Shown piece by piece: positions 1-41,416 of a stretch of 41,416 nucleotides of DNA (positions are counted from its first letter, which is position 1; every line of letters starts with the position of its first letter). Location: IMG/VR virus record IMGVR_UViG_3300017735_000025, positions 1 to 41,416 of that record; one strand, given 5' to 3'. The stretch is from a virus. A program made the translations under genes and the position numbers. The notes beneath the pieces were generated by a model. That model was not told where the DNA came from, ran no database searches, and saw only the letters and a list, made by a program, of their open reading frames with translations.

Positions 1-2
1 CT

Positions 3-293
3 AAGGGCGATGTCAATGAAGCAGAGTATCAAGGTAAAGATGTTCAACTTAACAAACCAAAACGTGGTGGTAGTAAAAAGTATTATGTATATGTAAAAAC
101 ACCAAAAGGTAATGTTAAGAAAATTAGTTTCGGTGATGTAACAGGACTAAAAACTAAAGCAAGTAATAAAAAAGCGGCTAAGAGTTTTGCCGCAAGACAC
201 AACTGTGAAAAGAAAAACGATAAGCAAAAAGCAGGATATTGGGCATGTCGTTTACCTCGTTACGGTTTAGTTAAAGGCGGGAAGTGGTGGTAG
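3..293 (+). CDS. C-terminal part of a basic Cys-pair protein (5' truncated)
   Basis: The window opens inside this gene; 96 codons are open from position 3 to a TAG at 291-293. The visible part is rich in Lys and Arg. It ends in a module with two cysteines and aromatic residues: KSFAARHNCEKK, then GYWACR, then a GGKWW tail. Similar basic modules with a Cys pair recur at the ends of unrelated virion-associated proteins of marine T4-like phages, and DNA binding or a structural metal/disulfide site is plausible. The function of the whole protein cannot be told from this fragment. The stop codon lies within the first codons of the next gene, so the two are translationally coupled. Confidence 0.75.
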   Translation, partial: KGDVNEAEYQGKDVQLNKPKRGGSKKYYVYVKTPKGNVKKISFGDVTGLKTKASNKKAAKSFAARHNCEKKNDKQKAGYWACRLPRYGLVKGGKWW

Positions 294-592
294 ACAAACC
301 ATATCAAGACACACAACTTACAGAAAACAAGTTCCAAAGAATATTTCAACAAGATGTAGAGACCGAAGAGTTAGTGTGGCACAGAGATCACAATGATCGT
401 GCTGTAAAACCTACATCAGGCAAAGGCTGGAAAATACAACTTGATAATAAACTCCCTATGCCATTAAACATCAATGAATCTATATATGTTCCTAAGAATG
501 TATACCACAGATTAATCAAAGGAAGAAGCACTGAAAACTTGGTTGTAGAAGTAACCGAGTACGCTGAAGGCTGGGGTGCTCAAAGTGATTAA
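284..592 (+). CDS. small conserved phage protein, cupin-like
   Basis: A protein of about 102 residues, starting at GTG 284 or GTG 287 after an AAGG-like ribosome site, overlapping the stop of the upstream gene. It contains ELVWHRDHNDR (about 28-38), followed by alternating hydrophobic strands and VPKNVYHRLIKG (about 69-80). Paired His positions in a strand-rich protein resemble a small cupin or beta-sandwich fold. Similar proteins are common but uncharacterised in marine T4-like phages. It overlaps the following SGNH gene by 17 bases. No catalytic role is claimed; the fold call is inference. Confidence 0.65.
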   Translation: MVVDKPYQDTQLTENKFQRIFQQDVETEELVWHRDHNDRAVKPTSGKGWKIQLDNKLPMPLNINESIYVPKNVYHRLIKGRSTENLVVEVTEYAEGWGAQSD

Positions 593-1343
593 AATAGGTG
601 TTGCTGGTGATAGTTTCTTTTCCCCATATAAATCCAAACAAATACACTTTGCAAATCATCTTGCAAAGCATTATAATGCAGAATTAATTGCCACAGGTAA
701 ACCAGGCGGCAGTAACTTATTCATCAGACAGCAACTTGATTTCTTGATAGACGAACAAGTTGATTTTATTGTATGGGGTACTACTAACAGTGATAGAATA
801 GAGTATGCACATCCAGACAGTAAATCTGGTTATGATAGCGACAAAGGTTTATTTAATTACACATACGATCAACACGATATTCCATTAAGTGATGATAGTC
901 GTTTTCTCAACAATGTTGTTGCTGATACAATAATCAACATAGTAGATACAGAAAACGGTAACCCAGGTTCATATTCACCTAAGCAATTACAAGTTATCAC
1001 AGACTGGTTTCATAACTTATATGACTCCAACCTTCTTCAGGTGAAAGATATATACTTATGTGAAAGTGCTGTGCAAAGTTTAATAGATTCAGACATACCG
1101 TGGTTAGGCTTTTTAGGTTCAAGTTACGTGCATCAGTCTAAGTTTTTTCAACGCAGAGAACATCTTAAGAACATTGTGTGGGATAAAGGTTCTGCTTCAG
1201 TGGCATGGGAGCCGCATCGGGCTATGACTATCGAAATGGAAAGAGGTATAGAAAATCCATATCATTTTCATACCAGCGAAGAAGGACAACGCACAATAGC
1301 AGATGGTATAATTAACCACGTTCAAGAACACCATATTTTTTAA
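576..1343 (+). CDS. SGNH/GDSL-type hydrolase-like protein (paralogue 1)
   Basis: A 255-aa protein starting at GTG 576, with GTG 585 as an alternative. The N-terminus is a hydrophobic strand followed by VAGDSFFSPY, the block I GDS motif with nucleophile S13. Near the C-terminus NPYHFHTSEEGQ (227-238) offers the catalytic His (H230 or H232), but the acidic residue of the usual DxxH is not in its normal place. SGNH enzymes are esterases, lipases or carbohydrate O-acetylhydrolases. There is no signal peptide, so it would act in the cytoplasm, on virion components, or after lysis. It is one of six SGNH-like genes in this window. Substrate unknown. Confidence 0.72.
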   Translation: MLKVIKIGVAGDSFFSPYKSKQIHFANHLAKHYNAELIATGKPGGSNLFIRQQLDFLIDEQVDFIVWGTTNSDRIEYAHPDSKSGYDSDKGLFNYTYDQHDIPLSDDSRFLNNVVADTIINIVDTENGNPGSYSPKQLQVITDWFHNLYDSNLLQVKDIYLCESAVQSLIDSDIPWLGFLGSSYVHQSKFFQRREHLKNIVWDKGSASVAWEPHRAMTIEMERGIENPYHFHTSEEGQRTIADGIINHVQEHHIF

Positions 1344-1351
1344 AATTTACT

Positions 1352-1359
1352 AATAAATA
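1352..1359 (+). promoter_or_regulatory. T4-type late promoter (AATAAATA), start codon at +1
   Basis: AATAAATA resembles the T4 late element TATAAATA, which covers about -13 to -6. Counting from it, +1 falls on 1365, the A of the ATG of the hydroxylase gene. No Shine-Dalgarno sequence precedes that ATG, so a leaderless mRNA is likely if the promoter is real. Confidence 0.5.
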
Positions 1360-1364
1360 CACAT

Positions 1365-1907
1365 ATGAGCTATATTGAACTGATAGATTCAGATATCGAT
1401 GAGGCACGTTTATGGTATGAATTCAGAACTGTCTTAACAGATAATGAATTGTACGATTATAACCAAATAAGTATTACCAGCATAGATGGTAACAACGATT
1501 GGTTTGGCAGTGTAGGTAAAATTGCCAAACTCAAACATCCAGAAAGATACTACTCTAAATTAAATAAAGCATTTGTGGGCACGTATGTGGAAGAAACACT
1601 TGCAAGATACCCACAGTATTATAGATGGCGAGCAATGAAACTATTGCCTAAAACAACATACACAGTACATGCTGATCACAACTTTCAAAAAACTAATATA
1701 AGACTACACATTCCTGTGAAAACTAATAATAAATGTTTTCAACAGTTCTTTAATGGTCGACCAACCAGCGGTGAAAGTGTTATAATACAACACGAGCATT
1801 TGAGTGCAGGATGTAGTTATACAGTAGATACTACTAACTTGCATTCCGCCGTTAATTGGGGCGATGATTTTAGATGGCACATTGTAGGAGTAAGATATGA
1901 AAATTAG
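1365..1907 (+). CDS. aspartyl/asparaginyl beta-hydroxylase-like 2OG-Fe(II) oxygenase
   Basis: A 180-aa protein. The C-terminal half carries the double-stranded beta-helix signature of Asp/Asn hydroxylases: YTVHADHN with H102-x-D104, RLHIPVKTN (113-121), and TNLHSAVNWG with H160 as third iron ligand. R170, in DDFRWHIV, could bind 2-oxoglutarate. Members hydroxylate Asp or Asn side chains, or act on small molecules, using Fe(II), O2 and 2-oxoglutarate. It overlaps the next gene (SDR) by 11 bases, so the two oxidoreductases are co-expressed. The substrate is unknown; such genes occur in marine myoviruses. The ATG has no ribosome site and lies at the predicted +1 of a late-type promoter. Confidence 0.75.
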   Translation: MSYIELIDSDIDEARLWYEFRTVLTDNELYDYNQISITSIDGNNDWFGSVGKIAKLKHPERYYSKLNKAFVGTYVEETLARYPQYYRWRAMKLLPKTTYTVHADHNFQKTNIRLHIPVKTNNKCFQQFFNGRPTSGESVIIQHEHLSAGCSYTVDTTNLHSAVNWGDDFRWHIVGVRYEN

Positions 1908-2463
1908 CATAACAGGACACAGTAGAGGAATAGGCAAATCATTACATGACATGTATGTTGCCGATGGACATGAAGTTATAGGCTTCAGCAGAAGCAATGG
2001 ATATGACATCAAAGATCCTGCTGTTTGCTCACAGATAGTACAGGAATCGCTTGATTGTGATTTATTTGTAAACAATGCATACGCAAAATTCAGTCAACAA
2101 CTAATATTAGAAGAGCTATACAATCACTGGAAGGAAAAAGAAGACAAGTCTATTGTGGTTATTAATAGTAGAACACGATTTGGCAATGCCAGAAATGCTG
2201 TTTATGCCGCAACTAAAAAACAATTGCACAAAGAAACAATACGTATGCTCACTGACGTTGAAAAACGTTGCAGGATCATATCTATCTCACCGGGTTATGT
2301 TAAAACTGACATGACACAAACAGTTCATCACAAGCAATACAACATGATGACTCCAGATCAGTTAGCCAGTATGATTAAATGGTGTACTGATCAACCACAA
2401 AATGTAGAAGTAGGCGAATTAAGTGTTTGGATGACTACATTGGAAGATGCAAAAAACATTTAA
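1897..2463 (+). CDS. short-chain dehydrogenase/reductase (SDR)
   Basis: A 188-aa Rossmann-fold protein. The cofactor motif TGHSRGIG (6-13) matches TGxxxGIG at the N-terminus. FVNNAY (58-62) corresponds to the NNAG strand. Catalytic Ser91 (INSRT), Tyr103 and Lys107 (YAATK) are all present, followed by SPGYVKTDM (131-139), the usual post-catalytic loop. It would oxidise or reduce a hydroxyl or carbonyl group with NAD(P)(H). At 188 residues it is shorter than typical 230-250-aa classical SDRs, with a compact C-terminal substrate lobe. It directly follows and overlaps the 2OG oxygenase. Substrate unknown. Confidence 0.85.
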   Translation: MKISITGHSRGIGKSLHDMYVADGHEVIGFSRSNGYDIKDPAVCSQIVQESLDCDLFVNNAYAKFSQQLILEELYNHWKEKEDKSIVVINSRTRFGNARNAVYAATKKQLHKETIRMLTDVEKRCRIISISPGYVKTDMTQTVHHKQYNMMTPDQLASMIKWCTDQPQNVEVGELSVWMTTLEDAKNI

Positions 2464-2483
2464 TCACTTTTTGCTATGAATTT

Positions 2484-2491
2484 GATAAATA
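2484..2491 (+). promoter_or_regulatory. T4-type late promoter (GATAAATA), start codon at +1
   Basis: GATAAATA is the variant seen repeatedly upstream of late genes in this window. With the element at -13 to -6, +1 is 2497, the A of an ATG. The longer reading from ATG 2476 would run through the promoter, which argues for 2497 as the real start. Confidence 0.5.
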
Positions 2492-2496
2492 CATAC

Positions 2497-4224
2497 ATGC
2501 AGAAGGTAGTTATATATCCAGGTAGATTTCAGCCAATGTTGGCACACCATGCCGAGGTATATAAAAAACTTCAAGCACAGTTTCCTGACGCTAAGGTGTA
2601 CGTTGGAACTTCAAACAAAGTAGATGGCGAGAAATCACCATTTAACTTTGAAGAGAAACAACTTATAGCCACAGCACATGGAATACCTGCTGAAGCAGTA
2701 CTACCAGGTAAGTTACCTTACCACAAAGATAGTTATCCGCAGTTCGATGAAAAGAACACAATGATTATTTTTGCTGTTGGTGAAAAGGATTTAGGGAGGT
2801 TCCCTTTTGACAATGTAGATTCTGAATCAGGACTACAAATGACAAAAAGAGGAGAGCCGAGGCCTGCTTACTATCAAAAGATAGACGCAATGGCAAACGA
2901 TCCAGTACCAATGGAGCATAGAGGTTATATTACTATCGCACCTACAATACAAATTGGTGACGAAGTAGCAAGTGCAAGTGCATTTAGGGACAGAATTAAA
3001 AATGCACCGAATGAAGAAGAGGCAAAGAAATACTTTGTTAATCAATTCGGTGAATATAATGAGAAAGTTTTTGACTTGATCTATAACAAAATAGTGAGAA
3101 ATAAAATGAGCGAAGAATTAAATATTATGAGACAATTAGCAGGTCTAAGCGAAGCACCTGTTAATTTTGACGACTATCAAACTATTAGTCCGAAAGATGC
3201 AAAGCAGGCGGCACAACGTCCTGAGTTGAGAGCAAATGCTGACCCAGAAGCGGCAAAGTTCTTACCACCAGATCCAAAAATGTTCCACAGCACTATTAAG
3301 AAAAGTGTTGCAAACAGAATGGGTGTCGAAGATGTAAACGACCCAGCAGTTAAAAAAGAACACTTTATGAGAGAACTACTGAAATCTCCAGCAGTATTAC
3401 TTGGCGAAATTAACGCTCGATTAGCCAATGATGATAATGGATTAGCAGTAAGTGACAGATTAAGTGAAATCATTGAAGAATTAGATGGTGGCTTAGGTGG
3501 ACTGAATCCAGAAGACAAACAGTTTGTAATTAAGATAACAGCAAATGCTATTAAGAATATGGAACTTGCAAAAGATCCTAAAGCAGATCAAGAAAGAGAC
3601 GACTACGAAAAAGAAAACGAAAGTGTTGATCTTTCAGATATCAGAAACGACTATGGTATAGAAGAAGAAGCAGTTGAAGAAGGCAAAATGAAAGAAATTA
3701 TTCAGGACTTAAAAGACATGGATAAAGAAGAGTTTTGTTCTACATACCCACAACATGCTGACGAGTACGAAGACTTATGTAAGCAGTATGATGACGATGC
3801 ACAAAGCGAAAGTTTTGACCCAGCAATGGAGCCAAGCGAAGACTCAACTATGTTTGATGATTGTATGACAGCATACGAAGATCACGGTGAAGAAGGTTTA
3901 GCACAACATTTAGGTATGAGTGAAAGAGAACTTGATCAAGAAATGTCTGAGTATGCAATGGATCATAAGTTACACATGGACGATGACAGAGATGACGTTA
4001 TCCAAGGTTACATTGAACAATGCATTGATAATAGAGATCACGACAATCACCAACACGAAGCAGTTGAAGTAGAAGAAACAAAATGCAAACAGTGTGGCAA
4101 AGAAGATTGTAAGTGTGAGCCAGGTGAGTGTAATTGCCCACCAGTTGAAGAAGCAATTGAAGATTCAGCAAGTAAGGCTATTGATGCCGCTATGTCTGAA
4201 CTAAGACAATTAGCAGGTCTATAA
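2497..4224 (+). CDS. cytidylyltransferase-fold nucleotidyltransferase with long acidic, Cys-cluster C-terminal region
   Basis: 575 aa from ATG 2497; an in-frame ATG at 2476 gives 582 aa (numbering below uses 582). Residues 9-205 form a nucleotidyltransferase domain. VVIYPGRFQPMLAHH (11-25) holds the HxGH-type site, and SASAFRDRI near 175 replaces the ISxTxxR motif. This resembles NMN adenylyltransferase-type enzymes (NAD salvage), but the substrate is unproven. MRQLAGL (218-224) follows, then a helical, very acidic region. A cluster of six Cys at 537-554 (CKQC...CKC...CNC) could bind metal. The protein ends in LRQLAGL (576-582), encoded by the same 18 bases as the first copy. The tail suggests a virion-associated role. 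Confidence 0.7.
   Translation: MQKVVIYPGRFQPMLAHHAEVYKKLQAQFPDAKVYVGTSNKVDGEKSPFNFEEKQLIATAHGIPAEAVLPGKLPYHKDSYPQFDEKNTMIIFAVGEKDLGRFPFDNVDSESGLQMTKRGEPRPAYYQKIDAMANDPVPMEHRGYITIAPTIQIGDEVASASAFRDRIKNAPNEEEAKKYFVNQFGEYNEKVFDLIYNKIVRNKMSEELNIMRQLAGLSEAPVNFDDYQTISPKDAKQAAQRPELRANADPEAAKFLPPDPKMFHSTIKKSVANRMGVEDVNDPAVKKEHFMRELLKSPAVLLGEINARLANDDNGLAVSDRLSEIIEELDGGLGGLNPEDKQFVIKITANAIKNMELAKDPKADQERDDYEKENESVDLSDIRNDYGIEEEAVEEGKMKEIIQDLKDMDKEEFCSTYPQHADEYEDLCKQYDDDAQSESFDPAMEPSEDSTMFDDCMTAYEDHGEEGLAQHLGMSERELDQEMSEYAMDHKLHMDDDRDDVIQGYIEQCIDNRDHDNHQHEAVEVEETKCKQCGKEDCKCEPGECNCPPVEEAIEDSASKAIDAAMSELRQLAGL
3130..3147 (+). repeat. 18-bp direct repeat copy 1, encoding RQLAGL
   Basis: The 18 bases at 3130-3147 recur exactly at 4204-4221 in the same reading frame of the same gene. 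Both encode the RQLAGL motif, once internally and once at the extreme C-terminus. The identity at DNA level suggests recent duplication or conversion of a short peptide tag. Confidence 0.7.
4204..4221 (+). repeat. 18-bp direct repeat copy 2, encoding the C-terminal RQLAGL
   Basis: Exact second copy of the 18-mer at 3130-3147. It encodes the last residues of the nucleotidyltransferase fusion and abuts the TAA stop. The next gene begins with a related peptide, RLQQLAGM. Confidence 0.7.
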
Positions 4225-4225
4225 C

Positions 4226-4564
4226 ATGAACGAAATTCAAAGACTACAACAACTTGCAGGCATGCCAATCACAGAAGATGATTCTGTTGAAAAAACAGCA
4301 ATTGGGCATGTAGATAACGAACGTGATATGTTACGTAAAGATATTTTCCAAATGGGTAAATATTGCGTTGAGTTGTTTAAAATGGTTGATGAATTACCAG
4401 AAGATGCAGACTTACCTCATTGGTGGCAGAGCAAGGTTGTTAAAGCCAAAGAATTTATTGGACAAACTAAACACTATTTAGAAAATGAATTAGACGTGCC
4501 TGATCAACAACCTGTGGTATCACCTGATGTTGCAGACAACGAAGATCCTTCGGGCGTTAGTTAA
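4226..4564 (+). CDS. conserved small phage protein with N-terminal LAGM tag
   Basis: A 112-aa acidic protein starting one base after the previous stop. Residues 1-17 (MNEIQRLQQLAGMPITE) carry the LAG(L/M) motif also found twice in the upstream protein and once in the 409-aa late protein. The middle is helical (ERDMLRKDIFQMGKYCVELFKMV), then DLPHWWQSKVVKA, which is well conserved in related marine T4-like phages from memory. The C-terminus is disordered and acidic. Function unknown; the shared tag hints at a common partner or virion location. It converges with the minus-strand SGNH gene and overlaps it by 8 bases. Confidence 0.75.
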   Translation: MNEIQRLQQLAGMPITEDDSVEKTAIGHVDNERDMLRKDIFQMGKYCVELFKMVDELPEDADLPHWWQSKVVKAKEFIGQTKHYLENELDVPDQQPVVSPDVADNEDPSGVS

Positions 4565-5396
4565 TACCTAACTTATCAGCATACTTCATAATTTTACCCA
4601 CCATTTCCATCATCACCATTGCATTAGGATGACCGTTATCAGGGTATACTAATTTCCACAATGGATTCGGTGCCTTAGAAGATGCTAAATCATCACTAAT
4701 CATACCTATAACATCTTCTCCCCAAGATTCTAAGTGTACTTTCTTATAGTCGATTGTGGTAGCAAATCTAAAGTACTGTGGTTTATCTCTTAGTTTTTCC
4801 AGTTGTTTCTCATAGTTATTTGCAGTTTCCCAATTAAATTGTAGTAACCAATCATAGTACATTATGTGCGAGTATTCGTTCAATACTCTATCACATTTAC
4901 CACTAAGCGGTCCATGTGCGCCTATGATAATATAATGTGTTTCCGTTTTTGCGGCATGGTTACTTAATTTTTTTATTTGTTTTACTTGCTCGTTAGCCAT
5001 CCACTTGTTAACTGCCTCAGCAGTGGCTAACACATCTTTAGGTATTTTTGCTAATGATTCAGCATGTCTAAACATAAATGGTGCCATTACCACATGCAAA
5101 TCAGCATCTGATTGGAGATCACTGTGTGTAATCCAATCAACGGTTGTTTCTAAATCAATACCGGGAACGCCTCCATTGATTAATTCGTGTCCTAAATAGT
5201 TGAACACCATAGTATAGAAATCCATTGCTTCAGTATTGCCCATTGGAGATCCGTGTGTTTCAACAGTGTTGCCCATTGGATCAAAGTTTATAACGCCGGG
5301 TTGATTTCTTGCTAATAATCCATGAAAATGGTCTGAGTTTTCGTAGTGCCGAGGCCACAAATAGCACCAAGAGTCTCCGTGTAAATGTATTTTCAT
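4557..5396 (-). CDS. SGNH/GDSL-type hydrolase-like protein (paralogue 2)
   Basis: A 279-aa protein with MKIHLHGDSW at the N-terminus, giving GDS with nucleophile S9. Further in is INGGVPGID (about 92-100), which could be the block II Gly. DNGHPNAM provides D253 and H256, the classical DxxH pair. The full catalytic triad is therefore visible. Expected activity is ester or acetyl-ester hydrolysis; substrate unknown. No signal peptide or membrane segment is seen. It lies one base downstream of the GH6 gene, and this pairing suggests both act on the same decorated polysaccharide (inference). Confidence 0.75.
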   Translation of the reverse strand: MKIHLHGDSWCYLWPRHYENSDHFHGLLARNQPGVINFDPMGNTVETHGSPMGNTEAMDFYTMVFNYLGHELINGGVPGIDLETTVDWITHSDLQSDADLHVVMAPFMFRHAESLAKIPKDVLATAEAVNKWMANEQVKQIKKLSNHAAKTETHYIIIGAHGPLSGKCDRVLNEYSHIMYYDWLLQFNWETANNYEKQLEKLRDKPQYFRFATTIDYKKVHLESWGEDVIGMISDDLASSKAPNPLWKLVYPDNGHPNAMVMMEMVGKIMKYADKLGIN

Positions 5397-5397
5397 A

Positions 5398-6255
5398 TTA
5401 AATCCAATCTGTGTTTTTTACTAAGTCTTCTGCATACTCTGGCCAAAAACGTCCTGCTCTCGGGCCACCATTGCATTTTCCATCGCTTTCGCCTGGTATC
5501 TTAATCCATAAAAACGCATCACATCTTTCTTCATCTGTGCCGCATGTGGGCGGAATACCTAATGCACGATCGGGTGGGTTACACCAATCGTTACCATACG
5601 GACCATTGCCGTTTCTGCTGGTATCAATTACAAATGTATATTTGTCTTCTAAATTTTCGCAAACACGTTTAGCCCATTGCATACTTTCTTTAGTGGTACG
5701 ATAATTACTTACGTTAACACTAAATCCTGCTGTTTTATCATTGGCTACTCTGCTAAACAACTGTGCTGTTTCTTCTGGTGATAACCAGTTACTATGCCCC
5801 ACATCAATGTATAAACGGGCCTTACAAGTGCTTGTAATGAGGTCTACAGCACTTTGTAACAGTGCAAGTCGTTTATTACGCCCATTACGACTAATAAGTG
5901 TGCTATGAGGTATTGCGTCTGGTTCTAATATGAGTATTAGTTCTCTGTCGCCTATACACTTAGCCATGGTGTGTACAAACTCGAGATAATTATCTTTGCT
6001 TGATGCACCACCTTTACTGTGATGTCCCATATCACGTTCTGGTAAGTTATAGCATACCAGTATTGGCCAATGTGGATCGGCTCTGTGTAATAATCTGTTT
6101 AAACTTTTTGTTAGATGATCTGGGCATCCACCTTTACCGTTTTTCTCACCATACCAAAACGATTGTGGATATTTAAATATCTCACCTACTGTAGGAAACT
6201 TTACTTTATGATTTTTTACTCTATCAAAATCATTTACATAGAAAGGATAGTCCAT
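5398..6255 (-). CDS. glycoside hydrolase family 6 (cellulase/cellobiohydrolase-like)
   Basis: A 285-aa catalytic domain with most GH6 signatures in order: PILVCYNLPERDMG (64-77; D75), SKGGA, ILILEPDAIP (108-116; D113, the usual acid in EPD), ARLYIDVGHSNWL (146-158), AGFSVNVSNY (176-185), DTSRNGNGP (211-219), WCNPPDRALG (224-233), and DAFLWIKIPGESDG (246-259; D258). GH6 enzymes are inverting beta-1,4-glucanases. There is no secretion signal, linker or carbohydrate-binding module, unlike secreted bacterial cellulases, so it would act on an internal polymer or after release by lysis. The family assignment is strong; the natural substrate in a marine phage is unknown. Confidence 0.9.
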   Translation of the reverse strand: MDYPFYVNDFDRVKNHKVKFPTVGEIFKYPQSFWYGEKNGKGGCPDHLTKSLNRLLHRADPHWPILVCYNLPERDMGHHSKGGASSKDNYLEFVHTMAKCIGDRELILILEPDAIPHSTLISRNGRNKRLALLQSAVDLITSTCKARLYIDVGHSNWLSPEETAQLFSRVANDKTAGFSVNVSNYRTTKESMQWAKRVCENLEDKYTFVIDTSRNGNGPYGNDWCNPPDRALGIPPTCGTDEERCDAFLWIKIPGESDGKCNGGPRAGRFWPEYAEDLVKNTDWI

Positions 6256-6262
6256 GCACTTC

Positions 6263-6568
6263 CTATGAGAACAAAGGTTCTAATTCTTTGCTGGCATGCA
6301 TCTCAGTGATAATATCACAGCCGCCAACCAACTCGCCCTTTATAAACAGTTGTGGAAATGTAGGCCAATCGCTAACACTTGGTAATGTTGCACGAATGCC
6401 TGGATCAGCAAGTACATCTACATAACTAAATGGTTTGCCAACTTCGATTAATATTTGTACTACTCTTGCACTGAAGCCACACTGAGGACTATGTGGGTCT
6501 CCTTTCATAAACAAAATGGCTTCACTGCCATCTATCATTTCTTGTATTTGTTCTGCTATTGAGCTCAT
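6263..6568 (-). CDS. grxD: monothiol glutaredoxin, CGFS type (Grx4/GrxD-like)
   Basis: 101 aa, the normal length for a single-domain monothiol glutaredoxin. FMKGDPHSPQCGFS (20-33) has the CGFS active site with C30. DWPTFPQLFIKGELVGGCDI carries the conserved TFPQ cis-Pro region and the GGCD glutathione-binding motif. CGFS glutaredoxins bind glutathione-ligated [2Fe-2S] clusters and deliver them to target proteins. It differs from the CPYC glutaredoxin near nrdB, so the phage has two functional types. Its start overlaps the deformylase stop by 4 bases (ATGA). Confidence 0.92.
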   Translation of the reverse strand: MSSIAEQIQEMIDGSEAILFMKGDPHSPQCGFSARVVQILIEVGKPFSYVDVLADPGIRATLPSVSDWPTFPQLFIKGELVGGCDIITEMHASKELEPLFS

Positions 6569-7086
6569 TGTGTCCCCATTTGTGATTGCATTCTTTTAAT
6601 TGTTTTATCCCTTTTCTTTATTGCACGTTGTAACTTCATGTCACTTGCACCGTGTATGAAAAGTAATCCATTTAGATGTTCCCATTCATGATGGAAACAC
6701 TGTGCATCTGTGCCATGTAATTCTTCTTCTACTATAGTTTTTCCGTCACTTTTAGTGTACCTAACTGTGATGGACTCTGGTCTTGTTATGTTCATAAACA
6801 ATAACGGAAAAGTTAAACAGCCTTCTTCTCTGGCTATGTTTTTCTCAGAAACAGAAACTATCTCAGGATTGTATACCCCTATGTCTCCGTGTTCACTGTG
6901 CATCATTACGAACATGTTGTAAGTGTTACCTACTTGATTAGATGCAAGACCAATACCAAATCTATCTGCCATTAATTTAAGCATTGCTTTTTCGTATTCT
7001 TGTATATCGATATCTGTTTCAAATAAATTAGTGTTTGCAACAGAGTGTAAAGCAGGATGATTGGGCTGAACTAATTGTAATTCCAT
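6565..7086 (-). CDS. def: peptide deformylase
   Basis: 173 aa with all three deformylase motifs: GIGLASNQ (44-51), EGCLT (88-92; metal ligand C90) and HEWEH (133-137; ligands H133 and H137, catalytic E134). It removes the formyl group from nascent N-terminal Met. Phage deformylases are known in marine T4-like phages. EGCLT instead of EGCLS is a common variant. There is no Shine-Dalgarno sequence before the ATG. Instead AATAAATA at 7099-7092 sits exactly at -13 to -6 relative to the A of the ATG, the same geometry as several leaderless candidates here, although that element also overlaps the upstream stop. Confidence 0.93.
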   Translation of the reverse strand: MELQLVQPNHPALHSVANTNLFETDIDIQEYEKAMLKLMADRFGIGLASNQVGNTYNMFVMMHSEHGDIGVYNPEIVSVSEKNIAREEGCLTFPLLFMNITRPESITVRYTKSDGKTIVEEELHGTDAQCFHHEWEHLNGLLFIHGASDMKLQRAIKKRDKTIKRMQSQMGTQ

Positions 7087-7094
7087 AACGTTAT

Positions 7095-7391
7095 TTATTT
7101 AATATGTTTACAGTTACCGCGGAATGTGAATCCAGGACATGAACATTTGCCATTGTCAATAGTGTACACTTTGCCGTTGCTACCTTGAACTGTTATAACA
7201 CCTGGTGCTAACTCTTCTTCACGCTCACCAATCTTTGTGAACTTCCTGCGTGATTTACTGAACTGCTTCATTGGATTTTTGAACACTTTATCATTGTACT
7301 GAACAAGTTGCCCTGCTCCATTAACATGATAAATGCCATTGGAAATCTTTTTATCACCCCAATCGGTTACTTCTTGTAAGATCTCAATCAT
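7095..7391 (-). CDS. SWIM zinc-finger-like protein
   Basis: A 98-aa basic protein. The C-terminus GKCSCPGFTFRGNCKHIK has the CxC...CxH pattern of SWIM zinc fingers (C83, C85, C94, H96). The N-terminal part is strand-rich with a basic KSRRKFTKIG stretch. SWIM domains bind DNA or proteins. The reading stops two residues after the final zinc ligand, so the finger is the end of the protein. It lies between deformylase and the HD protein, and its start overlaps the latter's stop by one base. Specific role unknown. Confidence 0.75.
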   Translation of the reverse strand: MIEILQEVTDWGDKKISNGIYHVNGAGQLVQYNDKVFKNPMKQFSKSRRKFTKIGEREEELAPGVITVQGSNGKVYTIDNGKCSCPGFTFRGNCKHIK

Positions 7392-7888
7392 TACTTACCT
7401 TCCATTATTTGTGCAAATGCTCTTGCTTTAAGAGTTGGATCTGCTTTATCCAACAGGTTCAAAGTGTTCAACTTCTCTATTTTATAGAGTTTCCAAAATT
7501 TTGGATCTTGGACTGCAATATCTGAACTGTTGTGAATCATGTCAGCAACTTTAATTGTTTGTGCTTCTGCAGGACCTTTGGCATTGTGCTCTGCATCTAA
7601 TTGCTTTCTGTGTGCCCTGTTGCCATCTTCTGGCTTAGATACATCTGTTAAGTAATTAACCAACTCAGCAACTGTTTCGCCAAACTCATTTTGTATTTCT
7701 TCAATAGTCACATCGGTATCTTCTACCACGTCATGCAACACAGCCGCGGCAATCATTTCTTCTGTGTGATCAACTGACTCTACAATACCTGCTACTGCAA
7801 TAGGATGAGTGATATAAGGAGAACCACAATACTTACGTACTTGGTCCCCGTGTGCTTTAGTGGCAAACTGTATTGCTCGTTCTTTCAT
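7391..7888 (-). CDS. HD-domain (p)ppGpp hydrolase-like protein (SpoT/MESH1 type)
   Basis: About 165 aa from ATG 7888, chosen because a longer reading (7912) overlaps the upstream stop at 7893. It contains ATKAHGDQVRKY, SPYITHPIAVAG, AAAVLHDVVEDTDVT (the HD motif plus the EDT loop) and KVADMIHNS. These are the four HD blocks of the RelA/SpoT hydrolase family, which removes the 3'-pyrophosphate of (p)ppGpp. No synthetase domain is present, so it would be a stand-alone alarmone hydrolase that could blunt the host stringent response. Assignment of the HD fold is firm; the alarmone substrate follows from family similarity. Confidence 0.82.
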   Translation of the reverse strand: MKERAIQFATKAHGDQVRKYCGSPYITHPIAVAGIVESVDHTEEMIAAAVLHDVVEDTDVTIEEIQNEFGETVAELVNYLTDVSKPEDGNRAHRKQLDAEHNAKGPAEAQTIKVADMIHNSSDIAVQDPKFWKLYKIEKLNTLNLLDKADPTLKARAFAQIMEGK

Positions 7889-7892
7889 GCTA

Positions 7893-8348
7893 TTAAGCAA
7901 CCTCAAGTGCATCTGTTTCGATTTGCTTAAAGCCCATGCCGTCTACCATATGGAACTCGCCATTATGCTCAACAATGTCACCAACTGATAATGAATGCAT
8001 GTCTCTGAAAGTTACAACCTCACCGTTGTTGCGAGTGATAGTCTTCATAGTGTAACCGCTAACAAGAGCTTCGTCCCACTCGTCCTTGCCAGTCTCATCA
8101 TCAAAGTAGTAACCGTTCAATACTTTGAAAACAGTCTCTAAGTTGCTACCTTCAAACTCAGCAACTTCACAAACCTGTGTGTAATGCTCAAACATCTCAG
8201 GCTTGTAGCCTTCTGAACCTTTGTGCATTACTTCCATATGAGTGTTATACTCTGGAAACTTTTTTGCAGTCTCATAATGACCGCCTTCTGGACTGTTAAC
8301 GAAATCGTAAACTGTTTCGCTTAACTTGATTTGGTATACTTTATACAT
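7893..8348 (-). CDS. conserved hypothetical acidic phage protein
   Basis: 151 aa, acidic, not recognised. It begins MYKVYQIKLSETVYDF and ends with a small beta-rich segment, LSVGDIVEHNGEFHMV, resembling a KOW/SH3-like strand pair (GD-V-HN). It is the first gene of a transcription unit with a strong sigma70-type promoter (8382-8409) and an excellent ribosome site (AGGTAGGAG), so it is probably made early and in quantity. The same leader precedes the gene at 9001. Function unknown. Confidence 0.7.
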   Translation of the reverse strand: MYKVYQIKLSETVYDFVNSPEGGHYETAKKFPEYNTHMEVMHKGSEGYKPEMFEHYTQVCEVAEFEGSNLETVFKVLNGYYFDDETGKDEWDEALVSGYTMKTITRNNGEVVTFRDMHSLSVGDIVEHNGEFHMVDGMGFKQIETDALEVA

Positions 8349-8372
8349 AAAAACTCCTACCTTTTTATTTAA
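8347..8372 (-). repeat. 26-bp leader/RBS repeat copy 1
   Basis: These 26 bases, containing the AGGTAGGAG ribosome site, are identical to 9002-9027. Each copy lies directly upstream of an ATG and downstream of a TTGACA/TATAAT promoter. Confidence 0.8.
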
Positions 8373-8381
8373 TATACAACT

Positions 8382-8409
8382 ATTATAGCAGTTTTTAGGG
8401 TATTGTCAA
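8382..8409 (-). promoter_or_regulatory. sigma70-type promoter (TTGACA - 16 bp - TATAAT)
   Basis: On the minus strand a perfect TTGACA (8409-8404) and a perfect TATAAT (8387-8382) are separated by 16 bases, within GGTTGACA and GCTATAAT contexts shared with two other promoters nearby. It drives the 151-aa gene and those downstream of it. Confidence 0.88.
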
Positions 8410-8429
8410 CCGTTTGAATGTGCTGTAAC

Positions 8430-8633
8430 CTATTGATTTTCAACAACTTGTTCAGATTCTTTGGGCTTAATAAACATAATTTCGCCATCTTCGAGCTTCT
8501 TATATAGCAAAAATTTACTGATCATAAGCATGTCAATAGTGGCTGTTGTACCTTTGAGTACACCTGCTTTAAAGCCTATCCACAGCCCAAATAATGTACC
8601 CACAACATATGGTACAAGAATAGTGTAATCCAT
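8430..8633 (-). CDS. small membrane protein
   Basis: 67 aa. An N-terminal hydrophobic segment (about 4-26, TILVPYVVGTLFGLWIGF) predicts one membrane helix. A short amphipathic stretch (MLMISKFLLY) and a charged C-terminus (KPKESEQVVENQ) follow. It starts on the last base of the preceding stop, so it is coupled to the 122-aa gene. Function unknown; an inner-membrane phage accessory protein is likely. Confidence 0.65.
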   Translation of the reverse strand: MDYTILVPYVVGTLFGLWIGFKAGVLKGTTATIDMLMISKFLLYKKLEDGEIMFIKPKESEQVVENQ

Positions 8634-9001
8634 TATGCTACCTCTATGTCTAAGTCTGCTAAACCGTTATCCTGCATTCCTTGTTCTGAGAAATCACAGT
8701 ATGTAGTGTTAATACCTGCTTCTTGCAATTTAAGAGCAACAAAAGGTCCTACTGCTGTGTCTGTGTATATTTCCCATATACCATCATGCTTAACAGTAGC
8801 ATTATACCATACCTGGCCATCTTCTGAATCTTCAAATTTTGTTATTGACACTGACTCAACAAAAATGCTTTCTGGACTGTCTGGTCCTATTGCCATGCTA
8901 ATGTTAGCATCTTCAGGGTTTCTTGTGTAATAAGAATCCTGTGATAATTCACATGCTTCGTTGATTTGGAAAATTGTTGTTGTTTGACCTACTGTATTCA
9001 T
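8633..9001 (-). CDS. conserved hypothetical acidic protein
   Basis: 122 aa, acidic and strand-rich, with a Trp-containing core (GQVWYNATVKHDGIWEIY). No family recognised. It is the first gene behind the promoter at 9039-9066 and has the same AGGTAGGAG leader as the 151-aa gene, so the two are probably expressed alike in early infection. Function unknown. Confidence 0.65.
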   Translation of the reverse strand: MNTVGQTTTIFQINEACELSQDSYYTRNPEDANISMAIGPDSPESIFVESVSITKFEDSEDGQVWYNATVKHDGIWEIYTDTAVGPFVALKLQEAGINTTYCDFSEQGMQDNGLADLDIEVA

Positions 9002-9027
9002 ATAAAAACTCCTACCTTTTTATTTAA
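9002..9027 (-). repeat. 26-bp leader/RBS repeat copy 2
   Basis: Exact copy of 8347-8372. Together with the similar promoters upstream, this makes a duplicated promoter-leader cassette about 655 bp apart. Confidence 0.8.
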
Positions 9028-9038
9028 ACTATAAGTAT

Positions 9039-9066
9039 ATTATAGCAGATCTACAGTACTTGTCAA
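9039..9066 (-). promoter_or_regulatory. sigma70-type promoter (TTGACA - 16 bp - TATAAT)
   Basis: Minus-strand TTGACA at 9066-9061 and TATAAT at 9044-9039, spacer 16. The TGA stop of the upstream 101-aa gene is embedded in the -35 hexamer. Confidence 0.88.
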
Positions 9067-9368
9067 CCTTTTTTGGGAGTAAAAAACCTGATAATTTTAT
9101 TAAAAAAATCGCTTTCTTTGGGGGACCATTTTTCTTTTAACTTCAAGTAATATGCATCTGTTGGAGGCTCTTCTATTACATCACCCTTCATGTATATAAC
9201 ATCATCATACTCAACATTATCTCTTAAAATTTCTATGTGCCTTCCGCCATGATTATAATGCTTCTCCATTCTGCCGTCTTGAGCCATAATACAATTTAAT
9301 TGTTCGTAGTTATCTATTTCAGCAAAATCCTCTGATGCTTGCCTTATGTAATCGGTGTATTGACTCAT
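9063..9368 (-). CDS. hypothetical protein
   Basis: 101 aa, mixed charge, not recognised. It contains a strand-rich middle (GRHIEILRDNVEYDDVIYMKG) and ends in a basic tail (RFFTPKKG). It overlaps the 42-aa gene by 4 bases (ATGA), placing it at the end of the exonuclease operon. Its stop codon is part of the -35 box of the next promoter. Confidence 0.6.
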   Translation of the reverse strand: MSQYTDYIRQASEDFAEIDNYEQLNCIMAQDGRMEKHYNHGGRHIEILRDNVEYDDVIYMKGDVIEEPPTDAYYLKLKEKWSPKESDFFNKIIRFFTPKKG

Positions 9369-9493
9369 TGGGTAGAATTTAATAATTGAGCTAATTTATC
9401 GTCCCATAACTTTTTAAATTCAGGATTCTTTGCTCTGCTCCGAGCACGTTGCAGATAATAAATTTGTCGCATGACATCCATTCGTACATTCAT
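9365..9493 (-). CDS. 42-aa hypothetical protein
   Basis: A short frame from ATG 9493 to TGA 9367-9365. It starts within the stop of the exonuclease gene (TAATG) and ends overlapping the next ATG (ATGA). This perfect coupling on both sides supports a real gene. The product is basic and helical (RMDVMRQIYYLQRARSRAKN). Unknown function. Confidence 0.6.
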   Translation of the reverse strand: MNVRMDVMRQIYYLQRARSRAKNPEFKKLWDDKLAQLLNSTQ

Positions 9494-10032
9494 TATCGTT
9501 GCTCTATGTTAAAATGCTTGTAAGACTGCTGTACGCACACTGCTTGGTAATAAGCATCAGCATCTGCACTGTGAAGGTTTTGTTGTATTGCTTTACGTGG
9601 ATCTACAGGCATCATGTTAAACACTGTTCTACAATCCATAATTTGCCAAAATGCCCAACCTCTGTGATGATTGAACTGCTTAAATAAATGTTCCAATATG
9701 ACCATATCAAACTGTGGACCTTGGCACCAAATCTTGTCAACACCTACAAGATACTTGTTTAGATCTTGCATGAATTCAGCAATAAACATTCTGCCTTCTT
9801 CGTTGAATGCTTCGTCTTGTATGTGTTGTGGTTGCTTTGCCCACCATTCAAGTGTGCTGTCTAACACACTGCGTTCAGCAACTGTTTGCTGATCTACGTT
9901 AGGCCTCCACAATGTTTTAGCATGTGGTTCTTGAGAATTAAACGGGTCAAACTTAACTGCACCCACTGATAATACTACACAATCAGGCTCAGTGCCTAAT
10001 GTTTCTATGTCTATCATTGCATGTGTGGCCAT
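9493..10032 (-). CDS. DEDDh-type 3'-5' exonuclease (DnaQ-like, T4 DexA-related fold)
   Basis: 179 aa. Exo I motif MIDIETLG (D8, E10), Exo II QGPQFDMVILE (D109) and Exo III HSADADAYYQA (H154, D159) are complete, making it a DEDDh nuclease. Sequence around LSVGAVKFDP and WWAKQ resembles the small stand-alone exoribonuclease/DexA group rather than polymerase proofreading domains. Likely acts on single-stranded DNA or RNA 3' ends during host nucleic acid degradation. It is the first gene behind the promoter at 10057-10085, with ribosome site AAGGAG. Confidence 0.85.
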   Translation of the reverse strand: MATHAMIDIETLGTEPDCVVLSVGAVKFDPFNSQEPHAKTLWRPNVDQQTVAERSVLDSTLEWWAKQPQHIQDEAFNEEGRMFIAEFMQDLNKYLVGVDKIWCQGPQFDMVILEHLFKQFNHHRGWAFWQIMDCRTVFNMMPVDPRKAIQQNLHSADADAYYQAVCVQQSYKHFNIEQR

Positions 10033-10056
10033 ACGAATACTCCTTGCTAATTGTAT

Positions 10057-10085
10057 ATTATAGCAAAAGTTACGGAGTATGTCAA
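10057..10085 (-). promoter_or_regulatory. sigma70-type promoter (TTGACA - 17 bp - TATAAT)
   Basis: Minus-strand TTGACA 10085-10080 and TATAAT 10062-10057, spacer 17. The TGA of the upstream SGNH gene (stop at 10084-10082) is inside the -35 box, as at 9063. Confidence 0.88.
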
Positions 10086-10786
10086 CCTAAAAGTATGTGT
10101 AAGTACTCAGCGAATTTTTTGTGTGCTACAGCACCTGGGTGCCAATTGTCTTGGGCACGTTCATACATGTGATATGTTTTAAAATGGTCAAACGGTTTTA
10201 CCTCATTCCATTTAAAATATTTTGAATGTTCAGTCCATTGTAGAGTAGAGTGTGAATCGGGATTATCTGTGTTTAAATCGTTAACAGCATCTGGAACACA
10301 TAAATGTATTACTCTATCAACCTGTGCATTTACTACATGATGTGTACCATTTATATACATTAAATTAGTTAAAGCACTGTCATAGTCGCTATAGAAATCT
10401 GTGTAGTAGGATTTAGCAAGACGCACTTCTTCATCTGATACATCTATATTTTCTTGTGTTAATAATTGATCATCAGCCTGCCAAGCAGAAATTTCTTTTG
10501 TAGGTGATGTGCTATTTTCAAATACACAATGTCTATCAAAAAATGTCCACATAAAAATTACCCAGTCGTCTTCTTGAAATTCAAAATCAACTGCTTTTTT
10601 AGCCATTTGTTTATTACTTTGTCCAGGATAGGAATAATTAAAAGTTTTACGATTTGTGAGATTGCCAAGTATTTGTGGGTAAGCAAATCTACTTGCAATA
10701 GGACCTGGTGCTCCTGTTCCTGCTTCATAACAATCTTTTAAGCCATGCCCATATGTAAAACTATCACCGAATGCTATAAGTCTCAT
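10082..10786 (-). CDS. SGNH/GDSL-type hydrolase-like protein (paralogue 3)
   Basis: 234 aa. MRLIAFGDSFTYG gives the GDS block with S9. SYPGQSNKQMAKK resembles the block II/III Gly-Asn region (GxxN). DNWHPGAVAHKKFAEYL gives D213 and H216. All triad residues are present. A WVIFMWTFFDRH segment parallels VVMWTTAQRH in the 26505-27101 paralogue, so these form one subfamily. It overlaps the glycosyltransferase gene upstream by 4 bases, linking ester hydrolysis with glycan synthesis (inference). Confidence 0.78.
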   Translation of the reverse strand: MRLIAFGDSFTYGHGLKDCYEAGTGAPGPIASRFAYPQILGNLTNRKTFNYSYPGQSNKQMAKKAVDFEFQEDDWVIFMWTFFDRHCVFENSTSPTKEISAWQADDQLLTQENIDVSDEEVRLAKSYYTDFYSDYDSALTNLMYINGTHHVVNAQVDRVIHLCVPDAVNDLNTDNPDSHSTLQWTEHSKYFKWNEVKPFDHFKTYHMYERAQDNWHPGAVAHKKFAEYLHILLG

Positions 10787-11652
10787 AATGTCAATGTTTC
10801 GTCGTCGTCTATGCGTTTGCTTGGTTTAACTGATTCGAGTTGGCCTGCTCCTTTAACACCTTCCTGCCATACCATTTTTTCAAATGGATCTTGGTCGCCG
10901 GCTACAACTCTATCCCACCAATCCGAATGCTGTCCTATTCTATCAAGGAACCATGCAATTTTATATGCAGATTTTACTCTTGCTTGTTGCATTTCCACAT
11001 GTCCAAAGTCATTAGGATCTTCTGGATTGCCTTCCATGTACTTACGATTCTTAAATGTTTCGTCATCATTGTTGCCTGTGATGTCTGCTCTGTCGTGTAA
11101 TATCTCAACATCGATTCTTTCAAAGATATCTAACATGTATGCAATATGACTAAGCCATGCATCGTTCTGTGCATTCATGCTTAAATGATCCATTAGTCTA
11201 TACCAGTCTCGTGGCACAATAGGCAGTATAGCATAAGGATGTCCATTGTGATTATCCTTGGGACCTAACAACTTAAATTGTCCTGTATATTGATCTATCA
11301 CATTATCCCAATCTTCTGATATCATTAATGCGTCATCGTTCCAAAAGAATAACCAATCACCTTGTGCTGATGTGGCTAATGTGTTTACATAAGTGTGCAA
11401 GTTTTCATAACCTAATGGGTTGAATACGTTAGCACGGCATTCAATTTGTTTTTCTTTTAACCACGGGGCAATATTTTTTTCTATGTATGTTTTAGTTTCT
11501 GTATCGTCTTCGTCGATGCCAAGAATTAATTCTATGCGACTGTGATTGGCCGCTTTGCCTATTAATGATTGTAAACTTTTAAATAGTACATCTGTTCTAC
11601 CTCTGGTTGGCAGTAACACAGAAATTACACCTTGCTTGTTTTGTTCGCTCAT
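10783..11652 (-). CDS. glycosyltransferase, family 2-like (GT-A)
   Basis: 289 aa. VISVLLPTRGRTDVLFKSLQSL at the N-terminus is the typical GT2 nucleotide-sugar-binding start. ELILGIDEDD and GDWLFFWNDDALM (DxD-like NDD) follow, the latter being the metal and sugar-diphosphate site. The C-terminal half contains an acidic and His-containing segment (ILHDRADITGNNDDE). It overlaps both neighbours by 4 bases, so it is in an operon with a second transferase and an SGNH hydrolase. Donor and acceptor unknown; host surface glycan or virion glycosylation are both possible. Confidence 0.75.
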   Translation of the reverse strand: MSEQNKQGVISVLLPTRGRTDVLFKSLQSLIGKAANHSRIELILGIDEDDTETKTYIEKNIAPWLKEKQIECRANVFNPLGYENLHTYVNTLATSAQGDWLFFWNDDALMISEDWDNVIDQYTGQFKLLGPKDNHNGHPYAILPIVPRDWYRLMDHLSMNAQNDAWLSHIAYMLDIFERIDVEILHDRADITGNNDDETFKNRKYMEGNPEDPNDFGHVEMQQARVKSAYKIAWFLDRIGQHSDWWDRVVAGDQDPFEKMVWQEGVKGAGQLESVKPSKRIDDDETLTL

Positions 11653-12557
11653 TGACCGTCCTCTGAAAATAGTTTTCTAATGTTTCCTCTGAATGTGTAA
11701 TGTCCTACATGGTTAAGTGCTGTACGTGGGTCGAGGTATACTTCACCGTCTAAGTCTTGCCAACGTCTACAGAACGTATAATCTTCTGACAAGTAACGTC
11801 TGCTTTCAGGGTCAATGATGCCATCAAATATAGCATACATAAAAGGTTCATATTTGTTATCTACATTGATGTCATTGTTGTATTTTAATTCTGGATGAGC
11901 GTCAAATAATTTTTGCATAGCATCTTTACGGATACACATAAAGCCTGTGCCTGCATCTTTTAATTTAACAAGGTTTTCATTTATCTGTACTGCTGGAGTA
12001 GGGTCACCATTTTCATCTTTAACAAAATCAAAGTTTACAACATAGTTTGAACTGTGTCCTTCAATTGTAGATGCATTCTCTTTTTCGCTTTCTCTGGCGG
12101 CAGTTATAATGCTGTCCCAATTGATTGCTTTCTTAGGATATGCTCCTACCACTACTGGCTTATCGTATGCTACCATACGCAATAAATCTTCTGGGTTGAA
12201 TTCTATGTCTGCATCAATAAAAAATAAATGTGTTGCTTCTTTGTTTTCCATAAAGAAACTTGTGAGCGTATTACGTCCACGTGTGATTAAACTTTCGTTT
12301 GCTAATGTGCTTACTGTATAAGGTATATCGTACTTGTTACACAATATAGCAAGTCTCATCATACTTCTAAAATAAGGCTCACCAATTTGTCCACCATAAC
12401 AAGGTGTAGCAATAAAGATATGTTTTTGTCTTAATAGTCCTACTGGTATTTCAATCTTAGCATCTAATAGACGATGCATTGTATCATCTGCTGGTGGAGT
12501 TGATGCAGGCTTTTGAGATTGTGTATTCTTAGGGCCTACCTTTTTGCGTTTTGACAT
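11649..12557 (-). CDS. glycosyltransferase-like protein (GT-A fold)
   Basis: 302 aa. After a basic, Pro-rich start, IFIATPCYGGQIGEPYF begins the Rossmann-like half. ITRGRNTLTSFFM and THLFFIDADIEF (DxD metal site) are typical of GT-A transferases in cyanophage-like myoviruses. KDAGTGFMCIRKDA and LSEDYTFCRRW complete the usual pattern (the SEDYxF acid). It is first in its transcription unit, 30 bases downstream of a perfect TATAAATA. Specific sugar unknown. Confidence 0.78.
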   Translation of the reverse strand: MSKRKKVGPKNTQSQKPASTPPADDTMHRLLDAKIEIPVGLLRQKHIFIATPCYGGQIGEPYFRSMMRLAILCNKYDIPYTVSTLANESLITRGRNTLTSFFMENKEATHLFFIDADIEFNPEDLLRMVAYDKPVVVGAYPKKAINWDSIITAARESEKENASTIEGHSSNYVVNFDFVKDENGDPTPAVQINENLVKLKDAGTGFMCIRKDAMQKLFDAHPELKYNNDINVDNKYEPFMYAIFDGIIDPESRRYLSEDYTFCRRWQDLDGEVYLDPRTALNHVGHYTFRGNIRKLFSEDGQ

Positions 12558-12585
12558 GTTGTATCCTGTGTGTTTTTGTTTATAG

Positions 12586-12593
12586 TATTTATA
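12586..12593 (-). promoter_or_regulatory. T4-type late promoter (TATAAATA)
   Basis: A perfect TATAAATA on the minus strand, +1 near 12580, followed by a 23-base leader with AGGA before the ATG at 12557. It lies between tRNA-Ser and the glycosyltransferase gene. Confidence 0.65.
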
Positions 12594-12622
12594 GCGGGGT
12601 GGTATAAATTTGCCATTATAAG

Positions 12623-12712
12623 TGGCGGAGAGTGAGAGATTCGAACTCTCGGTACAGTTACCCGTACTCTTCCTTAGCAGGGAAGTGCTTTAAGCCACTC
12701 AGCCAACTCTCC
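12623..12712 (-). tRNA. tRNA-Ser (GCT anticodon)
   Basis: On the minus strand GGAGAGT pairs with ACTCTCC, with G discriminator and encoded CCA (12625-12623). The anticodon stem-loop is CTTCC CTGCTAA GGAAG, anticodon GCT, reading AGC/AGU. A long variable arm typical of Ser is present, and the T loop is TTCGAAT. Its first 14 bases overlap the end of the SGNH coding sequence. Confidence 0.95.
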
Positions 12713-13388
12713 GAATTTTATTAATAATGCTATCAGCAATATATTTATGTGTGTTTTTACCAGGATGTATACCATCACGTGCTTTACTATTACTCTTTAA
12801 AAAACGTTCGAGGTTTACAAAATAAAATATTGCATCATGTTCTGAACAAACATGATTAATTGCTAATTTGTTTTTTAAATAGGTAATTTCTATGTTTGTG
12901 CTATTTTGTGTTAACTGATAATATACTTCAGTGTCATGACCGGATTTAAACGAGTGTGCGGTCATTATTCCTGGCTGATGTAATCCGTCTTCTTTAACTA
13001 ATACTTCAAACCTACCATATGGTGGTTGTAAATAAACTACATGCTTAGGTTTTAATTTTGGAATCCAATGCTGTGCAAATCTAAAACAAGTATCTGGTGC
13101 CGCGCCTGGTTTAGAAATATTTACGTAAGAACAATTTAATTCTTGTGCAACTAAATGTGGAAATATTTCTTCTGGCGGCATTGCTACACCAAACGTAATA
13201 CTACAACCCAAAAATAGAATGTCTGTGCTATTTTCAAAATCATTGCCTCTAAAACCTTGATCATTAATTTTGTACCATTGCAATGGTTCGCCAGTTGTGT
13301 CATCGGCGCAATAATCACGTACAGTATTTCTAAATTTAGGATAACAAGAAAAATGTAATGGATTTATGTTCTGTAAATATCTTTTCAT
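12699..13388 (-). CDS. SGNH/GDSL-type hydrolase-like protein (paralogue 4)
   Basis: 229 aa. [14 protein letters not shown] (58-70) is the block I motif in its GCS variant, with S63. [11 protein letters not shown] may be block [20 protein letters not shown] gives D206 and H209. The central [13 protein letters not shown] replaces the WT/WTFF motif of the other paralogues, so this copy is more distant. Its last codons (RRVG and TGA) are read from the 5' part of tRNA-Ser. It sits inside the tRNA cluster, between tRNA-Ser and tRNA-Gly. Ester substrate unknown. Confidence 0.75.
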
Positions 13389-13400
13389 ATAATAAATACC

Positions 13401-13475
13401 TGGAGCGGATGCCGAGAATCGAACTCGGATCTAAACCTTGGCAAGGTCTCATAATAGCCGTTATACTACATCCGC
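13401..13475 (-). tRNA. tRNA-Gly (GCC anticodon)
   Basis: Acceptor GCGGATG pairs with CATCCGC, T discriminator, encoded CCA. Anticodon stem-loop AGACC TTGCCAA GGTTT gives anticodon GCC. T arm CCGAG TTCGATT CTCGG. 75 nt with CCA. Confidence 0.95.
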
Positions 13476-13482
13476 CTAAACA

Positions 13483-13558
13483 TGGTGGAGCGAAGAGGGA
13501 TCGAACCTCCGACCTACTGGTTGCAAACCAGTCGCTCTCCCAACTGAGCTACCGCCCC
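13483..13558 (-). tRNA. tRNA-Ala (TGC anticodon)
   Basis: Acceptor GGGGCGG pairs with TCGCTCC using two G-U pairs, with encoded CCA. Anticodon stem-loop ACTGG TTTGCAA CCAGT gives anticodon TGC. D arm GCTC...GAGC and T loop TTCGATC are regular. 76 nt with CCA. Confidence 0.94.
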
Positions 13559-13563
13559 ATGAA

Positions 13564-13639
13564 TGGAGCTCGTAATCGGAATCGAACCAATGACCTACTG
13601 ATTACAAATCAGTTGCTCTACCTGCTGAGCTATACGAGC
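13564..13639 (-). tRNA. tRNA-Thr (TGT anticodon)
   Basis: Acceptor GCTCGTA pairs with TACGAGC, T discriminator, encoded CCA. Anticodon stem-loop ACTGA TTTGTAA TCAGT gives anticodon TGT. 76 nt with CCA; only 5 bases separate it from tRNA-Ala. Confidence 0.95.
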
Positions 13640-13658
13640 TTTTGTAAACTAACAACTT

Positions 13659-13666
13659 TATTTATA
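13659..13666 (-). promoter_or_regulatory. T4-type late promoter (TATAAATA) upstream of the tRNA cluster
   Basis: Perfect TATAAATA on the minus strand, with +1 near 13653, 14 bases before the tRNA-Thr 5' end. It could transcribe Thr, Ala, Gly, the SGNH gene and Ser as one precursor. Confidence 0.55.
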
Positions 13667-13745
13667 TATAAGCCAATGTGCATAAAAATAAAAACGGTGT
13701 ATTTCTAAAGACTTAAATTAGCAGTTAATTTTTTTATTGCCATAC

Positions 13746-13753
13746 GATAAATA
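13746..13753 (+). promoter_or_regulatory. T4-type late promoter (GATAAATA)
   Basis: GATAAATA with predicted +1 at 13759, which is again the A of an ATG (a 15-codon frame). The real 56-aa gene starts at 13796, preceded by AGGAAA. The region 13640-13795 otherwise holds only these two promoters. Confidence 0.55.
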
Positions 13754-13795
13754 TAAGCATGAAGGGATCAGCCTTGCACTTAAATAGGAAAATTT

Positions 13796-13966
13796 ATGTC
13801 AAATAAAACACCGTACGAAATAAGATTAGACTTAGTTCGTGAGGCAAAAGAAATATTACAAGCCAGGGCTAAGAATCCTGAGGATATGCCGACTACGGAA
13901 GATGTTCTCAGAGAAGCAGAAAGCCTAAATGCTTTTGTTTCTAAAAAGCCACACGAAGGAAGGTAA
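13796..13966 (+). CDS. 56-aa conserved small phage protein
   Basis: A short plus-strand frame from ATG 13796 (AGGAAA ribosome site 5-6 bases upstream) to TAA 13966. The product is helical and charged: YEIRLDLVREAKEILQARAK, then NPEDMPTTEDVLREAESLNAFV. From memory, near-identical small proteins occur widely in marine T4-like phages. It has its own late promoter upstream and a strong terminator downstream, so it is a single-gene unit in a minus-strand neighbourhood. Function unknown. Confidence 0.85.
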   Translation: MSNKTPYEIRLDLVREAKEILQARAKNPEDMPTTEDVLREAESLNAFVSKKPHEGR

Positions 13967-14335
13967 CTACCAGTAGAGATTAAATAATCTTTCCTCGTCG
14001 TTATAGGCCTCGGTTTCCGAAAGGACCCGGGGTTTTTTCTTGAACTCACTGCGTATAAATTGTTTAGCATGTATGAGCTCGTGTGTTAAGGTTAGCATCA
14101 TATCTTCTTTGGTACACTTGGTGTTATTGAAATTTTTTGCAACCTCAATTATCACACTATCCTTGTCTCCCCAACAATAGCCATGAGCATCAAGGCTTTT
14201 GACAAATCTAATTTCTATATCTACATCTCGTTTTAATCTATTTTTGAAATAGTAGAACATTATATCATTACAAAACCTTTCAACACGTGAGTTGTTGCCG
14301 GGTAATCCTGAGATATAAAAGTGTATCATTACCAA
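13967..14335 (-). CDS. SprT-like zinc metalloprotease
   Basis: 122 aa. THELIHAKQFIR (84-95) contains HExxH (85-89), two zinc ligands and the catalytic Glu. SETEAYNDEERLF near the C-terminus can give the third ligand (Glu). The size and arrangement match small SprT/WSS1-like or minigluzincin-type phage peptidases. Likely cytoplasmic. The gene converges head-on with the 56-aa gene with no bases between stops, and the other gene's terminator lies within its 3' coding part. It overlaps the PP-loop gene by 7 bases. Confidence 0.7.
   Translation of the reverse strand: MVMIHFYISGLPGNNSRVERFCNDIMFYYFKNRLKRDVDIEIRFVKSLDAHGYCWGDKDSVIIEVAKNFNNTKCTKEDMMLTLTHELIHAKQFIRSEFKKKPRVLSETEAYNDEERLFNLYW
14008..14038 (+). 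terminator. rho-independent terminator inside the antisense SprT-like gene
   Basis: Plus strand: CCTCGG pairs with CCGGGG (one T-G pair), an inner TCC/GGA step closes a GAAA loop, and six T follow (14033-14038). It is 42 bases after the 56-aa gene and entirely within the opposing coding sequence. Confidence 0.75.
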
Positions 14336-15393
14336 GTATAATTATAAAATACAGTATGTGTTGTGGGTTTATGCAAGTCGTATGAATCCTGCAAATCTTT
14401 AAATAAATTTCTGTGGTGTCCTAATGCACGTGGTATGAATCTTTTGAGGCTTATTGTATTTTGTTCAACTGTGTTTAATGGTTTCCTATAACGTTTGTCG
14501 AACTCATCATAGTTACCAGTATTTGAAGCAAGATGGTGTTGTAGATTTTCAAATCCTGTTCTTTTACCAAGGGGAAAATAATACACAAAGTTTTCAAACG
14601 TTTTGTAATAGCACACCTTTTCGTAATACATTGAGTATGTACTATAATTATATTTAGATTCTGATATAAATTTATCTTGTTCAAACATATATTTGTTTTG
14701 AAGGTATCCTAAATAAAATAATTCAGGTGAGGATAAAAACATATCACATATCATGTCTATTTCATTCTGTTGTGAAAATCTAACAAACGGCAATATGTAT
14801 TTTGAATATGTTTGATGGTCGTGTATTGCGGCCATACCTTCCGTTTGTCTAATTTTAGGGTCTGCAGATGTCATCCCTAAAAACGATATATTATTTTCAT
14901 TGTTTAAATACAGTCCAGGTCTTTCACCACCCTTAACAATAGTGCCTTTTAAATCACACATATTTTCACGTATAGCATACATCAAAGACATTAATTGAGG
15001 ACTTGATGTGCCAACTTCCGTGGCCATTTTTTTCAATCCTGGCATATCATTTAAGAACTCGTACAACTCTACATCTATAATCTTTGTGGTGACTCCCAGT
15101 AGTTCTGCAAATCTCTGTGCTGAAATTATATCGTCGGAGTTCATAACAACACCATCCCACAGATATGCAAACGTAACATAACTGCTTGACTTGGCATGCT
15201 TTGAAACAACGTTAGCAACAAACTGGCTGTCTAAACCACCACTTAGTAATACTGTTGCATGTTCTGTATCCTTAAAAAAACTTTTGAAATTCTCATGTAT
15301 GTCCATTCGAGAAGGCTTATTGAAACTGAATGTGTACGAAAGGCTACTGTAATCAATATCAACCGCTCCGTATTTTAATATATTAGATGTCAT
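14329..15393 (-). CDS. PP-loop ATPase, asparagine synthase C-domain-like
   Basis: 354 aa. ATVLLSGGLDSQFVANVV (47-64) is the PP-loop SGGxDS of ATP pyrophosphatases. A Rossmann-like region follows, with an acidic NSDDIISAQRFAELLG and VKGGERPGLY resembling the asparagine synthase active site (G-GxD-like). No glutamine amidotransferase domain is present, so it would use ammonia or a carrier amine. Asparagine synthase-like adenylating enzymes amidate or aminate carboxylates, including sugars and peptides. Similar genes occur in marine viromes next to glycan genes. Specific reaction unknown. Confidence 0.72.
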   Translation of the reverse strand: MTSNILKYGAVDIDYSSLSYTFSFNKPSRMDIHENFKSFFKDTEHATVLLSGGLDSQFVANVVSKHAKSSSYVTFAYLWDGVVMNSDDIISAQRFAELLGVTTKIIDVELYEFLNDMPGLKKMATEVGTSSPQLMSLMYAIRENMCDLKGTIVKGGERPGLYLNNENNISFLGMTSADPKIRQTEGMAAIHDHQTYSKYILPFVRFSQQNEIDMICDMFLSSPELFYLGYLQNKYMFEQDKFISESKYNYSTYSMYYEKVCYYKTFENFVYYFPLGKRTGFENLQHHLASNTGNYDEFDKRYRKPLNTVEQNTISLKRFIPRALGHHRNLFKDLQDSYDLHKPTTHTVFYNYTW

Positions 15394-15419
15394 AAACTAT
15401 ATTCTATTTTCCAATTTGT

Positions 15420-15427
15420 GATAAATA
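15420..15427 (+). promoter_or_regulatory. T4-type late promoter (GATAAATA) for the subtilase-PAAR unit
   Basis: GATAAATA then TAC, +1 near 15433, followed by a 44-base leader with GGAG (15464-15467) before ATG 15477. Confidence 0.65.
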
Positions 15428-15476
15428 TACTTATACAAACGCATGGTTTAAACAACTTTTTTTGGAGTTAATACAA

Positions 15477-17015
15477 ATGGCAAACTATATCATATCAATC
15501 GATAATTCATTATCGGATTCAGACGCACAGGCGTGTATTACCGATGCCGGTGGTACAGTAAGTAGTGCTCTTGCAATCACAAATACGTACAACGCAACAT
15601 GTACAGCAGAACAACTTGCGGCAATGGCAAGTGTTTCAGCAAGTTCTTTAGATGAAGCATCTATTGATGTTGCTTTACAAACTTTTGACTCAGTTCACTT
15701 AGATGACTTAGTCAACTCAAATTACGAGATGGCTGGCGCGGCTGGTACATCTATTACACCTTATGCACCTGAATACAGAGGTTTAGGTGTTACATGTTAC
15801 TTAATCGATACAGGTATTAACATTGGACACGTAGAATTTGCAAGTGCTTCAATCAGTAACCTACACTCAGCATTCACAGAAGATGATGATATAGCAGATT
15901 TTGAGGATGAGGCTGGACACGGTACTGCAATTGCAAGTGTTATTGTAGGTGCTAATGTTGGTGTATCAACACAAACATCATTAAAGAATGTTAAACTATT
16001 TAATTCAAACTCAGGAAGTGCTACAGTAGGTGCAATCATAGGTGCATTTAATGCCGTAGCATTAGACCATGCAAATAACGGTGTAGAAACTGTTAGAGTT
16101 GTTTGTACTCCATGGACTGTAACACAAAACGATTTAATTGATGATATAGTTAAAAGTATGAATTCCAGTAACTTAGTTATGATAACAGCGGCAGGTAATG
16201 ACGGTGTTGATATTTCTACTAAATCACCAGCAGGTGTTACAGAAATCATAACAGTAGGTGGTTATAACAATCTTTGGAATGTACAAGCATTTACTAACAC
16301 ACCAGGTACTGCAACAGGGTTAACAAACTTTGGAGCACCGCTTGATGTATTTGGATGGAGTGAAGGGGCAACATTAGCCGATGCAGATAACCTAAGTGGT
16401 TATGCGGCATTTACAGGAACATCAGTTGCAACAGGTATTGCGGCAGGTGTTGCAGTACAGTATATACAAAAACATGTAGGTACTACGTCAGCAGGCATCA
16501 AAGAAGCAATATTGTCAGAAGGTCATATGAAAGGTATTGAACAATTACAATTCACAGGTACCGACTATGACACAGCCTATCATGCGATGCTTACAACATG
16601 GAACATTGCAGACGCATCATTATCAACTACACAATCCGGTAGACTTGGTAATGTACCAAACGGTGAAACAATGACATTTGATATTGGTTTAGATTCAAGT
16701 GCAACTGCCGTTGAAGTACTCGACTTTGCACCATTACCACCATTTATGGCATTTGATACATCCACAGGTATATTAACTGTTACAGCAACAGGATTATCAG
16801 CAGACATTACACCAGGTGTATTTGTATTTGCTGTTAAAGGTTTAATTGATGATGAACTACTTGTTGAAGAATTCTCAGTTGGTGTTTATGTAACAGACCA
16901 ATCAGAGGTCGACGGTGATACAGCATCAAGTTTCTACTACGATATAGACAATTCAGAGTATGACGAAATTGTTAACTATCAAGTAGCACCATCACCATCT
17001 TCTGAGAAGCCTTAA
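15477..17015 (+). CDS. subtilisin-like serine protease (S8) with C-terminal beta-sandwich domain
   Basis: 512 aa from ATG 15477 (GGAG nine bases upstream); a TTG 15 bases earlier is in frame but lacks a ribosome site. An N-terminal module of about 80 residues, starting ANYIISIDNSLSDSDAQA, resembles an I9 propeptide or chaperone. The catalytic triad is complete: D111 in CYLIDTGIN, H148 in GHGTAIAS and S316 in GTSVATGIAAG, with AAGNDG as the oxyanion Asn region. After about 385 an Ig-like/cadherin-like domain follows (PPFMAFDTSTGILTVTATG). A late promoter and the following PAAR gene point to a virion, probably tail, location. Confidence 0.88.
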   Translation: MANYIISIDNSLSDSDAQACITDAGGTVSSALAITNTYNATCTAEQLAAMASVSASSLDEASIDVALQTFDSVHLDDLVNSNYEMAGAAGTSITPYAPEYRGLGVTCYLIDTGINIGHVEFASASISNLHSAFTEDDDIADFEDEAGHGTAIASVIVGANVGVSTQTSLKNVKLFNSNSGSATVGAIIGAFNAVALDHANNGVETVRVVCTPWTVTQNDLIDDIVKSMNSSNLVMITAAGNDGVDISTKSPAGVTEIITVGGYNNLWNVQAFTNTPGTATGLTNFGAPLDVFGWSEGATLADADNLSGYAAFTGTSVATGIAAGVAVQYIQKHVGTTSAGIKEAILSEGHMKGIEQLQFTGTDYDTAYHAMLTTWNIADASLSTTQSGRLGNVPNGETMTFDIGLDSSATAVEVLDFAPLPPFMAFDTSTGILTVTATGLSADITPGVFVFAVKGLIDDELLVEEFSVGVYVTDQSEVDGDTASSFYYDIDNSEYDEIVNYQVAPSPSSEKP

Positions 17016-17287
17016 TGCCACAAGTAGGTGTTGTAGGAAAAGGTACATTTGGTCCCGGTGTTATAACTGGTCCTGGTGTACCTAATATTTTAGTAGAAGG
17101 AAGTCCTATTAGTGTAATAGGCGACGTAATTGCTCCGCATGGAGAAGCACCACATACTACAGCAACCGTATTAACAGGTTCGCCAACTGTGTTTGCTGGA
17201 GGTAGACCAATTAGTGTGCAAGGCATTAGTACTGCTATTTGTGGACATAAGTGTACTATTGGTGCTATTACTGTTCAAGCAACATAG
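17015..17287 (+). CDS. PAAR-domain baseplate spike tip protein (T4 gp5.4-like)
   Basis: 90 aa, a full single PAAR domain. Repeated GxPxISVxG turns (SPISVIGD, RPISVQGI) form the sharpened beta-cone. Candidate zinc ligands are H42, H47, C76, H78 and C80 (PHGEAPH and CGHKC). Such proteins cap the membrane-piercing spike of contractile tails. It starts within the subtilase stop (TAATG), so the protease and tip are made together; the protease could process or accompany the puncturing device (inference). Confidence 0.9.
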   Translation: MPQVGVVGKGTFGPGVITGPGVPNILVEGSPISVIGDVIAPHGEAPHTTATVLTGSPTVFAGGRPISVQGISTAICGHKCTIGAITVQAT

Positions 17288-18179
17288 AATCTAAATAACA
17301 TTCACTAAATCTTTTAGCAAACGTACCAACATTCTTTTCATACTCGTCATAAGATCTAAAGTCTATGTTCCAGTCTGGACATAACATATTCATAAACATT
17401 CCATACTCGTCACTGCGAACAAATGCATGTCCTGTGGGTGTGACATACGTATAGCCTGTGTTATTGCCTTTGTTTTTTAATTGCTTACGTTTAGGATGTT
17501 CTAATATAGAAAAGTTGTGTTTGCCTTTATTATATACTTTTAAAAATTGTGCCGCCCATATAGTACGATACAATTCTACTGGTTTTTCTTTTTTATAATT
17601 TATGCTTGGATCATATAAGTGAGGCTTAACATCATATAGCCATTTTTTGTTCTTGTTTATAATACTTTGTCTACCAGTAGAGTCACAGTATTCATAGTGA
17701 AGACGTAATACAATATCATGTGTTGCACAAAAGGCTTGTATTTTAGGTATTTGATATTTATTGTGTTCGTACAAATAAAATTGTATTGTGCGTTCACCTT
17801 TTGTGTCTTTGATGTTTTGTTTGATATTAGTCCAATCGGCGCCTAAGAATACTTTACCACATTGCTCTTCTATTCCGTCTAATAGAAATACTACATTTAC
17901 TTTCTTGTTATCAATAGCTCTTGTGCCGTATGTAGTCACGTGTGCGTAACGATCTTTAGTTACACTGTCTAAGAACGCATCAAAGTGTATCCAATCCACA
18001 GGATCACCGTAAACACACTGTAACGCAACTGTGTCGTGCTGTGACCATATGGTGTTGTATAATTCGAGACTTAAATCCAGTACAGGATAATCTCTTTTGC
18101 CCCAACGATGTTGAAACCAAGTTCCTTGAGAAGATGTAGGATTATATATGCTGTTGCGAGTTGTTACGTCGAGTATCAT
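17268..18179 (-). CDS. radical-SAM-fold-like protein lacking the CxxxCxxC motif
   Basis: 303 aa. The pattern resembles a radical SAM TIM barrel: VALQCVYGDPVDWIHFDAFL (like a GGEP-type strand), AHVTTYGTRAIDN (like TNG), VNVVFLLDGIEEQCGKVFLG (like LDG followed by a Gly turn) and IKQNIKDT. However, there is no CxxxCxxC near the N-terminus to bind an iron-sulfur cluster. Similar degenerate proteins may work as partners or non-radical enzymes. This is pattern inference only and the protein is otherwise unrecognised. It converges with the PAAR gene (20-base overlap) and overlaps the Sm-like gene by 4. Confidence 0.4.
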   Translation of the reverse strand: MILDVTTRNSIYNPTSSQGTWFQHRWGKRDYPVLDLSLELYNTIWSQHDTVALQCVYGDPVDWIHFDAFLDSVTKDRYAHVTTYGTRAIDNKKVNVVFLLDGIEEQCGKVFLGADWTNIKQNIKDTKGERTIQFYLYEHNKYQIPKIQAFCATHDIVLRLHYEYCDSTGRQSIINKNKKWLYDVKPHLYDPSINYKKEKPVELYRTIWAAQFLKVYNKGKHNFSILEHPKRKQLKNKGNNTGYTYVTPTGHAFVRSDEYGMFMNMLCPDWNIDFRSYDEYEKNVGTFAKRFSECYLDSMLLEQ

Positions 18180-18526
18180 TCACTAACAATACCAGTCTCT
18201 GCTTCGGTACCGTCCTCTTCTACTTCTACTTCAACTTCAACTTCATCTTCTTCAACGTCTAATATAGACAAGTAGTCTTCGGAGGCTGATTCTAATGCAG
18301 GAGTAATAAATAGGATGTTTTGAATGGGTATAGTAACCATATTGGCATCTGCTGTTAGCACTAACGGAACCAAAACAACTTCGCCATTATTCACAACAAC
18401 GTTTAGTGGTCTTGTGACTGTGACATACTTAACATCATCGTCTGTTGATATTAACTGGCCAAGTATTTCGCCTGTTAGTGTTTTAATAGTAACAACTTTA
18501 CCAAGCATTGCTTGTATGTCATACAT
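18176..18526 (-). CDS. conserved phage protein, possible Sm/Hfq-like fold
   Basis: 116 aa. The first 80 residues contain five predicted strands: GKVVTIKTLTGEILGQLIS, KYVTVTRPLNVVV, GEVVLVPLVL and NMVTIPIQNILFITPA. This resembles Sm-fold proteins, where a Gly-turn strand pair is followed by a VPxxxI strand. The C-terminal 35 residues are almost all Glu, Val and Asp (DVEEDEVEVEVEVEEDG), a disordered acidic tail. Homologues are common and uncharacterised in marine T4-like phages. It is in the nrd operon, with overlaps on both sides. RNA binding is speculative. Confidence 0.55.
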   Translation of the reverse strand: MYDIQAMLGKVVTIKTLTGEILGQLISTDDDVKYVTVTRPLNVVVNNGEVVLVPLVLTADANMVTIPIQNILFITPALESASEDYLSILDVEEDEVEVEVEVEEDGTEAETGIVSE

Positions 18527-18768
18527 TAGATATCACCTAATTTACTTGTATCCACTAATGCTTTAAACTCTGTGAAACCACCAATCTTTTCGCCATCAAC
18601 AATAATTTGTGGGAAAGTTCTTGCACCTGGAAATGTTTCCATTAGTGTTTCTCTGTCAAAGTCTTCATCTAACATTTTGTATGTTAAATCATATCCTTCT
18701 CTTTCTGCTAATGCCTTTGCTTGAACGCAATACGGACATTGCGGTTTGCTATATATTTCTACTATCAT
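18526..18768 (-). CDS. nrdC: glutaredoxin, CPYC type (ribonucleotide reductase reductant)
   Basis: 80 aa. MIVEIYSKPQCPYC gives the dithiol active site C11-P-Y-C14. ARTFPQIIVDGEKIGGFTEF holds the cis-Pro TFPQ and the GGF glutathione-binding region. It overlaps the nrdB stop by one base and so is made with NrdAB; it would pass electrons from glutathione to NrdA. Functionally equivalent to T4 NrdC, though it is shorter and more like bacterial GrxC/GrxA. Confidence 0.9.
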   Translation of the reverse strand: MIVEIYSKPQCPYCVQAKALAEREGYDLTYKMLDEDFDRETLMETFPGARTFPQIIVDGEKIGGFTEFKALVDTSKLGDI

Positions 18769-19877
18769 TATAAACTCAATCCTTTAAATGTGTCTTCAGT
18801 TACGTCTTGTTTAGTACCACCAATAACATAACTACTAATCTCTGTCTCTTGTGGTGCTACTTGTACCTCGCCTCCACTGATCCACTTTTGTGTCCACGGT
18901 AAAGGATTTGCTTGGCTTGTTTGATATGGAGGTGTAATTCCTACTGCTCTCATACGTTTAGCGGCAATCCATTCAACATATTGTTTTAGCAGTTCGGAGT
19001 TTAAACCAATCATACTACCATCTTTGAACAAATACTCTGCCCAATCCTTTTCCTGTCTCACAGCATCCATAAACATTTCTGTGCTTTCGCCTTCACACTC
19101 TTTGCGTATTTTAACAAAGTCTTTATCGTCTGTAGGCAACAATTTTAATATTTGCTGTGTACTTGCCAAGTGAACATTTTCATCTCTGGCTATAAGTTTA
19201 ATTATCTTAGCATTACCTTCCATTTTCTTTAATTCGGCAAATGCCCAACTACAAGCAAAGGATACATAAAAACGTACACCTTCGAGAATATTAACAGCCA
19301 TTAATGCTTTGTATAATACTTTCTTGTGTTCATAAGTGCCAAACAGATTAGGATTATCATTGTATCTAACTAACTCATCATAATACTTACTGATACTATC
19401 ACTGCAAGATGAAATTTCTTTGATGTCTAACATTTCGTCAAACACTTTACTTGGATCTGAATACACATTTCTAATAATGTGTGTATAACTTCTACTGTGA
19501 ATTGTTTCACTGAATGCCCAAGTTTCAATCCAAGTCTCTAACTCCGGTATACCTACTATAGGCAAGAAAGCAAGATTAGGTGAGCGACCTTGTACACTAT
19601 CAAGTAGTATTTGTCGCTTTAAGTTACTTGTAAAGATATGTTGTTCATGAATAGTTAGGTCTTTAAAGTCCTTGCTATCCTTTGTAATATCAACTTCTTC
19701 TGGTCGCCAAAAGAAACCAAGTTGCTTATCTGTTAATTTGTCAAACTGTTTATATTTTAATGTATCATAACGTTGTAAGTTTACCCCACCCGAAGTGTCT
19801 AAAAACATTTTAGAAGCGGTGTGGTCGCGATGTTTTGTACTAAAAACGGTCCGTGCCATGTATTCCTCTTTACTCAT
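18768..19877 (-). CDS. nrdB: class Ia ribonucleotide reductase beta subunit
   Basis: 369 aa, very similar to E. coli NrdB. LLDSVQGRSPN (91-101) includes the Asp iron ligand. WAFSETIHSRSYTHIIRN (120-137) gives ligands E124 and H127 and the radical Tyr131. The second E...ExxH set is in LEGVRFYVSFACSW and RDENVHLAST. The C-terminus SYVIGGTKQDV...GLSL is the subunit-docking tail. An in-frame ATG at codon 7 matches the E. coli start and may be used. It starts directly after the nrdA stop. Confidence 0.96.
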   Translation of the reverse strand: MSKEEYMARTVFSTKHRDHTASKMFLDTSGGVNLQRYDTLKYKQFDKLTDKQLGFFWRPEEVDITKDSKDFKDLTIHEQHIFTSNLKRQILLDSVQGRSPNLAFLPIVGIPELETWIETWAFSETIHSRSYTHIIRNVYSDPSKVFDEMLDIKEISSCSDSISKYYDELVRYNDNPNLFGTYEHKKVLYKALMAVNILEGVRFYVSFACSWAFAELKKMEGNAKIIKLIARDENVHLASTQQILKLLPTDDKDFVKIRKECEGESTEMFMDAVRQEKDWAEYLFKDGSMIGLNSELLKQYVEWIAAKRMRAVGITPPYQTSQANPLPWTQKWISGGEVQVAPQETEISSYVIGGTKQDVTEDTFKGLSL

Positions 19878-22169
19878 TTATATCTTGCATGATTCACAAT
19901 CGTCGTCATCGATTGCTACTTGTTCTAATTCTGGTAGATCTTTAACTTCGATCTCCCCCTGTCCATCGTATGTGTTATTGTAATACAATTGCTTACCACC
20001 GTATTTGTAAAACATAATAACATGTTGTAGTAAAACACTCATTGGAATCTTTTCATCTTCGTAGTGTTCTGGATTGTATGATGTATTTACCGAAATACCT
20101 TGATCTATGTACTTCTGTAATACAGCCATAATCTTTAAATATCCTTCTGGGCTCTTCTGATCCCACAGTAAATCATACTTGTTTTTTAACTTTGCATATT
20201 GTGGTACTACTTGTTTTAACACACCATGTTTGCTTTGCTTAATGCTTACAAAACTACGTGGTGGTTCAATACCATTTGTGCTGTTACTAATCTGTGCTGA
20301 TGTTTCTGCTGGCATAAGTGCCATCAGTGTTGAATTACGAATACCAGTCTCTGCTAACTGCTTACGCAATCCTTTCCAATCTTGTCTTTCTTGATGCTTA
20401 ACAAGTTCATCAACTTCCTGCTTATATGTTTGGTTAGGTGTAATACCTTTGCCATATTTAGTTTCTACTGTGCCAGGACATGCGCCTTTCTCTACTGCCA
20501 AGTCTGCACTGGCTTTGATAAGTGCATAACTCCATGCTTCAGCATACTCGTCAACAAGTTCTAAATTAGGCTCTTGATAATTGCTGTCATTCTTTGCTAA
20601 CCAGAATGCAAAATTAATAATACCAACGCCTAACGGTCTGCGTTTCATTGTGGCAAGTTCTGCCGCTAACACAGGATATTTTTGATAATCTAATAAAGCA
20701 TCGAGACCTCTAACTGCTAAATCGCATGGCTTAGCAAAATCCTCAGGCTTCTTAATAAGTCCCCAATTGATTGCACTTAATGTACACAATGCTATTTCGC
20801 CATCAGCATCATCTGTGCTTGTTAATGGTTTAGTTGGCAAGTTAATCTCGCAACATAAATTGCTCATCTTTACTGGAGCAACTGCTTCATCAAAACTACT
20901 ATGCGTGTTAGCATGATCAACATTCATCAAGTATATTCTACCTGTGTCTTTACGTTCTGTTACAAACGCAGAAAACAAATCAATTGCTTTGATAGACTTC
21001 TTTTTAATACGTGTATTACGTTCTGCTGTTTCGTATAGCTCTTTAAATTTATCTTGATCGTTAAAGAATGTTTCGTATAATCCTGGTACGTCATGCGGTG
21101 AGAACAATGTAATGTCTCCACCACTTAATAATCTTTCGTACATTAACTTATTAAATTGTACACCATAGTCCATATGTCTTACACGGTTTTCTTCTGTACC
21201 TTTGTTGTTCTTTAACACCAACATGTCTTCTATTTCTAAATGCCAAATAGGATAGTATAGTGTTGCCGCTCCGCCTCTTACTCCACCCTGTGAGCATGAC
21301 TTAACTGCTGATTGGAATAGTTTATAGAAGGGGATAACTCCTGTGTGAGTTGCGTCTCCACTCCTAATAGGCGAGCCAATTGCTCTAATGTTGCCGGCTC
21401 CTATACCAATACCTGCCTTTTGACTCACATACTTAACAATACTTGATGTAGAAGCATTAATACTATCGAGACTGTCATCAGTTTCAATGAGAACGCAACT
21501 ACTGAATTGTCTTTGCGGAGTTCTAACGCCAGCCATAACAGGAGTAGGCAAACTAATATAATGTAAACTAACTGCATCATAATAATCTTTTACTGTTTGT
21601 AATCTTGTTTCTTCCGGGTAATCACTGAACAATGTTGCCGCAATTAACATGTATGCTACTTGTGGTGTTTCAAATATTTCACCTGTGCTTCTGTTCTGCA
21701 CAAGGTACTTACCGCGGAATTGTTCCATAGCCGCATAAGTCAAACTTTCATCGCGAGTGTGATCTATGTGGTCATTCAATTCATCAATTTCTGCTTTTGT
21801 ATAAAGTTCAAGTATTTCTGCATCATAAAATCCTCTGTCTACATTAACTTGTATGAGATCACATAAGCAATACGGTTCAAATGCGCCATACACTTGCTTA
21901 CGTAAATGATAGTTAATTAGTCTACCTGCTACAAATTGATAGTTTGGAGTTTCTTCCGTGATTAAATCTGCGGCACTTTTAATAAGTGTCTCTTGGATAT
22001 CAGTACTTGTTATACCACTGTAAAACTGAATTTGACTTTTGATTTCTACTTCTGATGCTGATACACCAGTAATGCCTTCACAAGCATGGAACACTACCTT
22101 ATGCAGTTTATCGAGCTCTAAGTCTTCTTTTGTACCGTCTCGTTTTGTGATAAGAATCTGCTTCGACAT
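19878..22169 (-). CDS. nrdA: class Ia ribonucleotide reductase alpha subunit
   Basis: 763 aa. An N-terminal ATP-cone (ITKRDGTKEDLELDK onward, about 1-95) suggests allosteric dATP control. Catalytic residues fall at the same numbers as in E. coli: C225 (QFSSCVL), N437-C439-E441 (SNLCCEI) and C462 (IALCTLSAIN). The C-terminus CESCKI provides the shuttle Cys pair as CxxC. It reduces ribonucleoside diphosphates. It has its own sigma70-type promoter and a ribosome site (CAGGAAG), and heads an operon with nrdB, glutaredoxin, the Sm-like and the radical-SAM-like genes. Confidence 0.97.
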   Translation of the reverse strand: MSKQILITKRDGTKEDLELDKLHKVVFHACEGITGVSASEVEIKSQIQFYSGITSTDIQETLIKSAADLITEETPNYQFVAGRLINYHLRKQVYGAFEPYCLCDLIQVNVDRGFYDAEILELYTKAEIDELNDHIDHTRDESLTYAAMEQFRGKYLVQNRSTGEIFETPQVAYMLIAATLFSDYPEETRLQTVKDYYDAVSLHYISLPTPVMAGVRTPQRQFSSCVLIETDDSLDSINASTSSIVKYVSQKAGIGIGAGNIRAIGSPIRSGDATHTGVIPFYKLFQSAVKSCSQGGVRGGAATLYYPIWHLEIEDMLVLKNNKGTEENRVRHMDYGVQFNKLMYERLLSGGDITLFSPHDVPGLYETFFNDQDKFKELYETAERNTRIKKKSIKAIDLFSAFVTERKDTGRIYLMNVDHANTHSSFDEAVAPVKMSNLCCEINLPTKPLTSTDDADGEIALCTLSAINWGLIKKPEDFAKPCDLAVRGLDALLDYQKYPVLAAELATMKRRPLGVGIINFAFWLAKNDSNYQEPNLELVDEYAEAWSYALIKASADLAVEKGACPGTVETKYGKGITPNQTYKQEVDELVKHQERQDWKGLRKQLAETGIRNSTLMALMPAETSAQISNSTNGIEPPRSFVSIKQSKHGVLKQVVPQYAKLKNKYDLLWDQKSPEGYLKIMAVLQKYIDQGISVNTSYNPEHYEDEKIPMSVLLQHVIMFYKYGGKQLYYNNTYDGQGEIEVKDLPELEQVAIDDDDCESCKI

Positions 22170-22218
22170 GTGTCTTCCTGTAATTGTTTGTTTGTGTCTA
22201 TTAATAATCTAAGACTTT

Positions 22219-22247
22219 ATTTTATACTACTTTACTTATCTTGTCAA
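22219..22247 (-). promoter_or_regulatory. sigma70-type promoter for nrdA (TTGACA - 17 bp - TAAAAT)
   Basis: Minus-strand TTGACA at 22247-22242, TAAAAT at 22224-22219, spacer 17. The TGA stop of the upstream 145-aa gene is inside the -35 box. Confidence 0.78.
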
Positions 22248-22681
22248 GTGAAAAGTTTATCTGCAGTTATAATGTGTGAGACAAACCTGGTGCAGTTCTC
22301 ATAAGCATGGGCAAGAGGAATAATTTGCCCTGGTGTAAAATTATAACACAGATTTTCTTGAATTAAGATAAGTCCATCTGTTCCTGTTTCAAAATTACTT
22401 ATCGCTTCTAACCGTATTTCTGAAGTATTAATGAAGTTAAAATGATGCAATGTGGCTGTAATAACTAACGTCAAACCGGACTGACAGATATAGCCTTCTT
22501 TGACTATTTCAAATACATTAGGCCAGTCTTTAGGTGTCCAGTAATCTATATATCGGGGAGTTACTTTTACATCTGCAAAGGCTTCAAGTATACCTTCCGG
22601 ACCTTGTGAGATGTCATAGTTGGTTCTGAAGTTGCGCCATGCGGCCAGGCGGCTTTCGCCGGTCATAGTTTTTTCAAACAT
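22244..22681 (-). CDS. conserved hypothetical phage protein
   Basis: 145 aa, not recognised. It begins MFEKTMTGESRLAAWRNFR, then PRYIDYWTPKDWPNVFEIV and a strand-rich half (GLTLVITATLHHFNF). Four Trp residues and even composition suggest a globular protein. It follows the fibre-like structural gene by 3 bases and is probably expressed late with it. Its stop codon is shared with the nrdA promoter. Function unknown. Confidence 0.65.
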   Translation of the reverse strand: MFEKTMTGESRLAAWRNFRTNYDISQGPEGILEAFADVKVTPRYIDYWTPKDWPNVFEIVKEGYICQSGLTLVITATLHHFNFINTSEIRLEAISNFETGTDGLILIQENLCYNFTPGQIIPLAHAYENCTRFVSHIITADKLFT

Positions 22682-22684
22682 AAT

Positions 22685-25600
22685 CTATGCTGTACTTGAC
22701 CAACGCTTCGCAACATACTTCATGCGGAGTGTTGATTGTAATGTGTGTACTGCTTCTTGTCCTACTGTTGGATTTGCTGGATCTGAATATTGTAAATCCA
22801 TTTTTAGTTCTATGAAATTACCATTCATTGTTGCTTCAAACTTAGGCTCAACAACTGGATTAGAATGTGTAAGATCCCAACTACTACTAAATCTATCACC
22901 AAATACAACTGCTGTTGTCGGAGAAGTAGTCCAATCTGGTCTTGCACTAATCTGCATTGTTCCCATTCTCAAATACTTATTAGGTAAGCCTGCTGACTCA
23001 GTAATTGTGTAATCAAGAACGAATGTATTGTAAACACTTGCATCTAAACTAATGATAACATCATTTTGATTGTTTGATTCAAGTATAGTAACAACTTCGA
23101 GACTTTCGTAAGTTTCTAATTTTTCACCAAAACTTGCCGCTTCTCTTGTTTGTATTTCAAGATTGTTTTTGAGATTTATTAAACCTTTTGTTCCATTTGT
23201 AGTATCCTGTGTTTTATCAAACGTTGATACTGCATATAAATTGTTTACTAATGTATTAAAGTTTCCTGCTTCTTCTCTTGAACTAAAGAACAACTCGTTA
23301 TAAGTGTTGTCAATTTCTACATCATATGAAGTAAAATGACTTGGTACACCTGTCTTACCGTTGTATAATGATTTTGCGTTTGTGTCATTATAAGGGAATG
23401 TAGAATATTGAGAACCGCCATGGAATACTTTTGCAAACAACTGTACATCTCTGCTGTTTACTAAACTGTTCATCCAACGTTCTAACTTGGCTTTTACTGT
23501 GCTGTTGTTCCTGTTGTATTCACCTGCTGTTAGACCCAACGTACTGCACGTAGCAACGTTTTTGTCTTCATGGAGTACAAACTCCAGTCCGCCTGCACTA
23601 ACACTGCTAAAACCTGGTCTTTGACTAAAGTATACAGCATTAAATGAACTATCGGTTTGCGGTAGTTCTCTTAAATTTGCAAATATAGTTGACGGATCAG
23701 CCGATACTGCTGATATGTTAACAGTAGAAGTATTAACTCTTGCACATGCCTGTTCTAATGATGTGTCGGCACTTAAATCAATTGCTAACACAGGATGTAC
23801 TGCAACTGCTGTATATGATGCTAATAATGACGGGAAGTATGTTCCTGCAATCTCATCTAAGTTAGTTGCTATTGGCATTGAGTTATTTAAATTAGTAACA
23901 ATGAATGTATTAGCAGTTATATCTGTATGGTCAATTGTTACTGCTACATTGGCACCTGAACCTAACTGTCCACCTGCACCTGTTTGTTTTAATTCAACTG
24001 ATGTAACACCGTATGTTAATTGGTTGTCTGGTGCATATACCTGTAAGTGAGAATCACCTGTGCTGTCTACTCCGTGATTAATAAATGCTAAATCACTGCT
24101 AATTCCAGCAGTAAATGATGGGGCAGTGTTTCCGCCTCCAAGTTGATCTAAATCTACGTCAATGTAGTTGGAACCAAGTCCAACAACTTTTAAAATTTTG
24201 TCATGTAATTCGATGCTTGGTGTACCTGTGGTATCTACCATTCTCAAATAGTGTCCAACTCTTACACCGTCTATATCACCGTTGCTTGGTGTTATTTGAA
24301 TAATTGTTCTATCATGCGATACATTAGTATAACCATTGTTTACATGAGTAGCATCTGTTGACAAAATAGCAGTTGATGTTCTTGCACCTATCCAGCTCTT
24401 TTGAGGTATGGTAATTTTAATTGTTGAACTCGAGCCATCGCTATCTGCTACTTCAAATATTTGTTTGTTTAAATAACCTAAAGCATTATTAGGAGTTTTT
24501 AGATATGCTCTATCGTATCTGTACACATCTCCACTGCCTATTGTTTCGTAGATATTATCACTTGCTGATGATAAACTCACAACGTATGTTGCAAGATCTG
24601 TGCCGTCAACTGCAATAGTAGATGTAGATTTTACATCTTCTCTGCTTATCATTAAATTACCTAATGTAATATTTGTAGGTGTTGATACGTTGGCACCATC
24701 TGCTACACTTGAAATATGTTTTGTGTCAAGTGCTATATATCCTAAACCTGTTTCTGTGCTTACCCTAACATTCTCAGAAGGTATTTTTCTATATGCTGGT
24801 ATATCGTATGCATCATAAAAACTTGAAATAGAAGACGAAACTGCTATCTTATTGCCTACACCTTCGAATGCAGAAATAACATTTGCATTACTGTAATAAC
24901 ATACTGTGACTTCGTCTGATGAAGTTGGTGCAGTTCTCAATTTTAATGTGTGAATACCACCTGGTGTGACTTCAGTTGCATTTAATGAATAGTCTGCAAC
25001 TGCACTTGGTGTATACAACGATGGATTAGATTCTGCTATTTGTTCTATGCCGTTCTTTTTAACTACTACTTCACTGCTTACAAATGGTCCACCTGTAACG
25101 TAATTTTTAATTGTCTTTGGAGTAAAACTAATTGCAGAGTTGGCAGTTAATGTCTGAGCACTGTTAACTGTGATAATATAGTCATTTGCACTGTTAACTG
25201 CAACACTGTCTACTAATGGTGTGCCTTGAATTTCTGTACCTGATACAATATCGCCTACACGAATATTACCGAGTGTATCTGAAGCAGTACCGTCAGCGGC
25301 ATCTTTTGTTACATAAATTGTTGTGGTACCAACAGTGTTAGCATATACAGTAGATGAAACAGTAGAAGTAGTTGCTGAAGAAAATACTGGATGATCTAAA
25401 CTATTGTATTTTTGTCCTGCTTTAGATGAAGCATCTGTGCTTCTTGGATTAGTAGGGAACCAACTATGAGAATTAATTATGCTATCAAAGTCACCTCTTT
25501 TGTATTTAATGTATGGGACTTGGAACGCAATGATATTATTGTTTGCAATGCTGATTGCGTGTGTTTTTGCACCAGCAGTGTTCTCAATATATGATATAGA

Positions 25601-25762
25601 ATTAAAATCTACGTTCTGTGGATTGTTTGAATCACCGCCAATAAATACTTGACGACTGTCTACTGCAAGTCCTATTTCCCCTGCTCGTAAAGGCTGAGGA
25701 AGGTCTTGTTTAAGCCCTCGTCTATGTTGAATTCTCGAAACTATTGTTTTATCTTCTGCCAC
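22685..25762 (-). CDS. large tail-fibre/virion structural protein
   Basis: About 1025 aa from GTG 25762, which has GGAG nine bases upstream; a TTG at 25777 lies over that site and is less likely. The N-terminus IVSRIQHRRGLKQDLPQPLR, then GEIGLAVDSRQVFIGGD, is the attachment module seen at the start of tail-fibre and baseplate-associated proteins in T4-like marine phages. The rest is Ser/Thr/Asn-rich and beta-structured with repeated short strands, without catalytic motifs. Expected to be a fibre or baseplate appendage, possibly contacting the host. Transcribed from a late promoter at 25795-25802. Confidence 0.72.
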   Translation of the reverse strand: MAEDKTIVSRIQHRRGLKQDLPQPLRAGEIGLAVDSRQVFIGGDSNNPQNVDFNSISYIENTAGAKTHAISIANNNIIAFQVPYIKYKRGDFDSIINSHSWFPTNPRSTDASSKAGQKYNSLDHPVFSSATTSTVSSTVYANTVGTTTIYVTKDAADGTASDTLGNIRVGDIVSGTEIQGTPLVDSVAVNSANDYIITVNSAQTLTANSAISFTPKTIKNYVTGGPFVSSEVVVKKNGIEQIAESNPSLYTPSAVADYSLNATEVTPGGIHTLKLRTAPTSSDEVTVCYYSNANVISAFEGVGNKIAVSSSISSFYDAYDIPAYRKIPSENVRVSTETGLGYIALDTKHISSVADGANVSTPTNITLGNLMISREDVKSTSTIAVDGTDLATYVVSLSSASDNIYETIGSGDVYRYDRAYLKTPNNALGYLNKQIFEVADSDGSSSTIKITIPQKSWIGARTSTAILSTDATHVNNGYTNVSHDRTIIQITPSNGDIDGVRVGHYLRMVDTTGTPSIELHDKILKVVGLGSNYIDVDLDQLGGGNTAPSFTAGISSDLAFINHGVDSTGDSHLQVYAPDNQLTYGVTSVELKQTGAGGQLGSGANVAVTIDHTDITANTFIVTNLNNSMPIATNLDEIAGTYFPSLLASYTAVAVHPVLAIDLSADTSLEQACARVNTSTVNISAVSADPSTIFANLRELPQTDSSFNAVYFSQRPGFSSVSAGGLEFVLHEDKNVATCSTLGLTAGEYNRNNSTVKAKLERWMNSLVNSRDVQLFAKVFHGGSQYSTFPYNDTNAKSLYNGKTGVPSHFTSYDVEIDNTYNELFFSSREEAGNFNTLVNNLYAVSTFDKTQDTTNGTKGLINLKNNLEIQTREAASFGEKLETYESLEVVTILESNNQNDVIISLDASVYNTFVLDYTITESAGLPNKYLRMGTMQISARPDWTTSPTTAVVFGDRFSSSWDLTHSNPVVEPKFEATMNGNFIELKMDLQYSDPANPTVGQEAVHTLQSTLRMKYVAKRWSSTA

Positions 25763-25794
25763 TGTTAAGTTCTCCAATGTAACTACTTAACAGT

Positions 25795-25802
25795 ATTTAT
25801 CA
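25795..25802 (-). promoter_or_regulatory. T4-type late promoter (GATAAATA)
   Basis: GATAAATAC on the minus strand, +1 near 25789, leader of about 27 bases with GGAG before GTG 25762. Confidence 0.65.
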
Positions 25803-25809
25803 CTTTAGA

Positions 25810-26484
25810 CTAAACTTTATTATAATAGTCCGCCAACCTCATGGCCCATTTGTTGCAGTATTCTTCAAACTCGTCACCTTCGATAACAAAGTCTGCATAC
25901 TTGCCTTCTCTGTCTACCATTAAGATAGCAACTTGTTTGATATTTGTGCCAAACATTTCATTGTGTGCTAATGCGTATGCACAACCTTGCATAAAGTAAT
26001 CTTCAATCCACTCACGCTTCTTGATCTTTTTAGCAGTCTTGAAGTCAATAATACTTTCAACACCGTTAAACATACCCACTGCATCGCTTGTACCTGCGTA
26101 TAAGCCTTTTGCAATCAAGGCTACTTCAACACCCCATATCTCATTTACTTGGCTTAAACCTTTTGATATCATTTCGTCAAGCATGGCTTTAGCCATAACA
26201 CTGATGTGATTATTACCAGAGATATCGTATTCTTCTTGTAGCACATACTTTTCTAAAGCATTGTGTACTTTAGTACCAAGTCCAGCGGCTTCTCTGCTTA
26301 TACGATTTGCTTCTTCGTCGCCTACTCGCTTACGCCAGTTGATAAGAGCTGTTTTATCTCCAGTATCAGAAAGTACTGTGGTTACACTTGGGACTGGTTG
26401 ATCGTCGTCTCCAGTGTATTGTCGTTGTCCGTTTTTTGCTGTCACCCTCTTAAGAGTAGGGTATTCAAATTTTTCAATTAACAT
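25810..26484 (-). CDS. PD-(D/E)XK nuclease, Cas4/RecB/phage exonuclease type
   Basis: 224 aa. VPSVTTVLSDT (31-41) is the usual opening of this phage exonuclease family. GTKVHNALEKY has the conserved His (H74). AGTSDAVG (130-137; D134) and IIDFKTAKK (145-153; D147, K149) make the catalytic core. QGCAYALAH (Q166, Y170) is the RecB-type motif III QxxxY. There are no Cys residues for a Cas4 iron-sulfur cluster. Role probably in DNA processing, recombination or host DNA degradation. It starts directly at the predicted +1 of a strong sigma70-type promoter with no ribosome site. Confidence 0.85.
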   Translation of the reverse strand: MLIEKFEYPTLKRVTAKNGQRQYTGDDDQPVPSVTTVLSDTGDKTALINWRKRVGDEEANRISREAAGLGTKVHNALEKYVLQEEYDISGNNHISVMAKAMLDEMISKGLSQVNEIWGVEVALIAKGLYAGTSDAVGMFNGVESIIDFKTAKKIKKREWIEDYFMQGCAYALAHNEMFGTNIKQVAILMVDREGKYADFVIEGDEFEEYCNKWAMRLADYYNKV

Positions 26485-26489
26485 AGTTA

Positions 26490-26518
26490 ATTATAACACC
26501 TATTTTATATTTTGTCAA
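26490..26518 (-). promoter_or_regulatory. sigma70-type promoter (TTGACA - 17 bp - TATAAT), ATG at about +1
   Basis: Minus-strand TTGACA 26518-26513, TATAAT 26495-26490, spacer 17. Only five bases (TAACT) separate TATAAT from the ATG at 26484, so the mRNA should be leaderless or nearly so. The promoter overlaps the 3' end of the upstream SGNH gene. Confidence 0.82.
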
Positions 26519-27101
26519 GTAACGTTCGAGCTAAAACTTTAGCAAATTTGCTGTGTGTTTTAGGCCCTTCGTGTCCATTTGGACATTCATCTATGCATAT
26601 ATCAGCAGTATTAAATGCTGGAAACACATCTACATTGTTCCATTCTAATAATTTGTTTTCATATAGCGGAGTAGATAAATTATATATCCTGTCTCCTATT
26701 AAATCTTTAACATAGTAATTTGCTAATGCAATATATGTTGAAGATTCAAATACAGTATTATTACTGCTGTTAAAATACTTATAATACGACTCTACTTTAC
26801 TGCCAAGATCTTGATAATCAACCCTATTATAAATGTGTTCATATTCATCTGATAAAAACATGTGTCTTTGTGCAGTAGTCCACATAACAACAACAAAATC
26901 TTCTGGTTGAAATGATTGTTGTGTAATCTTGTGAAATATTTCTTTATTGCCGGAGCCACCCAAAGAACAATTTTTAATAGGTATGTTTAGATGTTTGCCA
27001 ACTAAATGGGGGTATGCTAATTCTGAAGGTTTTATATTATTAGTAGCATCTGCATCAAGTTCTGTTCCAAATGTATAACTGTCGCCGAAAAAATAAATCA
27101 T
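26505..27101 (-). CDS. SGNH/GDSL-type hydrolase-like protein (paralogue 5)
   Basis: 198 aa. MIYFFGDSYTFGTELD gives GDS with S8. CSLGGSGNKEIF provides block II Gly and block III GxxN (GSGN). VVMWTTAQRH matches the WTFFDRH region of paralogue 3. NGHEGPKTHSKFAKVL gives H177, but the Asp of DxxH is replaced in this alignment. It overlaps the next SGNH gene by 4 bases, so two SGNH genes are adjacent and co-translated. It may still be active if another acid serves. Substrate unknown. Confidence 0.75.
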   Translation of the reverse strand: MIYFFGDSYTFGTELDADATNNIKPSELAYPHLVGKHLNIPIKNCSLGGSGNKEIFHKITQQSFQPEDFVVVMWTTAQRHMFLSDEYEHIYNRVDYQDLGSKVESYYKYFNSSNNTVFESSTYIALANYYVKDLIGDRIYNLSTPLYENKLLEWNNVDVFPAFNTADICIDECPNGHEGPKTHSKFAKVLARTLLDKI

Positions 27102-27820
27102 TGTGCAATATGTGTTTGAATGTAGTCTCGTAAGATGCGAGCCAAATTTTTATGACTGCTAATACCAAAATGTTCATCAAAAGGTGCAACGTCTAATTGA
27201 TTAAACGGTTGTAATACATGTTCAAAGTTGTGCCATTCATATAGATGAAAATCAAACGTATCCTCTGGCGGCGTATTAGTGTCAGGATCATATATTTTGA
27301 ACCACGGGCCTGGTATGTGTATTACTGCTTTGCATTTTTGTTTAAGATAACTGTCTGCTATATATAAAGTTCTTTCTAAACGTTTGTGAACAGCAATCTT
27401 AGATTGGTACTGTTCGAAAAAAGTCCTACGGAAGTTATTACATACATTATCCTCGATAAAAGCATGATTCCATGTTGTTGTTCCAATTTCCGATGGGAGT
27501 GACATGTATGCTTCTCGATATGGAGAAGTCCACATTATCAATGCTATATCGTTTGGTTGAATATCATAATTGAGAATTTCGTCTAATATATCACAATTAC
27601 CGGTGCCACCGAGCCCACGATTATCGCTATCAAACGGAATTGGATTGTGTAAATCTGTTGATAGGAATGATGCTGTTACACTTGGATAAGCCTTTTTAGA
27701 GTACTCTCCTTGTGTGGACAAATGGGAAATATTTTTTTCTAAACCACAGCCTTGTGTAAAACTGTCACCAAAAGCAACTAAGCGATTACCAACTGATGTT
27801 CCATGTGAGGATTTGTTCAT
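27098..27820 (-). CDS. SGNH/GDSL-type hydrolase-like protein (paralogue 6)
   Basis: 240 aa from ATG 27820 (AGG six bases upstream); a GTG at 27847 is in frame but deeper inside the upstream gene. RLVAFGDSFTQGCGL gives block I with the nucleophile at S20. GLGGTGNCDILDEI holds the GxxN block III. ALIMWTSPYREAYM parallels the WT motif of paralogues 3 and 5. FDEHFGISSHKNLARIL ends the domain with the catalytic His. It overlaps the 106-aa structural gene by 35 bases. Paralogues 3, 5 and 6 look like one subfamily spread by duplication. Confidence 0.75.
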   Translation of the reverse strand: MNKSSHGTSVGNRLVAFGDSFTQGCGLEKNISHLSTQGEYSKKAYPSVTASFLSTDLHNPIPFDSDNRGLGGTGNCDILDEILNYDIQPNDIALIMWTSPYREAYMSLPSEIGTTTWNHAFIEDNVCNNFRRTFFEQYQSKIAVHKRLERTLYIADSYLKQKCKAVIHIPGPWFKIYDPDTNTPPEDTFDFHLYEWHNFEHVLQPFNQLDVAPFDEHFGISSHKNLARILRDYIQTHIAQ

Positions 27821-28106
27821 CTCCGGCCTTTTGTTTGATGTTGACACCGTACCCGAGATCTTTAAAATATTTAGAAACGTAATTTATTTGATCTAATTTA
27901 GTAGGATCGGTAGTTATACCATAGTATACTTTATAATAAGCATTGCCGGTCGTCATTGTTGTGCCTGTTGTTACATTTGCATACAATACGCCTGCATCTA
28001 CATTTGCAAGAACTTGTGCTTCAATACCACGTACTTCACTGTGTATAACACTGTTGTTACGAGTATCTGTTCTTGCCTGCGATGCTGTTCTAAATATACT
28101 TGCCAT
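27786..28106 (-). CDS. conserved small virion-associated protein
   Basis: 106 aa. ASQARTDTRNNSVIHSEVRG, then IEAQVLANVDAG, is a helical N-terminus, followed by a Thr-rich strand region (TTGTTMTTGNAYYKVYYG) and a C-terminal QILTWNISW strand. From memory this small protein is conserved in marine T4-like phages near structural genes. It is one base from the 111-aa gene upstream and likely shares its late transcript. Specific virion position unknown. Confidence 0.62.
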   Translation of the reverse strand: MASIFRTASQARTDTRNNSVIHSEVRGIEAQVLANVDAGVLYANVTTGTTMTTGNAYYKVYYGITTDPTKLDQINYVSKYFKDLGYGVNIKQKAGDEQILTWNISW

Positions 28107-28442
28107 TTACAAATCCGCCTTAATATCACTCATTGCTTGTGAGCCTGCTAAATCACCTACATCAACTGTAGGTTCTGCGTCTGTGTCTATGTCTGCTGGT
28201 AGTTCTGATGCTGGAATGATTTCGTCTCTGTTTACACTACTTGCAAAACCACTCTGATCAACTGCTTGTATTAACTCGTCAATAGAAATAACATGGCCAT
28301 TCTTTGCTAATAATTTTCTAAATTTATCAGTTGAGATTTTTTTTATTTCTTTTGCCATCACACGGGTGAGAAGATCTTGCACTGCTACAAGAATTTCTTC
28401 TGCGTACCCTTCTTTTACTTGTATGACTTCGTTAATAAGCAT
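28107..28442 (-). CDS. conserved phage protein, possible prohead/virion component
   Basis: 111 aa. The start MLINEVIQVKEGYAEEI resembles the short N-terminal tags of neighbouring late proteins and contains an I-N-E site. The middle is helical (VAVQDLLTRVMAKEIKKI) with DKFRKLLAKNGHVISIDELI like a small winged or helical domain. The C-terminus is acidic and ends AMSDIKADL. It is 4 bases downstream of the 430-aa gene. Similar proteins are widespread, uncharacterised, in marine T4-like phages. Confidence 0.6.
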   Translation of the reverse strand: MLINEVIQVKEGYAEEILVAVQDLLTRVMAKEIKKISTDKFRKLLAKNGHVISIDELIQAVDQSGFASSVNRDEIIPASELPADIDTDAEPTVDVGDLAGSQAMSDIKADL

Positions 28443-28446
28443 TAGG

Positions 28447-29739
28447 TTACACCTCTACTGGTGCTCTTCCTAATGGCTCGTTCTCTGGTCCTGCCGCGGC
28501 TGGTATGTTGTCTACTGGTTCATCTGCAATAGCATCCATATCTAAACCTTGCTCGTCACCGCCTAAACTTGGCTCCATGCCAGTGTCGCCTAAGCCACCT
28601 GCCATTTCCTCACCAGTTAAACCGCCAACTTGTCCGTCAAGTCCTGCTTTAACTCCTTTACATGCTTCAAGATGTTGTGAAAGTAAACCACTTACTGTGT
28701 CAACGAATGTTTGTGATTGTCCTGCACCCATCTCTGCTCTCATTTGATCAGCAATAGCAGGTACGTCTTTATTCATCATATCTGAAATACGTTCAATTTG
28801 ATTTTGGATGTCGTCTGCTAATGCTCTAACAGCCATAACAACTTCTGCTTGTTCTACATCTACTTCTTCATTAAGCATTTCATCAATAATTGAATCGAAC
28901 ATACTTTCTTTAGCATCTTGTTTCTTTTCGTCGTCAGTGTCGCCTGTTACTGCGTACTCTTCGCCGTCTACTGTAAATTTCTTTTCGCCTTTAGCAATAG
29001 CGTCTTTTCTTGCACCTGTGAATTTGTTCTGCTCACCAATCTTTTTACCAAACATTTGTATGCCTGAAGTTAATGCATCTTCTTCGAGACCGTTGAGGAA
29101 ACCAACCACTGCGTCTCTGCTTTTGCCTGTAACTTCTGCAAACTGTGAAAGTTTTTCTTCAATAGCATCATAACTTTCCATGTTGCTTAATTCGATACCT
29201 ACTTCTTTAGCAAGTTCTGATAATAATCTTTCGTTGATATCTGTTTCTGGGAGTACTGATTCGTAAGCACCTTCGTGTGTTGCGCCACATGATTCTACAT
29301 ACTCCATACATGCCGCCATAACCATTGGTTTTGTTACTGAATCTTCGTAACAATGACTTGCATCTAAACGTACTTGGTTCATGCATTCGCTACATGCTTC
29401 TTCTTGAGTGTAGCCTTTGTCCATGAGTTCGGAACATTTTAATTTGATTTTTTCTTTTAATTCGTTGTATGCTCTTGATTCTGGATACATACCTTCGTTT
29501 AGCATTGTGTCGATTACGTCACGGATGCCTAAAAATTTTGCATATTCTGGTTCAAGTTGAAATTTTCTATTGCTGTTACGTAGATTTACTATTGCCATAT
29601 CAGCATTCTCACGGATTTTTTCAAGTTTCTTTTTACTTGCTTTTCCCGGAGTAACTTTAATGCCGAATTGCTCACTAAGTAACTTATTCAATTTTTCAAC
29701 CTTCTTGAATGAAGTTGGGTTTAATTGAGTTAATATCAT
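28447..29739 (-). CDS. 430-aa acidic late protein, putative virion or scaffold-type component
   Basis: Highly helical and acidic, with a Gly/Asp-rich low-complexity C-terminus (about 365-430). A central segment has a cluster of Cys residues (KCSELMDKGYTQEEACSECM, later SHCYED and ACMEYVESC), possibly metal-binding or disulfide-linked. VDVEQAEVVMAVRALADDIQ could form a coiled coil. No enzyme motifs. It starts a late unit: GATAAATA at 29789-29796, AGGAAA ribosome site, then the 111-aa and 106-aa genes. A structural or core-packing role is inferred from composition and context. Confidence 0.6.
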   Translation of the reverse strand: MILTQLNPTSFKKVEKLNKLLSEQFGIKVTPGKASKKKLEKIRENADMAIVNLRNSNRKFQLEPEYAKFLGIRDVIDTMLNEGMYPESRAYNELKEKIKLKCSELMDKGYTQEEACSECMNQVRLDASHCYEDSVTKPMVMAACMEYVESCGATHEGAYESVLPETDINERLLSELAKEVGIELSNMESYDAIEEKLSQFAEVTGKSRDAVVGFLNGLEEDALTSGIQMFGKKIGEQNKFTGARKDAIAKGEKKFTVDGEEYAVTGDTDDEKKQDAKESMFDSIIDEMLNEEVDVEQAEVVMAVRALADDIQNQIERISDMMNKDVPAIADQMRAEMGAGQSQTFVDTVSGLLSQHLEACKGVKAGLDGQVGGLTGEEMAGGLGDTGMEPSLGGDEQGLDMDAIADEPVDNIPAAAGPENEPLGRAPVEV

Positions 29740-29788
29740 AATGGTTTCCTAAATAAGTTATATACTATTCTCATAGTGTAATAGTACT

Positions 29789-29796
29789 TATTTATC
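29789..29796 (-). promoter_or_regulatory. T4-type late promoter (GATAAATA)
   Basis: GATAAATAAG on the minus strand, +1 near 29783, about 44 bases of leader with AGGAAA before ATG 29739. Confidence 0.65.
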
Positions 29797-29809
29797 ATCA
29801 TTGACGATA

Positions 29810-30250
29810 TTAGAATAAGTTTGCGACAGATGGATATAGGTGTTTCATGTGGTTAACAACTTCTGTCATTCTAATAAATGCAACTTCTTTGCGAAAGTCG
29901 TCTACAGTGTCCGAATCAAGTATAGCAGTAAAGAATTTAGTCTCATTAAATAAGTCCATATACTTGTTCATTTTACGTTGTTCAATATTTATTTCATGTG
30001 TTTTAAGCGGTTCTTTGGTGGTATTCCGGCGGTTTAGACGTACACAGAGCGTCTGTGCTAACTTTTTAGTAGGAACATAGTGTAAGACATACTTATTACT
30101 AAAACTCTCTGTTACAATGTAGTAATTGTTTTTACGCACTGGTACAAACACACCACGTTTAGCAACGTTCTGTGCGGCAAGATCAAGTTTCCTTGCAAGT
30201 TCCTTTTTCTTATTTAAGGGTATCTTTTTGTGGGTAGATTTTGTAGCCAA
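29810..30250 (-). CDS. basic hypothetical protein
   Basis: 146 aa with a strongly basic N-terminus (STHKKIPLNKKKELARK) and a strand pair around NNYYIVTESFSNKYVLHYVP. A basic helix (LCVRLNRRNTTKEPL) and a helical C-terminus follow. It looks like a nucleic-acid-binding protein, but no family is recognised. It overlaps the 74-aa gene by 41 bases; a start further in is possible but not marked by a better ribosome site. Confidence 0.6.
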   Translation of the reverse strand: MATKSTHKKIPLNKKKELARKLDLAAQNVAKRGVFVPVRKNNYYIVTESFSNKYVLHYVPTKKLAQTLCVRLNRRNTTKEPLKTHEINIEQRKMNKYMDLFNETKFFTAILDSDTVDDFRKEVAFIRMTEVVNHMKHLYPSVANLF

Positions 30251-30434
30251 TTTTACTTTCCTTTCGAACTTTTTTAATTATGTTGCGTTTGTATAAATCT
30301 TCCGCCATATAACCTGTACGCTCGTCTAATGTATTTATATCTAAAAAGTGGTTAAAATCTATTTTGTTGAATAGTGATGCTTCGTCGCGACTAAGCAAAC
30401 TGAGGAATTTATTCTTTCCTCTTACTGCTCTCAT
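30210..30434 (-). CDS. small hypothetical protein
   Basis: 74 aa, basic, with MRAVRGKNKFLSLLSRDEAS and a C-terminal KKVRKESKIGYKIYPQK. It overlaps its upstream neighbour by 4 bases (ATGA) and the next gene by 41 bases. A TATAAATA match inside it (30332-30339, minus) could be an internal late promoter for the 146-aa gene. Function unknown. Confidence 0.55.
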   Translation of the reverse strand: MRAVRGKNKFLSLLSRDEASLFNKIDFNHFLDINTLDERTGYMAEDLYKRNIIKKVRKESKIGYKIYPQKDTLK

Positions 30435-31660
30435 TTGTTACCTGGGTAACTTGGTGTGGTTCTTTTCATTTGATTTCTGCGAATCCTCAATAGGTCTTTG
30501 CCTAACTTAGTATCAAGTCCTGCTATCTCACCATCAACTGATTTGAATTGTTTTGCATCTTTGTGGAACTTAAATTCTTTACCTCTACGGTCTTTGACCA
30601 TGTCAGCAGTTCCTACATCTTTGTATGTTCTTTCTTTGACTTCTGCCTCTGGTAGTCCAGCAAGTTTTCTCATTTCTGCCATTGCAGGTTCATGCATGTA
30701 ATCTTCCACAGCATCTAATGCCATGTCATATATGTGATCAAACTTGTCACTGCCACCATCTTGGTCTGCCATAGCACCAGCCATTTCTTCTGCGGCTTCT
30801 TCTTTCTTACCTTGCTTTAGTAATTGATCCACAGTGACCATATCTGTGTCACCGTAATAACGATATTCTTCGCAGTCATCTTCAAACCTTGCCAACATAC
30901 TTACCAATCTTGGATTGTAATCTTCTGACATTTCATCGTTCATATTTCTAAAACTATGAAAAAACTTACCGCCAATCTCTCTGGCTTTTTGTTTGCTGAT
31001 TTCTGGATACATTTGTCTAAGTATGCTTGGTAATTCCATAGCATTAAATCTACCAGTTTCAACATAGTTCCTGTGCAACTGTTTCATTGCACCTACTAAT
31101 ATCTCATCAGAAGGTTGTGGCTTCTTGGCAATTTCTGCTTTTTGTTTGGTTCTCTCATCGTGGTCCATAATTTCCTTCCAGCTCACTGTATCGTCAGCAT
31201 ATTGCATTTCGCCTTCATCACAACCGTAGTTGCCCCAGCCATAACACTCGTCATTCTCTTCGCCGTCTTCATCTTCGTAATCACCGTCCAGGTATCCTGA
31301 ACCAGCACATTCTGGACATGTACCATCTTTGATATAATCGTCTTCGAATCCGCCCGTTAATGCATCTTGTAATTGATCGTATGCTTCTTTTCTTTGCTCA
31401 GCATCATACCAGTTATCGGGCTCTCCGATCATACTTTCGTTTATGTCTTCGTTTTTAACACAATTAGGAACTGTTTTACCGAACATCTTTTTTGTACCTT
31501 TTTTAGTATAACCTTTCCAGCAACGTGTTCCTTCCTCAGTTTTTTTCTTTTTCTTTTTAGAAAAAACACTTGGATTAGGACGTTTAATAACTTTGCCGAC
31601 TGGTTGTGCCACTACAGCAATACCGCCTGATGTTGTTTCACTGATATCTCTTATCTTCAT
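30431..31660 (-). CDS. 409-aa acidic late protein with N-terminal tag, Cys modules and LAGL motif
   Basis: Start ATG 31660; the longer frame from TTG 31675 reads through a late promoter. MKIRDISETTSGG is a capsid-targeting-like tag (ISE site). GTRCWKGYTKKGTKKMFGK, then VPNCVK, is a basic Cys-pair module. DGTCPECAGSGYLDGD and later Cys resemble a DnaJ-type zinc ribbon with CxxC (CPEC). The middle is acidic and helical, and AEMRKLAGLPEAE lies about 80 residues from the end. No enzyme motif. The tag, basic module and LAGL motif make packaging in the virion plausible. Confidence 0.65.
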   Translation of the reverse strand: MKIRDISETTSGGIAVVAQPVGKVIKRPNPSVFSKKKKKKTEEGTRCWKGYTKKGTKKMFGKTVPNCVKNEDINESMIGEPDNWYDAEQRKEAYDQLQDALTGGFEDDYIKDGTCPECAGSGYLDGDYEDEDGEENDECYGWGNYGCDEGEMQYADDTVSWKEIMDHDERTKQKAEIAKKPQPSDEILVGAMKQLHRNYVETGRFNAMELPSILRQMYPEISKQKAREIGGKFFHSFRNMNDEMSEDYNPRLVSMLARFEDDCEEYRYYGDTDMVTVDQLLKQGKKEEAAEEMAGAMADQDGGSDKFDHIYDMALDAVEDYMHEPAMAEMRKLAGLPEAEVKERTYKDVGTADMVKDRRGKEFKFHKDAKQFKSVDGEIAGLDTKLGKDLLRIRRNQMKRTTPSYPGNK

Positions 31661-31665
31661 AATAC

Positions 31666-31673
31666 TATTTATC
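31666..31673 (-). promoter_or_regulatory. T4-type late promoter (GATAAATA), start codon at +1
   Basis: With GATAAATA at -13 to -6, +1 is 31660, exactly the A of the ATG. No Shine-Dalgarno sequence lies between. A terminator immediately upstream insulates it. Confidence 0.65.
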
Positions 31674-31700
31674 AAAGTTTGTAATTTTTATTTTAAATAA

Positions 31701-31728
31701 AAAAAAGCACTCCGAAGAGTGCTTTTGG
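31701..31728 (-). terminator. rho-independent terminator with C(UUCG)G loop
   Basis: Minus strand: AAAAGCACTC TTCG GAGTGC followed by a long T run. The six-pair GC-containing stem with a UUCG tetraloop lies 37 bases past the vWA gene. A second small hairpin (GTGAC...GTCAC) lies between the stop and the terminator. Confidence 0.88.
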
Positions 31729-31764
31729 TGTGACGCCTTCCGTTGTCACGGTTCCTAAGGTAGA

Positions 31765-32934
31765 TTAGGATTCTGATATATTTGGAATTGCAAATCCAAA
31801 TGTATTTAATGCATCAATAATTGTATTAGTGTAATACGCCGCTGTTGCCGCCGGAGTAACATTATCTACTCGCTTACACTTAGATGAAAGATCACTTAAA
31901 CCATTAGTTCCTGAATAATTACTTGTACCGCTGTGTACATTATTAATTAAAGTTTGATATGCACTAAAGTAGTTATCATATGATGCTACACGGAATACCA
32001 CTGACTTGTAATATCCGTCACCATTTGCTGATGTTGATGAACTTATAGCACTTCTTAATCCTGCCATGTCAGTATCAAATACATTAGTTCTGGATGGTTC
32101 AGATCCTGCTTCAGCACCATAAGGAGATGCTTCATCCTGGAACACAAGATTAATAACCTGTGTTACATTTGCTTCACTGCCTAATGTTTGCAACTGTGTA
32201 GGACCAAATGTTCTTTCATTTGGATCTTCGACAAATGATACGTTGTTATCATAGTCGTCGCTGTCATTTTTATAAAACGGTAATAATGCTTCTTTGAGTA
32301 ATTCGTTTTTGGCTGTTCTTAACGCGGAAAGTGATGAGTTCATACTACCACTTGTATCAAAGAATATATTAATTTCTGTTTGGCTATCAATCTCAACCTG
32401 CGGTGCCGCTCTGTGTAATCCACCTGCATACATAATAATCAATCTTGCAGTACCAGTAGTAGCATCACCAGTGGTTACTGTAGATTTAATTGTTGTTTGG
32501 TCAGTGTACTTTACATTGTACTCTTCTTTTATTTCGTTTGCACTGTGATCCCAATCTGACAATAACTTAGCATTGTCACTTGCATCACCAACCTTGATTG
32601 TTGTTGCTTCTGTGGCATTAGTCCAACCTGTAAGTGGTCTAATTGCTACACTTAAAATTGTTGTGTTTGCTCTTACAACTAATTGGTTAGTAACACTGTC
32701 ATTGTAATTAATAACATTACTAAACATTCTTGTTGTGTGATATCCTTCGAGCTGATCTTTAGTTACTGCATGATCGTCTGCTGTACCATCTAAAACCTTT
32801 GCACGAGTTAAATCACCGCCGTTTTCACGTAATTGAATATCGGAGGTTCCGTCAACAACACGTGGACCGCCCTTACCTAATTCAACGTTACCACTGACAC
32901 CTGCGATACCGTAATTTTTAACTGAATCTACCAT
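31765..32934 (-). CDS. virion structural protein with von Willebrand A (vWA) domain
   Basis: 389 aa. The N-terminal 80 residues look like a fibre or decoration protein (VVDGTSDIQLRENGGDLT; DDHAVTKDQLEGY). A beta-sandwich follows (TILSVAIRPLTGWTNA). From about 185 a vWA/integrin-I-like domain starts: EINIFFDTSGSMNSSLSALR with MIDAS residues D193, S195 and S197. Helices and strands follow, including VVFRVASYDN. vWA domains mediate metal-dependent adhesion, so this could be a host-binding or head-decorating component. It is the last gene before a strong terminator. Full MIDAS geometry is not confirmed. Confidence 0.68.
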   Translation of the reverse strand: MVDSVKNYGIAGVSGNVELGKGGPRVVDGTSDIQLRENGGDLTRAKVLDGTADDHAVTKDQLEGYHTTRMFSNVINYNDSVTNQLVVRANTTILSVAIRPLTGWTNATEATTIKVGDASDNAKLLSDWDHSANEIKEEYNVKYTDQTTIKSTVTTGDATTGTARLIIMYAGGLHRAAPQVEIDSQTEINIFFDTSGSMNSSLSALRTAKNELLKEALLPFYKNDSDDYDNNVSFVEDPNERTFGPTQLQTLGSEANVTQVINLVFQDEASPYGAEAGSEPSRTNVFDTDMAGLRSAISSSTSANGDGYYKSVVFRVASYDNYFSAYQTLINNVHSGTSNYSGTNGLSDLSSKCKRVDNVTPAATAAYYTNTIIDALNTFGFAIPNISES

Positions 32935-32947
32935 TTTATATACCCTT

Positions 32948-33598
32948 TTAGTTTTTACCCGATTTCATATTAGCACACCAGTGATACATTTTTCCACGCT
33001 CACCACTATACTTCTTGGCTTTAGCACGAAGATCCGTTACCGAACCCTTGCAACTTGCACCTGCTTTTTTAACTCTACCCGGTCGGCTTTTGCCTTTCTT
33101 TTTACCATCTGCAAAGTTTTCATTTGCTAAACCTAAATTAAATAAAATATTTGATTTAGATCCCGTTGTTTTTTTAGGCATCTTCTTAACTTTTTTATCT
33201 AATGCCTCTTTCCACTTATCTTCCATTGTAGGTTGATCATCTGCTGTGTCGCTGTAATGATCGATAAGTTCTTCTATAGTAGCATCAACTTTAATTACTT
33301 TAACTGAAGTTAATTCTAAGCCTCGAGCTACATCATAACGATGATGCCCATTTACAATATAGTTATATTTATCAATTATGATAGGTCTTATTGTACCGTC
33401 ATTGAAGCCACGTTTTGCTTTATCATGCATGCCTTTTACACGTTGACTTTGTACAGGCTTTAATTTGTCTATGCTTATTTTACCTGTTTTATAACTAAAC
33501 GGACTGTCCTTTAAATTCTTTTTTCTAATCTGAGGCATCACACTACGTGGAAAGTCTTTATCTGATTCAGGTCTTTTGCCTAACTCAAACAGTCTCAT
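32948..33598 (-). CDS. ParB/sulfiredoxin-like domain protein with basic Cys-pair tail
   Basis: 216 aa. MRLFELGKRPE is a short N-terminal tag with an L-F-E site. ISIDKLKPVQSQRVKG and RPIIIDKYNYIVNGHHRYDV (GHHR at 84-87) are the ParB-like nuclease/CTPase fold signatures. The C-terminal third is basic, GKSRPGRVKKAGASCKGS then KMYHWCANMKSGKN, a Cys-pair module I recall from many marine T4-like phage proteins. It probably binds or nicks DNA or acts as a phosphotransferase; plasmid-type partition is unlikely. It overlaps the SOD gene by one base and may be co-packaged (inference). Confidence 0.75.
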   Translation of the reverse strand: MRLFELGKRPESDKDFPRSVMPQIRKKNLKDSPFSYKTGKISIDKLKPVQSQRVKGMHDKAKRGFNDGTIRPIIIDKYNYIVNGHHRYDVARGLELTSVKVIKVDATIEELIDHYSDTADDQPTMEDKWKEALDKKVKKMPKKTTGSKSNILFNLGLANENFADGKKKGKSRPGRVKKAGASCKGSVTDLRAKAKKYSGERGKMYHWCANMKSGKN

Positions 33599-34131
33599 TA
33601 CTTGATCCTCACATTGACTTTGTCCCAGTCAATTATTTTCCATATGTTATTTAGATACTTTTCTTTATCACTCTGATAATCAAGTGCCCATGCATGTTCC
33701 CACCAATCAACTAACACTAATATATCACTTCTCATTGCATGATTAGGTATGGTTTTTATTGTGCCGTTCCTTGCAAGATACACCCAGCCACTGCCTTGTA
33801 TACTCATTGCAACTTCTTTAAACTGTTCTTTGAATGTGTCATAGTTGCCAAACTTAGCAATTATGAATTCTAATATTTCACCATGAGGTTTATTTGCACC
33901 TGCAGGTTCTTTTAACTGTGGGAAGAAAATGTTGTGCAAGAATGCACCTGCTTCATTAAATTTTGCATCACCTTTACCAGCATTAAACTTATCTACGTAT
34001 GCTTTTGCAAGTTTACCAAAATGATAATCTACTGTGTCTTTGCTCATCACAGGATTTAATGCATCACGTTTATAAGGTAAACGTTCTTGTACAAGTTTTT
34101 GTTTTTGCTCAGTTAAGTTCTCAAGTCTCAT
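33598..34131 (-). CDS. Fe/Mn-family superoxide dismutase
   Basis: 177 aa. After an added tag (MRLENLTEQKQKLVQE) the SOD fold begins at LPYKRDALNPVMS. All four metal ligands are in place: H37 (VDYHFGK), H66 (FLHNIFF), D142 and H146 (VDWWEHAWALDY). The Gln at the FeSOD position is Gly62, and the MnSOD Gln position appears to be His131 (PNHAM), so the metal preference is unclear. It converts superoxide to peroxide and oxygen. The gene is embedded in a tagged late cluster, between the ParB-like and giant genes, suggesting a virion-packaged enzyme. Confidence 0.9.
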   Translation of the reverse strand: MRLENLTEQKQKLVQERLPYKRDALNPVMSKDTVDYHFGKLAKAYVDKFNAGKGDAKFNEAGAFLHNIFFPQLKEPAGANKPHGEILEFIIAKFGNYDTFKEQFKEVAMSIQGSGWVYLARNGTIKTIPNHAMRSDILVLVDWWEHAWALDYQSDKEKYLNNIWKIIDWDKVNVRIK

Positions 34132-37100
34132 TTATGTTGCCTTAGGATTAAATTGGAATAACATTTCTTGTGGCTTATCTGTTGTGATAATTGCAGGATT
34201 CTTTTTGTACATACTGATTTGTTTTAAGTCTTCACCTGTCTTAACAACACCAATGCTGTTTGCCGCAAAACTTATAGCGGCAAGTATTTCCCATTCACCA
34301 CCCATGTCGCTGTTCTTGTACCAATTAAAGTTACTGATAATATATGCTTTTCTCACAGTGTCTGGATCTGCGTTAGGTTGTGCAAATGCTTGTATTACAG
34401 GAGCCGCTTCAGGTCCAAATATCTCACCAAAGACTGCCTGTCCGTATGCGTTTCTTTCCTGTGGTTCTAACTCTGCAGAATTACATAGTTGTACAAACTG
34501 TTCTATGTTTAAACTTTTTTGTTTGATCAAATGCTGTGCAATCAATGGCTTTATTTTTTCGCTCGATGTAACAATTTCTAACATGCGATTACGACTTGGA
34601 ACATTACCTGTTTCACCAAATCTTCCACCACCGCCACTTGGGTTACTGCTAACTGCCGCTTTAATCTCTACTGCTGTATTGCCAATGGTTACATCACCTT
34701 TACCTTGTATGCTGATTTTCCTACACAAGATTGCTAAGGCATGTTCTGCTGGGCCTTTCATTTGTTGTCCAACACCAAATATTTTTAAGTGGTCGAACAT
34801 GGCTTTGTTTACACTGCTGTTAAATGTTAAATCATCTACAGTGTAACTGCCCGGTGTTAACAATACTTTAGGATTAATTACTTTGTCTTTTGCTAAGTTA
34901 TCTGCAAACTCCGAACGCTCAGCATAAGTTAATGGTGCCGTTGTGAGTTCGTATGCAATTTGTATAACCATTTTGTCTGAGTACTCGCCTCGTAATACTG
35001 TTGGTAATACTTCTTGTACTCTATCTAATACATTTCCTTTGTTTAAGATTGTGTAGATTTTATCTAATAAGTCAGCATTCTTTTTAGCAAGTTCTTGATC
35101 ATCAGTTGCTGTGTCTAATGCTTGTACACCTTGTATAATATCTTGCTTTGCTTGATCCAGTGATGCATATTCAAATAATTTGCCTTCTGCTAATTGCTTT
35201 TGCTGACTGCTATGTAGTGTACCCATAAACCCTTTTACTACACTTCTTAAATCTATGCCTGTTCCACCAGATGCTATTGCTAACTTAAATGCACTAATTA
35301 ATTGTGGATTGGGTATAGCAACATAGGCTTCAAACTGTCCTTTGAGATCACTGCCTAACAAAGGCTTCATCATCAAGGCATTTAATTTATCAAGTCTATC
35401 ATTTTTAGGCACTGCACCTTCTTCTACCTGTGCTTTTTTTGTATAAACTTTGTGGGCTTCATCTATTTTGCTTTTGTCAATTTTTGCCAACAAACGTAAT
35501 TGTTCTTGTAATGGTAGTTTATCAAACTTAGTAAATGCATTTTCTTTAGTAGAAATCTCTGGATTATTTATACGCCATGCCGCGGCTGATGAAGGCTCAA
35601 ACGGTTCACCATTTGGTCCGTTTATTTCCGATCTTGGTAATAGTGGAGTTTGTTTATCTGTTTCTCTGCTGTCACCGTCGTTGGTAACTTTGATACGATT
35701 TTTCTTTAACAACGCCTGGAATTCCCTGTTCACTTTCATCTTAGATGCTTGAATGTGTTCCGGAGTTTTGTAATATAAATTTTTAAAGGCTGAAATTATA
35801 TTGTGAGCAACATTTTCTCGCCATGTGCCTTTATATCGCGGATTGGCTAAAACTTCCTGTGCTTCAATTGTTATATGCCAATGCCTTGTAGGAATAATAA
35901 GCAATGTGTTATAGTTGTTACGGACGCCATGTTGCATATCAAAATCTCTGTAATCTGGTCTTCCGTTTTGTAAACTTTGAACTACTTCTTCATCAACATA
36001 CACATATGAGAACATTGGTACATTAATTTCGGCTTTGTGATTTTGTCCATGCTTTTTATTAAATGCTTGTTGTTTTTTATCTAACTGCTTTTTATTTGCT
36101 ATTGCATTACTTTGTCCAGCGAAGCCAAGTTTCTTAGCCATGTTGTCAACTGATGTTAGGTACTTTTCAATTGCACTCACACGTCCAGTAATTAATCTTT
36201 TGATGTCTGGATGTTTATAAAAATCTGGATTATTCTGTTTGTTGTTATAGTAACGATCGAATACTCTATTAACAAAATTTTGTGTCCAATCTTTTAATCT
36301 GTCAGTGATAGTAGTAAAACTGAAACCATTCTCACCGGATTGGTTTGTTAACTCTTGTATAATATTTTCTAACTCTTCTGCTTGTCTATCACTTAATCCA
36401 AAATAATTATAGCCGTCATCATTATCAGCATGTATAGTATCAGCAAGACCAGGATAGTTATGTAAAAAGTCTTCTTGAGTTGCGTATGCTGAACAATCTG
36501 CATATAAGTTATCTAAAGGTTTAATAAGGCTGTGTAAACTATCTATGTATAGTTGTACATCTATGTCTTTGATACGGTCGAGTTCTTCCCAATACTTTCG
36601 CATTTTAATTAACATTTTAGATTGGGCATTATCCATATATGAATCGTCCCCTGTCAAATTAGGATTATGTCCTTTTGCAACTGGGTGATTGTAATCTTCA
36701 AATTGAGATAATTTTTTAACCAACAGTTTAAATGATTTATCATTTATAGGTTGATTAATTTTAAACCAAGCGCCGTCTCCCCTTGGTAATGAATGGCTAT
36801 ATCTTCCTGCTATTATGGCTTGGTTGAACGTTTTAAATTCTCGTTGTGGGTCGCCACTGCTTAAATCTTTCCATGCCTTCTTAACGTCGTCGACTTCATT
36901 ATTTGTTAATGCTGATAAAAGTGTGTATGTTTTTTCATCTAACTCTTGTCCACTTTGTATTGCATTCCACATTAGTCCTACTACTTGTTCAACCTGCGGA
37001 CCTGTCATAAACGATGGAGTTTGTACAACTTGTTTCTTAAATAATCTATCTACGCCATTTTGCAAAGACTGTATTAATGTTTTTTCGTTAGGATTGTTTT

Positions 37101-39504
37101 CCCCGACATTAATCATATTTCTATTTTTTAGTATGTTAGTACTAAGTTCTTCAAATGATAATTTAAAATCTTTAATAGAATTTCTCAACACACCAATTGC
37201 TTTAGCATTGACTGTAGCTCTATTTAAATTTCTATTTAAGTCATAACCTGCCTGTGCAATTGCTACAGAAAAACTATTTTGTGCTCTTTGCAAATATACT
37301 GGAGCGGTTTTACTTGGTGCAATAGTGTCTGGTTTAATTACACCTCTTAACGGTTTGTCCTCATCATCTTCAGTAATTTTCTTACCAGTATGAGCTTCAT
37401 AATCTTTAACGCTCTTTCTCCACTCAGCATCTGCCTTGGGATCACTGTACTTGTTGTACTTGTTTAAATTATTCAAAGATGTTGCAAGTGTATTCATGCT
37501 GTCACGATAATTATGTTTGCTGAATAAGTTCTGCAAGACATCAACTAACGGTTGATTGTCATCATCAAATCTACCCTTTGCAAACTCTACATCTGTAGAA
37601 TCTACTTTATCCAAATTGTTTATCAAACGGAATAATGCCTTTGCATAATCTTTTTTGTATAAGTCTTTCTCATAACCTGCCTGCATTGTGACTGCATAAC
37701 GCAACACTGCTTTTGCGGCTTTATTAAACTCTTCGTGATAATCTCTACCACCACCAATTCTAAATTCTATTAATTTATTACCAGAATCATTATCAGTTTG
37801 ATCTTTGAAATGTATGCTGGAAAATTTATTATGATTAATTCCTTTACGTAAAATTTCTTCAATGGCTCGGATTGACTTTGTATTGTTAGGATCTGCTTTT
37901 AATTCTTGTGCCGCTTGTTTTAATTTACCCATATGGCTTTTAGCATAACTATTGCCATCTCTGCCAAACGTGCTTAACAAATACTTGTCGCCTAATAATA
38001 CTGCAAGTTTAACTTCGTTGGCTTCGTGAGCCTGTTTATCTTCTGAATTGTAACTCATGGTCACGTGTAAACCACACGAACCGTTAGTGCCGCCGCCTTG
38101 CTCATCAACCCATGTAAACAGTTGCTTCATTTCACCAAGCATTTCTTTAGGTGTGCTATACACTGGACTTATTAATTCTGCACCAGTTCCGCCTTCATTT
38201 TCAATACTGCTGTCTGTTTCTACACGCCAAAAGTCTTGATTAGTACCTGCATTAGTGTGGTACTCTCCTGATTGTACCCTATGAAACTGAGATTTGTCGT
38301 ACGCCCAATCTTCTAACATAGAACCCACAGTGTATACACCTTCGCCATCTTGTCCTGGGTTACTTAAATAAATTCCATGCTCTGATAGAGTAGATCCCCA
38401 ACTGCCGTATTCGTATCTGGCCCACTCATCCATGTCGTATTCGCTTCTTGCATCATCGTAGGCTTGTTCCATTGCTTCACCACTATCACGAATCTCATCT
38501 TTAAGCCATATTTCAAGTTCATCATGATGATGTTCTTCTACTAACTGTCTACCCCAAGCAAGAATATCCCAATCCTCGTATTCTTCTTTGTCCTGATCTT
38601 CTAAATCTTCAAGATATTGATCTCTGTATTCTTCGATGTCTGATTCATCCATTTCTTGATCAATGTAATCATTTATGTAAACTTCGTCTTCTACACGACT
38701 TTGATACATTTCTTCTACGATGTCGTATTCGAGATCTAATGCTTTATCGCCAATCCATTCGTTATATGCTTCTTCGAGTGTATTGACACTGGACTGACCT
38801 TCTTGGTCCTGGACAAATTCCTCAATGTCGGGCCAATAGTATTCATCAACCCAATTTTCATCCTCATCAGAATCGTTTATTTGTTCCCAATATGTTTCTG
38901 CTTCGAATCCACATTTAATAGGCATGTCTAATGCTGATGTTATTAACTTTTTGTTGTTGAAATTTATTTCAAATAAATCTTCTTCGCCTTGTTCAAGTAG
39001 ATTATTTTGTCTAACAAGTCTTTTGATTTTTCTATGTATATGTTGCTTACGTTTGTTTTTAGATAGTATGTTTAATGCCTTACTTTCTTCTATCTCATCT
39101 GTGGAGTCAACGTTTACAACATCGTCTGGTTTCATAATGCTAAACTTTTTGGTTGCTGGATGTTGCACAACAACTGCTTCTGGATTATTACCATCTCCTA
39201 CTGGTGAGGAAACTACTCCTATTACTTGCCCTTTATCGTCTTTGTATTCTGTGCCTACTTGTAAATCTTTTGCTTTTGCTTTTGTTAGTGTAGGTTTATT
39301 TGTTGCTGTTGTACTGACAGGTCCTGTTGTAGTAGGACTTGGTGAAGGCTTATTTAATGTAGGACTTACTGCTGGCTTTTTAACTGCACTGGTTGATTTT
39401 GCTACAGCACCTGTTTTTTGTTGTGTGACTGGTGTTGCAGGACCTTTGGTCATGCCATATTCTTTAATCACAGTTTGTATAGATCTTAAGTCTTTAAACT
39501 TCAT
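34132..39504 (-). CDS. giant virion-type protein with amidoligase domain and C-terminal PD-(D/E)XK signature
   Basis: 1790 aa. Residues 1-16 (MKFKDLRSIQTVIKEY) form a tag-like helix with an I-K-E site. A Pro/Thr linker (20-80) and a small beta domain follow. An amidoligase-type (ATP-dependent carboxylate-amine ligase) domain lies at about 195-610: KCGFEAE (197-203), TDSSIENEGGTGAELISPVY near 430, CGLHVTM with H480, and IEFRIGGGRDYHEEF near 578. A long helical region follows. GDVTIGNTAVEIKAA (D1604, E1613, K1615) matches a PD-(D/E)XK core, followed by Gly-rich GGGGRFGETG. Large size, tag and late-cluster position suggest an injected or packaged protein. Confidence 0.75.
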   Translation of the reverse strand: MKFKDLRSIQTVIKEYGMTKGPATPVTQQKTGAVAKSTSAVKKPAVSPTLNKPSPSPTTTGPVSTTATNKPTLTKAKAKDLQVGTEYKDDKGQVIGVVSSPVGDGNNPEAVVVQHPATKKFSIMKPDDVVNVDSTDEIEESKALNILSKNKRKQHIHRKIKRLVRQNNLLEQGEEDLFEINFNNKKLITSALDMPIKCGFEAETYWEQINDSDEDENWVDEYYWPDIEEFVQDQEGQSSVNTLEEAYNEWIGDKALDLEYDIVEEMYQSRVEDEVYINDYIDQEMDESDIEEYRDQYLEDLEDQDKEEYEDWDILAWGRQLVEEHHHDELEIWLKDEIRDSGEAMEQAYDDARSEYDMDEWARYEYGSWGSTLSEHGIYLSNPGQDGEGVYTVGSMLEDWAYDKSQFHRVQSGEYHTNAGTNQDFWRVETDSSIENEGGTGAELISPVYSTPKEMLGEMKQLFTWVDEQGGGTNGSCGLHVTMSYNSEDKQAHEANEVKLAVLLGDKYLLSTFGRDGNSYAKSHMGKLKQAAQELKADPNNTKSIRAIEEILRKGINHNKFSSIHFKDQTDNDSGNKLIEFRIGGGRDYHEEFNKAAKAVLRYAVTMQAGYEKDLYKKDYAKALFRLINNLDKVDSTDVEFAKGRFDDDNQPLVDVLQNLFSKHNYRDSMNTLATSLNNLNKYNKYSDPKADAEWRKSVKDYEAHTGKKITEDDEDKPLRGVIKPDTIAPSKTAPVYLQRAQNSFSVAIAQAGYDLNRNLNRATVNAKAIGVLRNSIKDFKLSFEELSTNILKNRNMINVGENNPNEKTLIQSLQNGVDRLFKKQVVQTPSFMTGPQVEQVVGLMWNAIQSGQELDEKTYTLLSALTNNEVDDVKKAWKDLSSGDPQREFKTFNQAIIAGRYSHSLPRGDGAWFKINQPINDKSFKLLVKKLSQFEDYNHPVAKGHNPNLTGDDSYMDNAQSKMLIKMRKYWEELDRIKDIDVQLYIDSLHSLIKPLDNLYADCSAYATQEDFLHNYPGLADTIHADNDDGYNYFGLSDRQAEELENIIQELTNQSGENGFSFTTITDRLKDWTQNFVNRVFDRYYNNKQNNPDFYKHPDIKRLITGRVSAIEKYLTSVDNMAKKLGFAGQSNAIANKKQLDKKQQAFNKKHGQNHKAEINVPMFSYVYVDEEVVQSLQNGRPDYRDFDMQHGVRNNYNTLLIIPTRHWHITIEAQEVLANPRYKGTWRENVAHNIISAFKNLYYKTPEHIQASKMKVNREFQALLKKNRIKVTNDGDSRETDKQTPLLPRSEINGPNGEPFEPSSAAAWRINNPEISTKENAFTKFDKLPLQEQLRLLAKIDKSKIDEAHKVYTKKAQVEEGAVPKNDRLDKLNALMMKPLLGSDLKGQFEAYVAIPNPQLISAFKLAIASGGTGIDLRSVVKGFMGTLHSSQQKQLAEGKLFEYASLDQAKQDIIQGVQALDTATDDQELAKKNADLLDKIYTILNKGNVLDRVQEVLPTVLRGEYSDKMVIQIAYELTTAPLTYAERSEFADNLAKDKVINPKVLLTPGSYTVDDLTFNSSVNKAMFDHLKIFGVGQQMKGPAEHALAILCRKISIQGKGDVTIGNTAVEIKAAVSSNPSGGGGRFGETGNVPSRNRMLEIVTSSEKIKPLIAQHLIKQKSLNIEQFVQLCNSAELEPQERNAYGQAVFGEIFGPEAAPVIQAFAQPNADPDTVRKAYIISNFNWYKNSDMGGEWEILAAISFAANSIGVVKTGEDLKQISMYKKNPAIITTDKPQEMLFQFNPKAT

Positions 39505-39509
39505 TCCAG

Positions 39510-39788
39510 TTACCTATTAAGCATTTTTAATCTGCGACTTGCAGGATTAAATCTTTTTGTTCTCTGTGCTTTACGCTTCATGCGTGAACCAAACTTTGCT
39601 TTAGTTTTTTTAAGTGTTAATCTTTTCTTTAGATCAATTGGTGCTGAACATTGTGCCGCTGTGCTTACTACTCTGCCTTTTCGTCTACCTGAGGTGCATC
39701 TCACAGCACGGACTACTTTGTTGCCCATCTTACGCCACACCATTCTTGCTTCAAGAATATTTTCTTCAGTGAGTTGCTCGTATCTCAT
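39510..39788 (-). CDS. small very basic Cys-pair protein, probable DNA-binding virion component
   Basis: 92 aa from ATG 39788, which overlaps the upstream TGA (ATGA); longer frames ignore that coupling. MRYEQLTEENILEAR is a tag-like start with an L-T-E site. VRAVRCTSGRRKGRVVSTAAQC is a basic Cys-pair module. The rest is rich in Lys and Arg (KKRLTLKKTKAKFGSRMKRK, NPASRRLKMLNR). From memory such proteins are frequent in marine T4-like phages. Role in DNA condensation or head packing is inferred from charge and tag. Confidence 0.68.
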   Translation of the reverse strand: MRYEQLTEENILEARMVWRKMGNKVVRAVRCTSGRRKGRVVSTAAQCSAPIDLKKRLTLKKTKAKFGSRMKRKAQRTKRFNPASRRLKMLNR

Positions 39789-40033
39789 ACACCCATCATC
39801 CTCATAAGCAAACCACCTACTGTGGCTAATAATGTTGTTACTGTTAATCCAACAATTGCAACAATCCAACCCTCAAGTTTATTTAATCTTGCTTTGGTAT
39901 CTTCTTTGAATTCTCTTAATTCAGTTGTGATGTTTTCAATACGCAACATATCAGCAATGATATGAGCTTCAAGATTACCATCCTCAAGATATTTTTTTTC
40001 TACTTTACTTTCTGGTTGTGCTTTTCTTGGCAT
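39785..40033 (-). CDS. small membrane protein, XhlA/holin-like
   Basis: 82 aa. A charged coiled-coil-like helix (MLRIENITTELREFKEDTKA, then RLNKLE) is followed by a single C-terminal membrane helix at about 55-78 (GWIVAIVGLTVTTLLATVGG) and RMMGV. This layout matches XhlA-type hemolysin/holin accessory proteins. A late position supports a lysis role, but the same layout would fit a membrane-anchored virion protein. It overlaps the basic Cys-pair gene by 4 bases. Confidence 0.6.
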   Translation of the reverse strand: MPRKAQPESKVEKKYLEDGNLEAHIIADMLRIENITTELREFKEDTKARLNKLEGWIVAIVGLTVTTLLATVGGLLMRMMGV

Positions 40034-40048
40034 AACAATTTTCTCTTA

Positions 40049-40453
40049 TTATAATAAATCTTGCTTAGTGAATTCCATATTCACTGTATCTTTAGTATCT
40101 ATAGTACCGCCATTTAATACGATACCATCTAATTCATCTTTAAGTGTATTAATTGTGTGTACGCCTTCTCTTTCAAAAGCAAATTTAAAAATCCAGCCTG
40201 CTCCTTCCATACTCGGTGCACCGTAATTTTCTAATAAGTTTTGACCTGTGCCGTTTAGTGCTACTGGGTTATTCATAACTACTGGTTGAGCTCTCAAACC
40301 AATAACTTGTACAACACTTTCAAAATCTTTTTGTGTTTCATCTACAAAATCACCTGTTCTGGTGATATCCAATGATGTAAACAATGTATAATATTCAATG
40401 TTACTCGATAATACTTCACTGCTACCCATTGCGCCTGTTCTGTCTAATGCCAT
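40049..40453 (-). CDS. conserved structural-type late protein
   Basis: 134 aa from ATG 40453 with GGAG upstream; the longer TTG frame reads through a late promoter. MALDRTGAMGSSEVLSSNIE begins the protein, followed by strand-rich DFESVVQVIGLRAQPVVMN and GWIFKFAFEREGVHT. No enzyme motif. Likely a virion component from its own late promoter (40486-40493), expressed ahead of the holin-like gene. Function not known. Confidence 0.62.
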   Translation of the reverse strand: MALDRTGAMGSSEVLSSNIEYYTLFTSLDITRTGDFVDETQKDFESVVQVIGLRAQPVVMNNPVALNGTGQNLLENYGAPSMEGAGWIFKFAFEREGVHTINTLKDELDGIVLNGGTIDTKDTVNMEFTKQDLL

Positions 40454-40485
40454 GTGTGTCTCCGCAATATTGTGTTTCTTTGTAC

Positions 40486-40493
40486 TATTTATC
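40486..40493 (-). promoter_or_regulatory. T4-type late promoter (GATAAATA)
   Basis: GATAAATAG on the minus strand, +1 near 40480, with a 27-base leader containing GGAG before ATG 40453. Directly downstream of a terminator. Confidence 0.68.
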
Positions 40494-40530
40494 AAAGAAA
40501 TAAATTTTACTGCAAGAAATTTTATCCATA

Positions 40531-40555
40531 AAAAAGCACACCGAAGTGTGCTTTT
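40531..40555 (-). terminator. rho-independent terminator with C(UUCG)G loop
   Basis: Minus strand: AAAAGCACAC TTCG GTGTGC TTTTT. Stem of six GC-rich pairs extended by A-T pairs, UUCG tetraloop. It ends the 95-aa gene and can also act in the other direction. Confidence 0.9.
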
Positions 40556-40575
40556 AGATTTGTAAGTTAACTAAC

Positions 40576-40863
40576 TTAGAATGAGGCAACTCCTGCCCAT
40601 GCACAACCTGTAACACCAAATGCATCTGATGAATCATCAGCAATTGCTGGTCCACCTTCGTATGCAATGTGTACTGCTGTTGCTACGTCTACTACAAAAC
40701 CAGATATACCAGTTACTGAGTAATTTGCTGTTTGAATAGCGGCAATTAATGCGTCCATTTTTGCTTGAGTCATGTTAGTTGAAACTGTTGCTGTTGCAAC
40801 ATGTAAGTCTCTACCGAAACCGTTTAAGTCTTCTGAGAAACCGTTTACTTTTACCTGTGCCAT
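40576..40863 (-). CDS. small late structural-type protein A
   Basis: 95 aa from ATG 40863 with AGGAG six to nine bases upstream; a longer frame from 40908 includes the promoter. MAQVKVNGFSEDLNGFGRDL begins it, then a helix (MTQAKMDALIAAIQTA) and strands SVTGISGFVVDV and VHIAYEGG. Its own late promoter and terminator indicate strong, separate expression, as expected for an abundant virion protein such as a decoration protein. It appears related to the next 80-aa protein. Confidence 0.62.
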   Translation of the reverse strand: MAQVKVNGFSEDLNGFGRDLHVATATVSTNMTQAKMDALIAAIQTANYSVTGISGFVVDVATAVHIAYEGGPAIADDSSDAFGVTGCAWAGVASF

Positions 40864-40909
40864 TGTAATTCTCCTGAATAATGCGGACTTTAAATAAGCC
40901 CTATGCATT

Positions 40910-40917
40910 TATTTATC
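40910..40917 (-). promoter_or_regulatory. T4-type late promoter (GATAAATA)
   Basis: GATAAATAAATG on the minus strand, +1 near 40904, leader of about 41 bases with AGGAG before ATG 40863. Confidence 0.65.
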
Positions 40918-40928
40918 TTATTTTAGCC

Positions 40929-40955
40929 AAAAAAAAATCCCCACATAGTGAGGAT
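40929..40955 (-). terminator. rho-independent terminator
   Basis: Minus strand: ATCCTCAC TAT GTGGGGAT followed by eight or more T. Eight-pair stem with one G-U pair, placed 23 bases after the 80-aa gene and just upstream of the next late promoter. Confidence 0.85.
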
Positions 40956-40978
40956 CTTTAAACATAAATGTTTGGATA

Positions 40979-41221
40979 TTAACCGAATGTTGCGATTAAT
41001 GTAGTACCTGCGATTGAAGGTGTTGCCGCCGCGCCTTGTACAGCGATGTGACTACCACTTACTAAACCTGATACTGCTACAACTACGAAGCCTTCTACTT
41101 GTGCTTCAGTACATGCCGCTTCAACTGTTACTGCTGTTACGTCATCTACTTCTAAGATGTGAGTTGTGCCTACGAATCCGTTTGCCGCTCTAACTGCCGC
41201 GTTTGGGTTTGCTTGTGCCAT
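40979..41221 (-). CDS. small late structural-type protein B
   Basis: 80 aa from ATG 41221 with AGGAG upstream. Ala/Val-rich: MAQANPNAAVRAANGFVG, then a helix-like VEAACTEAQVEG and strands FVVVAVSGLVSGSHIAVQG. This matches the GISGFVVDVATAVHIAYEG region of the 95-aa protein, so the two are likely paralogues. It has an individual late promoter and terminator. An abundant small capsid or tail protein is likely; exact role unknown. Confidence 0.62.
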   Translation of the reverse strand: MAQANPNAAVRAANGFVGTTHILEVDDVTAVTVEAACTEAQVEGFVVVAVSGLVSGSHIAVQGAAATPSIAGTTLIATFG

Positions 41222-41271
41222 GTTATTCTCCTAAGAAATTAATTAACGCATAAAAATTATGCTGTTACACT

Positions 41272-41279
41272 TATTTATC
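41272..41279 (-). promoter_or_regulatory. T4-type late promoter (GATAAATA)
   Basis: GATAAATAAG on the minus strand, +1 near 41266, about 45 bases of leader with a small hairpin (GCATA/TATGC) and AGGAG before ATG 41221. Confidence 0.65.
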
Positions 41280-41299
41280 AAAAAGTTGTCTTTTAATGG

Positions 41300-41416
41300 T
41301 TATTTATTGTACTTAGACTTGCGGAGTCTGGATATGCCTGTTGTGTTGTCAGCGTCTTTGTACTTAGCGGCACCATGTGCTATGCCTTGTTTAAATCCTT
41401 GTGGTGTACCTAAAAC
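41300..41416 (-). CDS. C-terminal fragment of a basic protein (5' end beyond window)
   Basis: 38 codons are open from the window edge to TAA at 41302-41300. The fragment VLGTPQGFKQGIAHGAAKY, then KDADNTTGISRLRKSKYNK, is basic and Gly-rich. It ends 20 bases before the late promoter of the 80-aa gene. Too little is visible for a functional call. Confidence 0.55.
   Translation of the reverse strand, partial: VLGTPQGFKQGIAHGAAKYKDADNTTGISRLRKSKYNK

Follow-up and report, generated by a model that had tools for sequence, protein, structure and literature searches.

A leaderless, endoglucanase-like GH6 gene in a widespread clade of uncultured phages

A leaderless GH6 endoglucanase-like gene was located in viral DNA (IMG/VR record IMGVR_UViG_3300017735_000025, positions 1 to 41,416; this whole stretch of 41,416 nucleotides is referred to as the window). 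The gene occupies 5398..6255 (minus strand); its product has 285 aa. With moderate confidence, it is explained as a catalytically competent single-domain GH6 endo-beta-1,4-glucanase from a long-established phage clade, which would be adapted to the cytosol and likely set free when the cell lyses, to act on bacterial cellulose or a comparable beta-glucan. Family, fold, clade, selection, losses and deformylase coupling were computed; activity, substrate, host, timing and release at lysis we infer. GH6 genes in viruses are already known. New here are the clade, its loss of leader and disulfides, and the coupling to a deformylase gene, for none of which literature was found among open-access papers.

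An earlier note on this DNA had placed an open reading frame at 5398-6255 and assigned it to GH6. The coordinates stand; the strand, which the note had not given, is minus, and the plus strand of this interval contains stops throughout. All motifs that it had named are there (EPD at residues 111-113, DTSRNG at 211-216, NPPDRALG at 226-233 and WIKIPGESDG at 250-259), and its numbering of D75, D113 and D258 is correct. GH6 identity was borne out by Pfam PF01341, PDB sequence matches and the predicted fold (AlphaFold2, Foldseek/VIA), with conservation as a further line. PF01341 (Glyco_hydro_6) matched the protein with E 3.7e-52 and 178.5 bits (cut-off 27), covering profile positions 18-300 of 305; judged by its score, the match is far beyond chance. 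Closest solved relatives in the PDB sequence search were Cel6 of M. tuberculosis (E ~1e-52) and T. fusca (E ~1e-48). No matching family for the protein was obtained in PHROGs or NCBIfam.

An AlphaFold2 model built on 56 relatives reached pLDDT 94.2 and pTM 0.93. Structurally the model came closest to 1up0, 1uoz and 1tml, all endoglucanases, with Z 36-37 and rmsd 2.0 over 273-279 residues; the top matches were without exception GH6 or GH6-derived structures, as is found for members with the distorted alpha/beta barrel of this family. When the BFVD structure library was searched with the model, no GH6 relative was among the matches listed. Comparison with endoglucanase 1tml gave TM ~0.88 in both directions. 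Tunnel exocellulases were matched with TMt of about 0.5-0.66 and left long insertions unmatched; for Cel6B (4b4h, 413 residues), TMt was 0.54. Together with the length of 285 aa, these values therefore point to an endoglucanase-type GH6. By size and nearest structures, the modelled enzyme is of the open-cleft type and not a tunnel cellobiohydrolase, the tunnel-closing loop insertions being absent from the prediction. Where the earlier note spoke of an active-site tunnel, a cleft has to be read. In fold, length, catalytic residues and substrate tryptophans, the protein resembles T. fusca Cel6A (1tml) and M. tuberculosis Cel6 (1up0/1uoz).

Predicted catalytic residues are D75, D113 (acid), D151, E256 and D258, and predicted substrate tryptophans are W34, W157 and W224. 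All five catalytic residues were unchanged in 66/66 distinct viral sequences. For comparison with TfCel6A, residues were mapped via an alignment and named by the numbering of that enzyme. The equivalents of Y73, D79, the EPD glutamate, D117, D156, K259, E263 and D265 are present in the window protein and invariant in all 66 viral sequences, as are the tryptophans equivalent to W41 and W162; D156 and W162 fall in a search pattern with which the set was collected, so that their invariance is partly by construction. D79, D117, K259, E263 and D265 lie outside these patterns. The equivalent of W231 is kept in 63/66. Median dN/dS was 0.116 over 112 pairs picked for unsaturated synonymous change, which indicates purifying selection (L087 was left out, its reading frame not fitting). 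From the intact catalytic set, the viral GH6 enzymes are inferred to be catalytically competent. The copy L087:2086-2937 is interrupted by an in-frame stop close to where its match ends, either a truncation or a sequencing error.

Fold and catalytic residues might also have been kept for a natural substrate other than cellulose, for instance another beta-linked glucan or a modified glycan. Glycosyltransferase-like genes occur near GH6 in many loci and would fit such a change, but the invariance of the substrate-contact tryptophans W41 and W162, and the retention of W231 in nearly all sequences, speak against it, and we consider it very unlikely.

To collect viral relatives, IMG/VR was scanned with an alignment of 20 relatives as query. 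At least 160 GH6 loci on IMG/VR contigs were confirmed. Among the 80 matches listed, identity was mostly 51-66%, about 41-45% for the farthest, and one record carried an identical protein. Cellular relatives in GTDB genomes reached about 47% identity at best. In a tree of 93 rows, the 35 viral rows all fell to the same side of a long-stemmed branch (SH-aLRT 96); on this tree, the compared viral sequences form a single clade apart from cellular GH6. The GenBank phage collection held only two distinct GH6 records, both distant (~35%), from Streptomyces phage Gilgamesh and an unverified faecal contig. By these searches, the clade is widespread among uncultured phages, and no isolate of the GenBank phage collection has it. 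Besides GH6, the window record carries ribonucleotide reductase, a phage exonuclease and weak virion structural matches.

Contamination with host DNA was rejected because 160 viral loci were confirmed and, as far as compared, share their synteny and make up a clade of their own. The homologue search proposed in the earlier note has thus upheld a phage-borne gene; the marine setting it had assumed is not something that the sequence can tell. Kinship of the phages was also considered for the host. A gp23 match was found in only 2/40 relative-bearing records. One of these, a 340-kb record, is a jumbo phage contig with GH6 (locus L052, record G014), whose gp23 is 70% identical to that of PA5oct-like Pseudomonas jumbo phages, with other jumbo phages such as GAP32 next. 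This gp23 does not fix the host of the window, and the window NrdA, 62% identical to that of Stenotrophomonas phage DLP_6, is not decisive either. A psbA/psbD family match, as a sign of cyanophage identity, was obtained in 0/40 relative-bearing records, a weak test on records that are fragments.

The N-terminal signal or lipoprotein leader of secreted GH6 enzymes was not found in the viral clade. In a hydropathy test (not a signal-peptide predictor), a strongly hydrophobic leader was missing in 79/80 viral loci, and most viral GH6 open reading frames meet a stop codon within 1-22 codons upstream of the start. The sole exception (L045) has a putative upstream extension for which a start of its own is not established. 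By the same kind of test, 74/78 cellular relatives have a strong hydrophobic stretch 5' of the GH6 domain, and of the remaining four, three or more likewise seem to have a leader on inspection by eye. The lack of a secretion signal claimed in the earlier note thus extends to the relatives: the stops lie 1-22 codons upstream in most of them, and nearly all viral loci are without such a leader.

The two-disulfide pattern of secreted GH6 enzymes was not found in the viral clade either. In TfCel6A, the disulfides are C80-C125 and C232-C267. An equivalent of C80 was present in 0/66 viral versus 77/79 cellular sequences, and a cysteine in the C125 region in 0/66 versus 68/79, so that the first pair is found in none of the 66 viral sequences. 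A cysteine in the C267 region, the partner in the second disulfide, was present in 15/66 viral sequences (lost in 51/66) versus 79/79 cellular ones. C80, C125 and C267 lie outside every search pattern used for collecting the set. The window protein retains C225 and C261, and a second disulfide may be possible there. Unlike T. fusca Cel6A and M. tuberculosis Cel6, the phage enzyme has neither a C80-C125 equivalent nor a signal peptide, and its clade has usually lost the second disulfide partner. The first disulfide is also absent in two leaderless GH6 proteins outside the clade, Gilgamesh gp72 and a protein of a Pacebacteria MAG (L186). Gilgamesh gp72 is likewise a leaderless phage GH6, but it is 35% identical, has 444 aa with an extra N-terminal domain, and lies in another gene context.

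The best explanation for a viral clade that lacks an export signal and is largely disulfide-free would be adaptation for folding in the reducing cytoplasm; as one part of the joint reading with the deformylase set out below, this adaptation is held with moderate confidence. Disulfide loss tells where a protein folds, not where it acts. Both traits would also fit action inside the cell, for instance on nascent beta-glucan at the inner face of a cellulose synthase or on a cytosolic beta-glucan, whereby synthesis would be stopped or sugar freed. The nearest cellular row of the tree, the leaderless Pacebacteria GH6, adjoins a GT2-type synthase-like gene and a gene for a GH8-containing protein, but with a very long branch (1.74) this row is not securely placed. 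Moreover, cellulose is extruded while it is made, and little is normally accessible in the cytosol. Intracellular action is considered quite unlikely. In the Pacebacteria MAG (L186:4983-10642), the GT2-type synthase-like gene, a PMT-GH8 fusion and the leaderless GH6 stand in a row and may constitute a cellular locus for exopolysaccharide whose GH6 is intracellular.

Viral GH6 genes have been entered in lists of AMGs from Mariana Trench sediments and the Aral Sea basin (PMC8725595, PMC9948696). The available descriptions in these reports share with the present case the family GH6 on viral contigs, and in them no mention is made of a missing leader, disulfide loss or deformylase coupling. In the AMG reading, which both studies adopted for their GH6 genes, the phage would boost host breakdown of environmental cellulose for carbon during infection. 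For the present clade this fits poorly because the enzyme has no evident exit route from a cell that is still alive: without an export signal it is not expected at external cellulose while the cell lives, and the cellular relatives mostly have a leader and have kept their disulfides. We regard it as highly improbable here.

For the gene neighbourhood, proteins of 80 relative loci were clustered by similarity. The conserved upstream partner of GH6 is a peptide deformylase gene, which in the window lies at 6565..7086 on the minus strand (173 aa, PF01327 2.7e-31). A same-strand deformylase gene was found at position -1 or -2 of GH6 in 59/75 testable loci, and in 43/52 after removal of near-copies. 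Where the two genes are directly adjacent, their junction measures -23 to +8 nt, and translational coupling of GH6 to the deformylase is therefore suggested. No annotated GH6 gene adjoins the deformylase genes of the isolate phages Phosso, DLP_6 and Mosig. Looked for as a sign of timing, the T4-type late promoter TATAAATA was not in excess in the window and was found upstream of 3/59 deformylase genes, which gives no evidence of late expression.

In the window, a gene for a Grx4-type monothiol glutaredoxin (6263..6568, minus strand; PF00462 1.5e-19; TIGR00365 133.9 bits, cut-off 117.1) lies between deformylase and GH6, and 1 nt downstream of GH6 follows a gene for an SGNH-like protein of 279 aa, recognised by a GDSW motif near its N-terminus (4557..5396, minus strand). 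The accessory operon proposed in the earlier note is thus present in the window with all three neighbours, but only the deformylase is conserved elsewhere. Glutaredoxin was found near GH6 in about 9/80 loci, and the SGNH-like gene within three genes of GH6 in about 7/80 (at +1 in 3/80). Since this neighbour is rare, an esterase cannot serve to infer the substrate, and the deformylase itself does not point to a polysaccharide. The SGNH-like protein gave no match in Pfam, PHROGs or NCBIfam and no tblastn match in 50,697 phage records. Gene maps downstream of GH6 vary, with either a convergent gene of 112 aa or oxygenase-like genes. The convergent gene encodes an 'LQQLAG' protein (4226..4564, plus strand), marks the syntenic locus and was found downstream of GH6 in 64/80 loci.

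Further genes of the window were recorded alongside. Six proteins with a GDS/SGNH-like or similar motif near the N-terminus are encoded within 41 kb, an unusual density of esterase-like genes (576-1343 on the plus strand; 4557-5396, 10082-10786, 12699-13388, 26505-27101 and 27098-27847 on the minus strand); among them, only 10082-10786 exceeded a Pfam cut-off (Lipase_GDSL). A subtilase-family protease gene (15462-17015, plus strand) is directly followed by a PAAR-motif gene (17015-17287, plus strand). A gene for a ParB-like domain protein with PHROG matches (32948-33598, minus strand) and a gene for an Fe/Mn superoxide dismutase (33598-34131, minus strand; Sod_Fe_C 8.4e-25) were also found in this phage record.

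From these data, the following course is proposed for release at lysis. In the infected bacterium, GH6 would be translated close behind the peptide deformylase and would fold in the reducing cytoplasm without need of the lost disulfides. Lacking an export signal, it would stay in the cytosol, and cell lysis would most likely bring it to its substrate. There the enzyme would act on the matrix that surrounds the host and neighbouring cells, cleaving its bacterial cellulose or some other beta-1,4-glucan through the inverting mechanism of GH6, and progeny could thereby escape or reach new cells. Release at lysis, which the earlier note had raised, is a plausible route given the missing leader. The window GH6 bears neither a cellulose-binding module nor a tail domain, and no lysis gene was recognised nearby.

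A virion component would be leaderless as well, and GH6 might thus be a depolymerase packaged on or in the particle, which clears or recognises host-surface cellulose before injection. This is what has been proposed for the cellulases of Erwinia phage S6, a precedent for phage attack on host cellulose: infection by S6 needs cellulose as the first receptor, and its GH5 enzyme gp095 was verified to degrade carboxymethylcellulose (PMC9544554). The S6 enzymes gp095 and gp094 (GH48) are phage cellulases like the present one and are aimed at bacterial cellulose, but they belong to other GH families, are multi-domain and are proposed to be particle-attached (PMC9544554). The Gilgamesh GH6 also bears an extra N-terminal domain, of about 150 aa. 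In the clade, however, nothing but the catalytic domain is encoded (open frames of about 279-324 aa), with no fibre or anchoring domain added, and the surrounding genes, which include deformylase and glutaredoxin as well as glycosyltransferase-like and oxygenase-like ones, are not recognised as tail genes. Packaging in the particle is judged unlikely.

With release at lysis as the preferred route, a wider and more tentative reading can be put forward. A widespread lineage of large T4-like phages might use a deformylase-GH6 cassette, intracellular or timed to lysis, against bacterial cellulose. Its cellulase would have evolved for the cytosol by removal of leader and disulfides and would not be a classical metabolic helper; this combination we hold as possible, though doubtful as a whole.

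Viral cellulases usually enter lists of AMGs, as aids to the host in digesting material from plants or algae; the present clade speaks against this view. An enzyme that lacks a leader and the usual disulfides is not likely to work for a living host beyond its cell boundary, and its likely target is therefore either a polymer within the cell or, at lysis, the matrix of the host itself. Examination for leader and disulfides is simple and can be applied to other viral hydrolases called AMGs. The clade also offers GH6 enzymes that are largely free of disulfides by nature, which is of use where expression in the bacterial cytoplasm is wanted.
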